Source: Methylotenera oryzisoli (lineage in GTDB: Bacteria > Pseudomonadota > Gammaproteobacteria > Burkholderiales > Methylophilaceae). From it: 64,000 bases of DNA. Below are positions 1 to 64,000 of this stretch, in pieces. The position numbers and the translations under genes were made by a program. Below the pieces are notes generated by a model. It was not told where the DNA came from, did no database searches, and was given only the letters and a program-made list of their open reading frames with translations. Numbering within the stretch: position 1 is the first letter of the stretch; each line of letters opens with the position of its first letter. The stretch covers positions 1-64,000 of the forward strand of contig CAMDXI010000001.1 in assembly GCA_945878695.1 (NCBI GenBank), written 5' to 3'.

Positions 1-19
1 GACCTTAGAAGAGGCTGTC

Positions 20-241
20 ATGGCTCAAAAGCCCGTGTTAAGTAGTAAGTCTGATTTCCATCCTAATTCAGCTTACCGTTCTATTATGAATAAAATTCCC
101 GTTAAGATAAAAATGCCAAAAGATGTCGTGACTAATTATCTTAATGCAATGATTGCTTATGAAGCTTTAAAGTCAGATGAAAACTATAAGTACTTAGAGG
201 CAGTTAAAAAAGAATATAAAGAATTTTTAGCGTCAAAATAG
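20..241 (+). CDS. Small hypothetical protein, possibly truncated by the window edge
   Basis: A 73-residue Lys-rich, mostly helical protein of no family I recognise. The ATG at 20 has a plausible ribosome binding site (GAGG at 11-14). However, the same frame stays open upstream to the window edge (Thr-Leu-Glu-Glu-Ala-Val before the Met), so this may be the C-terminal part of a longer gene. It lies in AT-rich DNA at the far end of the integrated element whose integrase is at 1112-2359, so it is probably element cargo. No signal peptide or membrane segment is visible. Confidence 0.5.
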   Translation: MAQKPVLSSKSDFHPNSAYRSIMNKIPVKIKMPKDVVTNYLNAMIAYEALKSDENYKYLEAVKKEYKEFLASK

Positions 242-567
242 TGCAAGAGCGGTCTGACATTGACCGTCTGCTATGGGTCGAAAGCTACGAATTTCAAAGG
301 CTGCTTTAAGGTAGTTTTACCCGAAAGCTTAGACTTGAGTGTAAATATGGAGTGAAGATACCCCTTGGACGCATTTTAAGGCACCAAGAAGCGGTTATCT
401 TTTGGAGTTGATAGGAAGGTATAAGTAGATTAATTTAGAAAAGCCTAAGGCTTTATTTTAGATAACATTACAGAAAGTATATTCTTGATTTATCTTTTGT
501 CAATAGATCGAAATGTTTTTGGTGTGAAGAGGATGGTGAATTTAGAGTAAATTAAACACTCACTCCT

Positions 568-587
568 TATAGTCTATATAGACTATA
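568..587. repeat. Perfect 20-bp palindrome
   Basis: TATAGTCTATATAGACTATA is identical to its reverse complement with no spacer. Symmetry breaks at the next base on each side. A contiguous palindrome of this size in intergenic DNA suits a dimeric DNA-binding protein, such as a repressor or excisionase of the element, but no regulator gene is visible nearby in the window. Confidence 0.7.
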
Positions 588-635
588 TAGAGCTGTCTTT
601 ATAGCCTTTATAGTTTCTCAATCTCATAGTAACTC

Positions 636-715
636 TTAGTTCTCTAAAGAAAGCTTTACGTTAGCGTTACTCTTACTCCTACTTTTAGTTCTCTAAAGAG
701 AGCTTTACGTTAGCG
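636..715. repeat. 31-bp direct repeat, two copies (636-666 and 685-715)
   Basis: The two 31-bp units begin TTAGTTCTCTAAAGA and end GCTTTACGTTAGCG. They differ at one position (A versus G) and start 49 bp apart. Each unit also contains the short inverted motif AAAGC/GCTTT. They look like iterons or a recent local duplication in non-coding element DNA. Spacer sequence differs between copies and no third full copy is present, so this is not a CRISPR array. Confidence 0.7.
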
Positions 716-1111
716 ATAAGTAAACTCATAGTAATTCTTAAGATAAAACTAGAATTAGGGTTTTAGATTTATCTTTACTTTGAGTAATGTCAAAGATCTT
801 CAAAGTAAGCACAAAGTAAATCTCACGCTAACTCTAATACGCCTAGTGAATTCAAAAGGCAGGGTTCGGGATAAAATCCCTCACATGAGAAGTAGTTTGA
901 CCTTTCGATTGCGTTGCTCAATCTCCAACTAAAGCTCTGGGTGCTTTTGCTTTTAGCTTAAGCGTTAGATTCGATATTAAAAGCTTTCTATATCGTTACT
1001 GTGTCGATTTTTAATATTTTCAATTAAAATCATTAGGTTGCTAAATTATACAGGGTATTCCGTGTTGGGTTAAGTGGTGCATTAGCTGGACATTTATCGA
1101 TTAAATCTTTC

Positions 1112-2359
1112 TCATTGAGCTAGCGATTCTGTGTCGAAGGGCTCAGCAAATAGTGCATTCTGAATATCTTCTAAAATCTCTTTAAATCTTCTAGAGCTAT
1201 GTTGGATATAGTTGCTTGTAACGCTTCCTCCTGAGTGATTAAGCGCTGCGCCAATTGTGTTAAGGTCGTAACCAAGCTCTGATGCAACAGTTGCAAATGT
1301 TCTACGCAAGTCGTGAGCTGTAAATTCACAATTAATCTCTTTGCATATTCTTTCAAAAGTGCGGCTAGCTGTCATTGGGTGTGATGCATCTACTGGACTT
1401 GGGAATAAATATTCATTGCCGTCAATTCTTGCTAATGACCGTCTCTCAAACATGCATTTAGTAGCTGCGGTCATTGGAAGGGTGTGATCTCGGTGATTTT
1501 TTGTATCAATGGCTGTAAATATTTCTCTTTCTAAATTTATGTTTGACCATTTAATTGTTCTAGCCTCATCTAGCCTAAAACCTGAATGAATAAGAAGCCA
1601 CGTCAAGTCGGCATCATCTTTTTTTATGGTTCCCCTATAATCTGGGTGAACTGCGTGTGAAAGGGTTTCGTAAAGCAAAACTCTTTGCTCATACTCAAGA
1701 TATGTTTCTCTTGGTCTTAGGGTTTTTCTTAATCTTTTAACTTTTAGAATTAAGCATGGGTTTCCTTTTGGCAAGAGGCGCTCTTCACCTGCATCATCTT
1801 GTGTGTAGAAATTGAATACAGCGCTTAGATATCTAAAAGCTCGCTGTGCTTCACCTATACCAACTTCATTTTTGTAACGCTTTATGGTTTTGCCAGAACT
1901 CAATCTAATGGTATCTCTTTTCTCTTTCACTTTTTTAACGTCAGTTTTTATCTTCAAGAATCTGATCTTGCATTCATCTTTGGTAATGCTTGATAAGTGG
2001 CGAGGATACCAATCCGAAAACCTACGTTCTAATGTTGCCATTGCGTCGAGCTTAGTCTTTGGCTTCCAAGAAGTGCTTGCTGCGTAGTCTTCAATTGCTT
2101 TGCCTAGCGTTAGGGTTCTAGCTGCTTCTGCAACAGCATGTTGCCTTCTCGCTTCACTGGGATCTATACCTTGTGCAAGTAATGCTAATGCTCGCCTGGC
2201 TTCTTCTCTAGCATGAGTTTTTGGGAATAGGCTGACTTTACCTATGGTGAAGGTAATAGGTTTTCCGCCTTTAATTCTAGACTTAACTGTCCACACATCC
2301 CCAGTTTCTCGAATTCGCTTATATAACCCAGCTTGAACTGTATCTTTAACCCAATCCAC
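1112..2359 (-). CDS. Tyrosine recombinase (phage/island integrase)
   Basis: This 415-residue site-specific recombinase would catalyse integration and excision of the element lying to its left. The N-terminus (about residues 5-75) matches the DUF4102 arm-DNA-binding fold, a SAM-like core-binding region follows, and the catalytic domain fills the C-terminal half. The expected residues are visible: Arg262 (SGFRLDEAR), His349 and Arg352 (HDLRR), His375 (LNHS) and nucleophile Tyr384. It starts at GTG 2359, six bases after AGGAG (2366-2370). Its 5' end faces the tRNA-Lys attachment fragment about 130 bp away, the usual arrangement for tRNA-targeting integrases. It appears intact and full length. 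Confidence 0.95.
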   Translation of the reverse strand: MDWVKDTVQAGLYKRIRETGDVWTVKSRIKGGKPITFTIGKVSLFPKTHAREEARRALALLAQGIDPSEARRQHAVAEAARTLTLGKAIEDYAASTSWKPKTKLDAMATLERRFSDWYPRHLSSITKDECKIRFLKIKTDVKKVKEKRDTIRLSSGKTIKRYKNEVGIGEAQRAFRYLSAVFNFYTQDDAGEERLLPKGNPCLILKVKRLRKTLRPRETYLEYEQRVLLYETLSHAVHPDYRGTIKKDDADLTWLLIHSGFRLDEARTIKWSNINLEREIFTAIDTKNHRDHTLPMTAATKCMFERRSLARIDGNEYLFPSPVDASHPMTASRTFERICKEINCEFTAHDLRRTFATVASELGYDLNTIGAALNHSGGSVTSNYIQHSSRRFKEILEDIQNALFAEPFDTESLAQ

Positions 2360-2370
2360 AGAGAACTCCT

Positions 2371-2407
2371 AGACTACATAAAATTAAAAGACTACACTCA
2401 GACTACA
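2371..2407. promoter_or_regulatory. Three AGACTACA repeats, candidate arm-type integrase sites
   Basis: AGACTACA occurs at 2371-2378, 2389-2396 and 2400-2407, between the integrase start and the attachment core. Related octamers AGACTACC (2598-2605) and AGACTAAA (2609-2616) lie on the far side of the core. Short repeated octamers flanking a core are what arm-type binding sites of DUF4102 integrases look like. The function is inferred from position and repetition only. Confidence 0.5.
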
Positions 2408-2492
2408 CAAATTGCAAGCCATATTATTTTATAATGCATTGATTTTATTTATTATTTTTAATTTATAAATAGTCAATTTTTAATGAGTTAAA

Positions 2493-2539
2493 GACTTTTA
2501 ATCCGTTTGTCGTGGGTTCGATCCCCGCACGCCCTACCA
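2493..2539 (+). other. Attachment site: 3' half of tRNA-Lys(UUU)
   Basis: From the anticodon loop (CTTTTAA, anticodon UUU) through the T arm (GTGGG-TTCGATC-CCCGC) to the encoded CCA end at 2537-2539, the sequence is a perfect tRNA-Lys 3' half. Upstream the match stops abruptly: the 5' strand of the anticodon stem should be ACGGA but reads AAAGA, and no D arm exists. This is the duplicated end left when an element integrates in the anticodon loop or 3' half of a tRNA. The intact tRNA-Lys should lie off-window to the left, beyond the element. Confidence 0.85.
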
Positions 2540-2548
2540 ATACTCAAG

Positions 2549-2582
2549 CGGCTTCTAGGGCATATACCTTAGGAGCCGTTTT
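2549..2582 (+). terminator. Hairpin terminator downstream of the tRNA-Lys fragment
   Basis: A 12-bp stem with two mismatches (CGGCTTCTAGGG / CCTTAGGAGCCG) closes a CATATA loop and is followed by TTTT. It lies 10 bases after the CCA end, where the terminator of the original tRNA-Lys transcript would be. This suggests that DNA from here rightward was the original downstream flank of the tRNA, or of an older element end. Confidence 0.6.
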
Positions 2583-2663
2583 CAATTCTAGTCTCACAGA
2601 CTACCTCTAGACTAAACAATCAATTGCTCTTTACTCATACAAGGGGCGGTTTTCAGAGTCCAT

Positions 2664-2706
2664 GTAATAGTTAGATGTATCCTGCTGCTTACAAAAAACA
2701 GCAATC
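2664..2706. repeat. Degenerate 43-bp direct repeat (second copy at 3998-4040)
   Basis: Starting at GTAATAGT, the two segments match at 33 of 43 positions by eye and share a CCTGCT block and an ATAAAAAACAG / ACAAAAAACAG block. They flank the segment holding the NTF2-like and pterin dehydratase genes. This may be a decayed duplication linked to tandem integration. The surrounding 2583-2876 sequence has no gene. Confidence 0.4.
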
Positions 2707-2876
2707 ACACTCCTAATAATAAATCGCATCGCTATGGGCTTTTTTGTTCTACAGCTTAAGGTTATTGCTAGAATTTACCTAAAAATGCCAAGTCCCTTTT
2801 TTAGGACAGGTATTTCAAACTGGCATGTGCTCTAATAGCGTGAATTGGCAATTTTATTGGTTACGGAGTTTTTAAT

Positions 2877-3416
2877 ATGAGTGCTCAATATTCAACATCC
2901 CAGCAAGCAATGATTAATGTATTGGAATCACATGTAGGCGCTGAGCTACGAGGTGACTTAGAAACCACAATGGAGACGATGACAGGCAATCCACATCTGC
3001 ATAACGTACCCACTATGGTGGGTGGCTACGGATACCAAGGCGTTAAAAGTTTTTACTCAAATCATTTGGTTGGTAAATTCTTCCCGCCAGATGTTGAGAT
3101 GAAAAGGGTTTCCCTGACTGTTGGAGACGCTCAAATTGTAGAAGAATTAATTATTAGTTTTACTCACACCACAGTCATCGATTGGATGTTGCCTGGTCTG
3201 CGACCCACCGGGAAAAAAGCGAAAGTTGGTTTTGTCGTGATTGTAGGTATTAAAGATGAAAAAATAACTCACGAGCATATATATTGGGACCAAGCATGCG
3301 TATTAGTTCAACTTGGGTTGCTTGACGCCATGGGCTTGCCTGTTTGTGGAGCGGAAAGCGCCGAGCGCATCATGAATCCCATGCTCCCTACTAGAAGTGA
3401 TTTTAAGTTGCCCTAA
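2877..3416 (+). CDS. NTF2/SnoaL-like protein
   Basis: This 179-residue cytoplasmic protein has no signal peptide. Its overall pattern is that of the NTF2-like (SnoaL-type) cone fold: N-terminal helices, a central region with GGYGYQGVKSFY and a conserved segment ending HEHIYWDQACVLVQLGLLD. The HEHIYWDQ element is common in ester-cyclase or lactone-associated SnoaL relatives, but substrate and reaction cannot be read from sequence. ATG 2877 follows a GGAG-type site (TTACGGAG). It stands alone in its orientation within the tRNA-Lys integration zone, so it may be cargo of an older element. Confidence 0.75.
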   Translation: MSAQYSTSQQAMINVLESHVGAELRGDLETTMETMTGNPHLHNVPTMVGGYGYQGVKSFYSNHLVGKFFPPDVEMKRVSLTVGDAQIVEELIISFTHTTVIDWMLPGLRPTGKKAKVGFVVIVGIKDEKITHEHIYWDQACVLVQLGLLDAMGLPVCGAESAERIMNPMLPTRSDFKLP

Positions 3417-3551
3417 GTATTGGGTAGCCATCAACTTCTGCACCTCTGTTATTAGCCTAGGTTGTTAAGTCAAAATTAGCTACGAGTATTGTCGAGTACA
3501 TAAAACTAAGCTACCTTTGACCTTTAAATTTTAGCTCGATTACATAAGAGT

Positions 3552-3896
3552 TTAAGGCATCATTGCTAGCATGTTTACTTTAGACGCCATAATAAAGTCA
3601 TTTTCATGTAGCCCATTAATCTTATGGGTTTGAAAGACAACACTACAGTAACCCCAACCTATAGTAATGTCTGGGTGATGGCCTTCTTTTTCGCATAGAT
3701 TTCCAACTTGTTGTGCTAATGCTAAGGCATCAATAAAATTTTTAAATTTAAATGTTTTCTTGATTTTTGTGGCATCGTCTTGCAACTGCCATCCTGGCGC
3801 TAAAGGCAGGTACTTATTGGCAGCCTCAAAGGTCATAGGTGGGATTCCGCCTTGGCATGGCGTACATTGCTTAGTGGTTAAATCTAGTTGCTTCAT
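3552..3896 (-). CDS. phhB: Pterin-4a-carbinolamine dehydratase
   Basis: The enzyme dehydrates 4a-hydroxytetrahydropterin, regenerating cofactor for aromatic amino acid hydroxylases; in bacteria it can also act in other pterin pathways. The 114-residue length is typical. The signature EGHHPDI (residues 71-77, with catalytic His73 and His74) is followed by the second His at 91 in FQTHKINGLHENDF. No phenylalanine hydroxylase gene lies nearby, so its partner is unknown. The N-terminal Cys pair (CTPC, residues 11-14) is common in this family's proteobacterial members. It is convergent with the NTF2-like gene. Confidence 0.93.
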   Translation of the reverse strand: MKQLDLTTKQCTPCQGGIPPMTFEAANKYLPLAPGWQLQDDATKIKKTFKFKNFIDALALAQQVGNLCEKEGHHPDITIGWGYCSVVFQTHKINGLHENDFIMASKVNMLAMMP

Positions 3897-4209
3897 GGAA
3901 AATAATCCTTTTAATTATTATTTAGCTAATTAGTTTTTTGTGGCATTGGTTAGCAACCTGATAGGCATGCTGAGTACTAGTGGGGCTAACTGAATAAGTA
4001 ATAGTAAGATGAGTCCTGCTATTCATAAAAAACAGTCATTTTTATTTTGCCATTATCAAATGCCCATTGAAATAGGGGAAGTCCACTTTTCCTAATTGAA
4101 ATCTTACGGTGAAAATCATGCTTTGGCACGCTCAAAATTCCGCGCTAGGAGCAGTAGCAGGTCGGGGCACTTTTAGCGCGGTTCAATCAATACCATTTTT
4201 TTGACTAAA

Positions 4210-4287
4210 GTCTGCAGCGCTCTAGTACAGAGCCTCGACACTTTTAATCCGCTTGCCGTCGATTAGATCCTCGCGCGATCTAACCCA
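4210..4287 (+). pseudogene. Decayed tRNA-Lys(UUU) copy
   Basis: The 78-bp segment keeps the spacing of a whole tRNA. A D-arm-like stem (GCTC 4219-4222 with GAGC 4230-4233) is followed by an anticodon region CACTTTTAATCCGCTTG that matches the fragment at 2493 almost base for base. A degraded T arm (GTCGATTAGATCCTCGC) and CCCA follow. The acceptor strands (GTCTGCA and GATCTAA) no longer pair and the anticodon stem is broken, so it should not be functional. It marks a second, older junction at the same tRNA target. Confidence 0.7.
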
Positions 4288-4297
4288 TTCGGCAGTC

Positions 4298-4326
4298 AAA
4301 AAGCCACCAGTCGGTGCGGCTTTTCC
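4298..4326 (+). terminator. Terminator-like hairpin after the decayed tRNA-Lys
   Basis: AAAAAGCCACC pairs with GGT-GC-GGCTTTT around an AGTC loop, with a two-base bulge, and the right arm supplies the T run. It lies 10 bases after the tRNA remnant's CCCA end, mirroring the spacing of the hairpin at 2549. Confidence 0.6.
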
Positions 4327-4422
4327 CATCTAAATATTTAATGTATGGCTGAGACTTCATTTTTCTTAGGTAGGCTGATCAACAAGGATGAACTTTATCT
4401 TTGTGAGGGGTATCATACATTC

Positions 4423-4785
4423 ATGAAGTACTTTAATAAATGGATTGCCTTGCTGCTGATGCTGTGGACGCCCTTGTTTTTTGGGAGTGCGGCCTATGCT
4501 GCAACGCAGATGAGCCTGGCAAATTTAGTTGGCCATCCGGTGGCTCAACCTGAGCATGCCTGCCACGAAGTCAATACGAAGCATGACGCAACCCAAAACG
4601 ATACTAAGCATCCTGCAGGGGATGCGCATTGCAATCATTGTGCTTTCTGTGCCAGCTTTGCAAGCCCATTCAATAACATGGTTTCTTATGTTTTTCCACT
4701 CTCGTCTGCCGTAGCGTTCAACGCCAAGTGGACGTCCTCTACTCGTCACATCACCCCTGAAAATCGCCCTCCGATTGATGCTTAA
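4423..4785 (+). CDS. Secreted His/Cys-rich protein, DUF2946-like
   Basis: From Met 4423 the product is 120 residues with an N-terminal signal peptide or anchor (hydrophobic residues 8-26, ending SAAYA). The mature part carries many His residues and a compact HCNHCAFC motif at residues 69-76. This layout resembles DUF2946 proteins, small membrane or periplasmic proteins often found beside copper or heavy-metal genes. It is the first gene of a same-strand run reaching 6469. A role in metal binding in the periplasm is inferred from the His/Cys cluster and neighbours; the metal is not determined. Confidence 0.65.
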   Translation: MKYFNKWIALLLMLWTPLFFGSAAYAATQMSLANLVGHPVAQPEHACHEVNTKHDATQNDTKHPAGDAHCNHCAFCASFASPFNNMVSYVFPLSSAVAFNAKWTSSTRHITPENRPPIDA

Positions 4786-4821
4786 CGCATCGTAATTTTT
4801 TAAATTATTTTCGGAGGCATC

Positions 4822-5463
4822 ATGCACGCAAGAATCACACTTGCATTGTTGCTATTGATTTCATTGCCAGCTCAAGCGGCTGCGTTAATGGGATTCAAAG
4901 ATAGCGCAATGTTAATGAGCGAGTTCGCTACGGATAGAAAAGAACTGATGCTCAACTATTCACCCTTTTTGGGTCACGCTTTTGGCGTTGAGACCATGTG
5001 GATGAGAGGTGAGACTCAGACTAATCTCATTACTAACTTCAACTACACAGGACTCATACGGCGTTGGAATATGCCCAGTGGTCAGGCCAACTTATGGTTC
5101 ATGACTGGCTTGGGCAATGCGTCTGGCGATTCCAGTGGATTTTCATATTCCCCTAGTGTGCAGTTTGATTATGAAACAACGCGGCTGTATTTTTTAGCTA
5201 AAGCTAGGATGCTGCGTGCACCACATATTCAATACGACAGCTACAGCATGCAAGGAGGCTTTTCTTTCTACGCAAGCAGTTATGAAGAGACGCAACCTTG
5301 GTTTGTAGTTGAAGCACGCACAACGGACAATATGACAAGCAGAAATGAGATTACACCGGCGCTGCGCTTAATTAACCAACACTATTTTCTTGAGTTAGGG
5401 CTTACTAACCCATGGGATGCGCAATCGCGCACGCCAAAACTCAATTTAATGCTTACTTTTTAA
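4822..5463 (+). CDS. Small outer-membrane beta-barrel-like protein of metal cassette
   Basis: The 213-residue protein has a cleavable signal peptide (residues 1-19, ending AQAAA) and then alternating hydrophobic/polar strands rich in aromatic residues. It ends in Phe (LNLMLTF), the usual C-terminal signature of outer-membrane barrels. A strong GGAGG site precedes ATG 4822. I do not recognise a family. It lies 36 bp after the His/Cys-rich gene and 13 bp before the MerP-like gene, so co-transcription is likely. A role as an outer-membrane component of a metal pathway is inferred from context only. Confidence 0.65.
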   Translation: MHARITLALLLLISLPAQAAALMGFKDSAMLMSEFATDRKELMLNYSPFLGHAFGVETMWMRGETQTNLITNFNYTGLIRRWNMPSGQANLWFMTGLGNASGDSSGFSYSPSVQFDYETTRLYFLAKARMLRAPHIQYDSYSMQGGFSFYASSYEETQPWFVVEARTTDNMTSRNEITPALRLINQHYFLELGLTNPWDAQSRTPKLNLMLTF

Positions 5464-5476
5464 TAAAGGATAGAAG

Positions 5477-5812
5477 ATGAAAAAACTATTTTTAATCGCT
5501 GTATTGGCAATTTTTACTAATACGGCATACGCTACCACGTCAATACACGCTAACGTTAAAGGCATGGTTTGTGCCTTTTGTGCAAAAGGCATCAATAAGA
5601 AACTGCGTGAATTAGAAGCCACTCAAGACGTTTGGGTGGATCTGAAAAATCACATGGTGGTGGTCGAGTTAAAGGAGCAAAAGACCATGACCTTAGAAGC
5701 ATTTACTAAGCTCATTAAAGACGCTGGCTATGACGTTGATAATGTCGAATACATCAACAAGACATTGGCAGACATTAAGGCTGAGCATGCTCACGCGAAA
5801 GAGCTTAAGTGA
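5477..5812 (+). CDS. Periplasmic heavy-metal-associated (MerP-like) protein
   Basis: A signal peptide (residues 1-19, ending TAYA) is followed by one ferredoxin-like HMA domain. Its metal loop reads GMVCAFC (Cys32 and Cys35), a variant of the usual GMTCxxC, and the domain continues to about residue 90 with GYDVDNVEYI. A charged His-containing tail (AEHAHAKELK) ends it. Such proteins bind soft metal ions (Hg2+ in MerP, Cu+ in copper relatives) in the periplasm and pass them to an inner-membrane partner. That partner is probably the overlapping downstream gene. No merA or merR is present, so a mercury role is not supported. Confidence 0.85.
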   Translation: MKKLFLIAVLAIFTNTAYATTSIHANVKGMVCAFCAKGINKKLRELEATQDVWVDLKNHMVVVELKEQKTMTLEAFTKLIKDAGYDVDNVEYINKTLADIKAEHAHAKELK

Positions 5813-6210
5813 TGCATGATCACCCGTATATCGTATCGATGAAGAAAAGGTTGGCCGTCAATTGGCTCATTCTTTTTACCAGCAGTGCCACCTTGATTTG
5901 TTGTGCTATTCCCGCCTTGTTGGTGAGCTTAGGATTGGGTGCGGTATTGGCTGGTTTGCTTAGCAACGTGCCCCAGCTTATTTGGATTAGTGAGCATAAG
6001 CCGCTTGTTTTTGGGGTGGCCGGCGTTTTATTGTTGCTGGCTGGCTTGCTGCAATGGCGGTCTGCCAAATTGCCTTGCCCAGCAGATCAGCAATTGGCAC
6101 TAGCTTGTATAAAAGCAAGAAAGGTGTCTAGAATCATTTATGGCATCGCCTTGCTGTTTTATATGGTGGGTTCTTGGTTCGCTTTTGTTGCGATTTATTG
6201 GCTGGATTAG
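5812..6210 (+). CDS. MerT-like inner-membrane metal transporter
   Basis: The product of about 132 residues has three to four membrane helices. The first contains a vicinal Cys pair (TLICCAIPALLVSLGLG, Cys30-Cys31), the hallmark of MerT-type transporters that receive metal from MerP. Two further Cys (89 and 99) sit in the loop after helix 3, again as in MerT. ATG 5812 overlaps the TGA of the MerP-like gene by one base, implying coupled translation; ATG 5839 (MKKRL) is an alternative start. The metal is unknown. The family match is by Cys positions and topology, not overall identity. Confidence 0.75.
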   Translation: MHDHPYIVSMKKRLAVNWLILFTSSATLICCAIPALLVSLGLGAVLAGLLSNVPQLIWISEHKPLVFGVAGVLLLLAGLLQWRSAKLPCPADQQLALACIKARKVSRIIYGIALLFYMVGSWFAFVAIYWLD

Positions 6211-6265
6211 GTCAATCTTCGCAACAGAAGGATGTTGTAAGCAGTATTTTTTTTAGGAGAAAATC

Positions 6266-6469
6266 ATGAACGAAATTTTTAATGGAAGCATTCCTATGCA
6301 CGCTATTGCGATGTGCATCTTGATGAATGTTGCTTTGGTGCTGTCAATTGCAGCATTGATAAAATATTTGATTAAAGGTAAATGTGGATGCAGATGCAAT
6401 TGTGGCTGTTCGTGTTGTAATAAAAAACAAGAAGCGTGCGGTACTGAAAACAACGCATGCTGTAAATGA
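6266..6469 (+). CDS. Small membrane protein with Cys-rich cytoplasmic tail
   Basis: A 67-residue protein with one membrane segment (about residues 14-37), followed by a basic stretch and a tail holding ten Cys in about 29 residues (KCGCRCNCGCSCC, then further ACG and ACC). The tail resembles a metallothionein-like metal-binding peptide fixed to the membrane; the basic residues before it suggest it faces the cytoplasm. ATG 6266 has a good TTAGGAG site. It closes the metal cassette and is followed by a strong terminator at 6494. Confidence 0.7.
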   Translation: MNEIFNGSIPMHAIAMCILMNVALVLSIAALIKYLIKGKCGCRCNCGCSCCNKKQEACGTENNACCK

Positions 6470-6493
6470 TTAACAAGTAATAGCTAGAGGGGG

Positions 6494-6519
6494 AAAGCCA
6501 TGTTAATTCATGGCTTTTT
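6494..6519 (+). terminator. Terminator of the metal cassette
   Basis: A perfect 9-bp stem (AAAGCCATG / CATGGCTTT) with a six-base loop, ending in a T run, lies 25 bases after the stop of the Cys-rich small gene. Confidence 0.8.
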
Positions 6520-6520
6520 C

Positions 6521-6757
6521 TCAATATTCGCCAATAAAATTGGCGTTAACAAATTCTGCCTGCACCCGCATTTGCCCGTCTTCATAGCATTGCGTGAAGC
6601 CGCCATGCTACAGTCCGCCTTTGTAATGCGCGGCTAATTTAAGCTGGCCATTTTCATACCACTGATGCCATACCCCGTCTTCTTAATCGTCGAGGCGTTT
6701 AAATACCAGGAAAGCAATCAACATTTCGGTAAGATTTGCTTGGAGAAGTAAGGCCAT
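6521..6757 (-). pseudogene. YwqK/MORN-type repeat protein, broken by two stops
   Basis: Read from ATG 6757 to TGA 6521, the frame translates as a 78-codon protein with features of YwqK-family antitoxin-like proteins: YEDG- and YENGQLK-type repeats (EDGVWHQWYENGQLK, then CYEDGQMRVQAEF). Codon 25 is TAA (6683-6685), where the repeat pattern expects Tyr, and codon 50 is TAG (6608-6610). Both stops are one substitution from sense codons and the frame is otherwise continuous, so this is a recently decayed gene, or possibly a suppressed one. Its 3' end abuts the metal cassette terminator. Confidence 0.75.
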
Positions 6758-6806
6758 TTTACCCGCTCAATTAAACAAGCCAAATGAATTGCCCTAAACA
6801 GTAAAC

Positions 6807-6835
6807 AACCCAGCCGAATTTCAACTGGGTTTTTT
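6807..6835 (+). terminator. Isolated terminator-like hairpin
   Basis: AACCCAG and CTGGGTT form a 7-bp stem around an 11-base loop, followed by a T run. No intact + strand gene ends immediately upstream, so it may belong to a lost gene. The rest of 6758-7106 holds no gene, only the tRNA-like piece at 6916 and a 15-bp tandem repeat at 7026. Confidence 0.5.
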
Positions 6836-6915
6836 ATTGGCTAAGCCAGACAGGCGGCAGACGAGGCGGGCCTATTTTGCTATACTAAGCGCTGTTGTTT
6901 AACCCTGAATTTGAT

Positions 6916-6960
6916 GGGGTGTTAGCGCAGCGGGTAGGGCGGCAGATGCCTTGCTAAAGT
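6916..6960 (+). other. tRNA-like 5' half remnant
   Basis: GGGGTGTTAGCGCAGCGGG followed by TAGGGC has the order of a tRNA 5' half: 7-base acceptor strand, TA, and D arm with GGTAG-like loop. The acceptor GGGGTGT differs by one base from the GGGGCGT expected to pair with the tRNA-Lys 3' fragment at 2493-2539. After about 6945 no anticodon stem forms. It could be a third scar of the tRNA-Lys hotspot or a chance resemblance. Confidence 0.3.
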
Positions 6961-7025
6961 TTGGCTAAGACCTAAAAAAATATGAATGCCTGCCATTTTT
7001 CAATCCCCTCTAGCATTAAGCTGCC

Positions 7026-7055
7026 CTTAAGTTTGCTGCGCCTAAGTTTGCTGCG
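7026..7055. repeat. 15-bp tandem duplication upstream of ccmA
   Basis: CTTAAGTTTGCTGCG (7026-7040) is followed directly by CCTAAGTTTGCTGCG (7041-7055), 14 of 15 identical. It lies 52-81 bases before the ccmA start, so it could affect promoter spacing or be a binding site. No regulator is known for it. Confidence 0.6.
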
Positions 7056-7106
7056 CTATGCTAGCGCCATCGATGGCCATCAAGCCTATCATCCGCAGGA
7101 CCAAAT

Positions 7107-7724
7107 ATGCTAACAGCCCAAGGCTTGGCTTGCGTACGCGGCGACCGTCTGCTGTTTAAAGACTTGGGCTTTGTGCTTGAAGCCGGCAGCTTGCTTTATG
7201 TCTTAGGCGAAAACGGCAGTGGCAAAAGCAGTTTATTGCGCATGCTGTGTGGCTTGTTGATGCCAGAGCAGGGTGAGATTTTATGGGCAGGTAAATCGAT
7301 TAAAAGCCATGCCGAGCAGTATTTGCCTAACTTGAAGTACCTAGGGCACCTAAATGGCCTGAAGGACGATTTGACGGCTTTGGAGAATTTGCAGATGGGT
7401 GCGCGCATCGCCGGCCAAGCTGTCACGGCTGCTGCTGCCTTGGCTGCGTTAACTGCCATAGGCATAGCGCGCTGTTCGAATTTGCCGGTGCGAGTCTTGT
7501 CCCAAGGGCAGAAAAGACGGGTGGCTTTGGCCGCCTTATGGCTAAGTCGCAGCCCATTATGGATTTTAGACGAGCCGTTTGCGGCCTTGGATGTGGCGGC
7601 GACCGAGGTGTTGGCCGCGCGCATAAGCGAGCATTTGGCGGCGGGCGGCATGACCATTTTGACCAGCCATCAAGACGTGCCAATTCAGGCCAAATCCACT
7701 GTTAGCTTAAGTTTAAGCGCATGA
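7107..7724 (+). CDS. ccmA: Heme exporter ATP-binding protein CcmA
   Basis: This 205-residue ABC ATPase works with CcmB and CcmC in System I cytochrome c maturation. It drives release of holo-CcmE after heme attachment in the periplasm. Walker A GENGSGKSS (residues 34-42), signature LSQGQ (131-135), Walker B LWILDEP (151-157) and the H-loop His188 are all present. It is the first gene of a nine-gene ccm run on the + strand, and its TGA overlaps the ccmB ATG (ATGA), indicating coupled translation. Confidence 0.95.
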   Translation: MLTAQGLACVRGDRLLFKDLGFVLEAGSLLYVLGENGSGKSSLLRMLCGLLMPEQGEILWAGKSIKSHAEQYLPNLKYLGHLNGLKDDLTALENLQMGARIAGQAVTAAAALAALTAIGIARCSNLPVRVLSQGQKRRVALAALWLSRSPLWILDEPFAALDVAATEVLAARISEHLAAGGMTILTSHQDVPIQAKSTVSLSLSA

Positions 7725-8389
7725 ATCAGACCTGGCTTACCGTGTTAAGACGTGACTTGCTGCTGGCATTACGCCGCCGCTCGGACATTGCCACGACGCT
7801 GTTTTTCTTCGTCATCGTGTCCAGCTTGTTCCCGCTCGGTATAGGGCCAGAGCCGGCCGTATTAAGCAGCATTGCGCCTGGGGTGTTGTGGGTGGCGGCC
7901 TTGTTAGCCGGCATGATTTCGCTTAGTCGCCTATTTGCAGCCGATTTTGCCGATGGCAGCTTGGAGCAAATGCTCTTGGCGCCGCAGCCTTTAGCCTGGT
8001 TGGTTAGTGCAAAAATTTTCGCGCATTGGCTGGTGTGTGGCTTGCCAGTAGTACTGCTGGCACCCTTAATCGGATTGCAATACGCCTTGCCGAACGATGC
8101 CTTGTTGGTGTTGGTCTATTCATTGTTGCTGGGCACGCCGACTTTAAGTTTAATCGGCGCCATAGGCGCCGCCTTGACCCTAGGCGTGCGTGGCAGCGGT
8201 TTATTGGTGGCCTTATTGGTCTTGCCTTTATACATCCCGACCTTGATATTTGGTGCCGGGGCGGTGGCGGCCAGTCAGCATGGCATGAGTGCAGAAGCGC
8301 ACCTTTCCCTGTTGGCCGCAGTCTCATTGTTGTCCTTGGTGTTGGCGCCGCTCGCGACCGCCGCCGCCTTACGCATTTCTGTAGAGTAG
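7721..8389 (+). CDS. ccmB: Heme exporter membrane protein CcmB
   Basis: CcmB is the six-helix permease paired with CcmA. The 222-residue product has a positively charged N-terminus (RRDLLLALRRRSD) and six hydrophobic segments, with LEQMLLAPQPL in the cytoplasmic loop after helix 2, typical of the family. It starts inside the ccmA stop codon. The following ccmC starts 7 bp after its stop. Confidence 0.95.
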   Translation: MNQTWLTVLRRDLLLALRRRSDIATTLFFFVIVSSLFPLGIGPEPAVLSSIAPGVLWVAALLAGMISLSRLFAADFADGSLEQMLLAPQPLAWLVSAKIFAHWLVCGLPVVLLAPLIGLQYALPNDALLVLVYSLLLGTPTLSLIGAIGAALTLGVRGSGLLVALLVLPLYIPTLIFGAGAVAASQHGMSAEAHLSLLAAVSLLSLVLAPLATAAALRISVE

Positions 8390-8396
8390 AGTCACT

Positions 8397-9140
8397 ATGC
8401 ACATGAATTGGTTTAAGTATTCTTCCCCGCAAACGTTTTACCCGTTGGCCGGCAAAATGATCCCGTGGTTTTTTTGGGCGGCAAGCTTGCTATGCGCCGT
8501 TGGGCTGTACGTGAGTTTTGCCATCGCGCCTACTGATTTCCAGCAGGGTGAGGCCTACCGTATTATTTTTGTGCACGTGCCGGCGGCTTGGATGTCCATG
8601 TTTATCTATCTGGTGATGGCGGGCTGGGCGGCCATGGGCTTGGCCCTTAATGCTAGGTTGTCGGCCATGATGGCGCAGGCCTTAGCGCCGACTGGCGCCA
8701 TGTTCACTTTGCTGGCTTTAGTCACCGGTTCCCTTTGGGGTAAGCCTATGTGGGGCACTTGGTGGGTGTGGGACGCGCGTTTGACCTCGGAATTGATTTT
8801 ATTGTTTTTGTACTTAGGCTTCATCGCCTTGCAATCGTCCATCGATGACCCACGCCGAGCCGACCGAGCCGGTGCCTTGTTGGCCTTGGTTGGGGTGGTC
8901 AACGTGCCCATCATTTACTTCTCGGTCAAATGGTGGAACACCTTGCACCAAGGCTCCACCATCAATATGGGCGTAGCGCCTAAGATGGCCGCCACCATGT
9001 TGATCGGCATGCTGTTGATGGCCTTGGCTTTTTGGATGTACAGCGTCGCCGTGGCCTTAATGCGCGTGCGCTGCATCATGCTAGAACGCGAGCGCAGCAG
9101 TGACTGGGTGAAAGCCTTATCCGCGAAAGGGGGCAAATAA
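8397..9140 (+). CDS. ccmC: Heme handling protein CcmC
   Basis: CcmC presents periplasmic heme to CcmE. The six-helix 247-residue protein carries the tryptophan-rich heme motif WWVWDARLTSE (residues 122-132), flanked by the two conserved His ligands His60 (FVHVP) and His184 (NTLHQGS). An alternative ATG lies two codons in (8403). Its TAA shares a base with the ccmD start. Confidence 0.96.
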   Translation: MHMNWFKYSSPQTFYPLAGKMIPWFFWAASLLCAVGLYVSFAIAPTDFQQGEAYRIIFVHVPAAWMSMFIYLVMAGWAAMGLALNARLSAMMAQALAPTGAMFTLLALVTGSLWGKPMWGTWWVWDARLTSELILLFLYLGFIALQSSIDDPRRADRAGALLALVGVVNVPIIYFSVKWWNTLHQGSTINMGVAPKMAATMLIGMLLMALAFWMYSVAVALMRVRCIMLERERSSDWVKALSAKGGK

Positions 9141-9304
9141 TGCAGTGGGCAAGTTGGTCGGCTTTTTTCAATATGGGCGGTTACGCCTTTTATGTGTGGT
9201 TTTCTTTTGGTTTGACGGCACTATGTGTGCTGTGGGAAGTCTATGCCCTTCGTCAACGCAGTCGCGATGCCTTGCATTTAGCGCAATTATTAGCACAGGA
9301 TTAA
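9140..9304 (+). CDS. ccmD: Small heme exporter subunit CcmD
   Basis: A 54-residue protein: [20 protein letters not shown], then a single membrane helix and the basic tail [11 protein letters not shown]. This is the usual CcmD pattern; CcmD stabilises CcmE within the CcmABC complex and helps its release. ATG 9140 overlaps the ccmC stop (TAATG) and the stop lies just before ccmE. It is easily missed because of its size, but its place between ccmC and ccmE is diagnostic. Confidence 0.93.
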
Positions 9305-9308
9305 TAGC

Positions 9309-9764
9309 ATGCTTAAAGCACGACACAAACGCTTTATTTTAATTGGCATAGGATTGGCCTTAATAGGCTTGGCCGCCATGCTGATATTGAATGCCTTTCA
9401 AAGCAATATGGTGTTTTTCTACACGCCCAGCCAAGTGGCTAAAGGCGAGGTGCCGCACAACACCGGTTTCCGCATAGGCGGCTTGGTGGAGATGGGCAGC
9501 ATTAAGCGCGGCGACGACGGCTTAACGGTGCATTTTGTGATTACCGACACCGCGCACACCGTGCCGGTGGAATACAAAGGCGTGTTGCCGGATTTGTTCA
9601 AAGAAGGCAAAGGCGTGGTGGCGCAGGGCAGCGTGGGCGCAGACGGCTTGTTCGTGGCCAGCGAAGTGTTGGCAAAACACGATGAAAACTACATGCCACC
9701 GGAAGCGGCGGCCGCATTAAAAAGCGCCCAAGAACAAAGTAAAACTTTAGTCATGCCCAAGTAA
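9309..9764 (+). CDS. ccmE: Periplasmic heme chaperone CcmE
   Basis: CcmE binds heme covalently through a histidine and delivers it to the CcmFH ligase. The 151-residue product has an N-terminal membrane anchor (residues 8-30), a beta-barrel OB fold and the heme-attachment motif [12 protein letters not shown] with His124 and Tyr128. It lies four bases after ccmD. Confidence 0.96.
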
Positions 9765-9814
9765 TGTGGCATGGCATTCCAATAAGCACAGACCCTATCT
9801 AAAAGGACCTATAC

Positions 9815-11785
9815 GTGATTCCTGAAATTGGCCATTTTTCCCTAATTCTAGCCTTGCTGGTGGCGCTGACATTGGGCAGTTTTCCCATTATCGGTGCGGC
9901 GCGTGGTAACACGGTGTGGATGGGCTTAGCCAAACCCTTGTCGGCTTTGCAGTTTGCCTTGATTGCCTTTTCTTTTCTGTGTTTGGCTTACGCCTTTGCC
10001 GCTAAAGATTACTCGGTGGTGTACGTGGCCAACAACTCCAATTCGCAGTTGCCATTGCAATTTCGCATCGCCGCAGTGTGGGGTGGTCATGAAGGGTCGT
10101 TGTTGCTATGGGCGCTGATTTTAAGCGTTTGGACTTTGGCCGTTAGCCTATTTTCTAAGCACATCCCCGATGCCATGCGCGCACGCATACTGGGCGTGAT
10201 GGGCTTAATCAGCGTGGGCTTTTTGCTGTTTATGCTAATGGTGTCCAACCCGTTTGATCGCTTAATGCCGGCGGCCTTGGATGGCAAAGATTTAAACCCA
10301 TTGTTGCAAGACCCGGGCATGATCTTCCATCCACCTATGCTATACATGGGCTACGTGGGCTTTTCCGTGGCCTTTGCTTTTTCCATTGCCGCCCTGTTAG
10401 GTGGCCAGCTGGATGCGGCTTGGGCGCGCTGGTCGCGGCCATGGACCATCATTGCTTGGGTGTTTTTAACCGTCGGCATCATGGCCGGCAGTAACTGGGC
10501 TTATTACGAACTTGGCTGGGGCGGTTGGTGGTTTTGGGACGCGGTGGAAAATGCCTCCTTTATGCCTTGGTTGGTCGGCACCGCGCTCATACATTCGCTG
10601 GCGGTCACGGAAAAACGCGGCAGCTTTAAAGCTTGGACGGTGTTGTTGGCGATTTGTGCTTTTTCATTGAGTTTATTGGGCACGTTTTTAGTCCGTTCCG
10701 GCGTACTTACCTCGGTGCATGCCTTTGCCACCGATCCTAGACGCGGGGTGTTTATTCTGGCCTTTTTGGTGGTGGTGATAGGCGGCTCCTTGCTGCTGTT
10801 CGCTTGGCGCGCCAGCACAGTGGGGCGTGGTGGTAAATTTGATGTGGTGTCGCGAGAGAGCTTCTTGTTGGCTAATAACGTGTTGCTGGCGGTGGCCGCA
10901 TTGTCCGTGTTACTGGGCACGCTATACCCCTTATTTTTAGACGCATTGAATTTAGGCAAAATCTCCGTCGGCCCTCCTTACTTTGACGCGGTGTTTGCGC
11001 CATTGATGGCGCCGGCTGTGTTCTTGATGGGCGTTGGCCCCATCGCCAGATGGAAAGACGCGGCCTTGCCAGAACTGTTCGTGCGTCTGCGTTGGGCCTT
11101 GGCGATTAGCGCTATCACGGCCATTGTTCTGCCACTGCTGTTAGGCAATTTAACCCCCATGATAGGTTTGGGTTTGTTCTTGGCTTTTTGGGTGTTTGCC
11201 AGCAGTGCCGAATTGGTTTATCAGCGCTTGCGTAAATCCGAGGGTGGCTTGTTAGCTGGCATCGCTGCCAGCTCACGCTCATGGTGGGGCATGGTGATTG
11301 CACACTTAGGGATAGCCGTGTTTGTTTTAGGCGTGACCGTGGTCAAAGGCTTTGAATCGGAAATTGCCGTGAAAATGCACCCGGGTGACGTGGCGCATTT
11401 AGCCGGTTACGACTTTAGGTTTGATGGCGTGGAAAGCCGTAATGGCCCAAATTACACTGCCAATCATGGGCAAATCCATGTCAGCAAAAACGGTGTGTTG
11501 CGCACCGTTCTCGAGCCGGAAAAAAGGTTGTACACCGTCACTAACATGCCCATGAGTGAAGCCGGCATCAGCCCGCATTTAATACATGATTTGTATGCCT
11601 CCTTGGGCGAGCCATTAGACGGCGGCGCATGGAGTGTGCGCATCTACCACAAGCCCATGGTCGAGTGGATTTGGTTCGGTTGCTTGATGATGGCTTTTGG
11701 CGGCTTGCTGGCCATGTCAGACAAACGCTACCGTTTGAATAAACAGGCTAAATCAGTCGCCACTGGCCAAGGTCAACGCGCATGA
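9815..11785 (+). CDS. ccmF: Cytochrome c heme lyase subunit CcmF
   Basis: CcmF joins heme to apocytochrome c and is the largest ccm membrane protein (656 residues, about 14-15 helices). The WWD heme motif is at about 234-253 (GWGGWWFWDAVENASFMPWL), and conserved His residues include His172 (IFHPPMLYMG). The start is GTG 9815 after AAGGA. The C-terminal periplasmic domain and final helix are present, so it appears full length. Its TGA overlaps the ccmG ATG. Confidence 0.96.
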   Translation: MIPEIGHFSLILALLVALTLGSFPIIGAARGNTVWMGLAKPLSALQFALIAFSFLCLAYAFAAKDYSVVYVANNSNSQLPLQFRIAAVWGGHEGSLLLWALILSVWTLAVSLFSKHIPDAMRARILGVMGLISVGFLLFMLMVSNPFDRLMPAALDGKDLNPLLQDPGMIFHPPMLYMGYVGFSVAFAFSIAALLGGQLDAAWARWSRPWTIIAWVFLTVGIMAGSNWAYYELGWGGWWFWDAVENASFMPWLVGTALIHSLAVTEKRGSFKAWTVLLAICAFSLSLLGTFLVRSGVLTSVHAFATDPRRGVFILAFLVVVIGGSLLLFAWRASTVGRGGKFDVVSRESFLLANNVLLAVAALSVLLGTLYPLFLDALNLGKISVGPPYFDAVFAPLMAPAVFLMGVGPIARWKDAALPELFVRLRWALAISAITAIVLPLLLGNLTPMIGLGLFLAFWVFASSAELVYQRLRKSEGGLLAGIAASSRSWWGMVIAHLGIAVFVLGVTVVKGFESEIAVKMHPGDVAHLAGYDFRFDGVESRNGPNYTANHGQIHVSKNGVLRTVLEPEKRLYTVTNMPMSEAGISPHLIHDLYASLGEPLDGGAWSVRIYHKPMVEWIWFGCLMMAFGGLLAMSDKRYRLNKQAKSVATGQGQRA

Positions 11786-12309
11786 AAAAGGCATTAATCC
11801 CCTTCTCGCTGTTCATCATTATGGCCGGCTTCCTTTTTAAGGGTCTGTTCTTAAACCCACGCGAAGTGCCTTCGCCATTGGTGGGCAAGCCGGCCCCGGC
11901 ATTCAGTTTGCCGCGCCTGGATCAGCCAGCTAAAACCTTCTCGCCTAAAGACATGCTAGGCCAAGTTTGGCTGTTTAACGTATGGGCATCCTGGTGCGGA
12001 GCGTGCCGTGACGAACACCCGCTATTGGTGGGGTTGGCCAAAACCGGTTTGGTGCCGGTGGTGGGCATGGATTACAAAGACACAGCGGCCGAGGCCGAAC
12101 AATGGCTGACTGAGCGCGGCAATCCCTACTTGTTAAGCGCGGTGGATGCCGATGGCCGAGTGGGCATTGATTATGGGGTTTACGGCGTGCCGGAAACCTA
12201 TGTGATCGATAAAGCCGGGGTGATTGCCTACAAACAAATAGGCCCGGTGACTCTGGAATCCTTGCGTGACGATATCCTGCCCTTGGTGAAACGGTTACAA
12301 GCACAATGA
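11782..12309 (+). CDS. ccmG: Thiol:disulfide protein CcmG/DsbE
   Basis: This membrane-anchored periplasmic thioredoxin-fold reductant keeps the apocytochrome CXXCH thiols, and CcmH, reduced. The active site is WCGAC (Cys72 and Cys75) within VWASWCGACRDEHP, and the cis-Pro loop is YGVPETYVID. Residues 1-22 form the anchor. Length 175 is standard. It overlaps both ccmF and ccmH by four bases. Confidence 0.95.
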   Translation: MKKALIPFSLFIIMAGFLFKGLFLNPREVPSPLVGKPAPAFSLPRLDQPAKTFSPKDMLGQVWLFNVWASWCGACRDEHPLLVGLAKTGLVPVVGMDYKDTAAEAEQWLTERGNPYLLSAVDADGRVGIDYGVYGVPETYVIDKAGVIAYKQIGPVTLESLRDDILPLVKRLQAQ

Positions 12310-12767
12310 TTAAAAAATATTTATTAAGTCTCGCATCAATTCTGCTATTGGCATTCACGCTGCAAGGCATGGCCAACGAAGCGCAACCTTTGCAATCCGA
12401 TGCGGCGGTGGAAGCGCAAGTGCAAAGGCTGGCCACGCAATTGCGCTGCTTGGTTTGCCAAAACCAAACCTTGGCCGATTCGCATGCCGAACTGGCGCAA
12501 GATCTGCTGCAAGAAGTTCGTGAGATGGCCGCCAAGGGCATGTCGGACCAAGCCATTATCGATTACTTGGTGGCGCGCTACGGCGATTTTGTGCGCTATA
12601 AACCGCCCTTAAACAAAACCACGTCTTTGCTTTGGCTAGGACCGTTCGCCCTGTTATTTTTAGGCGGCATAGGCTTGCTGGTAATGCTGCGCCGTCGCCA
12701 AGCCATGCAAGCGGAGTTGCCCTTGACGGCGGCCGAGACTCGGCAAATCAACGAATTGTTAAAGTAA
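12306..12767 (+). CDS. ccmH: Cytochrome c maturation protein CcmH
   Basis: CcmH is the thiol oxidoreductase partner of CcmF. A signal peptide is followed by the LRCLVCQNQ motif (Cys48 and Cys51) and a three-helix domain (DSHAELAQDL to RYGDFVRYKPP). A single C-terminal membrane helix ends the 153-residue protein. It is the short form, with the TPR part encoded separately or absent (see ccmI). Confidence 0.95.
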   Translation: MIKKYLLSLASILLLAFTLQGMANEAQPLQSDAAVEAQVQRLATQLRCLVCQNQTLADSHAELAQDLLQEVREMAAKGMSDQAIIDYLVARYGDFVRYKPPLNKTTSLLWLGPFALLFLGGIGLLVMLRRRQAMQAELPLTAAETRQINELLK

Positions 12768-12795
12768 GCTGTCGGAATCATTTTAAGGAATAAGC

Positions 12796-13530
12796 ATGTT
12801 GGCATTTTTGCTCTTGGTGGTGGTGTTGCTAGTGGTGGTAGTAGGCGTCATGGTGCGGCCTTTGTTTTGGCCAAATGCCAGCGTGAACGTGGATGCAACC
12901 CAAGAAAAGCGGGCTGTTTACCGCCAACAGTTTGATGAATTAATGCAAGACAAAAACAACGGCATGTTGGATGGCCTGCAATACGAGTTAGCCAAAACCG
13001 AATTAGAACGACGCATGCTCAGTGAGTTGGCCGAGACCAACAGCGTGGCACTTAAGCCTAAAGCCGACCGCAAGTTGGCATTTTCATTCATCCTTATTGT
13101 GCCTATCGCCGCCATCTACTTGTATTTGGTCATAGGCCGACCGTTTGCCATCGTCTTCCCTGACATGCAAGCAGCCATGGTTCATGCTTCGGCCATCAGA
13201 GGCACCGTCAGTTTAGCGCCGGCCTTGGCTAAAAAAGCCGATCCGGCTGCCAGCGTGTTTATCTACGCGCGTGCTAAACAAGGTCCGGTCATGCCTTTAG
13301 CCATCGTGCGCACCACGGTCAGCGCCTTGCCGTATGCCTACCAGTTGGATGACAGCGTCAGCGTCATGGCCGATTTAAAATTATCGCAAGCCGGTGAAGT
13401 GGTTGTCGTGGCGCGTATTTCTAAAACGGGTGATGCCAAACCGCAAAAAGGCGACTTGCAAGGTTTGTCGGGCGCGGTGACGCCGGGCAGCGATAAAGTC
13501 GATGTAGAGCTAAACACGGTCTTGCCGTAA
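12796..13530 (+). CDS. ccmI: CcmI-like protein lacking the TPR region
   Basis: CcmI normally has two N-terminal helices, a TPR domain that holds apocytochromes, and a C-terminal beta domain, about 400 residues in all. This 244-residue product keeps helix 1, the Lys/Glu-rich coiled loop (VYRQQFDELM to LERRMLSELAE) and helix 2 (FILIVPIAAIYLYLVIGRP). It then passes almost directly to the C-terminal domain (AIRGTVSLAPALAKKADP to the end). The TPR block of roughly 150 residues is missing. It is the last ccm gene and is followed by a strong terminator. Confidence 0.85.
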   Translation: MLAFLLLVVVLLVVVVGVMVRPLFWPNASVNVDATQEKRAVYRQQFDELMQDKNNGMLDGLQYELAKTELERRMLSELAETNSVALKPKADRKLAFSFILIVPIAAIYLYLVIGRPFAIVFPDMQAAMVHASAIRGTVSLAPALAKKADPAASVFIYARAKQGPVMPLAIVRTTVSALPYAYQLDDSVSVMADLKLSQAGEVVVVARISKTGDAKPQKGDLQGLSGAVTPGSDKVDVELNTVLP

Positions 13531-13545
13531 TAGGGTATGCGATAA

Positions 13546-13583
13546 AAAAGGCTGTCAGCTCACGCTGCCAGCCTTTTGTTTTT
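13546..13583 (+). terminator. Terminator of the ccm operon
   Basis: AAAAGGCTG and CAGCCTTTT pair, then one T/C mismatch, then CAGC/GCTG around a TCAC loop: a 13-bp stem with one mismatch, followed by GTTTTT. It lies 15 bases after the ccmI stop. Its T run touches the 3' end of the opposing tRNA-Arg. Confidence 0.85.
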
Positions 13584-13659
13584 GGCGCGCCCGGCGGGAT
13601 TCGAACCCACTACCCTCGGCTTCGGAAACCGATACTCTATCCAAATGAGCTACGGGCGC
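13583..13659 (-). tRNA. tRNA-Arg(CCG)
   Basis: The reverse strand folds as a 77-nt tRNA. Acceptor GCGCCCG pairs with CGGGCGC, the D arm is AGCTC...GAGTA, the anticodon stem-loop TCGGT-TTCCGAA-GCCGA gives anticodon CCG, and the T arm is GTGGG-TTCGAAT-CCCGC. The discriminator is G and CCA is encoded. It reads CGG arginine codons. Confidence 0.95.
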
Positions 13660-13724
13660 AAAAGAGCTTGCCATTATAGCAAAGCATTGCCTATCGGGGC
13701 GGCTTGGCTGGGTTTTTAAGTCCT

Positions 13725-13753
13725 TTTACCTGGCGATAAAGTGCAGGTATAAT
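13725..13753 (+). promoter_or_regulatory. Sigma70-type promoter of the cytochrome c5 gene
   Basis: TTTACC (13725-13730), a 17-bp spacer and TATAAT (13748-13753) lie 39 bases before the cytochrome start codon. Confidence 0.6.
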
Positions 13754-13791
13754 CACCCACCTCTTTAATTTATGTGTAGAAATGGACTGAT

Positions 13792-14343
13792 ATGAGTAAT
13801 GAATACAAAGGCTCGAGTTTATGGCAATTAATCTTGGTGATACCGGGCGCTATTTTAGCCTTCACCTTAATTATTTCCTTGATTGCTAAATCTTTTGGTG
13901 TGGCTAATGAGCCAGCTGCTGCGGTAGCGGAACCGGTTGCAGCCGTGGCCCCATCTGATGAAAATATCAAACCAGAAGCCACAGTGGAAGTAGCGGTTGC
14001 GGATGCCGGCCCTCACGTCGACAAAAGCGGTGAAGAAGTGGTTAAAGCCGTTTGCGGCATGTGCCACACAGCCGGTCTAATGAATGCACCCAAAATCGGT
14101 GACAACGGCCAATGGGTGCCTCGTATTGCACAAGGTTACGACGTATTGGTGTCACACGCTATCAACGGTATTCGTTCTATGCCAGCGCGCGGTGGCAACC
14201 CAGCCTTAACCGACGGTGAAGTTGCCAACGCCGTGGTGCACATGGCCAATGCCAGCGGTGCCAGCTTCAAGGTGCCTGTAGCCAAAGCGGCCCCGGCTGC
14301 CGATGCTAAAGCCGCTGACGCGGCCGCTGCACCAGCGAAATAA
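13792..14343 (+). CDS. Membrane-anchored cytochrome c5-type protein
   Basis: A 183-residue electron carrier. An uncleaved N-terminal helix (residues 11-34) anchors it and an Ala/Val/Glu-rich linker follows. One class I heme domain has VCGMCH (Cys88, Cys91, His92) and the axial Met130 in SMPARGGNP, which matches cytochrome c5. An Ala/Lys/Pro tail ends it. The heme would be attached by the ccm system encoded just upstream. The likely role is electron transfer to a terminal oxidase on the periplasmic face. Confidence 0.92.
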   Translation: MSNEYKGSSLWQLILVIPGAILAFTLIISLIAKSFGVANEPAAAVAEPVAAVAPSDENIKPEATVEVAVADAGPHVDKSGEEVVKAVCGMCHTAGLMNAPKIGDNGQWVPRIAQGYDVLVSHAINGIRSMPARGGNPALTDGEVANAVVHMANASGASFKVPVAKAAPAADAKAADAAAAPAK

Positions 14344-14412
14344 ACGTCACATGGAGCTGGTGCTTGCGCTGGCTTGCATGGACCTTTGTTATGCTTAGGC
14401 TATCCCACATCA

Positions 14413-14441
14413 AACCACTTAACAAGTTAAGTGGTTTTTTA
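14413..14441 (+). terminator. Terminator after cytochrome c5
   Basis: A perfect 11-bp stem AACCACTTAAC / GTTAAGTGGTT with a two-base spacer at its centre is followed by TTTTATTTT, between the cytochrome gene and apaH. Confidence 0.85.
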
Positions 14442-14458
14442 TTTTCTCAGAGCTAAAC

Positions 14459-15304
14459 ATGGCCCAATATGCGATAGGCGACATACAAGGTTGTTACCAG
14501 GCCTTTTTGGCTTTGTTGGCGCGCATAGAATTTGATCCCGAGCAAGACCGGCTTTGGTTAGTCGGCGATTTAATCAATCGTGGCAGCGGGTCGCTGGAGG
14601 TCTTGCGTTGGTGTTACGCGCACCAATCTTCTATCCATGTGGTGTTGGGCAATCACGATTTGCATGCCTTAGTGGTGGCCGCTGGCTTTGTTAATGCACA
14701 CAAAGGCGACACCTTAGACGGCTTGTTGGCTGCGCCAGATAAAGACGATTTGCTGAATTGGCTGCGCCATCAAGCGCTGGCCTACCATGCCGAAGTGGCC
14801 CCCGGGCAGGCCTATCTGATGGTGCACGCCGGGCTGTTGCCGGACTGGACGCTGGCGCAAACCCTGGCGTATGCCGCCGAGGTGGAAGCGGCTTTGCAGG
14901 GGCCTAAGCATCTGGAATTTTTAGCGCACATGTACGGCAATTTGCCCAACCGTTGGCAAGCCAATTTAACCGGCATAGACCGCTTGCGGGTCATTACCAA
15001 TGCCTTGACCCGTTTACGCGTTTGCACCCTAGACGGTGAAATGGAATTTCAGTTTAAGGGCGAGTTGGCGGACGTGCCGGCGCCGTATAGGCCATGGTTT
15101 TCCCTAAAAAATCGAGCCACACAAGGCATACCAGTGATTTTTGGCCATTGGTCGGCGTTGGGCTTGCAACAACAAGGTGACGTTTATGCGCTGGATACCG
15201 GCTGTTTGTGGGGCGGACAGCTGACGGCCATGAACTTGCAGACTAAGGCGATCAGCCAGGTGCCGTCCGATCCGCGTGACAACCCTAAACGCTTAAAGCT
15301 TTAA
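14459..15304 (+). CDS. apaH: Diadenosine tetraphosphatase ApaH
   Basis: ApaH hydrolyses Ap4A to two ADP and also removes NpnN caps from bacterial RNA. The 281-residue enzyme belongs to the PPP phosphatase fold. Metal-site motifs GDIQGCY (residues 7-13), VGDLINRG and VLGNHDLHAL are clear, with later His ligands in VHAGLLP and FGHWSALG. It begins shortly after a terminator and its 3' end overlaps the convergent acyltransferase gene by 12 bases. Confidence 0.95.
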   Translation: MAQYAIGDIQGCYQAFLALLARIEFDPEQDRLWLVGDLINRGSGSLEVLRWCYAHQSSIHVVLGNHDLHALVVAAGFVNAHKGDTLDGLLAAPDKDDLLNWLRHQALAYHAEVAPGQAYLMVHAGLLPDWTLAQTLAYAAEVEAALQGPKHLEFLAHMYGNLPNRWQANLTGIDRLRVITNALTRLRVCTLDGEMEFQFKGELADVPAPYRPWFSLKNRATQGIPVIFGHWSALGLQQQGDVYALDTGCLWGGQLTAMNLQTKAISQVPSDPRDNPKRLKL

Positions 15305-16111
15305 TTTCTTCGTAATCAGCTGCTGTATGTGCTCAGTCAAATCTCGGCGATGCTGCTGCGCTGCTTCCTGCCCAAGCGAAATTGGCGCTAGAAAATGCAA
15401 CTCTAAAATGGTTTGCTGTAAGCCTACGACACTAAGGATGGATTCCACTAGCGTGGTGTCGCCGGCATAGGCCACCTCGGTATTGATGCTGCCGTCCAGG
15501 CGTGAGTAACGGATGGCGATGGGCCAAACCGTCGATTTGGCTTGCAAGGCCGATTGCATCACGCTGCCTTTAAAGGGGGCGATGCAAGTGCCGTCGGTGG
15601 TGGTCCCTTCAGGAAACAAGCAAACGTTGTCGCCGGCTTTTAAACTCTGCGTGGTCAGGTCGACGATGCGTGTGGCATGCTGGCGTTTGCCGCGTTCGAT
15701 AAATAAGACCTGACTTTTTTTAGCCAAATAGCCAAACACCGGCCATGATTTTATGTCGGATTTGGCGATAAAACGCACCGGCAATAAGCTGTTGATGGCG
15801 TGGATGTCCAGCCAGGAAATGTGGTTGGCCACCAATAGGTTGTTGCTGGCGCTTGCGTAAGTGGGCGGGGTTTGCCCGTAGACCTTTACTTGCACGTTTA
15901 AAATGCGCAACAGCGTTTTACTCCACCACAAGATGATGGCCAAACGCCCATTTTTGCTGGAAAGCGGCATGACCATCGCCGCCATCGCCACACCGTTTAA
16001 GGTGTGTAGGGCGATGCGGGTCAGTCGGTAATAGCGAGTAAGGCGGCGAGTGGTCGCTTCTTGAGTGATGGGCAAATGGTGGCTTGATAGCGCGCTACTG
16101 GTCAAAAGCAA
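15293..16111 (-). CDS. olsA: Lyso-ornithine lipid / 1-acylglycerol-3-phosphate acyltransferase
   Basis: A PlsC-family O-acyltransferase of 272 residues. The catalytic HX4D motif is NHISWLD (His97, Asp102), and the acceptor motif FPEGTT is at 166-171, with VLFIERGKR between them. An N-terminal hydrophobic stretch associates it with the inner membrane. The gene follows an OlsB-like N-acyltransferase gene by five bases, which favours the OlsA role (adding the second, ester-linked acyl chain of ornithine lipid). A PlsC role in phosphatidic acid synthesis cannot be excluded. Confidence 0.8.
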   Translation of the reverse strand: MLLTSSALSSHHLPITQEATTRRLTRYYRLTRIALHTLNGVAMAAMVMPLSSKNGRLAIILWWSKTLLRILNVQVKVYGQTPPTYASASNNLLVANHISWLDIHAINSLLPVRFIAKSDIKSWPVFGYLAKKSQVLFIERGKRQHATRIVDLTTQSLKAGDNVCLFPEGTTTDGTCIAPFKGSVMQSALQAKSTVWPIAIRYSRLDGSINTEVAYAGDTTLVESILSVVGLQQTILELHFLAPISLGQEAAQQHRRDLTEHIQQLITKKLKL

Positions 16112-16116
16112 ACTAC

Positions 16117-16902
16117 TTATTTCAAAAAGTGCGCAGCGTATCTTGGGTTGATTTTAGATAGCGGTAACATTACCAGCATATCGGCTGTGTTGAAATAGGG
16201 ATCCCATGCTGGTTCACCACAAATGTAAGCACCCAAGCGTAAATAACCTTTGATTAACGGCGGGCAAGCCACTTGCATGTCGGTGCGCAAGGCCGGATTG
16301 AGCAAAGGGTTGCGTGGGAACACGCGGTATTCCAATGGCGATAAGTAATCGTCCGCCAATTTGGTGTACAAGCTGGCCGCTGCGTGGCCACCGTCATACA
16401 TGCTGACGCTGCCGCAACCTATCATGTATTCGTAATTGTGGATTTGCATGTACTTGGCTAAGCCAGCCCAAAGCATGGTGATGGTGCCGCCGTTACGGTA
16501 GTTTTGGTGCACGCAGGCACGGCCGACTTCGACGGTGCGGTCAAACAAGTGGCTGAGTCGGCTTAAATCGAATTCGCCGGCTGAATAGTAACCGCCGGCT
16601 TCGTTGGCCGCGGATGGACTTAAAATACGGTAAGTGCCGATGACTTGATTGGTGTCGCTGTCGCGCACAATTAAGTGGTCGCAATATTGATCAAAGCCGT
16701 CCACGTCTAAGCCGCCAGTGCCTAATAGTTGCGCGCCCATTTCCTCGGCAAACACTTTGTAGCGTAAGCGTTGGGCTTCTTCTATTTCCACTTGGGTGCG
16801 CGCTAGGTTGATGCTTAGGCGACGTTGATTGGGCACCGCTAAATCGATGTGCTTAGCGTTTTCGCTGTGGCTTAACGGGCGTATTCTTTGTTTGACTAAC
16901 AT
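16117..16902 (-). CDS. olsB: L-ornithine N-acyltransferase OlsB
   Basis: A 261-residue GNAT-like protein of the OlsB/hemolysin-like family, which transfers a 3-hydroxyacyl group from ACP to ornithine as the first step of phosphorus-free ornithine lipids. Visible conserved blocks are AQRLRYKVFAEEMG, DQYCDHLIVRD, EVGRACVHQNYRNGG and the C-terminal KGYLRLGA. It is upstream of olsA in an operon. Its start codon and SD lie inside a perfect inverted repeat and a PHO-box-like repeat is 49 bp upstream. Both fit phosphate control of ornithine lipids, which is known in other bacteria. Confidence 0.85.
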   Translation of the reverse strand: MLVKQRIRPLSHSENAKHIDLAVPNQRRLSINLARTQVEIEEAQRLRYKVFAEEMGAQLLGTGGLDVDGFDQYCDHLIVRDSDTNQVIGTYRILSPSAANEAGGYYSAGEFDLSRLSHLFDRTVEVGRACVHQNYRNGGTITMLWAGLAKYMQIHNYEYMIGCGSVSMYDGGHAAASLYTKLADDYLSPLEYRVFPRNPLLNPALRTDMQVACPPLIKGYLRLGAYICGEPAWDPYFNTADMLVMLPLSKINPRYAAHFLK

Positions 16903-16935
16903 TAAAGTCTCCTTTTGAATTGGGGAGACTTTAAT
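16901..16935 (-). promoter_or_regulatory. Hairpin covering the olsB ribosome binding site and start codon
   Basis: ATTAAAGTCTCC (16901-16912) is perfectly repeated in inverse at 16924-16935, 11 bases apart. In the mRNA the inner arm contains the SD sequence GGAG and the first two bases of the AUG, so the hairpin would hide the translation start. With the candidate -10 TATAAG (16937-16942) transcription would begin near 16930. Only about 7 bp of the stem would then be in RNA, still enough to cover the SD. Alternatively the DNA palindrome is a repressor site. Confidence 0.6.
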
Positions 16936-16950
16936 GCTTATAGATTAAGA

Positions 16951-16983
16951 ACTCGTGACAGAAATATGACGGTTTATTGACAA
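16951..16983 (-). promoter_or_regulatory. PHO-box-like triple repeat upstream of olsB
   Basis: On the minus strand three heptamers TTGTCAA, CCGTCAT and CTGTCAC occur exactly 11 bp apart. They match the PhoB box consensus (CTGTCAT repeated every 11 bp with AT-rich spacers). The array ends 8 bp before a candidate -10 (TATAAG), where PhoB boxes replace the -35. The phoB gene is in this window and carries a similar array. Confidence 0.7.
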
Positions 16984-17004
16984 GACTTTTTTAGGCCATT
17001 TGGC

Positions 17005-17457
17005 TTAATGCGAGACCCGTGTGCCGCCGCCGCTGTCAATCAAACGCACTTTATCGCCGGCTTTAAATTGTTCGTCGGCTTCTTGAACGATGGCAATTAA
17101 AGTGCCGTTATCCAGTTTCACGGTGATTTCAAAGGCGTCCTTACGCGTGATACCTTCTTCTATGGCAGCACCGGCTAAGCCGCCGACCACCGCGCCTATG
17201 ACGGCACCTATGATGTTGTCGTCACCCTTGCCTATGCTGTTGCCGGCCACGCCGCCCACTGCTGCACCCGCCACTGTGCCTATTGGAGTTTTGGTGCCTT
17301 CTAATTTCACTGAGCGCACGCTTTCCACCACGCCCATGCGCACGGTTTGCACTTTGCGCGCTTCTTCGCGCGAGTAAACGCCGCCGGAATTGGAGCTGGC
17401 ACAGGCGCCTAAGATTAAGCTTAATAGCATGATGCCTATTAGTGTGGTTTTGTTCAT
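17005..17457 (-). CDS. Glycine-zipper outer-membrane lipoprotein (SlyB/Pcp-like)
   Basis: A 150-residue lipoprotein with signal peptide and lipobox LILGAC (mature Cys19). Two glycine-zipper helices (GAAVGGVAGNSIG and GAVIGAVVGGLAGAAI) sit in the middle and a small beta C-terminal domain follows. This is the 17-kDa surface antigen/SlyB pattern. Relatives stabilise the outer membrane under stress; no more specific role can be read here. Confidence 0.85.
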   Translation of the reverse strand: MNKTTLIGIMLLSLILGACASSNSGGVYSREEARKVQTVRMGVVESVRSVKLEGTKTPIGTVAGAAVGGVAGNSIGKGDDNIIGAVIGAVVGGLAGAAIEEGITRKDAFEITVKLDNGTLIAIVQEADEQFKAGDKVRLIDSGGGTRVSH

Positions 17458-17511
17458 GATGCGTCTCCTGTTGTTGGTCTGGCTAGGTAGCCTGGCTGGT
17501 TCAAATCCAAT

Positions 17512-18459
17512 TTAAGCCTCGTCCAATTTGGTTTCGTTAACCAATGCTTGGGTGTAGATGGCTTCAATGTCCGCACGGCTTGGCTTGTGGTTTTGTCCGC
17601 CGCGACTTTCAATTTTAATGGCACCCATGGTTGAAGCCAAGCGGCCGCAAGTAGGCCAATCCCAGCCGCGTGCCATGCCGTATAGCAAGCCGGCACGGTA
17701 AGCGTCACCGCAACCGGTGGGGTCGACGATGTCCAAGGCTTTAATGCAAGGAATCTCATGGCAAACGCCATTCGCGTATATTTGGGAACCCTGGCCACCC
17801 AAGGTCACCACCAAGGCTTTAACTTTGGCTGCCAGTTGCTGCAAATTTAAGCCGGTTTTATCTTGGATGATTTGCGACTCGTAATCGTTAACCGCTAAGT
17901 AATCGGCCATCTCGATAAACTGCAACAATTCTTCGCCGTTAAACATAGGCAAGCCTTGGCCTGGGTCGAATAAAAATGGGATGCCGGCGTCAAAGCACTC
18001 GCGCGCGTGTTGGAACATGCCATCACGGCCATCCGGTGCGATGATGGCAAGCGTCACGCCTTGCGCGTCGTTCACGCTGTTTTCATGCGAGGCCACCATG
18101 GCGCCTGGGTGAAAAGCGGTGATTTGGTTATCGTCGGTGTCGGTGGTAATAAAGGCTTGCGCGGTGAAGGTGCCGGCCACGGTTTTGATGTGGGTGCTGG
18201 CTAATTTGTGCTGCGTGAGCCAGTTTTGGTAAGGTGCAAAATCGTCGCCCACGGTCGCCATGATGAGCGGATTGCCATCGAGCAATTGCAGGTTATAAGC
18301 GATGTTGCCGGCAGTGCCACCAAATTCGCGGCGCATTTCCGGCACGTAAAACGCCACACTTAGGGCGTGAATTTTGTCGGGCAAAATGTGGTTTTTGAAT
18401 TTATCTTGAAACACCATGATGGTGTCAAAGGCTAGTGAGCCGCAAATAAGGGTGTGCAT
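17512..18459 (-). CDS. PfkB-family sugar/nucleoside kinase
   Basis: A 315-residue ribokinase-fold kinase. The N-terminal FGGTAGNIAYNLQLL segment (substrate lid and PfkB signature 1) and the C-terminal DPTGCGDAYRAGLL motif (signature 2, with Asp as catalytic base and GCGD as anion hole) are intact. It resembles the adenosine-kinase-like subgroup found in beta-proteobacteria, but the substrate is not decided by these motifs. The downstream lipoprotein gene starts 54 bp after its stop. Confidence 0.88.
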   Translation of the reverse strand: MHTLICGSLAFDTIMVFQDKFKNHILPDKIHALSVAFYVPEMRREFGGTAGNIAYNLQLLDGNPLIMATVGDDFAPYQNWLTQHKLASTHIKTVAGTFTAQAFITTDTDDNQITAFHPGAMVASHENSVNDAQGVTLAIIAPDGRDGMFQHARECFDAGIPFLFDPGQGLPMFNGEELLQFIEMADYLAVNDYESQIIQDKTGLNLQQLAAKVKALVVTLGGQGSQIYANGVCHEIPCIKALDIVDPTGCGDAYRAGLLYGMARGWDWPTCGRLASTMGAIKIESRGGQNHKPSRADIEAIYTQALVNETKLDEA

Positions 18460-18531
18460 GGGGTGTGGGGCTGAGATTAAAAAGCCATTATCTTATTTTT
18501 TGCGGCCAGCTAGCAAGCGCTAAGATCGGGC

Positions 18532-19095
18532 TTATTCGGCTAGGCTGCCGTCGATGAGAATTTTGGCGGCTTTTTTGGCGTACTGCATGGCGCCTGAACC
18601 GCGTTGCATTTGTTCGGCTTGCACGGCACCTTCAAACAGCAAGGACAATTGCAGGGCGAGCCCATCGGCGTCCTTAATGTTAGCCTGCGCGGCTAGGCTG
18701 CGTATGTACAGCCTAAATTGCTTGGATTGCTCGGCGGACAATTGGTGAACCGGGTTGGCTTCGCTGGGAAATTCGGCCGCGGCTTTGATGAAGCCCATGC
18801 CATTGAAGTCGGGCGAGCTGACCCATTCTTCTATGCAATCGAACAGCCTTTGTATTTTTTCCGCCGGTTGCTGGGTTTGGCTGTCGAGCTTGCTGTTTAG
18901 CCAGGTTTGAAATTGCTGTTGACTTTGCGTGAGCACTTCTAGGATCAATAACTCTTTGCTGCGAAAGTATTTGTATAGAGTCATTTTAGTGGTGCCCGCC
19001 GCGGCCACGATGTTGTCTACCCCGGTGGAATTGATGCCTTGGGTTTGGAATAGATTGGTGGCGGTGGCCAGTATTTTATCGCGTAGCGTGGACAT
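18532..19095 (-). CDS. TetR-family transcriptional regulator
   Basis: A 187-residue regulator. The N-terminal helix-turn-helix has the family pattern (ATNLFQTQGINSTGVDNIVAAAGTTKMTLYKYFRSKE, residues 11-48, quoted as a pattern in two adjoining halves). The C-terminal ligand domain is of the AcrR/TetR_C type. Its promoter contains a short inverted repeat that may be its own operator. The target genes and inducer are unknown; the flanking kinase and membrane-protein genes are candidates. Confidence 0.88.
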   Translation of the reverse strand: MSTLRDKILATATNLFQTQGINSTGVDNIVAAAGTTKMTLYKYFRSKELLILEVLTQSQQQFQTWLNSKLDSQTQQPAEKIQRLFDCIEEWVSSPDFNGMGFIKAAAEFPSEANPVHQLSAEQSKQFRLYIRSLAAQANIKDADGLALQLSLLFEGAVQAEQMQRGSGAMQYAKKAAKILIDGSLAE

Positions 19096-19101
19096 GGATG
19101 G

Positions 19102-19131
19102 ATTATACTAATCTGTATATAAAGCCTGCAA
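19102..19131 (-). promoter_or_regulatory. Promoter and candidate operator of the TetR gene
   Basis: On the minus strand TTGCAG (19126-19131) and TATAAT (19102-19107) are 18 bp apart. TATAC (19104-19108) and GTATA (19115-19119) form an inverted repeat over the -10, consistent with autorepression by the TetR protein. Confidence 0.6.
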
Positions 19132-19144
19132 CGATTATTTGCCC

Positions 19145-19849
19145 TTAACTGGTGGAGTTGGCCATCAGCATGGGGGTGAAATTGCAGCGCACTTTTTCTA
19201 AATAGCGGTTGGCGATCGCTAAATCTTTCAAATTGGTAGGCAGTTTTCCGCCCACCACATTTTCTAAATACACCGCTTTATCTCGATCTGGAATTTGCAA
19301 TGCTTCCGGGTATTGGCATGTGCCTTGGCGCATTTGTTCGTATTTTGCGTAGAGCAGACTGGCGTCTTTGGCGCTTAAAGTGACTTCGGTTTGTTCGCTG
19401 ATGTTTAGTGGGTGCTTGGCTATATCAAGGCCAAAACCGATTGTGACGGCTAACAGGCAACCGACGGACAAGCCATAAAAAGCCGGCTTGGACCACAGCC
19501 AATTCAATCGACCCGGCTGGCTTTGCGTCTGCGCCAATATCAATGCCAGGGCGGCTTTTTTGCCGTGTTTCAAGCAATCCAAGCGGGCTTGTTGCTCGCT
19601 TTGCAGGTTGGCATTGATGGCAATCAGTAGGATGTGCTCGGCCAGCATACGCGGTTGGTTGGCGCCCAATGCGCTGGCTTGCTTGGTGCAAAAAGCCAGC
19701 AGGGTGGCGTTGTCCGCTATCGACGTGGCCATGCGAACGGAACTTGGCGTATCGCGTAAGGCATCAAACAAGCTGAGCAATCGCTCGCTAGGCGTTTTGC
19801 CCAGTTGCGTTAGCTTGGCTAATTGCGCGGCAGAGTTGAAGTCGTCCAT
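19145..19849 (-). CDS. Hypothetical membrane protein
   Basis: From Met 19849 (MDDFNSAAQLAKL) the product is about 234 residues; a longer start at 19891 would run into the upstream hemJ gene. The N-terminal two thirds are helical and soluble, one membrane helix follows (FYGLSVGCLLAVTIGFGLDI), then a small C-terminal domain with two Cys. A segment resembling DUF3619-type anti-sigma-like proteins is possible, but I do not recognise the family. It overlaps nothing with the chosen start and is likely transcribed with hemJ. Confidence 0.55.
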   Translation of the reverse strand: MDDFNSAAQLAKLTQLGKTPSERLLSLFDALRDTPSSVRMATSIADNATLLAFCTKQASALGANQPRMLAEHILLIAINANLQSEQQARLDCLKHGKKAALALILAQTQSQPGRLNWLWSKPAFYGLSVGCLLAVTIGFGLDIAKHPLNISEQTEVTLSAKDASLLYAKYEQMRQGTCQYPEALQIPDRDKAVYLENVVGGKLPTNLKDLAIANRYLEKVRCNFTPMLMANSTS

Positions 19850-19871
19850 GGTGCTCAAGATTGGCGGCGAA

Positions 19872-20282
19872 TTAAAACGGTTTAACCACAACCAAAATGA
19901 CGATCAATGTCAGCACGATGACCGGCAGTTCATTAAACCAGCGGTACCAAACATGGCTACGGGTGTTGCGGTCGTGCTTGAAGTCATTGATTAATTTACC
20001 GCAATACCAGTGGTAGCCTATTAGCACGACCACCAGGCTTAATTTTGGGTGCATCCAACGGCCGCCTATGCCGTAACCTAGCCATAACCACAGGCCGAAG
20101 CCTAAGGCCAAGACGGCCAAGGGCAACATGAAGCGGTAGAGTTTTTGTTCCATCATTTTTAATCTGTCTGAACTGGCGCTGTCTTGCACCATGGCATGGT
20201 TGACCAATAGCCTAGGTAAGTAAAATAAGCCGGCAAACCAACTGGTGACAAAAATGATGTGAAACGCTTTAACCCATAACAT
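19872..20282 (-). CDS. hemJ: Protoporphyrinogen IX oxidase HemJ
   Basis: A 136-residue four-helix membrane protein of the UPF0093/HemJ family, which oxidises protoporphyrinogen IX in heme synthesis using a bound heme. The N-terminal AFHIIFVTSWFAGLFYLPRL holds the conserved His8, the middle has GGRWMHPKLSLV and the end has RWFNELPVIVL; these are family hallmarks. It supplies heme to the many heme proteins and the ccm system of this genome. Confidence 0.9.
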   Translation of the reverse strand: MLWVKAFHIIFVTSWFAGLFYLPRLLVNHAMVQDSASSDRLKMMEQKLYRFMLPLAVLALGFGLWLWLGYGIGGRWMHPKLSLVVVLIGYHWYCGKLINDFKHDRNTRSHVWYRWFNELPVIVLTLIVILVVVKPF

Positions 20283-20302
20283 CGTTAATTCCTCTTCCTT
20301 AT

Positions 20303-20809
20303 TTAATCTGGCTTGGCTAATTCACGGCTTAATAGTTTAGCCAAAGCGTTTAAATCCAATGGCCCTATTGTACTTTGTAAACGCTGGCCTTGCTTACCGT
20401 AGACAAAATGACTGGGCGTGACGTTCACTTGCCCAAAGGCGGCGCTCATTTCGCCATAGCCATCGTGCATAACCGGGAAGGGCAGCTTTTTTTGGCTAGC
20501 GTAGTTCAGTACTTGAGCCGGCGGGTCGTAGGCCATGGCGACCGCAATCAATTCAAAACCTTGGCCATGGTGGCGTTGGTAAAAGTCGATTAATGCCGGC
20601 ATTTCTTTTAGGCAACTTAGGCAGTTGATGGACCAAAAATGCACCAGTACTACGCGGCCCTTTAAGTCGGCCATGGCGATTTTTTCGCCGCTTAAGGTAG
20701 TGAAGCTAAGGGCAGGGGCGGATTGGTTCTGGTAGGTATGCCAAGCGCACCAGCCAATAAGCAGGGTGGCAATCAAGGCAAGGCTGATTTTTTTAAAATA
20801 GGCAGGCAT
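20303..20809 (-). CDS. TlpA-like periplasmic thiol-disulfide protein
   Basis: A 168-residue thioredoxin-fold protein anchored by an N-terminal helix (residues 7-22). The active site is Cys-Leu-Ser-Cys in HFWSINCLSCLKEMP, and the cis-Pro region is NVTPSHFVYGKQG. The dipeptide between the cysteines is unusual compared with the CP/GP of most family members. It is likely a periplasmic reductant for cytochrome or copper-protein assembly. It lies just upstream of hemJ on the same strand. Confidence 0.85.
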   Translation of the reverse strand: MPAYFKKISLALIATLLIGWCAWHTYQNQSAPALSFTTLSGEKIAMADLKGRVVLVHFWSINCLSCLKEMPALIDFYQRHHGQGFELIAVAMAYDPPAQVLNYASQKKLPFPVMHDGYGEMSAAFGQVNVTPSHFVYGKQGQRLQSTIGPLDLNALAKLLSRELAKPD

Positions 20810-20925
20810 ACGCTTAGTCTAACGGATTTTTATTTAATGTGGCCTGTCTATGCATGGTCAAGCTAAGCAGATAAATGGCCAATACCCATGTAACGCTTAC
20901 GCTTATTTGCCGTGATTCAACATGT

Positions 20926-20931
20926 TATAAT
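20926..20931 (+). promoter_or_regulatory. Candidate -10 of the flavo/Fe-S gene
   Basis: TATAAT lies 38 bases before the ATG at 20970. No -35 with good spacing was found, so promoter strength or use of an activator is open. Confidence 0.4.
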
Positions 20932-20969
20932 GCATTTTTTAATAGCCAAGCTATTTATAATAAAAGCCA

Positions 20970-23900
20970 ATGAACGCACCCCTACCTAGCCATATTGAGC
21001 AAGTCGAACCGCAAGCAAACCAACGCTTACGCGAAATTCCCTACAACTACACGTCTTTTTCTGACCGCGAAATTGTCATACGCTTTCTCGGTGAAGAGAT
21101 ATGGGATACCTTAAACGACTTACGCAGTCAGCGCAAAACCGGTCGCAGTGCGCGCATGCTGTTTGAGGTCTTGGGCGATTTGTGGGTGGTGACGCGCAAC
21201 CCGTATTTGCAAGACGATTTGCTGGAAAACCCCAAGCGCCGTAAGGCCTTGATTGATGCGCTTAAACACCGTATCGCTGCCATAGAAGATCGCAATGCCG
21301 GCGGTAAAGCCAATGACAGCGTGCAAAAAATGGTGCAAGCCGCGCAAAAAGCCATTGCCAAATTCGCCGAAGACTTCCGCCAAACTTACGATTTGCGTAA
21401 AAAAGCCTTAAGCAAATTAAGCAAAATTACCCGTAAAGACAACGTGCAGTTTGATGGCTTGGCACGCGTGTCGCACGTGACCGACGCCACCGACTGGCGC
21501 GTGGAATACCCGTTTGTGGTGTTAAGCCCGGATACAGAAAAAGAAATTGCTGCCTTGGTGCGCGCTTGCATAGAGTTAGGCTTAACCGTGATTCCGCGCG
21601 GCGGTGGTACCGGTTACACCGGTGGCGCCATTCCATTGACGCCCATGTCGGCAGTGATCAATACCGAAAAATTAGACCAACACGGCGGCGTGCAAATGCG
21701 TACCTTGCCGGGTGTGGCCAGACAGGTTGCGACCATAGAATGCGGCGCCGGTGTAGTGACGCGCCGTGCCATGGAGGCGGCCAGTGATGCCGGCCTAGAG
21801 TTTGCCTGCGACCCAACCAGCGCCGACGCCAGTTGCATAGGCGGTAACGTGGCGATGAACGCCGGCGGTAAAAAAGCCGTGTTGTGGGGCACAGCCTTGG
21901 ATAACCTGGCCTCATGGCGCATGGTGACGCCGGACGCGCAGTGGATGGAAGTGCAACGTTTAGACCACAATTTGGGCAAGATACACGATGTGGCGGTGGC
22001 GCGATTTAAAGTCAGCCGTTATGCCGAGGACATGAAGACTTTGTTAGGCGAGCCAGAAATACTGGAAATTGCCGGCCCTAGTTTCCGTAAAACCGGTTTG
22101 GGTAAAGACGTGACGGATAAATTTTTATCCGGTTTACCTGGCATCCAAAAAGAAGGCTGCGATGGCTTGATTACCAGCGCAACCTTTATCTTGCATCGCA
22201 TGCCTAAACACGTGCGCACGGTGGCCTTGGAGTTTTTTGGTAACGTCTCCAATGCCGTGCCGGCCATCGTGGAAATTAAAGATTACTTGGATGCCACCGC
22301 CAAAAAAGACCCCTTGGTCTTGATGGCCGGTCTAGAGCACATGGACGAGCGTTACATCAAAGCGGTGGGTTACGCGACTAAAGCGGCCCGTCAGCAACGG
22401 CCTAAAATGGTCTTGATTGCCGACATCGCTTCGGACGATGAAAACGCCGTCGGTGAAGCCGCCTCGCACATCGTGCGTTTGTGTAACGCACGCAACGGTG
22501 AAGGCTTTGTCGCCGTGTCGCCGGAAGCCCGCAAAAAATTCTGGTTGGATAGGGCGCGCACTGCTGCCATTGCCAAACACACCAACGCCTTCAAAATTAA
22601 CGAAGACGTGGTGATTCCCTTGCCACGTTTGGGCGATTACTCGGACGGCATAGAGCGCATTAACATCGAATTATCGATTAACAATAAGTTGCAATTGCTC
22701 GATGCACTAGAAGACTTCATGCAAGGCGATTTGCCTTTGCAGGCCGACGAAGACGGCAATGCCGATGGCCAGATGGTCTTGGCTAAACAAGGCATCGCCT
22801 TGCAGTTGTTGCGTGAATTGCGTGCCCATTGGCGCTTGATATTGGAAAGTTTAGACCAGCCCGTGAGCGTGCTGGGCAGCCTAGCCGATACGCTTAATCA
22901 ATATGAAAACGTCTTCCGTGCGGTGCAATCGTATGATTTGCGCATTTCATGGAAACGCGACATCAAACGACCCATGGCCGACATTTTTGCGGGTCGTGAA
23001 TACCAAAAAATACTAAACCGTTGCGATGAAATACATAAAGGCGTGTTGAAATCACGGGTGTTTATTGCCCTGCACATGCATGCCGGTGACGGTAACGTGC
23101 ACACCAACATCCCAGTCAATTCCGATGATTACCAAATGATGCGCGTGGCCCATGAAGCGGTGGCTCGCGTGATGGCTTTGGCTAAGGCATTGGACGGCGT
23201 TATCTCTGGTGAGCATGGCATAGGCATCACCAAAATGGAGTTTTTGGAAGACTCCACCATCAGTGCTTTTGGTGCTTACAAACAAAAAGTCGACCCCAAT
23301 GGCCATTTTAATAAAGGTAAGCTGATGGCCGGTTCCGGCCTGGACAATGCCTACACGCCAAGTTTTGGTTTGCTAGAGCAAGAATCCATCATCATGGAGC
23401 AATCGGCCATCGGTGAGATCGCCGATTCCATCAGCGATTGCTTACGCTGCGGTAAATGCAAGCCGGTCTGCACCACGCACGTGCCACGCGCCAATCTGCT
23501 GTATAGCCCACGCAATAAGATATTAGGCACCTCTTTGCTGATCGAAGCCTTTTTATACGAAGAGCAAACGCGGCGCGGCATCTCGCTTAAGCATTTTGAT
23601 GAATTTAACGACGTGGCCGACCATTGCACGGTATGCCATCGCTGCTTAAACCCATGCCCGGTCGACATCGATTTCGGTGACGTGTCGGTGGCCATGCGTA
23701 ACTTCCTGCGTGAGCAAGGCAAAAAACAATTTAACCCAGGCACGGCATTGGGCATGGCATTTTTGAATGCCAAAGACCCGGCCACCATTAAATTGATGCG
23801 CACTTTTATGGTGACCATAGGATACCGCGCGCAGAGTTTTGCCCACAGCTTGGCTAAAAAATTCCATTTGTTGAAAGACAAAGTCAGGCCGCCTGCCACC

Positions 23901-24848
23901 GTCGGTAAGCCGGAAATAAAAGCGCAAGTGGTGCATTTCATCAACCGGCCCATGCCTAAGAAAATGCCGACTAAAACCTCGCGTGCCTTGCTGGGTATAG
24001 AAGACGACCGCATGATACCGGTCATACGCAACCCAGCCAAAGTCACCGAAGACTCCGAAGCGGTGTTCTATTTCCCTGGTTGCGGCTCCGAGCGCTTGTT
24101 CTCCAACGTCGGTTTGGCTACCCAAGCGATGTTGTACGAAGTCGGTGCCATCACCGTGTTGCCACCCGGTTATTTGTGTTGCGGTTACCCGCAAACCGCC
24201 AGCGGCAATCACGATAAAGGCCAGGCCATCACCACGGAAAACCGGGTGTTATTCCACCGTTTAGCCAACACGCTGAATTACTTGGACATCAAGACCGTGA
24301 TCGTGTCCTGCGGCACCTGCATGGACCAATTGCAAAAATACCAGTTTGAAAGCATATTCCCTGGTTGCCGCTTATTGGATATCCACGAGTATTTGATGGA
24401 GAAAGACCTGAAATTAACCGGCATCACCGGTACCAAGTACATGTACCACGATCCCTGTCACACGCCGATGAAAACCTATAAGCCATTGGAAGTGACAAAT
24501 GCCTTAATGGGCACGGACGTGGCCTTGAATGACCGATGCTGTGGTGAGAGCGGCACCTTTGCCGTGGCTAGACCGGACATCGCCACCCAAGTCAAAATGC
24601 GCAAGCAAGAGGAGTTGGAAAAAGGCATGGGCAAGCTGGGCTTAACCGTGGGTGCGCCTGAGCAAAAAGTGAAAATTCTGACTTCTTGCCCAAGTTGCTT
24701 GCAGGGTTTATCTCGTTACGGTGAGGATACCGGCATAGAAGCCGATTACATCGTGGTGGAGATGGCCAAGCATTTGCTAGGGCCGGATTGGATGCAAGAG
24801 TATGTGGCAAAAGTTAACCAAGGCGGCATAGAAAAAGTATTGCTATAA
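20970..24848 (+). CDS. DUF3683-type FAD/FMN and Fe-S oxidoreductase (GlcD-GlcF-like fusion)
   Basis: A 1292-residue cytoplasmic or peripheral-membrane oxidoreductase. An N-terminal DUF3683 region (about 15-180) precedes a PCMH-type FAD domain with [15 protein letters not shown] (from about residue 209) and an FAD-oxidase C domain with [14 protein letters not shown]. Two 4Fe-4S motifs follow, [11 protein letters not shown] (about 823) and [12 protein letters not shown] (about 885), then two CCG domains (CCGYP at about 1069 and CCGESGTF at about 1190). This is GlcD and GlcF of glycolate oxidase, or a D-lactate dehydrogenase, in one chain. A D-2-hydroxyacid is the probable substrate, with electrons passed to quinone. 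It is monocistronic. Confidence 0.9.
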
Positions 24849-24865
24849 GGCTGGCCGCCTTAGGG

Positions 24866-25603
24866 TTAAGGTAGGAAGGGTAGAAATATTGCCGTGGCTA
24901 AATTTTGCATGACGCGCGATATCAGGCGTTCGGATTTTTCCGATAGGGCCACGGCGTATAAATCCGTGCGGCCTATCATCTTGCCAAACTCGCGCTCGAA
25001 ACTTAAGTTTTTGTCTTTGTCGTTAATCTCATTGCTCAGCAAATACAGTTTGCCTTTTTCGTCTCTGGCATTGGCCAGTTTCCAAGCAGCGATTTCTATG
25101 TTGCGGGCGACGTTGTAAATAAACTGTGGGTTGAGCGTGTCGTTGATGTAGAAATCGCGTTTGCCACCATGCGCTTGCAAGAGCATGGTCTGCAGGCCAA
25201 CGATAAAGGGCAGGACCCGGTCGCCAGCGTAATCAGGTTGGAAGGCCAAAAAGATAGCGTCCGTGCCTTGTTTGTTGTCTATTTCTTTGAATTGGTAATG
25301 GTGCTGTTGCTCACCGTCTATCACCCAAGTCGCCATTTTTTCCGCATTGTCGGAGGTGCTTTTCGCCAATTCGTGCGGGTTGCGCTTGTAGAGCTTAATC
25401 ATCAAGGTGCGCAGGCTTTGGATGTTTTCCGATATTTCCACATCTGCCATGCGATCAAAATCCGTTTTAGCTAACTGACTGCCTGAGCTGCGGTCGCTGC
25501 GCTCCGGTATGGCTTTACGGTCGACTGGGCTATTGAGCGTGCAAGCACTAAGCTCGGCCAGCATGCAGCCCAATAGCAGGACGCGGCCGAAGTGCGGGCT
25601 CAC
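24866..25603 (-). CDS. Lipoprotein of the phoBR operon, function unknown
   Basis: A 245-residue lipoprotein: signal peptide with lipobox LSAC (mature Cys21), a polar linker, then a mostly helical domain (DFDRMADVEISENIQSLRTL to the end) I do not recognise. Its ATG overlaps the phoR stop (four bases), so it is translated with the sensor kinase. Whether it acts in phosphate sensing is unknown. Confidence 0.75.
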   Translation of the reverse strand: MSPHFGRVLLLGCMLAELSACTLNSPVDRKAIPERSDRSSGSQLAKTDFDRMADVEISENIQSLRTLMIKLYKRNPHELAKSTSDNAEKMATWVIDGEQQHHYQFKEIDNKQGTDAIFLAFQPDYAGDRVLPFIVGLQTMLLQAHGGKRDFYINDTLNPQFIYNVARNIEIAAWKLANARDEKGKLYLLSNEINDKDKNLSFEREFGKMIGRTDLYAVALSEKSERLISRVMQNLATAIFLPFLP

Positions 25604-26928
25604 GTTTTTTGCACCCCACGGGATTTAGGGAAGATGACGCTAAAGGTACTGCCCACGCCAAATTCACTGCTGATGTCCAATTTGGCTTGATGGCGTATCA
25701 AGATGTGCTTGACGATGGATAGGCCCAAACCGGTACCACCGGTTTCACGGCTACGGCTCTTGTCTACCCGGTAGAAGCGTTCGGTCAGGCGCTCTATGTG
25801 CTGCGACTCTATGCCTATGCCGGTATCGCGGACGGCAAACACCGGTTGCTTGTTCCGCATTTGCCAAGTGATGGTAATGTCGCCGTGGCCTTTAGCCGGG
25901 TCGACCGGTGTGTAGCGTATGGCGTTGCTCACTAGGTTGCTAAATACACTGCGCAATTCGTCCATGGAGCCCTTTAGGTTAAGCGTGGCATCGGCCTCTA
26001 GCAGGATGCGATGGCTGGATTTGTTTAAGCCTTGGCTTAAGCCTATGGCGTCGTTTTGCACGGATTTCAACAAGCTGGCCATGTCAATTTCACTGTTGTC
26101 TGGGCTGCCGGTGTTGCTCTCTATGGTGGACAAGGTCAGCAAGTCTTCTATGATGCGGCGCATGCGCACGGTTTGTTCTTCCATCATGGCAAAGTAGCCT
26201 TGCAAGCTGGGCGGTACTGCCCCTTCCATGTCGCCTAGCGTTTCTAAAAAGCCGCCCACCACAGTCAGCGGGGTGCGCAATTCGTGTGAGACGTTGGCAA
26301 TAAAATCCCGCCGCATGACGTCCACTTTTTCCAGTTGGGTCATGTCGCGGCTGATTAATAATTTTTGATTATTGGCCATGGCAATCAGTTGTATGTCCAG
26401 TACCAACTCAGGATTGCGCCAGGATTTGAGTTTAAACGGCTCGTCGTATTTTTCGTTGTACAGATAAGCAATGAAGCCGCTGTCACGAATTAAATTGACC
26501 ACAGGTAAGTTTTTATCGGTCTTTAAATCCAAGCCCAATTGCTGCTCGGCGTTGGCAGTACACCACTCAATTTCGTTGCTTGACCCGAGTATGACTAGGC
26601 CGTCCGGCATGGCGCTGGTGGCTAAATTGAAGCGCTCTAAAGAGGCATTGAGTTGCGTTTGGTTGTATTTATTGGTGCGCTCGTACCTGAGCAATAAATT
26701 GAATAAACCTTCCCACAAGCCGTAGCCATCGGGGATGGTTTTTAAGTCGGGTTTTTTAAACCAGGTTTGCAGTTGGTTGAGCCAAAATATGTGGTTGGCC
26801 AGGTAGAGCAGTAAGCCGCCAGAAAAAACCAATAAAGCCGTGGTGGCGCTGCTAATCAACCAAACAAATAGGCTGATCAGTAACAGTGCAAAAATAAATG
26901 AGCCGGCTTTCCTACGAATATTTTGCAC
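25600..26928 (-). CDS. phoR: Phosphate regulon sensor kinase PhoR
   Basis: A 442-residue histidine kinase with two N-terminal membrane helices (about 10-48) and no large periplasmic domain. A PAS domain (about 95-200) precedes the DHp domain with ANVSHELRTPLTV (phospho-His215), and the ATPase domain has N (SNLVSNAIRYTP), G1 (VRDTGIGIE) and G2 (GGTGLGLSIVKHIL) boxes. This is the PhoR layout. It phosphorylates the upstream-encoded PhoB under phosphate limitation. It follows phoB with a hairpin in the 102-bp gap. Confidence 0.93.
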   Translation of the reverse strand: MQNIRRKAGSFIFALLLISLFVWLISSATTALLVFSGGLLLYLANHIFWLNQLQTWFKKPDLKTIPDGYGLWEGLFNLLLRYERTNKYNQTQLNASLERFNLATSAMPDGLVILGSSNEIEWCTANAEQQLGLDLKTDKNLPVVNLIRDSGFIAYLYNEKYDEPFKLKSWRNPELVLDIQLIAMANNQKLLISRDMTQLEKVDVMRRDFIANVSHELRTPLTVVGGFLETLGDMEGAVPPSLQGYFAMMEEQTVRMRRIIEDLLTLSTIESNTGSPDNSEIDMASLLKSVQNDAIGLSQGLNKSSHRILLEADATLNLKGSMDELRSVFSNLVSNAIRYTPVDPAKGHGDITITWQMRNKQPVFAVRDTGIGIESQHIERLTERFYRVDKSRSRETGGTGLGLSIVKHILIRHQAKLDISSEFGVGSTFSVIFPKSRGVQKT

Positions 26929-26996
26929 AAGTGGTTTTTCAGTAAATAGACTTAAGCGATTATAGCGAGGAAATGCAGCGGCGAAAAATGTTTTAT

Positions 26997-27021
26997 CGGC
27001 CCGCTGGCTGCAAGCGGGCCG
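26997..27021 (-). terminator. Hairpin between phoB and phoR
   Basis: CGGCCCGCT (26997-27005) pairs perfectly with AGCGGGCCG (27013-27021). In the phoB transcript the 9-bp GC-rich stem is followed by ATAAAACATTTTT. It would act as a partial terminator, lowering kinase relative to regulator, or as an mRNA-stabilising hairpin. Confidence 0.55.
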
Positions 27022-27030
27022 CTAGTGGAA

Positions 27031-27723
27031 TTAGTCGTTGTTGATGGAAAAGCGGTAGCCAGCACCGCGCACCGTTTGGATTAGGTCTTCGTGGCCAGAC
27101 ACGGCCAAGGCATTGCGTAAGCGCCGTATGTGAACGTCAACGGTACGGTCTTCAACAAACACGCGATCCCCCCAGACTTTATCCAAGAGTTGGCTGCGGG
27201 TATGCACGCGTTCGGCATTGGTCATAAAGAAATGCAGCAACCTGAATTCGGTTGGGCCCAAATCGATATTCCTTTGATTGCCGCTGACCCGGTGCGTGCT
27301 TGGGTCTAAATGCAAGCCGCTGACTTCTATTGGGTCGTCGGTCATTTGCGGCGCGCGGCGGCGCAACACGGCTTTAATTCGGGCATTCAATTCACGTGGG
27401 CTAAAGGGCTTGGTGACGTAATCGTCGGCACCTACTTCTAGGCCGCGCACTTTATCGTACTCGTCGCCCCTGGCGGTGAGCATGATGATGGGGATGGATT
27501 TTGTTTGTGGGTCAGATTTTAATTTACGCGCAAATTCCAAGCCGTTCATGCCAGGCAGCATCCAGTCCAATAATATTAAATCCGGTATGGTTTCGCGCAT
27601 TAAATTTTGCGCGATTTCAACGCTGAGTGCGCGTATGGCATTGTGCCCGGCTTGGGTAATGTTAAGCGCAAGTAATTCTTGTATGGCCGGTTCGTCTTCA
27701 ACGACTAATATATTGGCTGGCAT
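27031..27723 (-). CDS. phoB: Phosphate response regulator PhoB
   Basis: A 230-residue OmpR/PhoB-class regulator. The receiver domain has the acidic pair Glu9-Asp10-Glu11, phospho-acceptor Asp53 (LLDWMLPG), Thr (MLTARGDE) and Lys (TKPFSPREL). The winged-helix domain from about 130 ends ...RGAGYRFSINND. Length and motifs match PhoB closely. A triple PHO box lies 53 bp upstream, supporting both identity and autoregulation. Confidence 0.95.
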   Translation of the reverse strand: MPANILVVEDEPAIQELLALNITQAGHNAIRALSVEIAQNLMRETIPDLILLDWMLPGMNGLEFARKLKSDPQTKSIPIIMLTARGDEYDKVRGLEVGADDYVTKPFSPRELNARIKAVLRRRAPQMTDDPIEVSGLHLDPSTHRVSGNQRNIDLGPTEFRLLHFFMTNAERVHTRSQLLDKVWGDRVFVEDRTVDVHIRRLRNALAVSGHEDLIQTVRGAGYRFSINND

Positions 27724-27775
27724 AGTGCATCCTTAGCTAAGCGGTATGGGTTTAGGCTAGTATTCATGACCGCTA

Positions 27776-27808
27776 GTTTATGACTTATATATGAACTATT
27801 TATGACAG
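27776..27808 (-). promoter_or_regulatory. PHO box (three 11-bp repeats) upstream of phoB
   Basis: On the minus strand CTGTCAT-AAAT, AGTTCAT-ATAT and AAGTCAT-AAAC lie head to tail with an exact 11-bp period. The first unit equals the PhoB half-site consensus. Phosphorylated PhoB would bind here to activate phoBR. The array also lies 117 bp before the divergent MFS transporter gene, which could share it. Confidence 0.85.
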
Positions 27809-27924
27809 ATATTAAATGCTTGCCCAAGTAAATGGGCAAATTTTTTGATTTGCTGGCGTATTTGTTACACTATGTTACATATTGCTGTTTTTATAACATA
27901 TAAAAAATAAACGAAGAGGACTGT

Positions 27925-29598
27925 ATGGCCAACTTTTTATCCAAAGAAAACACCGTAGCCAAAGCCGATTTTAATCGCTGGTTAGTGCCGCCGGCCGCGT
28001 TGGCAGTGCATTTATCCATAGGCATGGGCTACGGTTTTAGTGTGTTTTGGAAGCCATTGGGCAGCGCCTTAAAAGGCGCAGATGGTGTGCCGGTTGCCGC
28101 TTGTGCGGCAGGAGCGGCCACCTTCGCGGACAAATTAGCCGGCACGGCTAAGGCTTTGTTTGCTACCGATTGCAATTGGACGCAGTTTGATTTGGGTTGG
28201 ATGTTTACCTTGTTCTTTGTCTTGCTTGGTTGCTCGGCAGCCCTTTGGGGCGGTTGGCTAGAGCGGGCCGGACCACGCAAAGCCGGCTTGGTATCCATGC
28301 TGCTCTGGTGCGGTGGTTTGCTGATTTCAGCTTACGGCATCTACCTACACCAGCTGTGGTTGATGTGGTTAGGTAGCGGAGTGATCGGCGGCATAGGCTT
28401 AGGTCTGGGCTACATTTCCCCGGTCTCAACCTTGATTAAATGGTTCCCGGATAGACGCGGCATGGCAACCGGCATGGCCATCATGGGCTTTGGCGGTGGC
28501 GCCATGATAGGCTCGCCCTTGGCGACCAAATTGATGGCTTATTTTGCCGCGGATGGCAGCGTTGGCGTGTGGCAAACCTTTGTCGCCTTGGCCGGCATTT
28601 ACTTTGTCTTTATGCTGTGGGGCGCATTGGGTTACCGCGTGCCACCTAGCGGTTGGCAGCCGGCTAATTGGCAGCCCGCTACTAACAAGAAAGCCAATGC
28701 GATGATTTCAGCTGGCCACGTGCACTTAAAAAATGCGCATAAAACCCCGCAGTTTTGGTTGCTGTGGTTGGTGTTGTGCATGAACGTGTCAGCGGGTATT
28801 GGCTTGATAGGTGCAGCGGCGCCGATGTTGCAAGAAACCTTTGGTGGCGCGCTAGTGGGGGCGCCGCATTTAAGCTACGCCGACATCAAGCTGGATGCTG
28901 ACTTAACCGCTGCGGCTGCCGCGGTAGGGGCGGGCTTCGTCGGCTTAATTTCCTTGTTTAATATTTTTGGCCGTTTTGCCTGGGCGACGTCCTCGGATAA
29001 ATTGGGTAGAAAACGCACTTACACGATCTTCTTTGTGCTGGGTGCCATCATGTATTGCACCGCCAGTTACGTGGCTGGGTTTAAATCCTTGGCCATGTTT
29101 GCCGCTATCTTTTGCGTGATTGCCTCCATGTATGGCGGTGGTTTCGCTACCATCCCCGCCTATTTGGCCGACATGTTCGGCACGCAGTTTGTTGGCGCCA
29201 TACATGGCCGCTTGCTAACGGCGTGGTCTACCGCCGGCATTTTGGGCCCGGTGGTGGTGAATTACATGCATGACACGCGCTTGGAAGCGAACGTGCCGTT
29301 TGATCAAATCTACGCGCCTATCTTTATGGTGTTGGCCGGCATGATGGTGGTGGGCTTTATCGCTAATTTGTTGGTGAAACCGGTGGCCGCCAAATACACC
29401 ATGAGCGATGCCGAGTTAGCGGCTGAGCGCCAATTGGCCCATGAAAAAGCGGCGCCAGTCAAAGCCACCAAGGCTATGGCAGTCGCGGCTAAGGCGGGCG
29501 CTTCCTATAAGGTCGCCATCGCTTGGGCTTTGGTGTTGCTGCCTATCAGTTACGGTGTATGGAGCACGGTGCAGAAAGCCTGGATCTTATTTCATTAA
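27925..29598 (+). CDS. OFA-family MFS transporter (oxalate/formate antiporter-like)
   Basis: A 557-residue major facilitator with 12 membrane helices. Family marks include the MGYGFSVFWKPLG start of helix 1, KWFPDRRGMATGMAIMGFGGGA (quoted in part; helices 4-5) and the loop 8-9 motif SDKLGRKRTY. A periplasmic insert between helices 1 and 2 contains a Cys pair (ACAAG...TDCNW), as in several beta-proteobacterial OFA members. The transported anion is unknown; oxalate, formate or another carboxylate is likely. A 7-bp inverted repeat (TATGTTA 27871, TAACATA 27894) precedes the gene. Confidence 0.88.
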   Translation: MANFLSKENTVAKADFNRWLVPPAALAVHLSIGMGYGFSVFWKPLGSALKGADGVPVAACAAGAATFADKLAGTAKALFATDCNWTQFDLGWMFTLFFVLLGCSAALWGGWLERAGPRKAGLVSMLLWCGGLLISAYGIYLHQLWLMWLGSGVIGGIGLGLGYISPVSTLIKWFPDRRGMATGMAIMGFGGGAMIGSPLATKLMAYFAADGSVGVWQTFVALAGIYFVFMLWGALGYRVPPSGWQPANWQPATNKKANAMISAGHVHLKNAHKTPQFWLLWLVLCMNVSAGIGLIGAAAPMLQETFGGALVGAPHLSYADIKLDADLTAAAAAVGAGFVGLISLFNIFGRFAWATSSDKLGRKRTYTIFFVLGAIMYCTASYVAGFKSLAMFAAIFCVIASMYGGGFATIPAYLADMFGTQFVGAIHGRLLTAWSTAGILGPVVVNYMHDTRLEANVPFDQIYAPIFMVLAGMMVVGFIANLLVKPVAAKYTMSDAELAAERQLAHEKAAPVKATKAMAVAAKAGASYKVAIAWALVLLPISYGVWSTVQKAWILFH

Positions 29599-29664
29599 AG
29601 CCAGGGGCCAATATGCGGTAAAATAGCGGCCTATTTAATAAGTCTTGTGATTAAAGGGTATGCC

Positions 29665-30114
29665 GTGAGGGAAATTGAAAAAAATTTAGATGGTAGCGGT
29701 CTGCAAATAGGCGTGGTGCTGTCTCGATTCAACAGTGACATAGGTGATGGCTTGCTGAGCGCGTGCACGACCGAGTTACAGAAATTGGGTGTGGCGAGTG
29801 ATGCCATTACCGTGGTCACGGTGCCCGGGGCACTGGAGACGCCATTGGCCTTGCAGCACATGGCCATCAGTGAAAAATTCGATGCCTTGGTCGCTTTAGG
29901 GGCGATTATCCGTGGCGAAACCTACCATTTTGAAGTGGTGTCCAATGAATCCGCACGCGGCATTTTAGAAGTGCAATTCAACACCGGCATTCCCGTTGCC
30001 AATGCCGTGTTAACCACGGAAGACGACGATCAGGCGATTGCCCGCATGCATGTCAAAGGTGCGGAAGCCGCACAAGTGGCGGTTGAGATGGCTAATTTGA
30101 TTCGAGCACTGTGA
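29665..30114 (+). CDS. ribH: 6,7-dimethyl-8-ribityllumazine synthase
   Basis: RibH joins the pyrimidinedione and butanone phosphate to form lumazine, the penultimate step of riboflavin synthesis, and assembles as a pentamer or icosahedron. The family pattern is clear: [48 protein letters not shown] and [11 protein letters not shown] 29665 is chosen because AAAGGG lies six bases upstream; the frame extends to another GTG at 29647 without a site. Length from 29665 is 149 residues. It overlaps nusB. Confidence 0.93.
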
Positions 30115-30674
30115 TGACCAGCAGCCTAAATGACAACAGCAAGGCCCCATTAACCACTTTGGCGGTGGGCAAAGCCGCTGGCAAAAAAACAGCGGTTAAA
30201 TCGACTGGCTCTAAATCCAGCAGCGCTAAATCCAGCGGCTCTAAGTCTAGTGGCAGTAGAAATCGACGCAAATCCCGTGAATTGGTCCTTAAAGCCGTCT
30301 ATCGCGGTATGTTGAATGCCTCAACGGCCAGCACGGTTTACAAAGACATGGCGGAAGACCCGGATTACAACAAAGCCGATGAGGGCTATTTTAAATCCTT
30401 GTTGGAATCGGTTAACGCACACATGGCTGAGTTGGACGCCAAGATGGCCGATTTCGTTGATAGAAAAATCAGCGAATTAAGCCCGATTGAACACGCTATT
30501 TTGCGCATATCCACATGCGAATTGATGTTTGATATGAGCATTCCTTACCGCGTGGTGATTAACGAAGGCGTGGAATTAGCCAAGATATACGGTGGCATTG
30601 ATGGCCACAAATACATCAACGGCGTATTAGATAAATTGGCCGCGAGCGTTCGAGCGGCAGAAATGCGCGCATAA
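30114..30674 (+). CDS. nusB: Transcription antitermination factor NusB with basic N-terminal extension
   Basis: NusB pairs with ribosomal protein S10 in rRNA antitermination. The canonical helical domain runs from about residue 45 (RRKSRELVLKAVYRGML) to the end, with ISELSPIEHAILRIS and NEGVELAKIYGGIDGHKYINGVLDKLA conserved (the second quoted as a stretch). Before it is an extension of about 45 residues of Lys/Ser/Gly repeats (KSSGSKSSGS). ATG 30114 overlaps the ribH TGA by one base; GTG 30111 is also possible. The ribH-nusB pair is a common order. Confidence 0.92.
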   Translation: MTSSLNDNSKAPLTTLAVGKAAGKKTAVKSTGSKSSSAKSSGSKSSGSRNRRKSRELVLKAVYRGMLNASTASTVYKDMAEDPDYNKADEGYFKSLLESVNAHMAELDAKMADFVDRKISELSPIEHAILRISTCELMFDMSIPYRVVINEGVELAKIYGGIDGHKYINGVLDKLAASVRAAEMRA

Positions 30675-30684
30675 GTTTGCGCGC

Positions 30685-31443
30685 TTAAGTTTGGCCGATG
30701 GGGCGGTAGTGGCAGCCGCTAGTATCGCTAATTAAGTAGCTGCCTTGTTCGTACCAATCGGCTAACACCCAACGCGTGATGGCGTGACCGTCTAAGCTTA
30801 AATCGTGCTGCATGGGTCGGTGGGTGTGGCCATGTATAACCCGTTCCGGGTAAGCGTGGGCTCGCAATAACTGATTAAGCGTCTGCTGGTTGATGTCCAT
30901 GATGTCACTGGCTTTATGCGATTTTTCTAGTTCACTGCGCGCACGCATGGCGGCAATCTGTTCTTTCCTGTCTGATAAACTGCGCTTTAAAAAAGCCGTT
31001 TGCCAATTTTTATCCCGCACTTTTAATCTAAATGCTTGGTAGTCTAGGTCGTCGCTGCACAGGGCGTCACCGTGGCTAATCAGCGTGCGCACGCCATGCA
31101 GGTCTATCACGCATGGGTCCGGCAACAGCTTCAGTTTAGCTGCAGCACAAAAGGCTTCGCCGATTAAAAAATCGCGGTTGCCGTGCATCAAATAGACCGC
31201 CACGCCGGAATCGGCTAAGTCGCGCAGGCCGTCAATCACGGCTTGGTAACTGCACAGGTCATCATCGCCAGCCCAGTATTCAAAAACATCACCGAGCAGG
31301 TATAAAGCCCGCGCCTGCTTGGCCGTGCTGTTGAGAAAATTCAAAAAAACTTGGGTGATGTGCGGGCGGCTGGCGCATAAATGCAAATCGGAGATAAATA
31401 GGTCTGCTAGATCTGCAGCGTATTGATCCCCGGTCTGGTTCAT
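30685..31443 (-). CDS. lpxH: UDP-2,3-diacylglucosamine hydrolase LpxH
   Basis: LpxH cleaves UDP-2,3-diacylglucosamine to lipid X in lipid A synthesis, as a peripheral inner-membrane metallophosphatase. Metal motifs are LFISDLHLC, LLGDVFEYWAGDDD, MHGNRDFLIG, SHGDALC and the final HGHTHRP. It is convergent with nusB (11-bp gap) and follows two cyclophilin genes on the same strand. At 252 residues it is near the family length. Confidence 0.94.
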   Translation of the reverse strand: MNQTGDQYAADLADLFISDLHLCASRPHITQVFLNFLNSTAKQARALYLLGDVFEYWAGDDDLCSYQAVIDGLRDLADSGVAVYLMHGNRDFLIGEAFCAAAKLKLLPDPCVIDLHGVRTLISHGDALCSDDLDYQAFRLKVRDKNWQTAFLKRSLSDRKEQIAAMRARSELEKSHKASDIMDINQQTLNQLLRAHAYPERVIHGHTHRPMQHDLSLDGHAITRWVLADWYEQGSYLISDTSGCHYRPIGQT

Positions 31444-31459
31444 TTAGGCCAGCTTGCGA

Positions 31460-31951
31460 TTAGCAGCGTGTCGCGCTTTCAATGACCACGTTTTCTACCG
31501 GCACGTCTTGGTGACCGTTGCGGGTGGTGGTGGCCACTTTCTTGATTTTATCCACGACGTCCATGCCGGCCGTCACTTTACCAAACACGCAATAGCCCCA
31601 GCCGCTGCTGTTAGGTGCGGTGTAGTTCAAGAAGTCGTTGTTGCCGACGTTAATGAAGAATTGGTTGCTGGCAGAGTGCGGCGCTGATGTGCGTGCCATG
31701 GCGATGGTGTAAATGTCATTGGCTAAGCCATTGTCGGCTTCATTTTTAATTTCATCGGCCGAGGCTTTTTGTTGCATTTTGCCGTCAAAACCGCCGCCTT
31801 GTATCATGAAGCCATTGATGACGCGGTGAAAAATGGTGCCGTTATAAAAACCGCTGTCCACGTATTGCAAAAAGTTAGCCACGGTAATCGGGGCCTTTTC
31901 TGCGTTAAGTTCTAAGGTAATTTCGCCAAAATTGGTAAGTAGTTTAACCAC
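31460..31951 (-). CDS. ppiB: Cytoplasmic cyclophilin-type peptidyl-prolyl isomerase
   Basis: A 163-residue cyclophilin without signal peptide. Catalytic-core blocks are [16 protein letters not shown] (with the active-site Arg), [20 protein letters not shown] and [17 protein letters not shown]. It assists proline isomerisation during folding in the cytoplasm. The neighbouring gene encodes a paralogue with a signal peptide, giving one enzyme per compartment. Confidence 0.93.
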
Positions 31952-32003
31952 AATGTGTCCTTAATAAAGTGTCGTAAAAAAAGTGTAGTCGTGCCAGTCT
32001 AGC

Positions 32004-32597
32004 TTACAGCGGTTTGCTGTTGCGCTTGATGGCCAGTATGCGTACCGTCGATTTAGGTACGTCGTAATAGGGCCCAACGTTCATGGTCGGCGACGCGCCA
32101 ATGTCTCGCACCACGTCCATGCCTTTTAGCACGCGGCCAAACACGCAGTAGCCGATGAGCTCGGGATCGTTGCCTTGGTAATTGAGCGGCACGTTGTTTT
32201 CTAAGTTGATGAAGAATTGCGAGGTGGCGGAATCGGGGTCGCTGGTTCTGGCCATGGCTAGGGTGCCCGGCTCGTTTTTAAGGCCATTCGCTGCTTCGTT
32301 GACGATGGGCGCTAGGCTGATTTTTTCCGTCATGTCGGCGTTAAAGCCACCGCCTTGTATCATAAAACGATTGATCACGCGGTGAAAAATGGTTTCTTTG
32401 TAATAGCCTGAGTCCACGTATTGCATGAAGTTGGCCACGGTTTTAGGGGCTTTTTCTGGGTAGAGTTCCACCACAAAGTCGCCTCGGTTGGTTTCAACGG
32501 TGACCAGTGGATTGGCGGCCAATAGCGGGGTGCTAAGGCATAGGCTAGAAGCGAGAAACGCGGCTAACAAGATAAAACGTAGTTGAGGCATGGTCAT
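32004..32597 (-). CDS. ppiA: Periplasmic cyclophilin-type peptidyl-prolyl isomerase
   Basis: A 197-residue paralogue of the downstream gene with an N-terminal signal peptide (ends TPLLA). The same core is present: [36 protein letters not shown] and YCVFGRVLKGMDVVRDI. It should act on secreted and outer-membrane proteins in the periplasm. It is 52 bp upstream of ppiB and probably arose by tandem duplication. Confidence 0.92.
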   Translation of the reverse strand: MTMPQLRFILLAAFLASSLCLSTPLLAANPLVTVETNRGDFVVELYPEKAPKTVANFMQYVDSGYYKETIFHRVINRFMIQGGGFNADMTEKISLAPIVNEAANGLKNEPGTLAMARTSDPDSATSQFFINLENNVPLNYQGNDPELIGYCVFGRVLKGMDVVRDIGASPTMNVGPYYDVPKSTVRILAIKRNSKPL

Positions 32598-32672
32598 CCT
32601 TAAAATGAAATCACTGGTGCAAGGTGTGGTTTAGAAAGGGGCTTAGCAGCAGGCAGAGCCAGCATGAAATGA

Positions 32673-33896
32673 TTAGGCAGCGCCTTCGGAAATAATTTTC
32701 CAGTTGCCGTCTTCCCATAGCCAATATTGGCGTTTTTGCATTTTGTTGCTTAGGTGCGGGCTTTTAAAATCCTGGGTGAAATCCACCACGACTAATTTTT
32801 GCTTGCTGTCCGGGTAAGCAAACATGCTGACGTTGGATAGAGTGATGCTGATCTCGGGCTTGTTGGCCTGCACGCGGTATTTGTGCGATGACCATTGTTG
32901 ATAATTGATGCCGTTGTTGTTAAACGCGCTGGAGTAGTGGCTTAAGTATTGATCGGTGTCTTGTGAGCGCCAGTCACTGAGCCAAGCGTCCATGGCAGCT
33001 TGCAAGCTTTGTTTTTCCGTGTCGCCGTTGTCGTTAGCAGACCAGCTTAAATTGTTGGCAATGATGATAGGCGTTTTGCCGGTTTGCAGTATCGGCGCCA
33101 AGCTTTTTAGATCTTGATTGTTTAATACCACGCAGCCGTCGCTGGAGCGCGGTGGGCGACTGTAGGTGTCGCTAGGGGTGCCATGCAGCCAAATGCCAGA
33201 GCCGCTGCGGTTATGGCGTTGGTCCCACTCGTTCGGGTAGTTTAGCGGGTAGGCGCCATCGCCGTACATGTCGGCTAGCGGTTGCGTCAGTTTAGCTTTG
33301 GCGAAATACACGCCTATGGGCGTGCGTTTGTCGCCCTCGGTTTTTTTATCGACACCATTTTTACCTATGGTGACGTAGTAGTCTTTGACGTAACTTAAGC
33401 TGTTGCCGTTGTTTTTGTATAGGTATAGGCGCGATTTATCGGTATCGACCACGATAACATGGCCTTGCTGCTCATTCGGCGCTAGCAGCAAATTGGGCAC
33501 GCTGTCGGTGTTTTGTTTGGATAAATAGTGCTCGATACGCACGCGGGCTTCGTCTTGCAAGTCCTTGATGGCTTCGGTTTGGTTGCTGTCGCTACCACCA
33601 AAGCCTTGTAATTGCTGCGCTTGTGCCATGAGCAAGTCACCGCGCACCAAGTAAGCCAATTTAAAATTCGGGATGGTTTTAATCAGCTCGTCGACGGTGT
33701 TGAGCGCTTGATCATTTTTACCTTGGGTGATTTCCAGCAAACTCTTGGCGAGCAGGGTTTCGGCTAAATTGCCTAAGCCATTTTGTTTGGCTTGAAACAA
33801 ATTGCCTAGGCTGTCGCTATTGATTGCCGTGGCATTCCATGGCATCAAGGTAATCGCCGTTAACAGTGCGTAGGTTAAACTTTTATTCAAATGCAT
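32673..33896 (-). CDS. L,D-transpeptidase with C-terminal NTF2-like domain
   Basis: A 407-residue secreted protein. A signal peptide (residues 1-24), a TPR-like helical region (25-130) and a YkuD catalytic domain with HGTPSDTYSRPPRSSDGC (His238, Cys255) make it a murein L,D-transpeptidase, possibly linking lipoproteins or forming 3-3 cross-links. The last 110 residues (from AAMDAWLSDWRSQD) form a SnoaL/NTF2-like domain, as in the Cds6-type subgroup. The upstream TPR gene encodes a clearly related C-terminal domain, suggesting that the two products interact or bind the same ligand. Confidence 0.88.
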   Translation of the reverse strand: MHLNKSLTYALLTAITLMPWNATAINSDSLGNLFQAKQNGLGNLAETLLAKSLLEITQGKNDQALNTVDELIKTIPNFKLAYLVRGDLLMAQAQQLQGFGGSDSNQTEAIKDLQDEARVRIEHYLSKQNTDSVPNLLLAPNEQQGHVIVVDTDKSRLYLYKNNGNSLSYVKDYYVTIGKNGVDKKTEGDKRTPIGVYFAKAKLTQPLADMYGDGAYPLNYPNEWDQRHNRSGSGIWLHGTPSDTYSRPPRSSDGCVVLNNQDLKSLAPILQTGKTPIIIANNLSWSANDNGDTEKQSLQAAMDAWLSDWRSQDTDQYLSHYSSAFNNNGINYQQWSSHKYRVQANKPEISITLSNVSMFAYPDSKQKLVVVDFTQDFKSPHLSNKMQKRQYWLWEDGNWKIISEGAA

Positions 33897-33960
33897 CTAT
33901 GAATGCCTAGCCCTAAAAAGTGACATCAAGTCTTACTGATCCGCGTCGCTATGCCGTCAG

Positions 33961-34962
33961 CTAGTTGCTGGCATTCTCTTGTTGGATGTACCAGTTGTCG
34001 CCTTCTTTTTTCATGATCAGTGTTTTGGTCGTGTGTATGGGTTTGCCATCGGCACGGTAGCTTTGTTTAAAGCGCACTCTAGCGTTGTTGCTGTCGGCTA
34101 CACTGATGTTGATTTTGGATAGGCTGACGCTGATTTTAGACGGTTTGTTAATGCGCTCTTTACGTTGTTGCTCCCAGGCTGTGCGGCTTTGGCCTTTAGC
34201 CGGTTGGAAGCTGGCGCCGTAGCTGGCAAAGTAGCGGTCCAAATCTTTGGCTGACCAGGCTTGCGCCCAGTTATTCAAGGCGGCGCTTAACTCATCTTCG
34301 GCGCCTTTTGCTGGCGTGCTGCTAGTAGCTGCACTGTTAGCCGCTTCGCTGACGGCTTTTTTGCTCACGCTGTCCGATTTTTTCGCATCGGCGACGGCCT
34401 TAGCCGGTTCTTTCGCGGCAACAGTGGTTTTGTTGCCAGTGCCGAATAAATCTTTGATCAAGGATAATTTGCCTTGGGCACGGGTGTTGCTGGTGTCCAA
34501 TTGCAAGGCTTTATCGTACGCTTCGGAGGCCATGCGGGCATAAATGTCGCCTAAGTTTTCATGGGCAGTAGCGTAGCTAGGATGGGTTTTAATGGCGGTT
34601 TCCAAGGATTTTCTGGCCTTATCAAACTGACCTTGATCGGCATACAACACCGCTAGGTTGTTGTAGGGTTCAGGTAGGTTGGGAAATTTTTCCGTGACAT
34701 CCGTAAACACCTTAATGGCCTCATCACGGCGACCTTGCTCAGCCAACATCACGCCTTTCATGAAGAGGGCTTGGGCGTTTTTTGGGTTGTTGTTGATGTA
34801 AGCGTTGAGCTTATCAATGGCCGCCGCTGTTTGACCTTGGTCAGCCATTTGTGAAATGTCTTTTAGCTCATCGGCTTGAGCGTAAGAGGCACATAAGCTG
34901 AGCGATAAAATCACGGCAAGCTTAGCAATAGTGGCATTTAGCAAGGAAATAAATTTGTTCAT
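33961..34962 (-). CDS. Periplasmic TPR protein with NTF2-like C-terminal domain
   Basis: A 333-residue secreted protein. The signal peptide ends SYAQA; about four TPR repeats follow (AQALFMKGVMLAEQGRRDEA, then PYNNLAVLYADQGQFDKA and others), then a Lys/Ala/Ser linker (about 165-215) and a C-terminal NTF2-like domain (LSAALNNWAQAWSAKDLDRY). That domain aligns with the tail of the downstream L,D-transpeptidase, sharing W-x(3/4)-D-x-Y spacing and an NKP-x-IS-x-SLS strand. It is likely a scaffold for cell-wall enzymes in the periplasm. Confidence 0.85.
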   Translation of the reverse strand: MNKFISLLNATIAKLAVILSLSLCASYAQADELKDISQMADQGQTAAAIDKLNAYINNNPKNAQALFMKGVMLAEQGRRDEAIKVFTDVTEKFPNLPEPYNNLAVLYADQGQFDKARKSLETAIKTHPSYATAHENLGDIYARMASEAYDKALQLDTSNTRAQGKLSLIKDLFGTGNKTTVAAKEPAKAVADAKKSDSVSKKAVSEAANSAATSSTPAKGAEDELSAALNNWAQAWSAKDLDRYFASYGASFQPAKGQSRTAWEQQRKERINKPSKISVSLSKINISVADSNNARVRFKQSYRADGKPIHTTKTLIMKKEGDNWYIQQENASN

Positions 34963-35096
34963 TGTGATATACTTTTTTTAGTTAACTTACAAAGTGTAAT
35001 TCTATCAACAGCCTAGCTAACATCCAATAGCTCTATAGGCTTTATTGCTATATATTTCGTTCAATTTACCTAATCCAGTCCCACTCATCACCGTTT

Positions 35097-36530
35097 ATGC
35101 TGAAAATCTACAACACCCTGGCTCGTGAAAAGCAAGTTTTTACCCCTATCGTGGCGGGCAAAGTGAGCATGTATGTCTGTGGCATGACGGTTTACGATTA
35201 CTGTCACCTTGGCCATGCGCGAGTGATGGTGGTGTTTGACATGGTCGGCCGTTGGCTGCGAGCCAGTGGCTACGAGCTTAAGTACGTGCGTAATATCACC
35301 GATATCGATGACAAAATTATTAAACGCGCTAACGAGAACCAGGAAAGCATAGGCGAGTTAACCCAGCGCTTTATTGATGCCATGGATCAGGATGCGGCCA
35401 GTTTATCTGTGATTAAACCCGACATCGAGCCCAAGGCCACCGATTTTGTCGAGAGCATGGTCAACATGATTGCCAGCTTGATAGACAAGGGCTATGCCTA
35501 TGCGGCGGATAACGGCGACGTGTTTTACTCGGTCAATCAGTTTGCCGGATACGGTAAATTGTCCGGCAAATCCTTAGAGGACCTGCGTGCTGGCGAGCGC
35601 GTGGAAGTCGATGCGCACAAAAAAGACCCCATGGATTTTGTCTTATGGAAATCGGTTAAACCTAATGAGCCCAGTTGGCCATCGCCTTTTGGCGGACCAA
35701 ATGGCGGCCGTGGTCGACCCGGTTGGCACATCGAGTGTTCGGCCATGAGCGCCCATCATTTAGGCGAGCGTTTTGACATACACGGCGGCGGGCAAGATTT
35801 GCAATTTCCGCACCACGAGAACGAAATTGCCCAATCGGAAGCGACCCACAGCCACGACGGGCAGCCCTGCCAAATGGTCAATTATTGGATGCATAATGGT
35901 TTTGTGCGGGTGGACGATGAAAAGATGTCTAAGTCCTTAGGCAATTTTTTTACCATACGCACGGTGCTGCAACAGTACGATGCCGAAGTGGTACGTTTCT
36001 TTATTTTGCGCGCTCATTACCGTAGCCCACTTAACTATTCCGACCAGCATTTAGACGATGCCAAATTGGCTTTGACGCGTTTGTACACCTCGCTGCGTGG
36101 CCATGCAGCACCGCCTTGCAGCATAGACTGGCAACAGCCGCATGCGGCTCGCTTTAAGTTGGCCATGGACGATGATTTCAATACCCCGGAAGCGTTGGCT
36201 GTGTTGTTTGATTTGGCTAACGAATTGAATAAGAGTAAAGCGGCGGCCACCGCCTCTTTGCTAAAAAGCTTGGCGGGTGTCCTGGGTTTGTTGCAACAAG
36301 ATGCCACGGCTTTTTTACAAGGGCAAGCGCCGGCTAGTAGCACGTCCGCTGTTGAAAATGGCCAGTCACTTGGTTTGACGGCCGAGTTGATCGCCAGCAA
36401 AATTTTGGCGCGGGCCGAGGCCAAGCAGGCGAAAAACTTCGCCTTGGCTGATGGCATACGTCAGGAACTGACGGCCGCCGGCATTGTATTGGAAGACTCT
36501 CCGCAAGGCACGACATGGCGTCGCGCTTAA
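35097..36530 (+). CDS. cysS: Cysteine-tRNA ligase
   Basis: CysRS charges tRNA-Cys. The 477-residue class I enzyme has Zn-ligand Cys in [11 protein letters not shown], the HIGH-equivalent [34 protein letters not shown] and the KMSKS loop ([11 protein letters not shown]). The C-terminal DALR-like region is typical. It starts a + strand run with argJ after a 134-bp intergenic gap opposite the TPR gene. Confidence 0.96.
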
Positions 36531-36566
36531 GCCTCATTCACCTCAAAAAAACAAGGAAAACCCAGC

Positions 36567-37793
36567 ATGCCGGTTAAATTAACTGCCCCACAAGCCAGCA
36601 CCTTATTGCCTGTACGCGGCGTTAAATTAGGTTATGCCGAGGCGAATATACGTAAAGCGCAGCGCAAAGACTTGTTGGTCGTGACCTTGGCCGAAGGCAG
36701 CGCGGTATCCGGTGTGTTCACGCAAAATCAATTTTGTGCGGCCCCGGTTACGCTGTGCAAATCGCACTTGGTGGCCAAGCAGGGCATACGCGCCTTATTG
36801 GTTAATACCGGTTGCGCGAACGCAGGGACGGGCGAGCAGGGCCTGCAAGCGGCCCAACAAAGCTGCGCTGCCCTGGCCGGTTTATTGGGCTTGAATGCCG
36901 AACAAATCTTACCCTTTTCAACCGGTGTGATTTTAGAGCCTTTGCCAGTGGGTAAGTTGATCTCGGGCTTGCCGACGGCGCTGGCTAATTTAAATGAAAA
37001 CAATTGGTTAGCGGCGGCCGAAGCCATCATGACCACCGACATCGTGGCCAAGGCCACGTCTCGCCGCTTGCTAATAGACGGCCAGGCCGTGACCATCACC
37101 GGCATGAGTAAAGGCTCGGGCATGATACACCCCAATATGGCGACCATGCTCGGCTACATCGCTACCGATGCAGTGGTGAGTCAAGCCGCGTTGGATGCCA
37201 TCATTCATTACGCCGTCAATAAATCCTTTAACTGCATCACCGTGGATGGCGACACCTCGACCAACGATAGCTTGATTATGCTGGCCAGTCAACAAGCCGG
37301 CCATGTGCAAATTAGCGAAACCAGTCCGCACTTTTTGGCCTTACGCGATGCCATGACCGAGGTGGCGATAGAGTTGGCGCAAGCCATCGTGCGCGATGGC
37401 GAAGGCGCGACCAAATTCATGACGGTGCAAATTGATGGCGGCAAAGACGAAGCCGAGTGCCGAAAAGTAGCCTATGCCATTGCCCATTCGCCCTTGATTA
37501 AAACGGCGTTTTTTGCCTCAGACCCAAATTTAGGTCGAATTTTGGCGGCCATTGGTTATGCCGGGGTCGACCAACTCGACGTTAACCAACTCAAGCTTTA
37601 CTTAGGCGACGTGCTGGTGGCAGAAAAAGGTGGCCGCGCCAGCGCATACAGGGAAGAGCAGGGCGCCGCCATCATGCAAGAAGCGGAGATTTTAGTGCGC
37701 GTGGATTTGGCTAGAGGCGCTGCAAGTTGCACGATCTGGACTTGCGACTTTTCTTACGACTACGTCAAAATCAATGCCGACTACCGTTCCTGA
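36567..37793 (+). CDS. argJ: Bifunctional ornithine acetyltransferase / N-acetylglutamate synthase
   Basis: ArgJ recycles the acetyl group from N-acetylornithine to glutamate in arginine synthesis. The 408-residue precursor self-cleaves before the nucleophile Thr in [20 protein letters not shown] (Ala-Thr-Met-Leu). Other hallmarks are [34 protein letters not shown] and the C-terminal [10 protein letters not shown]. Ornithine made here is also the head-group precursor for the OlsB pathway. Its 3' end overlaps the Nudix gene by 20 bases. Confidence 0.95.
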
Positions 37794-38781
37794 TGCGAGT
37801 TTAGACTCAGGCAGCTTGACGCGCGCAGCCGTTGGTGTGATACAGCGAGCCGATGGCTGGGTCTTGTTAAACGAACGGCCATTGGGTAAACCTTGGTCTG
37901 GTTATTGGGAGTTTCCCGGTGGCAAAATTGAAGAAAACGAGTCGCCCGAGCAAGCCCTAAAACGCGAATTGCAAGAAGAACTGGGCATCACGGTCACGCA
38001 AGCCTACCCGTGGCTAACCCGTCGCTACGCCTACCCAGCAAAATACCTAGACAACGGCCAAATGGCCAGCGCAGCTAAAACCGTGCAGCTGCATTTTTTT
38101 GTGGTGCCAGCATGGTCGGGTGAACCGCAAGGCATGGAAGGGCAAAAACTCAGTTGGCAGTCAACAAAAGCCGTCAGCGTGTCGCCCTTGCTGCCAGCCA
38201 ACGCGCCGATTATCGATGCACTCAATCTGCCTCAACTGCATGCCATTAGCAACCTCGCTGAAATGGGTGAGCAGGCTTTTTTTCAGAGATTGCAGCGTGC
38301 GCTGGATGGCGGCTTGGGTCTGCTGCAATTGCGTGAGAAGCAGTTGACGGCGTCGGCATTTGCACGGTTTTTTGAGCGGGTTATGACCATGACAGCGCCT
38401 TATGCGACGAAGGTCGTGCTGAACTCGCATGGTCCATACGCATGCGGCGATTGGCCGGCGCACGGTATGCATTTTACTGCACGAGATTTAATGCAATTGT
38501 CAGTTAAGCCAGCAGGCATGCTGTGCGGTGCTTCTTGCCATGATGCAAAAGAATTGGCCAAAGCGGCCCAATTGGCTTTGGATTACGTGCTGTTGTCGCC
38601 CGTGCAGTCGACCGCCAGTCACCCTGATGGCGACACATTGGGTTGGTCTGGCTTTAGCCGTCTGATTCAGGATTACCCCTTGCCGGTGTATGCCTTAGGT
38701 GGCATGCGGCATGAGGATGGGCTACTGGCTAGAAGCCATGGCGCGCATGGACTGGCCATGCAACGCCACTGTTGGCTTTAA
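37774..38781 (+). CDS. Nudix hydrolase fused to a ThiE-like domain
   Basis: A 335-residue two-domain protein. Residues about 17-145 form a MutT-type Nudix domain with the box [23 protein letters not shown] (given by pattern: G-x5-E-x7-REL-QEELG). The C-terminal half (about 150-335) is a thiamine-phosphate-synthase-like TIM barrel ([41 protein letters not shown]). This fusion is common in beta- and gamma-proteobacteria, where the Nudix part sanitises oxidised nucleotides. The ThiE part's activity is uncertain because several phosphate-site residues are not obvious. Confidence 0.88.
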
Positions 38782-38803
38782 TGACTGGATTGAGTGGCTG
38801 GCT

Positions 38804-39280
38804 TTAATGACCGGCTGCTGGGGCGTCTTTAACGCTGGCTTTGACGTTTTGTTTGACTAGGCTTTTATTGGCCAATTTAAAGGTCAGCACAAAATTCACG
38901 CTGTCACCCACGCGTAAGGGTTTTTTCAAATCAAACAGCATCAAATGAAAACCACCTGGACTTAGCTTGTAAGGCTTGCCGGCGCTCAAGTCTAAACTTT
39001 CTAACATGCGCATTTTCATGACACCGTTTTCCATGCTCATGCTGTGAATTTCAACGCTGTCGCTGACATTGGCCGTGGCTTCAACCAAGCTGGCCTCTTT
39101 ACTGCTGGTTAAGGTCATGTAAGCCGCACCCACTTTCGAGCCGGGGTTGCTTGGCCGCGCCCATGCGTCTTGAATGGTCACTAGCGTGCTGTTGGCAGGG
39201 CTTTCTGCTTGGGCAGTCCAGCTGCTAAATAGGGCCAATAAAGCCCAGCCTGTTAGGCTAATTGCGCTTAATTTTTTCAT
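38804..39280 (-). CDS. Periplasmic copper chaperone PCu(A)C
   Basis: A 158-residue secreted protein with signal peptide (ends WTAQA). The cupredoxin-like domain keeps the Cu+ ligands in VEIHSMSMENGVMKMRML and GGFHLMLFDLKK, the H-M-x10-M-x21-H-x-M pattern of PCu(A)C. These chaperones deliver copper to the CuA or CuB centres of cytochrome oxidases. This connects with the cbb3 copper genes at the right end of the window. Confidence 0.92.
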   Translation of the reverse strand: MKKLSAISLTGWALLALFSSWTAQAESPANSTLVTIQDAWARPSNPGSKVGAAYMTLTSSKEASLVEATANVSDSVEIHSMSMENGVMKMRMLESLDLSAGKPYKLSPGGFHLMLFDLKKPLRVGDSVNFVLTFKLANKSLVKQNVKASVKDAPAAGH

Positions 39281-39293
39281 GATTTTTACTTTC

Positions 39294-39497
39294 TCAAGGG
39301 TTGTGGTCTGGGTATAACTCGTCTAAATCATCGCTGCTAATCGGCACGGGAATGGCGTATTCGCCATTCGCCCAAGCGCCGAAATCAACCATTTTACAGC
39401 GTTCGCTGCAAAACGGCCTAAAGTCATTGTTAGGGGAAAATTCGGCGAGGTTGCCGCATTTTGGGCAAGCGACTAAGCGTTTTTTACTGGGTTCCAT
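39294..39497 (-). CDS. yacG: DNA gyrase inhibitor YacG, zinc-binding
   Basis: A 67-residue protein with a CPKC...FCSERC zinc site and the YacG signature KMVDFGAWANGEYAIP. In E. coli YacG binds GyrB and blocks its DNA binding. It sits with zapD, coaE and the prepilin peptidase, the conserved order in this phylum. Confidence 0.93.
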   Translation of the reverse strand: MEPSKKRLVACPKCGNLAEFSPNNDFRPFCSERCKMVDFGAWANGEYAIPVPISSDDLDELYPDHNP

Positions 39498-39590
39498 GGT
39501 GTGTTCGGTATTGATTAATGGGGTTTAAGCTAAGGACGATCAGGCTCTGGATTTAGAACTGGATCAACAAGCGACTTTATAGATTACACC

Positions 39591-40349
39591 TTATAAATTA
39601 CATAAGATCAGCGAGAAGCTGACGTCTTGTTCGTATTTTTGCAGTTTTTGCCCATCATCAAGTTGATTAAAACGGATGTTGATGGCGTATTTATTAGCGC
39701 TCACTTCTGGAAAGCAAGTTAACTCATCGTCCAATACCACGCGCAACATCTGCGCCGGTTTGGCACCGGCCAGCATTTGTTGATAGGCGCCGTTGCCGGC
39801 GACCAGTTTGCTGCTCACGCCACTGCCACGCAATATGCGCAAGATGATGCCTATGGCTGCGTGCATGGGTAACAAGGGTTTGAGCCATGCAGTAAAATCT
39901 TCTCGTCGACGCGCTTCGCCTAATCCCAACCAATAGTGGTAAGACGGCACATCAAATTCGCAAACGCCACCGGGAATGCCGGCGCGTTGTTTAATGCCCA
40001 TCAACCATTCGTTGGCGCGCAAGCTTTGGCCTAATTTAGTGGTTTCGGCACGTAAGCCTTCGGCAGCTTGGTCAATTTCGCTGAGAATTTTATTTAGGGT
40101 GTTGGCCGCAATGGCTGGGTTGCCGACCAAGGCGCTCATGGCGACTTTTTGCCTTTCCAATTCTTGCAATAAATCCAGCTTTAATTCGGAACGGTCTACC
40201 ACGTCTAAAATTTGCAATAGCGTGATGAGGGCGCAGTGGTGGTGGTGTTCGTGGCTGGCTTCTATGTTATGCAGAAGCTTGGCGAACAAATTCTCTACGC
40301 GTAGTAAGGTGCGTATGCGTTCGTTAAAAGGGTAGTCGTAGCTAGGCAT
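39591..40349 (-). CDS. zapD: Cell division protein ZapD
   Basis: ZapD cross-links FtsZ filaments at the Z ring. The 252-residue protein has the family start (YDYPFNERIRTLLRVENLF), a helical domain, then a beta-rich region (EFDVPSYHYWLGL to YAINIRFNQLDDGQK). It acts in the cytoplasm. It lies between coaE and yacG, as in most beta- and gamma-proteobacteria. Confidence 0.92.
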   Translation of the reverse strand: MPSYDYPFNERIRTLLRVENLFAKLLHNIEASHEHHHHCALITLLQILDVVDRSELKLDLLQELERQKVAMSALVGNPAIAANTLNKILSEIDQAAEGLRAETTKLGQSLRANEWLMGIKQRAGIPGGVCEFDVPSYHYWLGLGEARRREDFTAWLKPLLPMHAAIGIILRILRGSGVSSKLVAGNGAYQQMLAGAKPAQMLRVVLDDELTCFPEVSANKYAINIRFNQLDDGQKLQKYEQDVSFSLILCNL

Positions 40350-40434
40350 GTTGAGTTACAGGTATGGTCAGCTAAACAACACAGTAATAGTCATGAATGA
40401 ACACGCAAAGATAAATTGACATGGATTATTAAAT

Positions 40435-41052
40435 TTATTTGTTAACTATGCAAGTTTTAATGAATTTTTTATGAATCAGGCCGATTTTTTCCTGCAAGGC
40501 CGCTAGGTTGCCCTGGTTGTCTATGACCTCGTCTGCGCCTTCGAGACGCCGAGCTCGGCTCACTTGCGCCTGCATGACGGCTTGTACACTGGCGGCCGTG
40601 CTGCCGTTGCGTTGCATGGCGCGCTCAATTTGCAAGGCCTCGGGGCAGTCTAAGAGCAGGACTTTGTCCACTATTTTTTGGTAGCGCGTGCTTTCAAAAT
40701 AGAGCGGAATCACCAAAATTTGGTAGGGGGCGGCGCTGTTTTTAGCGTTTTCTTTGAGCTGTTGCAAGGCCGCTTTGTATATAGCGGGGTGCATCAAGCC
40801 TTCTAATTTTAGGCGCTGCTCGCTATGGGCAAATACCTGCGCGGCTAATTTTGCTCTATCCAAGCTGCCATCGGCTAGCAAAAAGTCCGCGCCAAACAGC
40901 AACTGAATTTGCCCTAACAAGGCTTGGCCTTTGGCCGTTAATTGATGAGCGATGGCATCGACGTCGACCACCGGTACGCCCAGGGCGGAAAATTGCTTGG
41001 CCGCTTCGCTTTTGCCAGATCCTATGCCACCTGTAAGCACCACGACTTGCAT
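40435..41052 (-). CDS. coaE: Dephospho-CoA kinase
   Basis: CoaE phosphorylates dephospho-CoA, the last step of CoA synthesis. The 205-residue P-loop kinase has LTGGIGSGKSEAA (residues 6-18), DVDAIAHQL and the lid/core patterns HPAIYKA and VIPLYFES. The prepilin peptidase gene ends three bases upstream, so they are cotranscribed. Confidence 0.95.
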   Translation of the reverse strand: MQVVVLTGGIGSGKSEAAKQFSALGVPVVDVDAIAHQLTAKGQALLGQIQLLFGADFLLADGSLDRAKLAAQVFAHSEQRLKLEGLMHPAIYKAALQQLKENAKNSAAPYQILVIPLYFESTRYQKIVDKVLLLDCPEALQIERAMQRNGSTAASVQAVMQAQVSRARRLEGADEVIDNQGNLAALQEKIGLIHKKFIKTCIVNK

Positions 41053-41055
41053 GGC

Positions 41056-41931
41056 TTAGCCCAGGTAATGCCGCGTAAGTTGCGGTCCGAAAAACAAGGC
41101 GGCCAAACCAGCGATGGCTAAAAACGGGCCAAATGGCATGGCGCTATCGCGCCCACGCTGGCCGCTTAATATCAGTGCGATACCAACAACGGCGCCCATT
41201 AAGGATGACAGCAACAGAATGGCCGGTAGCATTTGCCAGCCATACCAAGCGCCCAATGCGGCCAGTAATTTAAAATCGCCGTAACCCATACCTTCTTTGC
41301 CGGTGCAAAGTTTAAATAGCCAATAGATGGACCAAAGCAGCAAATAACCTGCCATCGCACCGATTACGGCGCTATGAAGATCGCTAAAGCCGAGGTTTAA
41401 ATTAAACAGCAAGCCTAGCCAGAGTAGCGGCAGAGTCAAGCTGTCAGGCAGCAATTGCGTATCGAAATCAATGAAAGTCAGCGCAATTAAGCCTAAACAT
41501 AAAAGCCAGGCAAAGAAAGTCACGCTGCTGTAGCCAAATTGCCAGCTGACTAAAGCCATCAGCACGGCCGATAACAACTCCACCAAGGGGTAACGCGGGC
41601 TGATTGTATTCGCACAATGGCGGCAGCGTCCCCTTAATAGTAAGTAGCTGAGCAGGGGGATGTTGTCGCCTGCGCCTATGGTCTGTTGGCAATGTGGGCA
41701 GGATGAGCGTGGGCGCATCAAGTTAAATGGAGTGGTCGCTTGGGCGGTTTGGCCTTGCATGGCTTGGCAATCGGCTTGCCAATCGCGCTCCATCATTTTT
41801 GGCAAACGGTAAATCAGCACATTTAAAAAGCTGCCGAATAGCAAACCAAGTAACAGGGTTAAACCTATCAATAAGCTGCTGTTTTGTTGCAGGGATAACG
41901 AGATATCAGCAAACACGGCTGGCATGAACAT
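41056..41931 (-). CDS. pilD: Type 4 prepilin peptidase / N-methyltransferase
   Basis: PilD cleaves and N-methylates type IV pilins and type II secretion pseudopilins at the inner membrane. The 291-residue polytopic protein has the zinc-binding Cys pairs (CPHC and CRHC, with SCPHCQQTIGAGDNIPLLSY between), and the two catalytic Asp are in LTFIDFDTQLLPD and GMGYGDFKLLAALG. A conserved N-terminal GSFLNVLIYRLP helix is present. No pilin gene lies in the window. Confidence 0.94.
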   Translation of the reverse strand: MFMPAVFADISLSLQQNSSLLIGLTLLLGLLFGSFLNVLIYRLPKMMERDWQADCQAMQGQTAQATTPFNLMRPRSSCPHCQQTIGAGDNIPLLSYLLLRGRCRHCANTISPRYPLVELLSAVLMALVSWQFGYSSVTFFAWLLCLGLIALTFIDFDTQLLPDSLTLPLLWLGLLFNLNLGFSDLHSAVIGAMAGYLLLWSIYWLFKLCTGKEGMGYGDFKLLAALGAWYGWQMLPAILLLSSLMGAVVGIALILSGQRGRDSAMPFGPFLAIAGLAALFFGPQLTRHYLG

Positions 41932-42169
41932 CCTTAAGGTGAGCTAAAAATGACGGCTGATTTGGCTGCAAGGTTAAACAGCCTGCATCATCGCATTATC
42001 GCTGCTTTGTGGCAACAGCGGGCTAGCCAAGCTGGCCGCCGCTATGGCGCGTATAGGCCGCATAAAAAATGCAGTCAGCCTCTTGAAAGCAGGAAAAACG
42101 GCCGCATAAACAGCAATGAAATTGCAAGCGCTCACGGTATAATGATGCAACAGTTAAGTAGGAATAAAC

Positions 42170-42538
42170 ATGACAGATAAGCAGCAACAAAACAGCATCG
42201 CGGTGTCTTCAGCCGAATTGCATAGGCCAGAGTGGGACGAGCCTATTATTTGCCGCGTCGAAGTGGATTTGCCGGCCTGGTTAGCGCAGTTAACTGGCGG
42301 TCGTGATTGGGAAGTGTATTCCGAAGAGGAAGAAGAGAATTGCGTTAGCTTTGCCTTAAGGCAAGGCTCTAAACTCAGCCCTAAGTTAGCGGAAGTCACC
42401 TTGTACCATAATGGCTATGCCATTGTGGACGTGGACGGTCGCTTTTTATTTGACGGCTCCTTAACCTCGGGTGCCAATGAATGCGCGCATTTAAGCTATT
42501 ACCACGCTGACAGTGGTGAAAAAATCACCCTCAATTAA
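42170..42538 (+). CDS. Conserved-looking hypothetical protein, acidic
   Basis: A 122-residue soluble protein preceded by GTAGGAA nine bases before ATG 42170 and a TATAAT at 42138. It is acidic in the middle (YSEEEEENC) with a compact beta-rich C-terminal half (LAEVTLYHNGYAIVDVDGRFLF). Codon use matches neighbouring genes and the site is good, so it is likely real. I recognise no family, signal peptide or membrane helix. Confidence 0.65.
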   Translation: MTDKQQQNSIAVSSAELHRPEWDEPIICRVEVDLPAWLAQLTGGRDWEVYSEEEEENCVSFALRQGSKLSPKLAEVTLYHNGYAIVDVDGRFLFDGSLTSGANECAHLSYYHADSGEKITLN

Positions 42539-42559
42539 GCCTTTGCAGGCCAGAGCTAG

Positions 42560-43561
42560 CTAATGGTTTCTGGCTATGGCGAAGTCGGCCAAGGCTAACA
42601 ATGCTTGCTTGTAAGGCGAATCAGCAAAGTGCGCTAAACAATCGCAAGCGGCTTGGGCTTCCGCACTGGCCAGTTGCACCACGTAAGCCTGCGCGCCTGT
42701 CCGTTTTACTGCACTCAATACCGTGTCTAAATCCTCCAGCCCACCCTGTTCTATGGCCAGTTTGATGGCAGCGCTTTCCTCGGCATTGCCATGGCGCATG
42801 GCGTACAGTAGGGGTAAGGTGGGCTTGCCTTCACTTAAGTCGTCCCCTATGTTCTTGCCTATTTCTTGCGCGTCGCCGCTTAAATCCAAGACGTCGTCTA
42901 TTAATTGAAAGGCCGTGCCTATGTGCATACCGTATTGGCCAAGGGCTAGTTCATCGCTGGCGCTAGCATGGCTGATGATGGCGCCAAGTTGGGCCGATGC
43001 TTCAAATAACTTAGCGGTTTTGAAACGAATAACTTGCAGGTAGTCGGCGTCGGTCAGATCGGCATTGTGCACGTTCAGCAATTGCAATACCTCGCCCTCG
43101 GCTATGGTATTGGTGGCGCGGCTTAATATTTCCATGACGCGCATATTTTGCACCGCTACCATCATTTGAAACGCGCGCGAGTAGACGAAATCGCCAACCA
43201 GCACGCTGGCTGGGTTGCCAAACACCGCGTTGGCGGTGTGTTTGCCACGGCGTTTGGATGATTCGTCTACCACGTCGTCGTGCAGCAAGGTGGCGGTATG
43301 AATGAATTCCACCACGGCAGCCAGTTGGTGGTGTTCGGCTTTGACTTTGCCGAATAAGCCGGCGGCCAATAACACCAACATAGGGCGTAAGCGTTTGCCG
43401 CCACTGTTAATAATATAATGCGCGACTTGGTTGACCAGCGTCACCTCGGAATGCAACGCATGCTCAATCACGTCATACACCGCCTCAATGTCGCTTGCTA
43501 TGCAAGCTTGTATGGAGGCTAAGGCGGGATTTTTTGTAAGATTTGGCTGGGCGGTAGTCAT
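42560..43561 (-). CDS. ispB: Octaprenyl diphosphate synthase
   Basis: This trans-prenyltransferase makes the side chain of ubiquinone. The 333-residue all-helical enzyme has the first Asp-rich motif LLHDDVVDESSKRRG, the GGKRLRPML IPP-binding region and the second Asp-rich motif LIDDVLDLSGD. It is divergent from rplU, the standard order (ispB / rplU-rpmA-obg). Confidence 0.95.
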   Translation of the reverse strand: MTTAQPNLTKNPALASIQACIASDIEAVYDVIEHALHSEVTLVNQVAHYIINSGGKRLRPMLVLLAAGLFGKVKAEHHQLAAVVEFIHTATLLHDDVVDESSKRRGKHTANAVFGNPASVLVGDFVYSRAFQMMVAVQNMRVMEILSRATNTIAEGEVLQLLNVHNADLTDADYLQVIRFKTAKLFEASAQLGAIISHASASDELALGQYGMHIGTAFQLIDDVLDLSGDAQEIGKNIGDDLSEGKPTLPLLYAMRHGNAEESAAIKLAIEQGGLEDLDTVLSAVKRTGAQAYVVQLASAEAQAACDCLAHFADSPYKQALLALADFAIARNH

Positions 43562-43709
43562 GCTAAGTATTGAGGTGAGTAGACTTTAAAATTAAGCCGG
43601 CATTTTAACACAGGCCTAATTGGTTTTATGCCTGCGCAAAGAACTTATCGATTAAAATAGGCGCCGCAAAAGCCGCTGAATCTTTTTTAGATTAGCTTGC
43701 GATTAGGAT

Positions 43710-43737
43710 TTGCTTTGCTACATTATTTGCGTATAAT
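43710..43737 (+). promoter_or_regulatory. Promoter of the rplU operon
   Basis: TTGCTT (43710-43715), a 16-bp spacer and a perfect TATAAT (43732-43737) lie 38 bases before the rplU start codon, with an upstream AT-rich stretch as expected for a ribosomal protein promoter. Confidence 0.65.
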
Positions 43738-43774
43738 GCCGAGTTCTTTAGAAAGCGTAATTTAAGGCTCAATC

Positions 43775-44140
43775 ATGTATGCAGTAATTAAAACTGGTGG
43801 TAAACAATATCGCGTCAATGCAGGCGAGCGATTAAAAGTTGAAAAATTAGAAGTTGAAGTGGGCGGTACGGTTACGCTGGATCAAATTTTAATGGTTTCA
43901 GACGGCACAACAACAACCATAGGTTCACCTATTATTAATGGTGCAACGGTTACAGCTACTGTGCTTGCGCACGGTCGTGGTGACAAGGTGATGATTTTTA
44001 AATTCCGTCGCCGTAAACATTATCGTAAAACACAAGGCCACCGCCAAAGTTTTACAGAGATTCAAATTGGTGAAATTTTAGCTGCAGGCCAAGCCGCTGC
44101 TAAACCAGCCAAAGCTAAAGCGGCTAAAGCAGCTGCATAA
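43775..44140 (+). CDS. rplU: 50S ribosomal protein L21
   Basis: L21 binds 23S rRNA. Residues 1-103 match the family ([37 protein letters not shown]). An Ala/Lys-rich tail ([14 protein letters not shown]) of about 18 residues extends it beyond the usual length, a feature echoed in S20 of this window. It is the first gene of rplU-rpmA. Confidence 0.97.
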
Positions 44141-44172
44141 TTGACGCAATCAATAAGACTTAAGGATTAATC

Positions 44173-44433
44173 ATGGCACACAAAAAAGCAGGCGGTAGTT
44201 CACGTAACGGTCGCGATTCTCACTCCCAACGACTAGGTGTTAAAGCCTTCGGTGAAACGGTAGTGACAGCAGGCAGCATTATCGTGCGTCAGCGCGGTAC
44301 AAAAATGCACGCCGGTGAAAACGTAGGCATGGGTAAAGACCATACTTTGTACGCTAAAGCGGCAGGTAAAGTGTCTTTTGCAGTTAAAGGCGCATTAAAA
44401 CGCCACACTGTAAGCATCATTGTTGCTGCTTAA
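44173..44433 (+). CDS. rpmA: 50S ribosomal protein L27
   Basis: The 86-residue protein has the classic start [20 protein letters not shown] and the middle segment [20 protein letters not shown]. The N-terminus reaches the peptidyl transferase centre. It follows rplU by 32 bp and is followed by a terminator. Confidence 0.98.
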
Positions 44434-44451
44434 GTTAAAGTAGCAATGGTC

Positions 44452-44480
44452 AAAGCCTCATCGTTTGATGGGGCTTTTTT
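44452..44480 (+). terminator. Terminator after rpmA
   Basis: AAAGCCTCATC and GATGGGGCTTT form a stem with one T/G wobble around a GTTT loop, followed by TTT. It separates the ribosomal genes from obg; partial read-through is likely, given the conserved order. Confidence 0.8.
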
Positions 44481-44489
44481 ATTTGGTAA

Positions 44490-45605
<1,116 letters not shown>

Positions 45606-45606
45606 C

Positions 45607-46740
45607 ATGACGACGCTGGAATTTAAATCGCTGCTAGTGGATGCCAAAGTGATCGTGGTTAAGGTCGGATCCAGCCTGGTCACTAACGATGGCAATGGCC
45701 TAGATAAATTGGCGATTGCCGCCTGGGCGACGCAAATAGCCAATCTGGTGGCGCAAGGCAAGCAAGTCATATTGGTTTCCAGTGGCGCGGTGGCGGAAGG
45801 CATGCAACGTTTAGGTTGGAAAAAACGCCCAACGGCCGTCAATGAATTGCAAGCCGCGGCGGCGGTGGGGCAAATGGGCTTGGTGCAAATGTACGAATTC
45901 TGTTTTAGTCAGCACCAATTGCACACCGCGCAATTGCTGCTAACCCACGACGATTTAGCCGATAGAAAGCGCTACCTGAATGCGCGCAGCACCTTGCGCA
46001 CTTTGTTGGATTTAAAAGTCATTCCCATCATCAACGAAAACGACACCGTGGTAACCGATGAGATTCGTTTTGGTGACAACGATACCTTGGCTTCCTTGGT
46101 GGCGAATTTAATAGAAGCCGATGCCTTGGTGATTTTGACCGATCAGCGCGGCTTGTATTCCGCCGATCCTAGGCAAGATAAACTGGCGCGTTTCATTGAT
46201 CATGCGCTAGCTGGGGATGCAGCATTGGAAAAAATGGCCGGCGGCGCCGGTAGCAGCGTTGGCACCGGTGGCATGCTAACTAAAGTCTTGGCAGCCAAAC
46301 GTGCCTCACGCAGTGGTGCCCACACCATCATTGCATCCGGTCGCGAGGCCGATGTGCTGGTGCGCTTGGCCGCAGGCGAGCGCATAGGCACGCATTTGCA
46401 AACCACGGAGATGAAAACCACCGCCCGCAAACAGTGGTTAGCCGATCATCTGCAGTTGCGCGGTAAATTAAGCTTGGATGCCGGCGCCATTAAGGTGCTG
46501 AAATTAGAAGGTAAAAGCCTGTTGGCCATTGGCGTCACGGCGGTAGAAGGGCATTTTGAGCGCGGTGAAGTGGTGGCTTGTTGCGACGCCGAGGGCCATG
46601 AAATTGCCCGTGGTTTGGTGAATTATTCGTCAGCAGAAGCCTTGCGCATCATGCGCCAACCCAGTGCCGACATCGAAAAAATATTAGGTTACGTGGAAGC
46701 TTCCGAGCTCATCCATAGGGATAATTTAGTGTTAATGTAG
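45607..46740 (+). CDS. proB: Glutamate 5-kinase
   Basis: ProB phosphorylates glutamate, the first and feedback-controlled step of proline synthesis. The amino-acid kinase domain ([50 protein letters not shown] given in part, GGMLTKV) spans residues 1-260, and a PUA domain ends the 377-residue protein. It lies next to obg as in most relatives. Confidence 0.96.
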
Positions 46741-46797
46741 TTTTTTGGCAGGCCGCATGCTTTTTAATTAAGTGTGGCTAAAAAAGAAGGAATAACA

Positions 46798-47298
46798 ATG
46801 AAAAAACAAGCATTAGTCGCCATCATTATGGGATCCGATAGTGATTGGCCCATAATGAAGGCCGCTGCGCAAATGTTGGCTGATTTTGATATCGCCTACA
46901 CCGCACAAGTGGTTTCTGCCCATCGCACGCCAGATTTAATGTTTAGCTTTGCTGAAACGGCGGCCAAAAAAGGCTACCAAGTGATCATTGCTGGTGCCGG
47001 CGGCGCTGCGCATTTGCCTGGCATGGTGGCGGCTAAAACCACCTTGCCGGTATTGGGTGTGCCGGTTCCATCCAAGCATTTGCAGGGGCAAGATTCCTTG
47101 TTGTCCATCGTACAGATGCCTAAAGGCATTCCAGTGGCAACCTTTGCCATAGGCGAAGCCGGTGCCGCCAATGCCGGTTTGTTTGCTGCTTCAATTTTGG
47201 CTAACCAGGATGCCGCTTTGGCGCAAAAGTTAGCCGATTTTAGGGCCAAGCAAAGCGATAAAGTGCAGCTCATGGTATTGAGCGATCAACCGCAATAA
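46798..47298 (+). CDS. purE: N5-carboxyaminoimidazole ribonucleotide mutase
   Basis: PurE converts N5-CAIR to CAIR in purine synthesis. From ATG 46798 (after GAAGGA) it has 166 residues; an upstream in-frame GTG at 46774 lacks a site. Family motifs are [40 protein letters not shown] and [17 protein letters not shown]. purK follows 36 bp downstream and provides its substrate. Confidence 0.96.
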
Positions 47299-47334
47299 CC
47301 CGTCCCCTTTACTAGACTTTTATTGTTTTACACT

Positions 47335-48498
47335 ATGAACGCAAAAACTGCAGCGCAAGACACCGTTATTCTGCCACCGGCCATGTTGGGTATGCTAGGC
47401 GGCGGCCAATTAGGCCGTTTCTTTGTCATCGCCGCCCATGAGTTGGGTTATAAAGTGACCGTGCTTGATCCAGACAGCAACAGCCCGGCTGGAAAAATTG
47501 CCGATGCGCACATTTGCGCGGCCTTCGATGACCAAGCGGCTTTGTTGAAATTGGCTAACACTTGCGCCGCCATCACCACTGAGTTTGAAAATGTGCCAGC
47601 GGAATCGCTGTCCCTATTGGCCGACATCAAGCCTGTGCGCCCCAGTGCTTACAGCGTGGCAATTGCTCAGCACCGCGTTAGCGAAAAGAATTTTCTTAAG
47701 CAAGCCGGTTTGCCGGTTGCGCCTTATGCCGTCATTAACCAGGCCGAAGACCTGCCTGCCAACGGCGATGCGATTTACCCGGCCATCTTAAAAGTGGCGC
47801 GTTTTGGCTACGATGGCAAGGGCCAAGCGCGTGTCAGCAACCAGCAAGAAGCCTTGGCAGCGTTCAATGCGTTTGAGCATGAAGAGTGCGTCTTAGAGAA
47901 AATGCTTAAATTGGATTACGAGGTGTCCGTGGTCTTGGCGCGCGATGCACAAGGTAACGTGGCCAGCTTTCCTACCTCGGAAAATAGCCATTTAAACGGC
48001 ATATTGGATGTGTCCATTGCGCCGGCACGTGGCAGCGACGCCATCAGTCACCAAGCGCAAAAATTGGCCATCATGGTGGCGGAAAAGCTCGACTACACCG
48101 GGGTATTGGGGGTGGAGTTTTTTGTTTGTGACGGCGACTTGTTGGTTAACGAAATGGCGCCACGTCCACACAATTCAGGGCATTACACGATAGATGCGTG
48201 CATAACGAATCAGTTTGAACAGCAAGTGCGCGTCCTAACTGGTTTGCCATTAGGCAGCGCTAAGCAGCACAGTTCAGCGGTCATGGTGAATTTGTTAGGC
48301 GACATATGGCCATCAACTGAGGCGGCGCCGGCCTGGTTGGCGGCCTTGGCCCAAGCGCAACTTAAAATGCATTTGTACGGTAAACAGGCCGCACGCGCTG
48401 GGCGCAAAATGGGCCATTACACCGTGCTCAGTGCTAACCGCGATGAGGCGATTAAGTTGGCCATGCAGGTGCGCGCCGAATTAAACATTGGTACTTAA
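47335..48498 (+). CDS. purK: N5-carboxyaminoimidazole ribonucleotide synthase
   Basis: PurK is the ATP-grasp enzyme that makes N5-CAIR from AIR and bicarbonate for PurE. From ATG 47335 it has 387 residues; an in-frame TTG at 47323 is less likely. GMLGGGQLGRFFVIAAHELG begins the preATP-grasp fold, and the ATP-grasp core includes LKVARFGYDGKGQARV and GVEFFVCDGDLLVNEMAPRPHNSGHYT (in part). It ends just before a bidirectional terminator. Confidence 0.96.
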   Translation: MNAKTAAQDTVILPPAMLGMLGGGQLGRFFVIAAHELGYKVTVLDPDSNSPAGKIADAHICAAFDDQAALLKLANTCAAITTEFENVPAESLSLLADIKPVRPSAYSVAIAQHRVSEKNFLKQAGLPVAPYAVINQAEDLPANGDAIYPAILKVARFGYDGKGQARVSNQQEALAAFNAFEHEECVLEKMLKLDYEVSVVLARDAQGNVASFPTSENSHLNGILDVSIAPARGSDAISHQAQKLAIMVAEKLDYTGVLGVEFFVCDGDLLVNEMAPRPHNSGHYTIDACITNQFEQQVRVLTGLPLGSAKQHSSAVMVNLLGDIWPSTEAAPAWLAALAQAQLKMHLYGKQAARAGRKMGHYTVLSANRDEAIKLAMQVRAELNIGT

Positions 48499-48537
48499 AG
48501 CTCGGCAATGAAAAGCCGCATCGGTGATTGCCGGGCA

Positions 48538-48570
48538 TAAAAAAAGCCGAACTTACGTTCGGCTTTTTTG
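48538..48570. terminator. Bidirectional terminator between purK and rpsT
   Basis: AAAAAGCCGAAC and GTTCGGCTTTTT form a perfect 12-bp stem around TTAC, with A runs on the left and T runs on the right. It therefore serves both the + strand purK and the - strand rpsT transcripts. Confidence 0.88.
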
Positions 48571-48582
48571 TGCGTTTTAAGC

Positions 48583-48990
48583 TTATTCGGCTTTAGCTTT
48601 AGGCGCTGCCTTAGCTTTTGGAGCGGCTTTCGCTTTAGGCTCAGCGGCTGCTTTAGCCTTAGGTGCGGCTTTCGCTTTAGGCGCAGCGGCAGGTTTGGCT
48701 GCTTTTTTGGCTACCGGTGCGGCTGTGCCAGCCATTGCTTTAATGGCAGCGTTTAAACGGCTTTTATGACGTGATGCCTTGTTTTTATGGATGATGTTTT
48801 TGTCCGCAATACGGTCAATCACGCTCACGTTTTCGCTGTAAGCAGCTACTGCGGCTGTTTTGTCGCCAGCTTCCACTGCTTTAATGATTTTTTTGATCGC
48901 GGTACGCAAAGTAGAGCGCAAACTTGCATTGTGAGCGCGTTGCTTTACTGCTTGACGAGCACGTTTTCTTGCTTGTGCGGTATTTGCCAT
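48583..48990 (-). CDS. rpsT: 30S ribosomal protein S20 with long Ala/Lys/Pro tail
   Basis: S20 is a 16S rRNA-binding helix bundle of about 87 residues; residues 1-88 here match ([38 protein letters not shown]). A tail of about 45 residues of AAPKAKA-type repeats follows to residue 135. The tail is encoded by a near-repetitive DNA tract (about 48585-48720). Similar but shorter tails occur on L21 here. It is divergent from murJ. Confidence 0.95.
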
Positions 48991-49043
48991 CTGTGTTTTT
49001 TCCTAAAAGTCGCCTAAAAGCTATTCAAAATACGAAGCCCGCA

Positions 49044-49072
49044 ATAATAGCCATTTTATAAAAGTAATGCAA
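49044..49072 (-). promoter_or_regulatory. Promoter of rpsT
   Basis: On the minus strand TTGCAT (49067-49072), a 17-bp spacer and TATTAT (49044-49049) lie 53 bases before the rpsT start. Confidence 0.6.
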
Positions 49073-49195
49073 GTTAAAATAAGCTAAATATCCCAGTCAT
49101 TTACCCGACCATTTACTGCCTGATAGAGGCTGGCATGTTAAAATCTCGCGGTATGCGTTTAGCTCACTATTTTATTAGCCTTTAAAGCCCTGCCA

Positions 49196-50752
49196 ATGAA
49201 CCTACTTAACGCCCTCGCCAAAGTTGGCAGCATGACTTTTATCTCGCGTATCCTAGGCTTCGTCAGGGACACGCTGATTGCCAGAGTGTTTGGTGCCGGC
49301 ATGGTCAGCGATGCCTTTATCGTCGCATTCAAAATCCCCAATTTATTACGCCGAATTTCAGCAGAAGGCGCGTTTAGTCAAGCCTTTGTGCCCATCTTGG
49401 CGGAATACAAAAGCCAGCGTACGTTTGCTGAAACCCACGGCTTAATCAATCAGGTGGCCACTTGGATGGGCTTAATTCTGGTTGGTGTGACCTTATTGGG
49501 CATGTTAGCAGCGCCTTTTATCGTGGCCGTGATTGCACCTGGTTTCACCGCGGACCAAGCTAAAATGCAACTGACGGTGGAATTGCTGCGCATTACTTTC
49601 CCCTATATTTTCTTTATTTCCCTGGTCTCCATGGCCGGTGGCGTGCTCAACACCTACAACAAATTTGGCATACCGGCGTTCACCCCAGTTTGGCTTAACG
49701 TCGCCATGATAGGCGCTGTCTTATTTTTTGCCGATCGCTTTGCTGAACCGATTAAGGCCTTGGCTTGGGCGGTATTTTTCGGTGGCTTCTTGCAATTACT
49801 ATTCCAAATCCCGTTTCTTAAGCAAATCGGTTTGTTGCCTAAGTTCGAACTTAAACGCCCCGATGGCAGTTACGACGAAGGCGTGAAGCGCATATTGAAA
49901 TTGATGGGGCCGGCCGTGTTGGGCGTATCGGTCGCGCAAATTTCATTGATTATTAATACCATTTTCGCCTCATTTTTAGTCACCGGCAGCGTCAGCTGGT
50001 TGTATTACGCCGATAGATTGATGGAGTTTCCCTCCGGTGTGTTGGGCGTGGCTTTAGGCACCATATTGCTGCCCAGTTTATCCAAAGCCTATGCCAGCCA
50101 AGACCACAAGGAATACTCGCAATTATTGGATTGGGGTTTGCGCCTAACGTTTTTATTGGCTGCGCCATCCGCGGTGGCCTTGGCGGTGTTGTCCGCGCCC
50201 TTGGTGGTGGCCTTGTTCCACTACGGTAAATTTACGGGCTTGGACGTGCTGATGACCCAGCAAGCGTTGATTGCTTACAGCGTGGGCTTGCTTGGGCTTA
50301 TCTTGGTGAAAATTTTGGCGCCTGGCTTTTATGCGCGGCAAAACATTAAGACGCCGGTCAAGATAGGCGTGTTTACCTTGGTCGTGACCCAGTTGATGAA
50401 TTTGCTGTTTGTCTTTGGCTTGGGCTTGAACCATGCTGGTTTAGCATTGGCCATAGGCTTGGGCGCCTGCTTGAATGCCAGTTTGCTTTATTACCATTTA
50501 CGCAAAGCCGGCGTTTACCACCTGCAGCCTGGCTGGCTAAGCTTTTTAGTGAAACTAAGCTTGGCTTTGCTGGTGATGGCTTTGGTGCTGTATTACGCTA
50601 AAGGCGATACGGCAGCCTGGTTGCAATTTAGCATCCTGCAGCGCTTGCTTTACATCACGGGTTTGGTCAGCTTGGGCTCGGTCAGTTATTTTGCCACTTT
50701 GTTTGCGCTGGGCTTCAGGCCGCGTGACTTTATGCGACGGGTTGTGCATTAG
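49196..50752 (+). CDS. murJ: Lipid II flippase MurJ
   Basis: MurJ moves lipid II across the inner membrane for peptidoglycan synthesis. The 518-residue protein has about 14 helices, with family marks at the start ([39 protein letters not shown]) and [20 protein letters not shown] in the middle. Charged cavity residues (Arg, Asp) are retained. It heads the murJ-ribF-ileS-lspA run; its TAG overlaps the ribF GTG. Confidence 0.95.
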
Positions 50753-51657
50753 TGCAGGTTTTTAGGCATTTTCCTGAACACAAGCAAGCGCCTTGCGCGC
50801 TTGCCATAGGTAATTTTGATGGCATGCACTTAGGCCACCAGGCCTTATTGCGTAGCATGAGCGCCAGCGCGCAGTCGCAAAATTTGCAATCGGCAGTGTT
50901 AACCTTTGAGCCGCACCCACGTGAGTTTTTTGCTGCGCACACGGCGCCGGCCAGACTCAGTTCTTTGCGCGAAAAGCTTGAGCATTTTGCCGAAGCCGGC
51001 GTTGCGCAATGTTATGTGTGTCGCTTTAATACGGCCTTTGCTAAAATAAGCGCCGCGCAATTTATGCAAGGCATATTACGCGACTCACTCAATGCAAAAT
51101 CGATTTTAGTCGGCGACGATTTTAGATTTGGCGCGCAACGGGCCGGTTCGGTGGCGGATTTTATTGCAGCCAAGTTTGATTTGCAGACCCTGCCGCAAGT
51201 GGATTTGACTGGCCAACGTGTGTCTAGCACGCGAGTGCGGCAGGCCTTGGCCAGCGGCGATTTGCATGAAGCAGGCTTGCTGTTAGGCCGGCCTTATAGC
51301 ATCAGCGGCAAGGTGGTGCATGGCGCCAAGCGCGGTCGGCAACTGGGGTTTCCTACCGCCAATGTGCACATGCGGCACGAGCGTCCTGCGCTAACCGGCG
51401 TCTATGCGGTAAAATTGGATGGCTTGCCGGCGGTGGCTAATTTGGGTGTGCGGCCCACCATAGCCGGTGTAGCCAAGCTGTTATTGGAAGTGCATGTGCT
51501 TAATTTTGCTGGGGATTTATACGGCAAGCACGTGCACGTGGCATTTTTGCACAAAATCCGCGATGAAATGAAATTTAGTGGTTTGCCTGCATTGCAAGCG
51601 CAGATAGAAAAAGACGTCGCTGTGGCGAAAGATTTATTTGAGATTAGACATGACTGA
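50752..51657 (+). CDS. ribF: Bifunctional riboflavin kinase / FAD synthetase
   Basis: RibF makes FMN and FAD from riboflavin. The 301-residue protein has an N-terminal nucleotidyltransferase domain ([15 protein letters not shown] and [14 protein letters not shown]) and a C-terminal kinase domain ([27 protein letters not shown], in part; GVYAVKLDG). It starts at GTG 50752, overlapping the murJ stop. It overlaps ileS by eight bases. Confidence 0.95.
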
Positions 51658-54475
51658 TGAGCAAAACAAACAAGGCAATGCCTACCCATTAAATTTACCT
51701 GAAACCGCTTTCCCCATGCGCGGCGATTTAGCTAAACGCGAGCCGGCTTGGTTAGCCGAATGGACGGATAAAAAGCTCTATCAACGCATACGCCAAGCCC
51801 GTCAGGGTAAGCCTAAATTCATTTTGCACGATGGCCCACCGTACGCCAATGGCGACATACACATCGGCCATGCGGTCAATAAAATCCTTAAAGACATCAT
51901 CATTAAGGCGAAAACCCTAAGCGGCTTTGATGCGCCTTATGTGCCGGGTTGGGATTGCCACGGCTTGCCGATCGAGTTGGTTGTGGAAAAAAACCACGGT
52001 AAAGACATCGCTCCTGCTAAATTTCGCGAGCTTTGCCGCGAGTACGCCTTAGAGCAAGTGGCGCGGCAAAAGAAAGACTTCATCCGTTTAGGCGTATTGG
52101 GCGATTGGGATCAGCCTTACCTGACCATGGATTTCAAAACCGAAGCCGACATCATGCGCGCGCTGGGTGAGATTTATAACAACGGGTTTTTATACCAAGG
52201 CAGCAAACCGGTGCATTGGTGCGTGGATTGCGGTTCGGCTTTAGCGGAAGCCGAAGTGGAATACGAAGACGTTAATTCGCCGGCCATAGACGTGGGCTTT
52301 GCCGTGCAAGATCTGGCCGCCTTAGGCGAGGCCTTTAGCGTGACCGTTAGCGCGCCAGCCTCGGCCGTGATTTGGACCACCACGCCGTGGACCTTGCCGG
52401 CTAACCAAGCGGTATCGGTCAATGCGCAGTTGCAATACAATTTAATTCAAACCAGCCGTGGCCTGTTGATCCTCGCTCACGATTTAGCGCAGGCCACCTT
52501 GACCCGTTACGGTGAGCTGGATACGAATGTGTTGGGTCACTGCCTAGGGGCCGATTTGGTCGGCTTAAGCCTGCAACATCCGTTTGACAACAGACAGGTG
52601 CCGGTGATTGCCGGCGATCACGTCACAACCGAGGCCGGTACCGGCTTGGTGCACACGGCTGCTGCGCACGGTAATGACGACTGGTTAGTCATGCGCGCCA
52701 ATTTCCCTAATGAAAAACCGCGCGTGCTGATGGGCGGCGACGGTCGCTTTTTCAACAGCGATTTAGTCGAGTTAGAGGCCATTCGTGGTTTGAGCCGTGC
52801 TGAAGCCAACAAAGTGATTTTGGCACACATGCAAGACAGTGGCCGCTTGTTGGCCAGCGCCCGTTTAAACCACAGCTTCCCGCATTGCTGGCGGCACAAA
52901 ACGCCTTTGATGCAATTGGCCACCCACCAGTGGTTCATTGGCATGCAGGCGCAGGATGCGAAAAAAGTCAGCTTGCGCGATTACGCCAATAAAGCGGTCG
53001 ATGCCACGGCCTTTTTCCCGGATTGGGGTCGCGCCCGTTTGGAAGCCATGATTAAAAATCGCCCGGATTGGTGCGTGTCCCGCCAGCGCAATTGGGGCGT
53101 GCCCATGCCGTTTTTTGTGCACAAAGAAAGCGGTGAACCGCACCCGCAAACGGCGACCTTGTTAGAACAAGCGGCCTTATTGGTCGAGGCGCAAGGCGTG
53201 GAAGCTTGGTTTAGCCTGGATGGCCCAGCTTTCCTGGCGAAACACGCGCCTGACCACGCAGCCGATTATAAAAAAGTGACCTACACCTTAGACGTTTGGT
53301 TTGACTCGGGGGCTACCCATGCTGCCGTGTTGAAACGTCGCGCGGATTTGCGCTACCCAGCCGATTTGTACTTAGAAGGCTCCGATCAGCACCGCGGTTG
53401 GTTTCAGTCTAGCCTGCTAACCGGCTGCGCGATTGATAGCCGTGCGCCATTTTCCGCCTTGCTGACTCACGGTTTTGTGGTGGACGGCGCCGGCCATAAA
53501 ATGAGTAAATCCAAGGGCAACGTGGTTGCCCCGCAAAAAGTCATGGACACCTACGGTGCCGATATCTTGCGTTTATGGACCGCCTCCACCGATTACTCCG
53601 GTGAGTTGACCATCTCCGATGAGATCTTGAAACGCGTGGCGGAAAGCTACCGGCGCATCCGTAACACCATGAAGTTTTTATTGGCCAATATCGCCGATTT
53701 TGATGCCAAACAAGATTTAATGCCGGTGGGCGACTTGCTGGAAATCGACCAATACGCCTTGCATTTAACGCACAGCTTGCAAACCGCTGTTTTGGCCGAT
53801 TACGAGCGTTATGAATTCCATTTGGCGGTGCAGAAATTCGTCAGTTTCTGCTCGGAAGATTTGGGCGGCTTTTACCTGGACATTTTAAAAGACCGCTTGT
53901 ATACCGCAGGCAGTGGCTCAGCCGAACGCCGCGCTGCGCAAACCACCTTGCACCACATCACGCAATGCTTGATGCGTCTGATGGCGCCTATCTTGAGCTT
54001 TACTGCTAACGAAGTGTGGTTGGCTTTAGGGCTGGACCCAGAGCAAACCGTCTTTGAAGACTACTGGTATAACTTGCCGGCACACGGTTTAAGCGCTGAG
54101 CGCTTGGCTGCATGGCAGGCCATCATAGTCGCGCGTGGCCTGGCTGCTAAGGAAATCGAAGTGTTACGCGCCGCCGGTCAAGTCGGCTCTTCCTTGCAAG
54201 CCGAGTTGGACTTTTATGCCAGCGAAGCCAGCTACCAAGCGCTTAATAGCTTGGGTGACGATTTGCGTTTTGTCATGATCACTTCCAGCGCACGCGTTTA
54301 CAAGGCAGTGGATAGCAGTCAGGAGAAAATCAGTGTCACAGCCAGTGCCCATAAAAAATGCGAGCGTTGCTGGCATTACCGCGCCGACGTCGGCGTTGAT
54401 CCGGCACACGGGCAAATCTGTGGCCGCTGCTTAAGCAATTTGTTTGGCCAAGGCGAGCCGCGTAAGCACGCTTAA
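51650..54475 (+). CDS. ileS: Isoleucine-tRNA ligase
   Basis: IleRS charges tRNA-Ile and edits valine. From ATG 51650 it has 941 residues (an in-frame TTG lies four codons earlier). The HIGH motif is in [17 protein letters not shown], the editing (CP1) domain includes [14 protein letters not shown], and the loop KMSKSKGNV precedes the anticodon domain. A C-terminal zinc site CERCWHYR...CGRC ends it. This is the bacterial mupirocin-sensitive type layout. Confidence 0.97.
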
Positions 54476-54541
54476 ATCTTGCTGGTAAAACCGCCTGGAA
54501 ATGTTAATGATAAGAACACCGAGTAGGAATGGAACCGCCGC

Positions 54542-55015
54542 ATGAACGCTAGCTATAACTATTTCAGCCTAAGTGCCATCGTGCTGGCCGTGGATCTCTA
54601 CACCAAGCAACTGGTTCAAGCGGCGTTTGCTTATGGCGACAGCTTAAGCATCAACGCCTATTTTGATTTGGTCCGTTATCACAACGAAGGCGCGGCTTTT
54701 AGCTTTTTAGCGCAGGCCGGCGGTTGGCAAAAAGCCTTTTTTACGACTGTCGCCTTGTTGGCCATCGTGGTGATGAGTTATTTGATACAAAAGCACCGCA
54801 CGGAGAAGCTGTTTTGTTTAAGTTTGGCCTTAGTCATTGGCGGCGCAGCCGGCAATGTATACGACAGGCTGACACTGGGCTACGTGGTGGATTTTATTAG
54901 CCTGCATTACCAAGATTTATACTGGCCGGCGTTCAATGTGGCCGACAGCGCCATTTGCCTGGGCGTAGGCTTGCTGGTTTTAGACAGCTTTAAACGCCCG
55001 TCTAGCGAAAAGTAA
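54542..55015 (+). CDS. lspA: Lipoprotein signal peptidase LspA
   Basis: LspA cleaves lipoprotein signal peptides in the inner membrane. The 157-residue, four-helix protein keeps the catalytic Asp pair, Asp117 (GNVYDRLTLGYVVDFI) and Asp135 (FNVADSAICLG), and the conserved HNEGAAFSFL. It follows ileS as usual. ispH, which often follows lspA, is absent here. Confidence 0.95.
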   Translation: MNASYNYFSLSAIVLAVDLYTKQLVQAAFAYGDSLSINAYFDLVRYHNEGAAFSFLAQAGGWQKAFFTTVALLAIVVMSYLIQKHRTEKLFCLSLALVIGGAAGNVYDRLTLGYVVDFISLHYQDLYWPAFNVADSAICLGVGLLVLDSFKRPSSEK

Positions 55016-55056
55016 TGGTAGAAGCGGCAAAAACAATGCCGCTGTGATGCCCGTCC

Positions 55057-56016
55057 CTATTGGTCTGAAGGCCATCGTCTATTTGGCTTGATGGCTTTCC
55101 CTAGTTTAAGCAGCGCCAAACTCACTCCCCCGACCAATAAACCCAGCAAGGCATCCAAGATTAAGGGCGCGACGAGGGCTAGGGCTGTACCCATAGCCGG
55201 CAAAGCCTGCACCCAAGTGACGATTTGCGTGGCGCCATGGTGCCACAGCGGAAAGCCATGGACTATGATGCTGCCGCCCACCATGAACATGGCCAAGGTG
55301 CCGATGACGGATAAGCTGCGCATCAACAGCGGGGCAAAGGCCAGCAATTGTTGGCCCAGTTTGCGTTGGCATTGGCCATATAGCCCCTGGCCTTTTTTTA
55401 GCAGCAAATACAAACCCAAGTCGTCCAGTTTGACGATGGCGGCGACCAAGCCATAAACGCCGACCGTCATCAATAGGGCGATGCTGCTGACCACCGTGGC
55501 TTGCAGACTGAATGCCGCGCCAGCGACGGTGCCTAAGGCGATGACGATGATTTCCGCAGACAAAATAAAGTCGGTGCGGATGGCGCCTTTAATCTTTTCT
55601 TTTTCCAAGTCCACTAAGTCTACATTGGCATCTGCCAGCGCTGCACTTAAGGCCGCTTGATGGTTATCCGCTACGCTGCTATGGCTGAGTTTATGGGCAA
55701 TTTTTTCGAAGCCCTCAAAGCATAAATACACGCCACCGGCCATTAGCAAAGGCAAGATAGCCGCTGGGGCAAAATAGCTGATGGTCAGCGCGCTGGGCAC
55801 CAAGATAAGTTTATTTAAAAACGAGCCTTTCGCCACTGCCCATACCACCGGCAGTTCGCGTTCGGCGTGCACGCCGGCCACTTGTTGGGCATTCAAGGCT
55901 AAATCGTCGCCTAATACGCCGGCGGTTTTTTTAGCCGCCACTTGCGTCATCACCGACACGTCATCGAGTATGGTGGCAATGTCATCCAATAATGCCAGTA
56001 AGCTGCCTGCGGCCAT
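55057..56016 (-). CDS. DUF808-family membrane protein (YedI-like)
   Basis: A 319-residue inner-membrane protein beginning SLLALLDDIATILDDVSVMT and TAGVLGDDLALNAQQV, the DUF808 signature, with about seven hydrophobic segments. The molecular function of this family is not established. It is convergent with lspA and lies 10 bp downstream of the regA gene on the same strand. Confidence 0.88.
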   Translation of the reverse strand: MAAGSLLALLDDIATILDDVSVMTQVAAKKTAGVLGDDLALNAQQVAGVHAERELPVVWAVAKGSFLNKLILVPSALTISYFAPAAILPLLMAGGVYLCFEGFEKIAHKLSHSSVADNHQAALSAALADANVDLVDLEKEKIKGAIRTDFILSAEIIVIALGTVAGAAFSLQATVVSSIALLMTVGVYGLVAAIVKLDDLGLYLLLKKGQGLYGQCQRKLGQQLLAFAPLLMRSLSVIGTLAMFMVGGSIIVHGFPLWHHGATQIVTWVQALPAMGTALALVAPLILDALLGLLVGGVSLALLKLGKAIKPNRRWPSDQ

Positions 56017-56026
56017 GGGGTTTTCC

Positions 56027-56578
56027 TTATTCTTTAATGGGGTGTTTGCTGAGTTTTCTTTGCAGGGTGCGCCTGTGCATATTCAAACTGCGGGCGGTAG
56101 CCGAGATATTGCCGTCGTGTTCACTCAATACCCGTTGTATGTGTTCCCATTCTAAGCGATCTACGGACAAAGGTGAGGCGGCCAGTTCGATGTCGGTGTC
56201 GCCGTTTTGTTTGCCAAAGGCGGCGACGATTTCATCGGCATCCACCGGTTTGGCCAAGTAATGCGTCGCGCCCAATTTTATCGCTTCAATCGCTGTGCTA
56301 ATGCTGGCGAAGCCGGTTAACACCACGATGCGCGTGCCGGCTTGCAAGCTAGCGAGTTGGCGCACCAACACTAGGCCGGAATTGCCGGCCATTTTGAGGT
56401 CGACCACGGCGTACTCCGGCGGGTCTTGCTCGGCCAACGCAAAAGCGCTTTCGGCACTGTTGGCGGTGCTGACTAAAAAGCCGCGTTTATTCATGGCAGG
56501 CGCCAACACGCTTAAAAACTCCTCGTCGTCATCGACCAACAATAAGGTGGGATTTTCGTCTCCGGCAATGGCGTTCAT
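56027..56578 (-). CDS. regA: Redox response regulator RegA/PrrA-type
   Basis: A 183-residue regulator: receiver domain with LLVDDDEEFL, phospho-acceptor Asp60 (AVVDLKM) and Lys (YLAKPVD), then a proline-poor linker and a Fis-type helix-turn-helix (GNISATARSLNMHRRTLQRK). This is the RegA/PrrA/ActR layout. These factors adjust respiratory and fixation genes to redox state. It overlaps regB by four bases. Confidence 0.9.
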   Translation of the reverse strand: MNAIAGDENPTLLLVDDDEEFLSVLAPAMNKRGFLVSTANSAESAFALAEQDPPEYAVVDLKMAGNSGLVLVRQLASLQAGTRIVVLTGFASISTAIEAIKLGATHYLAKPVDADEIVAAFGKQNGDTDIELAASPLSVDRLEWEHIQRVLSEHDGNISATARSLNMHRRTLQRKLSKHPIKE

Positions 56579-57879
56579 GAGCTGACCTTTAATTTGGCTA
56601 GCGGCAATTTAACCGTGGTTAACACGCCGCCTTCGGCGTGGTTGTTAAAGCTTAATTCACCGTCATAACGGGCTAGGGTGATTTGCGTTAAATAAACGCC
56701 TAAGCCCATGCCATCAGCCTGTTTGGAACTAAAGAAGGGCGTGCCTATTTTTTGTTTGGTTTCTTGACTTAGGCCTTGGCCAAAATCGCGGATGTTCAGG
56801 GTGAGCAGCTTGTCTGTCCATTGCGCGTCAAACAGAATGCGTGCCGGCGATTCGTCGGCGGCATTGTCCAGTAAATTTAATAGGGCTTGGCTTAGGGTTC
56901 TGTCCATGCTCACTTGCGGTGAGGCCGTGTCTTTAGGCATGCATACGACCAATTCGGTGGCCGGCCTGGTATCACGCCAACGTTGCAAAGCCTCGCTAAT
57001 AAACGCATCTAAAGGCAAGCCTGCGCCGGCTTCTGCCCTTGCTAGGCCGGCGTTACGGGTGATCGACGAGAGGATTTCTTTGCAGCGGGCGATTTGCTTT
57101 TGCATCAGCGAGAGTTGCTGCAATAGCTCGGGCTGCGCCGCGTAATCCTGAGACAGTTCTTTGGCCACCACCGCCATGGTGGCGAGCGGTGTGCCCAATT
57201 CGTGTGCGGCGCTGGTGGCCAGTGTGCCTAAGGCCAGCATGCGTTCGCTTTCTAATGCTTGCTCACGCACGCCGGCAATGGCTTGATCGTAGTCGCGTAA
57301 ATTTTGGCCTATGCGGGCGATGAAGATGGCAACAATGACGGTGCTCACAACAAAGCCTATCCACATTCCTAGCAAATGAATGTCCAGTTGCACGCTGTCT
57401 TGGTCGGCCAATTGCGCATGCAAATGCAAGTGCGACAGCGGCACGTGGTAGAACATCAGCAAGGTGTAACAAGTGATGCACAAGCTGGCAATCAACCAAG
57501 CGTAGCCGGCACGCAAGGCCACGGCGGCCACCGTGATGGGCAACAAATACATCCAAATAAAGGGGTTGCTGTAGCCGCCGCTGAAATAAAAAAGCACGCT
57601 TAAAGCCAACACGTCGCCCAGCAATTGCAGCAGCAATTCAAGCTGGCTGATGGCTTGATGGGTTTGCGCGGTGTGCTGGAGTCGCCACCAGGCTATGAGG
57701 CTAAATAAACCCAGTGCGGCGATGGCTAAGCTTAAGGGTAACACCGGCAAAGGCACGGCCGCTTGGCGCAGACTAACCATCACCAAGCCGAGCGCCAGCA
57801 TGATGACGCCACGCAACATGATTAAACGATGCATGTTTAAACGGGTGGCATTTAAAAAAGAGGCGTTGCTGGCTGGCAT
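56575..57879 (-). CDS. regB: Redox sensor kinase RegB/PrrB-type
   Basis: A 434-residue kinase with six membrane helices. The quinone-sensing heptad GGYSNPF (101-107) lies between helices 3 and 4, the H box is ATSAAHELGTPLATM (His226), and Cys266 sits in QIARCKEIL, the place of the redox-active Cys of RegB. The ATPase domain (LLNLLDNAADESP, DFGQGLS, GMGLGVYLTQI) is complete. Both redox-sensing features are therefore intact. It is transcribed with regA. Confidence 0.92.
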   Translation of the reverse strand: MPASNASFLNATRLNMHRLIMLRGVIMLALGLVMVSLRQAAVPLPVLPLSLAIAALGLFSLIAWWRLQHTAQTHQAISQLELLLQLLGDVLALSVLFYFSGGYSNPFIWMYLLPITVAAVALRAGYAWLIASLCITCYTLLMFYHVPLSHLHLHAQLADQDSVQLDIHLLGMWIGFVVSTVIVAIFIARIGQNLRDYDQAIAGVREQALESERMLALGTLATSAAHELGTPLATMAVVAKELSQDYAAQPELLQQLSLMQKQIARCKEILSSITRNAGLARAEAGAGLPLDAFISEALQRWRDTRPATELVVCMPKDTASPQVSMDRTLSQALLNLLDNAADESPARILFDAQWTDKLLTLNIRDFGQGLSQETKQKIGTPFFSSKQADGMGLGVYLTQITLARYDGELSFNNHAEGGVLTTVKLPLAKLKVSS

Positions 57880-57950
57880 GCGATGGCTAGGTTAATAATT
57901 GTTACCCGGCATTATAAAGCCTAAGCAAAAATAATAGGCCGATCTGGGGT

Positions 57951-57979
57951 GCGACATATTGTCGCGCGACAATATGCCA
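57951..57979. promoter_or_regulatory. 22-bp palindrome with two RegA-like sites
   Basis: A perfect palindrome spans 57955-57976 (half-site CATATTGTCGC). It contains two overlapping matches to the RegA consensus GYGRCRNNRYGWCR, at 57951-57964 and 57966-57979, each with one mismatch. It lies in the 146-bp gap between divergent regB and the TonB-dependent receptor gene, 72 bp from the regB start and about 47 bp from the receptor start. It could control both. Confidence 0.65.
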
Positions 57980-58025
57980 CATTCCATAAAATGAATTTGT
58001 CATCTACTATACGGCCGTTTCAATA

Positions 58026-60347
58026 ATGGATTTGCTGTTGATGAAGAGACGTATTTGTATTGTTTTTTTCCTACTCATGCCTATGCAGTTTGCTTATGCC
58101 GAACACGATCATGACCTTGATAAAGTGGAGGTGCAGGCGCCCATTATAGACAGCCGCATTCTTAAGCACCCGGCCACGGTGGAAACCTACGATAGGCAAC
58201 AAATTGCCGATAGCATTAATGCGGCTACGGTAGCGCAAACACTTAAATATTTGCCCAGCATACAAGTACGTGAGCGATTTATTGGCGACCGAAATGGCAT
58301 CATAGCCACGCGGACTGCGGGCACGCTATCCAGTGCGCAAAGTATGCTGTTTGCGGACGGTGTGTTGCTGTCCAATTTGTTGGGCAATTCTTTCGGCTAC
58401 CCGCCACGCTGGGGCTTGATTATGCCCGAAGAGGTAGAAAGCATTAGCATGATGTATGGGCCTTTTTCTGCGCTCTATGCCGGCAATTCGTTTGGTGGTG
58501 TCATGAGTTTGCACACGCGCATGCCGGAAAAATTGGAAAGCCACGCTACGCTGCAAACCTTTATGCAGGACTTCTCTTTGTACGGCACAAGCGAACATTA
58601 CCAGGGTCAGCATTTAACCGCTTCATTGGGCAATAAAGTGAACGATTTTGCTTTCTGGTTGGGCGTGGATTACTTGGAAAACAAAGGCCAGCCCATGGGT
58701 TTTTCAACGGGTACCTTATCCTCTACAACATCGACAGCCAACCCGGTTACTGGCGCTTATCAGGATAAGGACGTTACGAACGCCGACAGGCTTGTATTTG
58801 GTGCAAACAGCATGGAAGACGTCAAGCAAACAGACGTTAAATTTAAAGCCAGCTATGACATTAACCCGCAGCTTAAAGTCGCTTACACCATAGGCTTGTG
58901 GGACTTACACAGTGAAACGGAGGTGCAAAGCTACATCAAAGCCAGCAATGGCGATACCGTTTACAACAACAAGGTCAGTTTTAATGGAAAATCTTACAGC
59001 GTGACGGGTTTAAGTCCCGGTCGTGCCGAGGCTTTTCATATCATGCAAGCGCTGGACATTAAATCGGACAGCAAGGGCTTTTTTGATTGGGAATTAACCC
59101 TATCGGATTTTAATTATCAAAAAGACAACAATGCCAGTTCGACTGCCAACTCCAGTTCTACAACCGATATGACTGAGGGTAACCCTTACCTAACCCGCAC
59201 CGGCACGATAACGGACATGCAGGGCACCGGTTGGTTGGCGTTTGAGGCGCGCGGGACGTTGCATCCAGCCAATCACACTGTGGATATTGGCTACCACATT
59301 GATCACTACGAATTGCGCAGCAATGTCTACAACACAAGGGATTGGTCTGTGGGCGTCAAAGACACATTAAAATCAGCCGCACAAGGCGACACTCGCACTC
59401 AAGCCGTGTATTTGCAGGACAAATGGCAGTTAGACCAAAAATGGGCATTGACCGTGGGTGGCCGTGCTGAACATTGGCAAGCAAGCAATGGACAGAATAG
59501 ACCAACAGCAAGCACCACGGTGATCTATGCCGATCGCTCGGATAATAAATTTTCACCTAAGCTGTCGCTCAGTTTTGAACCGCAACCGGCTTGGGGTTTT
59601 AGGGCGTCTTATGGCCAAGCTTACCGCTTTCCTACCGTGGCGGAGTTGTTTCAATTATTAACCGATGCAAATTCAACTGACTACGTAGTGAGTAATCCTG
59701 ATTTAAAACCAGAGCAAGTCAGAGCCGGTGAATTGACCGCGGAGCGCCGTTTTGAAAATGGTTTATTGAGGGTTAGTTTATTCCATGAGGATAAATACGA
59801 CGCATTAATTTCACAGAAATTGAATCAGCATAGTGTGATTCCATACAGCGATGGTGTTTGTAGTAATTCAAGTGGCTGTACTTTTATTCAAAATGTAGAC
59901 CACATCCGTACGCGTGGCGTTGAAATGTCCAGCCAGTGGCAGGATGTGTTAGTGCATGGCTTGGACTTTCAAGGCAGCGCCACCTTCACTGATGCTGAGG
60001 TGTTGGCCAATGGGGGCGCGCCTAGCACGGTAGGCAATAAACCGACACGCATTCCAAAGAACATGTTTAAGTTGGTGACCACCTACCATCAGGGGCACAA
60101 TTTAACATATAGTTTGGCTGCTCGTTATAGCGGTAGGCAATACACCAATTTAAGCAATACTGATGTCAATCCGGATACGTATGGCGGCGCCAGCAATTTT
60201 TTTGTGCTGGATGCGAAAGCCAATTATAAACTGGCCGATCGCTTCACTTTAAGCATGGGCATGGACAATATCAATAATTGTAAATCCTATGTGTCCCATC
60301 CTTATCCGCACCGCACCACCTATCTGCAGGCAAAGTTTGATTATTAA
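58026..60347 (+). CDS. TonB-dependent receptor, likely copper or metal chelate
   Basis: A 773-residue outer-membrane receptor. Met 58026 or 58041 (MKRRICIVFFLLM) starts the signal peptide, which ends FAYA. The mature N-terminus is acidic and His-rich (EHDHDLDKVEV, also the TonB box region). The plug domain (about 40-165) and a 22-strand barrel end in Tyr (LQAKFDY). The ligand is not defined; neighbours encoding ccoS and ccoI downstream on the other strand and the His-rich start suggest copper. The next + strand gene begins 106 bp downstream. Confidence 0.85.
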   Translation: MDLLLMKRRICIVFFLLMPMQFAYAEHDHDLDKVEVQAPIIDSRILKHPATVETYDRQQIADSINAATVAQTLKYLPSIQVRERFIGDRNGIIATRTAGTLSSAQSMLFADGVLLSNLLGNSFGYPPRWGLIMPEEVESISMMYGPFSALYAGNSFGGVMSLHTRMPEKLESHATLQTFMQDFSLYGTSEHYQGQHLTASLGNKVNDFAFWLGVDYLENKGQPMGFSTGTLSSTTSTANPVTGAYQDKDVTNADRLVFGANSMEDVKQTDVKFKASYDINPQLKVAYTIGLWDLHSETEVQSYIKASNGDTVYNNKVSFNGKSYSVTGLSPGRAEAFHIMQALDIKSDSKGFFDWELTLSDFNYQKDNNASSTANSSSTTDMTEGNPYLTRTGTITDMQGTGWLAFEARGTLHPANHTVDIGYHIDHYELRSNVYNTRDWSVGVKDTLKSAAQGDTRTQAVYLQDKWQLDQKWALTVGGRAEHWQASNGQNRPTASTTVIYADRSDNKFSPKLSLSFEPQPAWGFRASYGQAYRFPTVAELFQLLTDANSTDYVVSNPDLKPEQVRAGELTAERRFENGLLRVSLFHEDKYDALISQKLNQHSVIPYSDGVCSNSSGCTFIQNVDHIRTRGVEMSSQWQDVLVHGLDFQGSATFTDAEVLANGGAPSTVGNKPTRIPKNMFKLVTTYHQGHNLTYSLAARYSGRQYTNLSNTDVNPDTYGGASNFFVLDAKANYKLADRFTLSMGMDNINNCKSYVSHPYPHRTTYLQAKFDY

Positions 60348-60453
60348 CAAGGTGCAAAAAATCGGCGCCAACTGCATTACAATGCCTACTTTCATTTAAG
60401 CGCAGGGTAGCTTGGCTTAAATACCACCTCAACTTAGAGTCTGTTATTGCATC

Positions 60454-61650
60454 ATGAATTTATTAATTAAGTTGTGCTTATTGTTAACGTGTATGCCGCT
60501 TTTAGCTCACGAAGAACACACAAAATACCACGCTGGCAGCCTGGCTGTCAGCGTAGCCGTGGATGCGCAAGGTGCTGTGTGGCGGGTGGCTGAAAAGGAC
60601 GGCATGGTCATGGTCGACGTGAGTCGAGATTTAGCGAAAACCTTTACTAAACCGCTAGCCGTGAACAGCGCACCGCAAAAAATTGGTGCGGATGGTGAAG
60701 CCAGGCCAAAAATTGCCATAGGCCCGCAGGGTCAGGTCTATATCACATGGACTGAAGCGCTAAAACAACCCTATGCTGGTTATATTTGGTTTGCTCGGTC
60801 CCTTAATCAAGGTAAGAGTTTTGAAAAGCCTTTTATCGTTCACCAAGACCGTGCTGAAATCACCCATCGCTTTGATTCGATCAACCTAGCTAAAAACGGC
60901 ACAATAACCGTAAGCTGGGTGGATAAACGCGACCTAATTGCAGCCAAAACAGCGGGTAAGCCCTACGAAGGAGCTGCCATTTACTATGCGCGATCATTGG
61001 ACAATGGCGCTAGTTTTGCTGCAGAAAAAAAACTGGCTGACAGCAGTTGTGAATGTTGCCGCATAGCCATGACCAACAAACCCGATGGTACGGCGGTGGC
61101 CATGTGGCGTCACGTCTTTGCGGGCAACGAGCGCGACCACATGATGGCAGAAATTCCAAGCAGTGCCAGTCAGCCTGCGGTCATTAAGCGCGCCACCTAC
61201 GGCCGCTGGAAGATAGACGGTTGCCCACACCATGGGGCGGCTTTGGCCAGTGGTGGCGAGGGCCAAGATTGGTGGGGCTACCACATGGCTTGGTTTGATG
61301 GCGGCAACGACGCCAATGGCCAGTCTGCCGGTTTGTATTACGCGCGCATGGATGGGGTGGCTTGGGCCTCGACCCCGGCTAAAAAATTCGCCGGCAGTAA
61401 AAACCTAGCGGGCCACCCGGCTTTGTTGAGTGTGGGAGAAAATGTCTATCTGGTTTGGCGTGAAAGCGAAGCGAAGACCCACAAAATTCTTGGTAAGTAT
61501 TCCGATGACGGTGGGAGGAATTGGAGCGAGCCTAAGCTCTTGGCGGAAACCACCGGCAAAGCCGACTACCCGCAATTACTGAATCGGGACAAGCAGGTTT
61601 ACCTAGCATGGCAAACCGCGCAAGAAGGTTTGCGCTTGTTAGCCTGGTAA
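60454..61650 (+). CDS. Secreted sialidase-fold protein with Cys/His clusters
   Basis: A 398-residue secreted protein (signal peptide ends PLLA; mature start HEEHTKYHAG). Repeated S-x-D-x-G-x-x-F/W motifs (SRDLAKTF, SLNQGKSFEKP, SLDNGASFAAE, SDDGGRNWSEP) indicate a BNR/sialidase-type beta-propeller. It lacks an obvious sialidase active site but carries a CECCR cluster (Cys199, 201, 202) and DGCPHHG (Cys257, His259, His260), which look like metal ligands. A role in extracellular or periplasmic metal handling with the upstream receptor is inferred. I know no described function for this arrangement. Confidence 0.7.
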   Translation: MNLLIKLCLLLTCMPLLAHEEHTKYHAGSLAVSVAVDAQGAVWRVAEKDGMVMVDVSRDLAKTFTKPLAVNSAPQKIGADGEARPKIAIGPQGQVYITWTEALKQPYAGYIWFARSLNQGKSFEKPFIVHQDRAEITHRFDSINLAKNGTITVSWVDKRDLIAAKTAGKPYEGAAIYYARSLDNGASFAAEKKLADSSCECCRIAMTNKPDGTAVAMWRHVFAGNERDHMMAEIPSSASQPAVIKRATYGRWKIDGCPHHGAALASGGEGQDWWGYHMAWFDGGNDANGQSAGLYYARMDGVAWASTPAKKFAGSKNLAGHPALLSVGENVYLVWRESEAKTHKILGKYSDDGGRNWSEPKLLAETTGKADYPQLLNRDKQVYLAWQTAQEGLRLLAW

Positions 61651-61651
61651 G

Positions 61652-62311
61652 TTAATTACACCACACTTTGCTGTTGTGACTGAGCGCCATCCAAATCGCC
61701 CAAGCGCTGGCGGAGCTTAGCATGAGGCCGGCTAGGCGCATACCGTAGGGTTCCACCACGCTGGATTTGAGTTTTAACCAAGCCCAAGGCGCAAAAAACA
61801 AGGCGATGCCCGAGCCCAAGGCAAAAGCGGCCATGCTGAGGGCGCCACCCAATGGGTCGCCATTAAACGAGGCGATAATCAAGGCCGAGTAGAGCAAGCC
61901 GCAAGGCATCAATGCCCACAATAGGCCCACGTAGAAATGGCCGCCATTGAGCCTGCTGAGTTTTTTCACGTGCCGCCAAATGCTACGCCCAGCTTGGTCT
62001 ACCCAGATGGGTTGGCGGGCGTAGATCAGCAATAACAGCCCCCAAAAAAATACCAAAACGTGAAAGAAGGTCCACAAGGGATGCAGGATCGCGCTGTAGT
62101 TGGACAGCCAAGCTATGCTTTGGATGGCAAAGGTGGCGATGGCGCCCAATAAGGCATAGCCGCATAAACGCCCTAAATGGTATAAGCCTATGGCGTAGGG
62201 TTTATCGGGATCTTGTGTAAAAGCGGTGCAGGCAGCCCCGCACATGGCCACGCAATGCGGGCCGCCGGCCAAGCCCATGACTAGGGCGCTATACAGTAAA
62301 GCAGTTTGCAT
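61652..62311 (-). CDS. TauE/SafE-type (DsbD_2-like) membrane protein
   Basis: A 219-residue, six-helix membrane protein starting with MGLAGGPHCVAMCGAACTAF, the GPHCxxMCG motif of the sulfite-exporter/UreH-like family found in cbb3 oxidase maturation clusters. The His/Cys in helix 1 could handle copper. It is 15 bp downstream of ccoS on the same strand, so the order ccoI-ccoS-this gene argues for a role in cbb3 assembly. Confidence 0.85.
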   Translation of the reverse strand: MQTALLYSALVMGLAGGPHCVAMCGAACTAFTQDPDKPYAIGLYHLGRLCGYALLGAIATFAIQSIAWLSNYSAILHPLWTFFHVLVFFWGLLLLIYARQPIWVDQAGRSIWRHVKKLSRLNGGHFYVGLLWALMPCGLLYSALIIASFNGDPLGGALSMAAFALGSGIALFFAPWAWLKLKSSVVEPYGMRLAGLMLSSASAWAIWMALSHNSKVWCN

Positions 62312-62326
62312 GGATGGGTGTCGGCC

Positions 62327-62470
62327 TTACTCTTTATCTTCTTCGAAAATACGCCGGCCTTCTTCTTCTATGTCTTCAAATTGGCCGCGGTAGACTGCCC
62401 ACCATAAACCAGCCAGCACCACTAAAGCCAGCACGACGGATAGGGGAATGAGTACAAACAATATGTCCAT
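62327..62470 (-). CDS. ccoS: cbb3 oxidase maturation protein CcoS
   Basis: A 47-residue single-helix protein: MDILFVLIPLSVVLALVVLA, then GLWWAVYRGQFEDIEEEG and a Glu-rich end. The WAVYRGQFED-type segment after one helix is diagnostic of CcoS/FixS, needed to insert cofactors into cbb3 oxidase. It starts three bases after the ccoI stop. It is short enough to be missed by gene finders. Confidence 0.92.
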   Translation of the reverse strand: MDILFVLIPLSVVLALVVLAGLWWAVYRGQFEDIEEEGRRIFEEDKE

Positions 62471-62472
62471 GC

Positions 62473-64000
62473 TTAGGCCTTAGAAGAATTGCCACTGGAA
62501 TGGCTAAATTGGCTTAAGCGCAAGGCGTTAAGCACCACGATCAATGAGCTGGTGGCCATGCCTAAGCCGGCTTGCCAAGGACTTAACCAAGCAAAGAAAG
62601 CCAGCGGGATGCACACGGCATTGTAAATGACCGCCCACGCGATATTCTGCTTAATGATGCGCATGGTTTTTTTGGCGTGTTTAATCAGTGCCGGTATCTC
62701 GCTGATGTCGCCGTTTAATAAAACGTAATCGGCATGCGCGAGCGTTAGCGGCACGCCTTTGCCCATGGCAATCGAGACATGGGCGCTGGCTAAGATAGGC
62801 CCGTCGTTTAAGCCGTCCCCCACCATCAAGACTTTTTTACCGTGCAGTTTTAGGCCTTGCAAGCGTTGCAATTTGTCGTTTGGGCTACAAGCGGCTTGAA
62901 ACACCTTGATGCCCACCAGGGCGGCGGTGTTTTTTACCGTGTGCCATTGGTCACCAGAGAGCAATTCCACATCCAACTGGGCTTGCTGCAAAGCGGCAAC
63001 CGCCTGGGCTGTGTTGGCTTTGATGGCTTCTTGTAAGTTAAACGTGGCCAACCAGCCGCTGTCATCGGCCAGGTAAACCTGTTGGTAGCGTTCGTCGCTG
63101 GCTTGCAGTTGATCGCTATGCACACCGCAGAAGACGGCCGAGCCTAGTTTTAATGGCCGTTGCTCGAAGCGGCCCTGCATGCCCGCGCCTACCTGCTCTT
63201 CTACTTGCTCCAGCGTTATGCTTAGCGCGTTGGCCAGTGGATCTTGCTTGGCGGCGTAAGCCACGGCCATGGCGATGGGGTGCATGGACTGGCTGGCCAA
63301 AGCCGATGCCATGGTTAGGGCTTGCGCTTCGCTGAGGCCGTCTTTAACGCTCAACGATTTCACGGCGATGTGGTTGTCGGTCAGCGTGCCGGTTTTATCA
63401 AATATGACCGTGTCGATTTGGGCGATGCTTTCTATGGCTTGCAAGTGCCGAATTAAAATGCCGCGTTTCACAAAGGCACTGGCGCTGGCAAGCATGGCTG
63501 CCGGTGTGGCCAGCGATAAGGCGCACGGGCAGGTGACAATTAATACCGCCGCCGCCGTCATTAAGGCCAGGCCATGACCTTGCTCCCATAGCAAGGCCGC
63601 GGACAGCACAGCGCTTAGTAAGATAAAAAATAAGAAGGGCCTGGCGACGCGGTCGGCCAGTTGCGATAGCCGCGGTTTCTCGATGGCGGCTTGGTTAATC
63701 AGCTGCACAATTTGCCCGTACTGGGTGGATTCGCCCAAGGTTTCTAAGCGCATGGTGACGGTGGCGCCGAGGTTGTAGCTGCCGGCCACGACCTGCTCGC
63801 CCTTATTTTTATGGATGGGCGTCGATTCGCCAGTCAACAAGGATTCGTCTACCTTGGTTTGCCCAGACAGCAATAATCCGTCGGCGGGGAAGGCTTCGCC
63901 GGTATTGACCCGCACGATGTCGCCCACGCTTAATTGGCTATTAATCACGCGCGTGTAACTGCCGTCGGCGTTTTGCCGTTCGGTATTTTCTGGAATGCGG
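62473..64000 (-). CDS. ccoI: Copper P1B-type ATPase CcoI/FixI, N-terminus beyond the window
   Basis: The visible 509 codons hold the actuator (VDESLLTGES), the CPC metal motif (TCPCALSLATP), the P domain (DKTGTLTDN), the P1B-typical MHPIA motif in the N domain and the hinge GDGLNDGPILA. A GTG at 63948 is internal: the frame stays open to the right edge, so the metal-binding N-terminus and first helices are cut off. Directly followed by ccoS, this is the CcoI type, exporting Cu+ to the periplasm for cbb3 oxidase assembly. Confidence 0.93.
   Translation of the reverse strand, partial: RIPENTERQNADGSYTRVINSQLSVGDIVRVNTGEAFPADGLLLSGQTKVDESLLTGESTPIHKNKGEQVVAGSYNLGATVTMRLETLGESTQYGQIVQLINQAAIEKPRLSQLADRVARPFLFFILLSAVLSAALLWEQGHGLALMTAAAVLIVTCPCALSLATPAAMLASASAFVKRGILIRHLQAIESIAQIDTVIFDKTGTLTDNHIAVKSLSVKDGLSEAQALTMASALASQSMHPIAMAVAYAAKQDPLANALSITLEQVEEQVGAGMQGRFEQRPLKLGSAVFCGVHSDQLQASDERYQQVYLADDSGWLATFNLQEAIKANTAQAVAALQQAQLDVELLSGDQWHTVKNTAALVGIKVFQAACSPNDKLQRLQGLKLHGKKVLMVGDGLNDGPILASAHVSIAMGKGVPLTLAHADYVLLNGDISEIPALIKHAKKTMRIIKQNIAWAVIYNAVCIPLAFFAWLSPWQAGLGMATSSLIVVLNALRLSQFSHSSGNSSKA

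Follow-up and report, generated by a model that had tools for sequence, protein, structure and literature searches.

A conserved four-gene operon of Methylotenera oryzisoli with a putative CutF/CruR-type leader, a predicted outer-membrane barrel and MerP- and MerT-like proteins

Five genes (A–E) were analyzed in the window, the whole 64,000-nucleotide stretch of Methylotenera oryzisoli DNA under study (contig CAMDXI010000001.1). The first four, A-B-C-D, constitute a conserved operon on the chromosome, and E is a lineage-specific addition outside it. We propose, with about even confidence, that A-B-C-D is a copper-responsive operon that moves a soft metal inward across the envelope under the control of a leader of the CutF/CruR type. 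A previous sequence-only reading had listed the same five open reading frames, all of which are present (Table 1), and had seen in them a mobile cassette for outer-membrane-to-cytoplasm import or sensing of a soft metal. An envelope route for a soft metal, made up of a barrel and of proteins resembling MerP and MerT, is retained here, with the inward direction as a slight preference only; the role assigned to A, the place of E in the core and the mobility are not.

Table 1. Features of the A–E locus (window coordinates)
Feature	Position	Strand	Evidence
A-B-C-D-E, five open reading frames	4423–6469	all +	all five present
A, DUF2946 gene, probable leader, 120 aa	4423–4785	+	Pfam, CXXC, RPP end, CutF/CruR precedent
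RPP codons CGC CCT CCG, part of predicted anti-Shine-Dalgarno arm	4765–4773	+	sequence, fold
Predicted RNA element	4766–4818	+	fold, identity across copies, 50-locus survey
Terminator-like hairpin and T-rich tail, 6 pairs, 3 of them G-C	4776–4802	+	hairpin scan
Shine-Dalgarno sequence of B, CGGAGG	4812–4817	+	sequence, fold
B, predicted outer-membrane β-barrel, 213 aa, ~12 strands	4822–5463	+	AlphaFold2, fold matches
C, HMA (MerP-like) protein, presumed periplasmic (signal by eye), VKGMVCAFCAKGI	5477–5812	+	Pfam HMA
D, three-helix MerT-like membrane protein, C31 C32 and C90/C100	5809–6210	+	alignment, model
E, one-helix protein, ten Cys in C-terminal tail, 67 aa	6266–6469	+	sequence, family survey

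Operon organization and distribution

D overlaps C by 4 nt. Six-frame profile scans of the 80 named loci find C after B in 79 loci and D in 77, with all misses at contig ends, and B-C-D is also present in all 8 further genomes matched in a class-wide sample. B-C-D is retained even in streamlined methylotrophs of 1.2–1.4 Mb. Because related loci are not independent, the counts given here, those of the junction survey included, exaggerate how many separate events they represent. The order-level sample gave 26 matches, for which the neighborhoods read were the window's own, those of genomes G053 and G061, and ten more. No A was detected upstream of B in 12 of the 80 loci at the threshold used. 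At four loci without A (L101, L105, L107 and L124), the upstream gene encodes a long protein ending in PPAFGPL. Longer antisense reading frames overlie C or D in many loci. The five-gene set had been thought undescribed, and no description of it, or of the B-C-D triad, was found in the open-licence literature.

The association found for A-B-C-D does not extend to E. This protein contains 11 cysteines in total and has no Pfam match at E≤1. Its cysteine tail occurs in 9 of 187 family genomes, three of which show no B; it has no fixed link with the operon and was dropped as a core member.

Predicted structures of B, C and D

The AlphaFold2 model of B is all-β, with 12 long strands plus a 4-residue one (pLDDT 85.8, pTM 0.75), and its best fold matches are outer-membrane barrels. 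B is thus predicted to be an outer-membrane barrel, as had been guessed from its sequence. The two outcomes that would have told against the earlier reading, genes that fail to occur together and a 213-residue protein that is no barrel, therefore went mostly in its favor, with wide co-occurrence of four of the five genes. PcoB (7pge) is among the many barrels matched (Z 10.2, rmsd 5.3). By sequence, B has no family match in Pfam at E≤1, the PcoB/CopB family included, none in NCBIfam, and none at E≤1 among the sequences of solved structures.

C matches the Pfam HMA domain with 36.9 bits, and its motif GMVCxFCAxGI is invariant across 80 aligned sequences; against the MerP model TIGR02052 it scores 40.9 bits, below the cut-off of 92.55. 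MerT proteins carry one cysteine pair in helix 1 and another in the loop that precedes the final helix. In D, Cys31, Cys32, Cys90 and Cys100 are invariant wherever covered (78 sequences), and the model has three helices at a modest pLDDT of 73. The D of the window has no match of any kind in Pfam at E≤1 and is matched by a MerTP fusion model at E 0.13; 8 of 45 relatives give weak matches to PF02411 (MerT), the best at 5.7e-4. Against the sequences of solved structures, D gave only weak matches, to proteins of other kinds, and a Foldseek search with the model returned nothing significant. The earlier description of the pair as MerP-like and MerT-like is retained. The cassette contains neither merA nor merR, also as described. 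No MerA above the family cut-off was found in the genome, which is 86% complete, and the idea of a mer remnant was dropped.

Likely metal and direction of transfer

Neighboring genes in relatives bear on the metal. At locus L143, the triad is preceded in the same gene run by OEP, multicopper oxidase and CusF genes, so that the lack of a copper oxidase remarked on for the cassette is not a general trait. CsoR-family repressors adjoin the triad in five loci (L138, L140, L141, L166 and L175; Pfam), and a CsoR-type repressor, assigned by sequence likeness only, does so in L142. Five of the CsoR-type proteins are not truncated at a contig end, and each has a Cys followed 25 residues later by a His and, after 4 more, by a second Cys; the best NCBIfam match of the two CsoR-type repressors run was the copper repressor RicR, below its cut-off. 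As CusF and a multicopper oxidase (one genome) or CsoR-type repressors (six loci) accompany the triad, the metal moved is likely to be copper, most probably Cu(I). The M. oryzisoli genome (86% complete) contains two HMA domains, that of C and that of a P-type ATPase of the copper type encoded just beyond the window. It also has two genes of the COX1 family, whose members are copper enzymes.

We suggest that B would serve as an outer-membrane channel and C as a periplasmic carrier, with D handing the metal through the inner membrane via its cysteine pairs in the manner of MerP and MerT. The cysteine tail of E, which the positive-inside rule (applied by eye) would place in the cytosol, may trap the metal there in this lineage. 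The direction, from B to C to D to the cytosol, is favored only slightly, at roughly even probability. The reverse, a copper-induced tolerance system in which Cu(I) leaves by way of D, C and then B, or in which B-C-D rid the periplasm of it, is a substantial if somewhat less probable alternative. C and D resemble MerP and MerT, which move metal inward; nothing that could power export is apparent, the genome already has the copper-type ATPase, and the predicted cytosolic tail of E also argues against outward transfer. The CsoR-type repressors at six loci and the oxidase and CusF genes in L143, however, point to copper-induced expression, which fits tolerance better than uptake. CutF likewise raises its own target with copper (PMC9973294), and PcoB is among the fold matches of B.

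A metal other than copper (zinc, mercury or a further soft metal) under the same kind of leader control is unlikely given the CusF, multicopper oxidase and CsoR-type neighbors, and for mercury also given the lack of merA noted above. It would account for a ZnuABC/Zur-like set (named from sequence starts) adjoining the triad in L137 and a ZnuD-like receptor near L168 (251.5 bits against a cut-off of 950). CutF-like leaders are also not all copper-specific (PMC9973294).

A as a putative regulatory leader

A matches DUF2946 (PF11162) with 26.4 bits against a gathering cut-off of 23.7; a longer reading of the gene starts at 4345. Its N-terminus is hydrophobic and of the secretion type (by eye), followed by a HCNHCAFC motif containing CXXC and a C-terminal NRPPIDA. 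Among the 64 A genes found, 62 have PP in their last nine residues and 61 have [RK]PP. CXXC is present in 44 and CxxxC in 17 of the other 20 (listed sequences read by eye), and the CXXC-to-[RK]PP spacing is 36–41 residues in 43 genes. By analogy with CutF and CruR, A is probably a regulatory leader rather than the structural, metal-carrying secreted protein previously assumed, and we propose that it is a nascent-chain metal sensor. The CXXC would sense metal while A is being synthesized, and the C-terminal RPP would slow the ribosome. In the predicted fold these codons base-pair with the Shine-Dalgarno sequence of B, so that a ribosome paused on them would open this lock and allow expression of B-C-D. 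It would also cover the first arm of the terminator-like hairpin, a possible attenuator within the element. Two observations count against this proposal: the end of A is RPP and lacks the exact RAPP of CruR, and the proline motif of CutF alone reportedly caused no strong stalling (PMC9973294).

In the predicted fold of the junction, an outer stem (4766–4774 with 4811–4818) locks the Shine-Dalgarno sequence of B and encloses two inner hairpins (4777–4791 and 4792–4808), with a minimum free energy of −22.8 kcal/mol (z −2.47). A stretch of 51 nt (4768–4818) is identical in 5 copies from 4 genomes. The junction survey started from 63 loci, the window's included, in which A was found and has a PP end; 13 of these, with an A-B gap of at least 160 nt, were set aside to give 50; L056 and L095, where the A match lacks PP, were excluded. 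Across the 50 loci, the mean probability that the Shine-Dalgarno sequence pairs with the end of A is 0.75, compared to 0.295 in shuffles, and in 25 loci the pairing lies at or under the 5% level of shuffles. At the B-C junction, where the control was a fixed 75-nt stretch before C with a geometry unlike that of the test, pairing was 0.074 versus 0.232 in shuffles, with 0 of 79 loci at or under 5%. Three of the 50 loci (L078, L096 and L103) show almost no pairing. In fixed 100-nt windows, the probability that the Shine-Dalgarno sequence of B is unpaired is 0.173 versus 0.273 in shuffles for the 48 loci with A nearby, 0.332 in both cases for the 13 analyzed without an A, and 0.307 versus 0.313, again no effect, in the 13 loci with gaps of at least 160 nt.

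The evidence for pairing consists of the shuffles and the B-C, C and D controls; the table of pair types derives from predicted folds and cannot serve as proof. Covariation in the outer stem was not significant in a MAFFT alignment of 10 Methylotenera-like junctions (0.154 versus 0.121, 48 of 500 shuffles), because the stem arms slide by indels between sublineages. The 5′ arm falls in the PP codons in some lineages only and elsewhere in later codons or at the stop, with the Shine-Dalgarno sequence still paired. A scan for intrinsic-terminator-like hairpins found them at 17 of the 50 A-B junctions compared to 2.3 expected (control: 3 of 80 compared to 2.2). No known RNA family was found at the junction in Rfam.

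A simpler reading, in which A does no more than bind metal in the periplasm and the pairing at the junction is incidental, is improbable. A secretion-type N-terminus with His and Cys residues would suit such a protein, Pro-Pro codons readily give an anti-Shine-Dalgarno-like CCTCC, and the pairing in the window itself (0.95 versus 0.50 shuffled) is only at the 7% level of shuffles. Chance pairing, however, fits poorly with a Shine-Dalgarno sequence that stays paired as the 5′ arm shifts among lineages, with 51 nt that stay identical although two of the A proteins share 52 and 58% of their residues with that of the window, and with the lack of such pairing at the B-C junction.

A mobile resistance cassette of five genes is very improbable and was dropped: a tyrosine integrase gene does lie 2 kb upstream, the operon occurs twice in G020 and in G565 and at two loci on a single Caenimonas sedimenti contig, and gene neighborhoods vary, but relatives of the window integrase occur at 0 of 80 loci, tRNA or tmRNA genes occur in only 3 of 45 loci scanned, B is on 0 of 72,556 plasmid records, Methylotenera versatilis has the housekeeping neighbors greB and earP-efp, the operon of G041 stands before the same ccm gene run as here, and the supposed tRNA integration zone amounts to one tRNA 7 kb off, beyond the ccm genes.

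Implications and relation to known systems

How copper enters Gram-negative cells has been mapped only poorly, and the operon offers a small, conserved set of genes as a candidate pathway in bacteria common in fresh water. It would also add a class of targets to those of nascent-peptide metal sensors. The nameless families of B and D also gain a functional context. A bolder and rather doubtful version of our proposal is that B-C-D constitute an undescribed TonB- and ATP-independent copper route from the outside to the cytosol, and that CGC-CCT-CCG are both stall codons and anti-Shine-Dalgarno sequence. If so, stall site and lock would be the same nucleotides, one codon set used twice, and the A-B junction would be a simple model in which the two coincide.

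Control by a leader is a known style, and the transport triad is apparently undescribed. As in mer operons, an HMA protein, here presumed periplasmic, precedes a small membrane protein that carries two cysteine pairs; the present cassette differs in having an outer-membrane barrel and neither merA nor merR, and its D is matched by no MerT model. The predicted barrel of B is similar in size to PcoB and to barrels of the KdgM/NanC type in the fold matches, but 7–13% identical to them in fold alignments.

The closest parallels to A are known leaders. RAPP-type arrest peptides are also short secreted upstream reading frames with Arg and Pro-Pro near the C-terminus, located before metal genes (PMC12992588); A has RPP without the alanine, and its arrest is putative. 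CruR of Bordetella pertussis shares with A the DUF2946 leader, CXXC, C-terminal Pro-Pro and a position at the head of an operon for outer-membrane metal transport, a putative role in the case of A-B-C-D. CruR-BfrG(CrtA) itself has the exact RAPP, a 45-residue spacing, a 162-nt gap, Rho-dependent termination and a TonB-dependent receptor as target (PMC9426467, PMC12914433). In CutF-CutO-CutG of Rhodobacter capsulatus, the genes after CutF encode a multicopper oxidase and a chaperone. Its DUF2946-type exported first gene with a Cys metal motif and proline-rich C-terminus resembles A, as does a stem-loop hiding the Shine-Dalgarno sequence of the next gene, which is predicted here as well (PMC9973294). 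Compared to CutF, the targets here are the barrel, HMA and MerT-like proteins, and the RPP codons themselves lie in the predicted anti-Shine-Dalgarno arm.

Gene organization and conservation

The five-gene region comprises a DUF2946 leader gene (A), a predicted outer-membrane barrel protein of 213 residues (B), an HMA (MerP-like) protein (C), a three-helix MerT-like membrane protein (D) and a one-helix protein with a Cys-rich tail (E). The sequence-only reading had proposed a five-gene cassette; the genes are real and A-B-C-D is a conserved unit, whereas E is accessory. Genes for a SnoaL-like protein and a pterin dehydratase also lie upstream in the window, and an apparent cytochrome c maturation run (7107-11785), with CcmF confirmed (9815-11785), lies downstream. 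The B-C-D triad is found upstream of ccm genes recurrently, which may hint at a link to cytochrome biogenesis. The genome to which the window belongs (G000; 1.39 Mb, 86% complete) has its nearest named matches in the Methylophilaceae, e.g. Methylotenera and Methylopumilus.

Coordinates of the operon genes and the upstream integrase gene in the window
Gene	Position	Strand	Pfam	Remark
A	4423-4785	+	DUF2946	
B	4822-5463	+	none at E<=1	
C	5477-5812	+	HMA	
D	5809-6210	+	none at E<=1	
E	6266-6469	+	none at E<=1	
Tyrosine integrase	1112-2359	-	Phage_integrase + Arm-DNA-bind_3	~2 kb upstream of operon

Searches with B matched 18 of the 101 genomes drawn as relatives. B occurs in 80 of the 187 genomes of the family (9 of 24 genera), in 26/300 genomes of the order sample and in 9/369 of the class sample, the window's own genome counted. 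Of 125 named relatives that were confirmed, the best 80 went into a six-frame profile scan, which found A-B-C-D complete in 61 of the 80 loci and B-C-D with A not detected in 12; B-C-D was present in four more, where the contig start is too close to judge A, and three were cut at the other contig end. C is present in 79 and D in 77 of these loci, with contig ends accounting for every miss. B, C and D follow in order on one strand in all eight other class-sample genomes with a match, and likewise in 17/17 further loci from 16 genomes; B-C-D is a stable unit. One of the class-sample loci (L138) has a MAPEG-family gene between C and D. In two loci from another family of the order, L172 (4788-6779) and L173 (248-2233), ccmF directly follows the triad.

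E consists of one hydrophobic stretch and a tail rich in Cys, which is probably cytosolic. The four other aligned copies are 84–85% identical to the window's E, with some tail Cys lost. E was matched in 18 of the 187 family genomes, nine with the Cys-tail part and nine in the hydrophobic half only, and of the nine genomes with the Cys tail, three (G560, G561 and G563) show no B. Two frames are needed to read the Cys-tail E of G560. In L164 and L165, D is followed by a tailless protein of ~41 residues. In G565 (1.75 Mb), operon copies are located at contig C1 634968 and 1434160, with E beside one only and another E standing alone at 1102723.

The cassette had also been read as mobile and sited in a tRNA integration zone. 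B was absent from PLSDB in a search with B, none of the 80 loci holds a relative of the window's integrase, and a tRNA or tmRNA was found in 3 of the 45 loci scanned from these 80. In Methylotenera versatilis, greB and earP-efp flank the operon. The operon does move or duplicate at times, since G020 and G565 carry two copies each and one Caenimonas sedimenti contig yields two loci. tmRNA genes are common integration sites; in L060, a tmRNA gene (10036-10399) lies ~0.4 kb downstream of E.

Structural features of B, C and D

The model of B (pLDDT 85.8) is all-beta with 12 long strands, one short strand and a C-terminal Phe, and on our reading would close as a 12-strand barrel. The best fold matches are the channels KdgM, NanC and FapF together with barrels of the autotransporter and invasin type; the copper protein PcoB is also among the matches. 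The prediction of a barrel agrees with the sequence-only description of B as beta-barrel-like; a fold in common with these proteins does not indicate its function. Met residues 23, 30, 32 and 210 (M23, M30, M32, M210) are invariant among 70 aligned B sequences, and their role as copper ligands is speculation.

The motif GMVCxFCAxGI is present in 80/80 aligned C sequences, and distant C sequences have GLVCDFCA. In D, C31, C32, C90 and C100 are kept in every covering sequence among 78, and the modest model (pLDDT 73) has three helices. Pfam MerT gives weak matches for 8 of 45 D proteins, the window's D not among them; thus, D may work like MerT, yet it is not assigned to MerT.

The probable leader and a predicted RNA lock

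The first gene had been taken for a His/Cys-rich secreted component, a view that we correct: with its DUF2946 match, CXXC and RPP end, A is a probable metal-sensing leader, whose putative pausing site would form part of a predicted lock on the Shine-Dalgarno sequence (SD) of B. The window's A contains HCNHCAFC and ends in NRPPIDA. Among 64 A genes beside B, 62 have PP within the last nine residues, 61 have [RK]PP and 44 have CXXC; some very divergent leaders from distant genomes have similar ends, such as RPPIYYS (L136) and GPPPKIFS (L137). In four loci with no DUF2946 leader detected (L101, L105, L107 and L124), a long protein ending in PPAFGPL, perhaps a further stalling end, precedes B. Three others (L113, L116 and L120, two of them Polynucleobacter) have an A-B gap of ~349 nt with an additional ORF of 93 aa.

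By prediction, the RPP codons (CGC CCT CCG, 4765-4773) form a stem with the SD (CGGAGG, 4812-4817) that encloses two small hairpins. The window junction folds at -22.8 kcal/mol (z -2.47), and 5/200 shuffles were equally good. Positions 4768-4818 are identical at 51/51 bases in five copies from four genomes (L046 and L047 being one assembly), and for two A proteins with the identical element (L019 and L002), identity to the A of the window is 52 and 58%. G565 keeps the element in two further copies, with a single loop change in one. The position of the 5' arm differs in other lineages, which have it at the stop or in the codons that follow PP.

Across 50 loci with an A-B gap <160 nt, the mean probability of pairing between the SD and the end of A was 0.75, compared to 0.295 for dinucleotide shuffles; 25 loci are at or below the 5% level and 35 at or below 10%, with the window (0.95 vs 0.50 shuffled) at 7%. 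Three loci (L078, L096 and L103) showed almost no such pairing. The B-C junction, as control, gave 0.074 vs 0.232 shuffled, with 0/79 loci positive. Windows of a constant 100 nt, used as a further test, gave an unpaired fraction of the SD of 0.225 vs 0.290 shuffled for B (n=74), 0.415 vs 0.404 for C (n=73) and 0.466 vs 0.425 for D (n=42). For B, this fraction was 0.173 vs 0.273 when A is near (n=48), 0.307 vs 0.313 when the gap is at least 160 nt (n=13) and 0.332 vs 0.332 when no A was used (n=13). A covariation count on a MAFFT alignment was not significant. Attenuation may act as well, since terminator-like hairpins occur in 17 of the 50 A-B junctions (2.3 expected), compared to 3 of 80 B-C junctions (2.2 expected).

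Metal and direction of transfer

Locus contexts support copper as the metal, based on the oxidase and CusF neighbours in L143 and six CsoR-type loci, five of them with copper-type residues. L143 encodes, in order, a leader (ending in RPPRNILA; matched by the A profile, not by Pfam), a 126-residue protein of no family, an OEP, a multicopper oxidase and CusF, directly followed by B-C-D. CsoR-family repressors adjoin the triad in L138, L140, L141, L166 and L175 (by Pfam) and in L142 (by sequence likeness). In the five such proteins not cut by a contig end, a Cys, a His and a second Cys stand at successive intervals of 25 and 4 residues, a spacing that we take to be the copper pattern. Zinc-type neighbours in L137 and L168 count against copper. 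In L138, a siderophore-type TonB-dependent receptor gene directly precedes B. L164 comes from a genome of the family with 1.3 Mb; there, a gene of the cation efflux family (1874-2479) is found upstream of the operon and on the other strand. A P-type ATPase gene spans the window end (G000 contig C1 62473-64791, equal to L135 2474-4792, - strand); it scores above the copper-translocating subfamily cut-off and is the sole further HMA-bearing gene found in G000.

MerT/MerP is a precedent for inward transfer and, together with the probable cytosolic tail of E, favours this direction, which we consider evenly poised between right and wrong. Outward transfer is possible but somewhat doubtful; the oxidase/CusF and CsoR contexts favour a role in tolerance.

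Comparison with known systems

The DUF2946 family takes in CruR of Bordetella, reported to carry CXXC and RAPP and to perceive copper as a nascent protein (PMC9426467), with in vitro arrest at RAPP reported as demonstrated (PMC12992588). It also takes in CutF of Rhodobacter, described with a Cys motif and a proline-rich C-terminus, in whose system a stem-loop conceals the SD of cutO (PMC9973294). By analogy, A is probably a regulator. The CsoR family members and CutF would suggest copper induction, and CruR copper repression. The leader type is already known; the literature searched seems to hold no description of the barrel-HMA-MerT-like triad. The window's A has CXXC in common with CruR but RPP, where arrest is putative, instead of RAPP; with CutF, it shares a Cys motif and a proline-bearing C-terminus.
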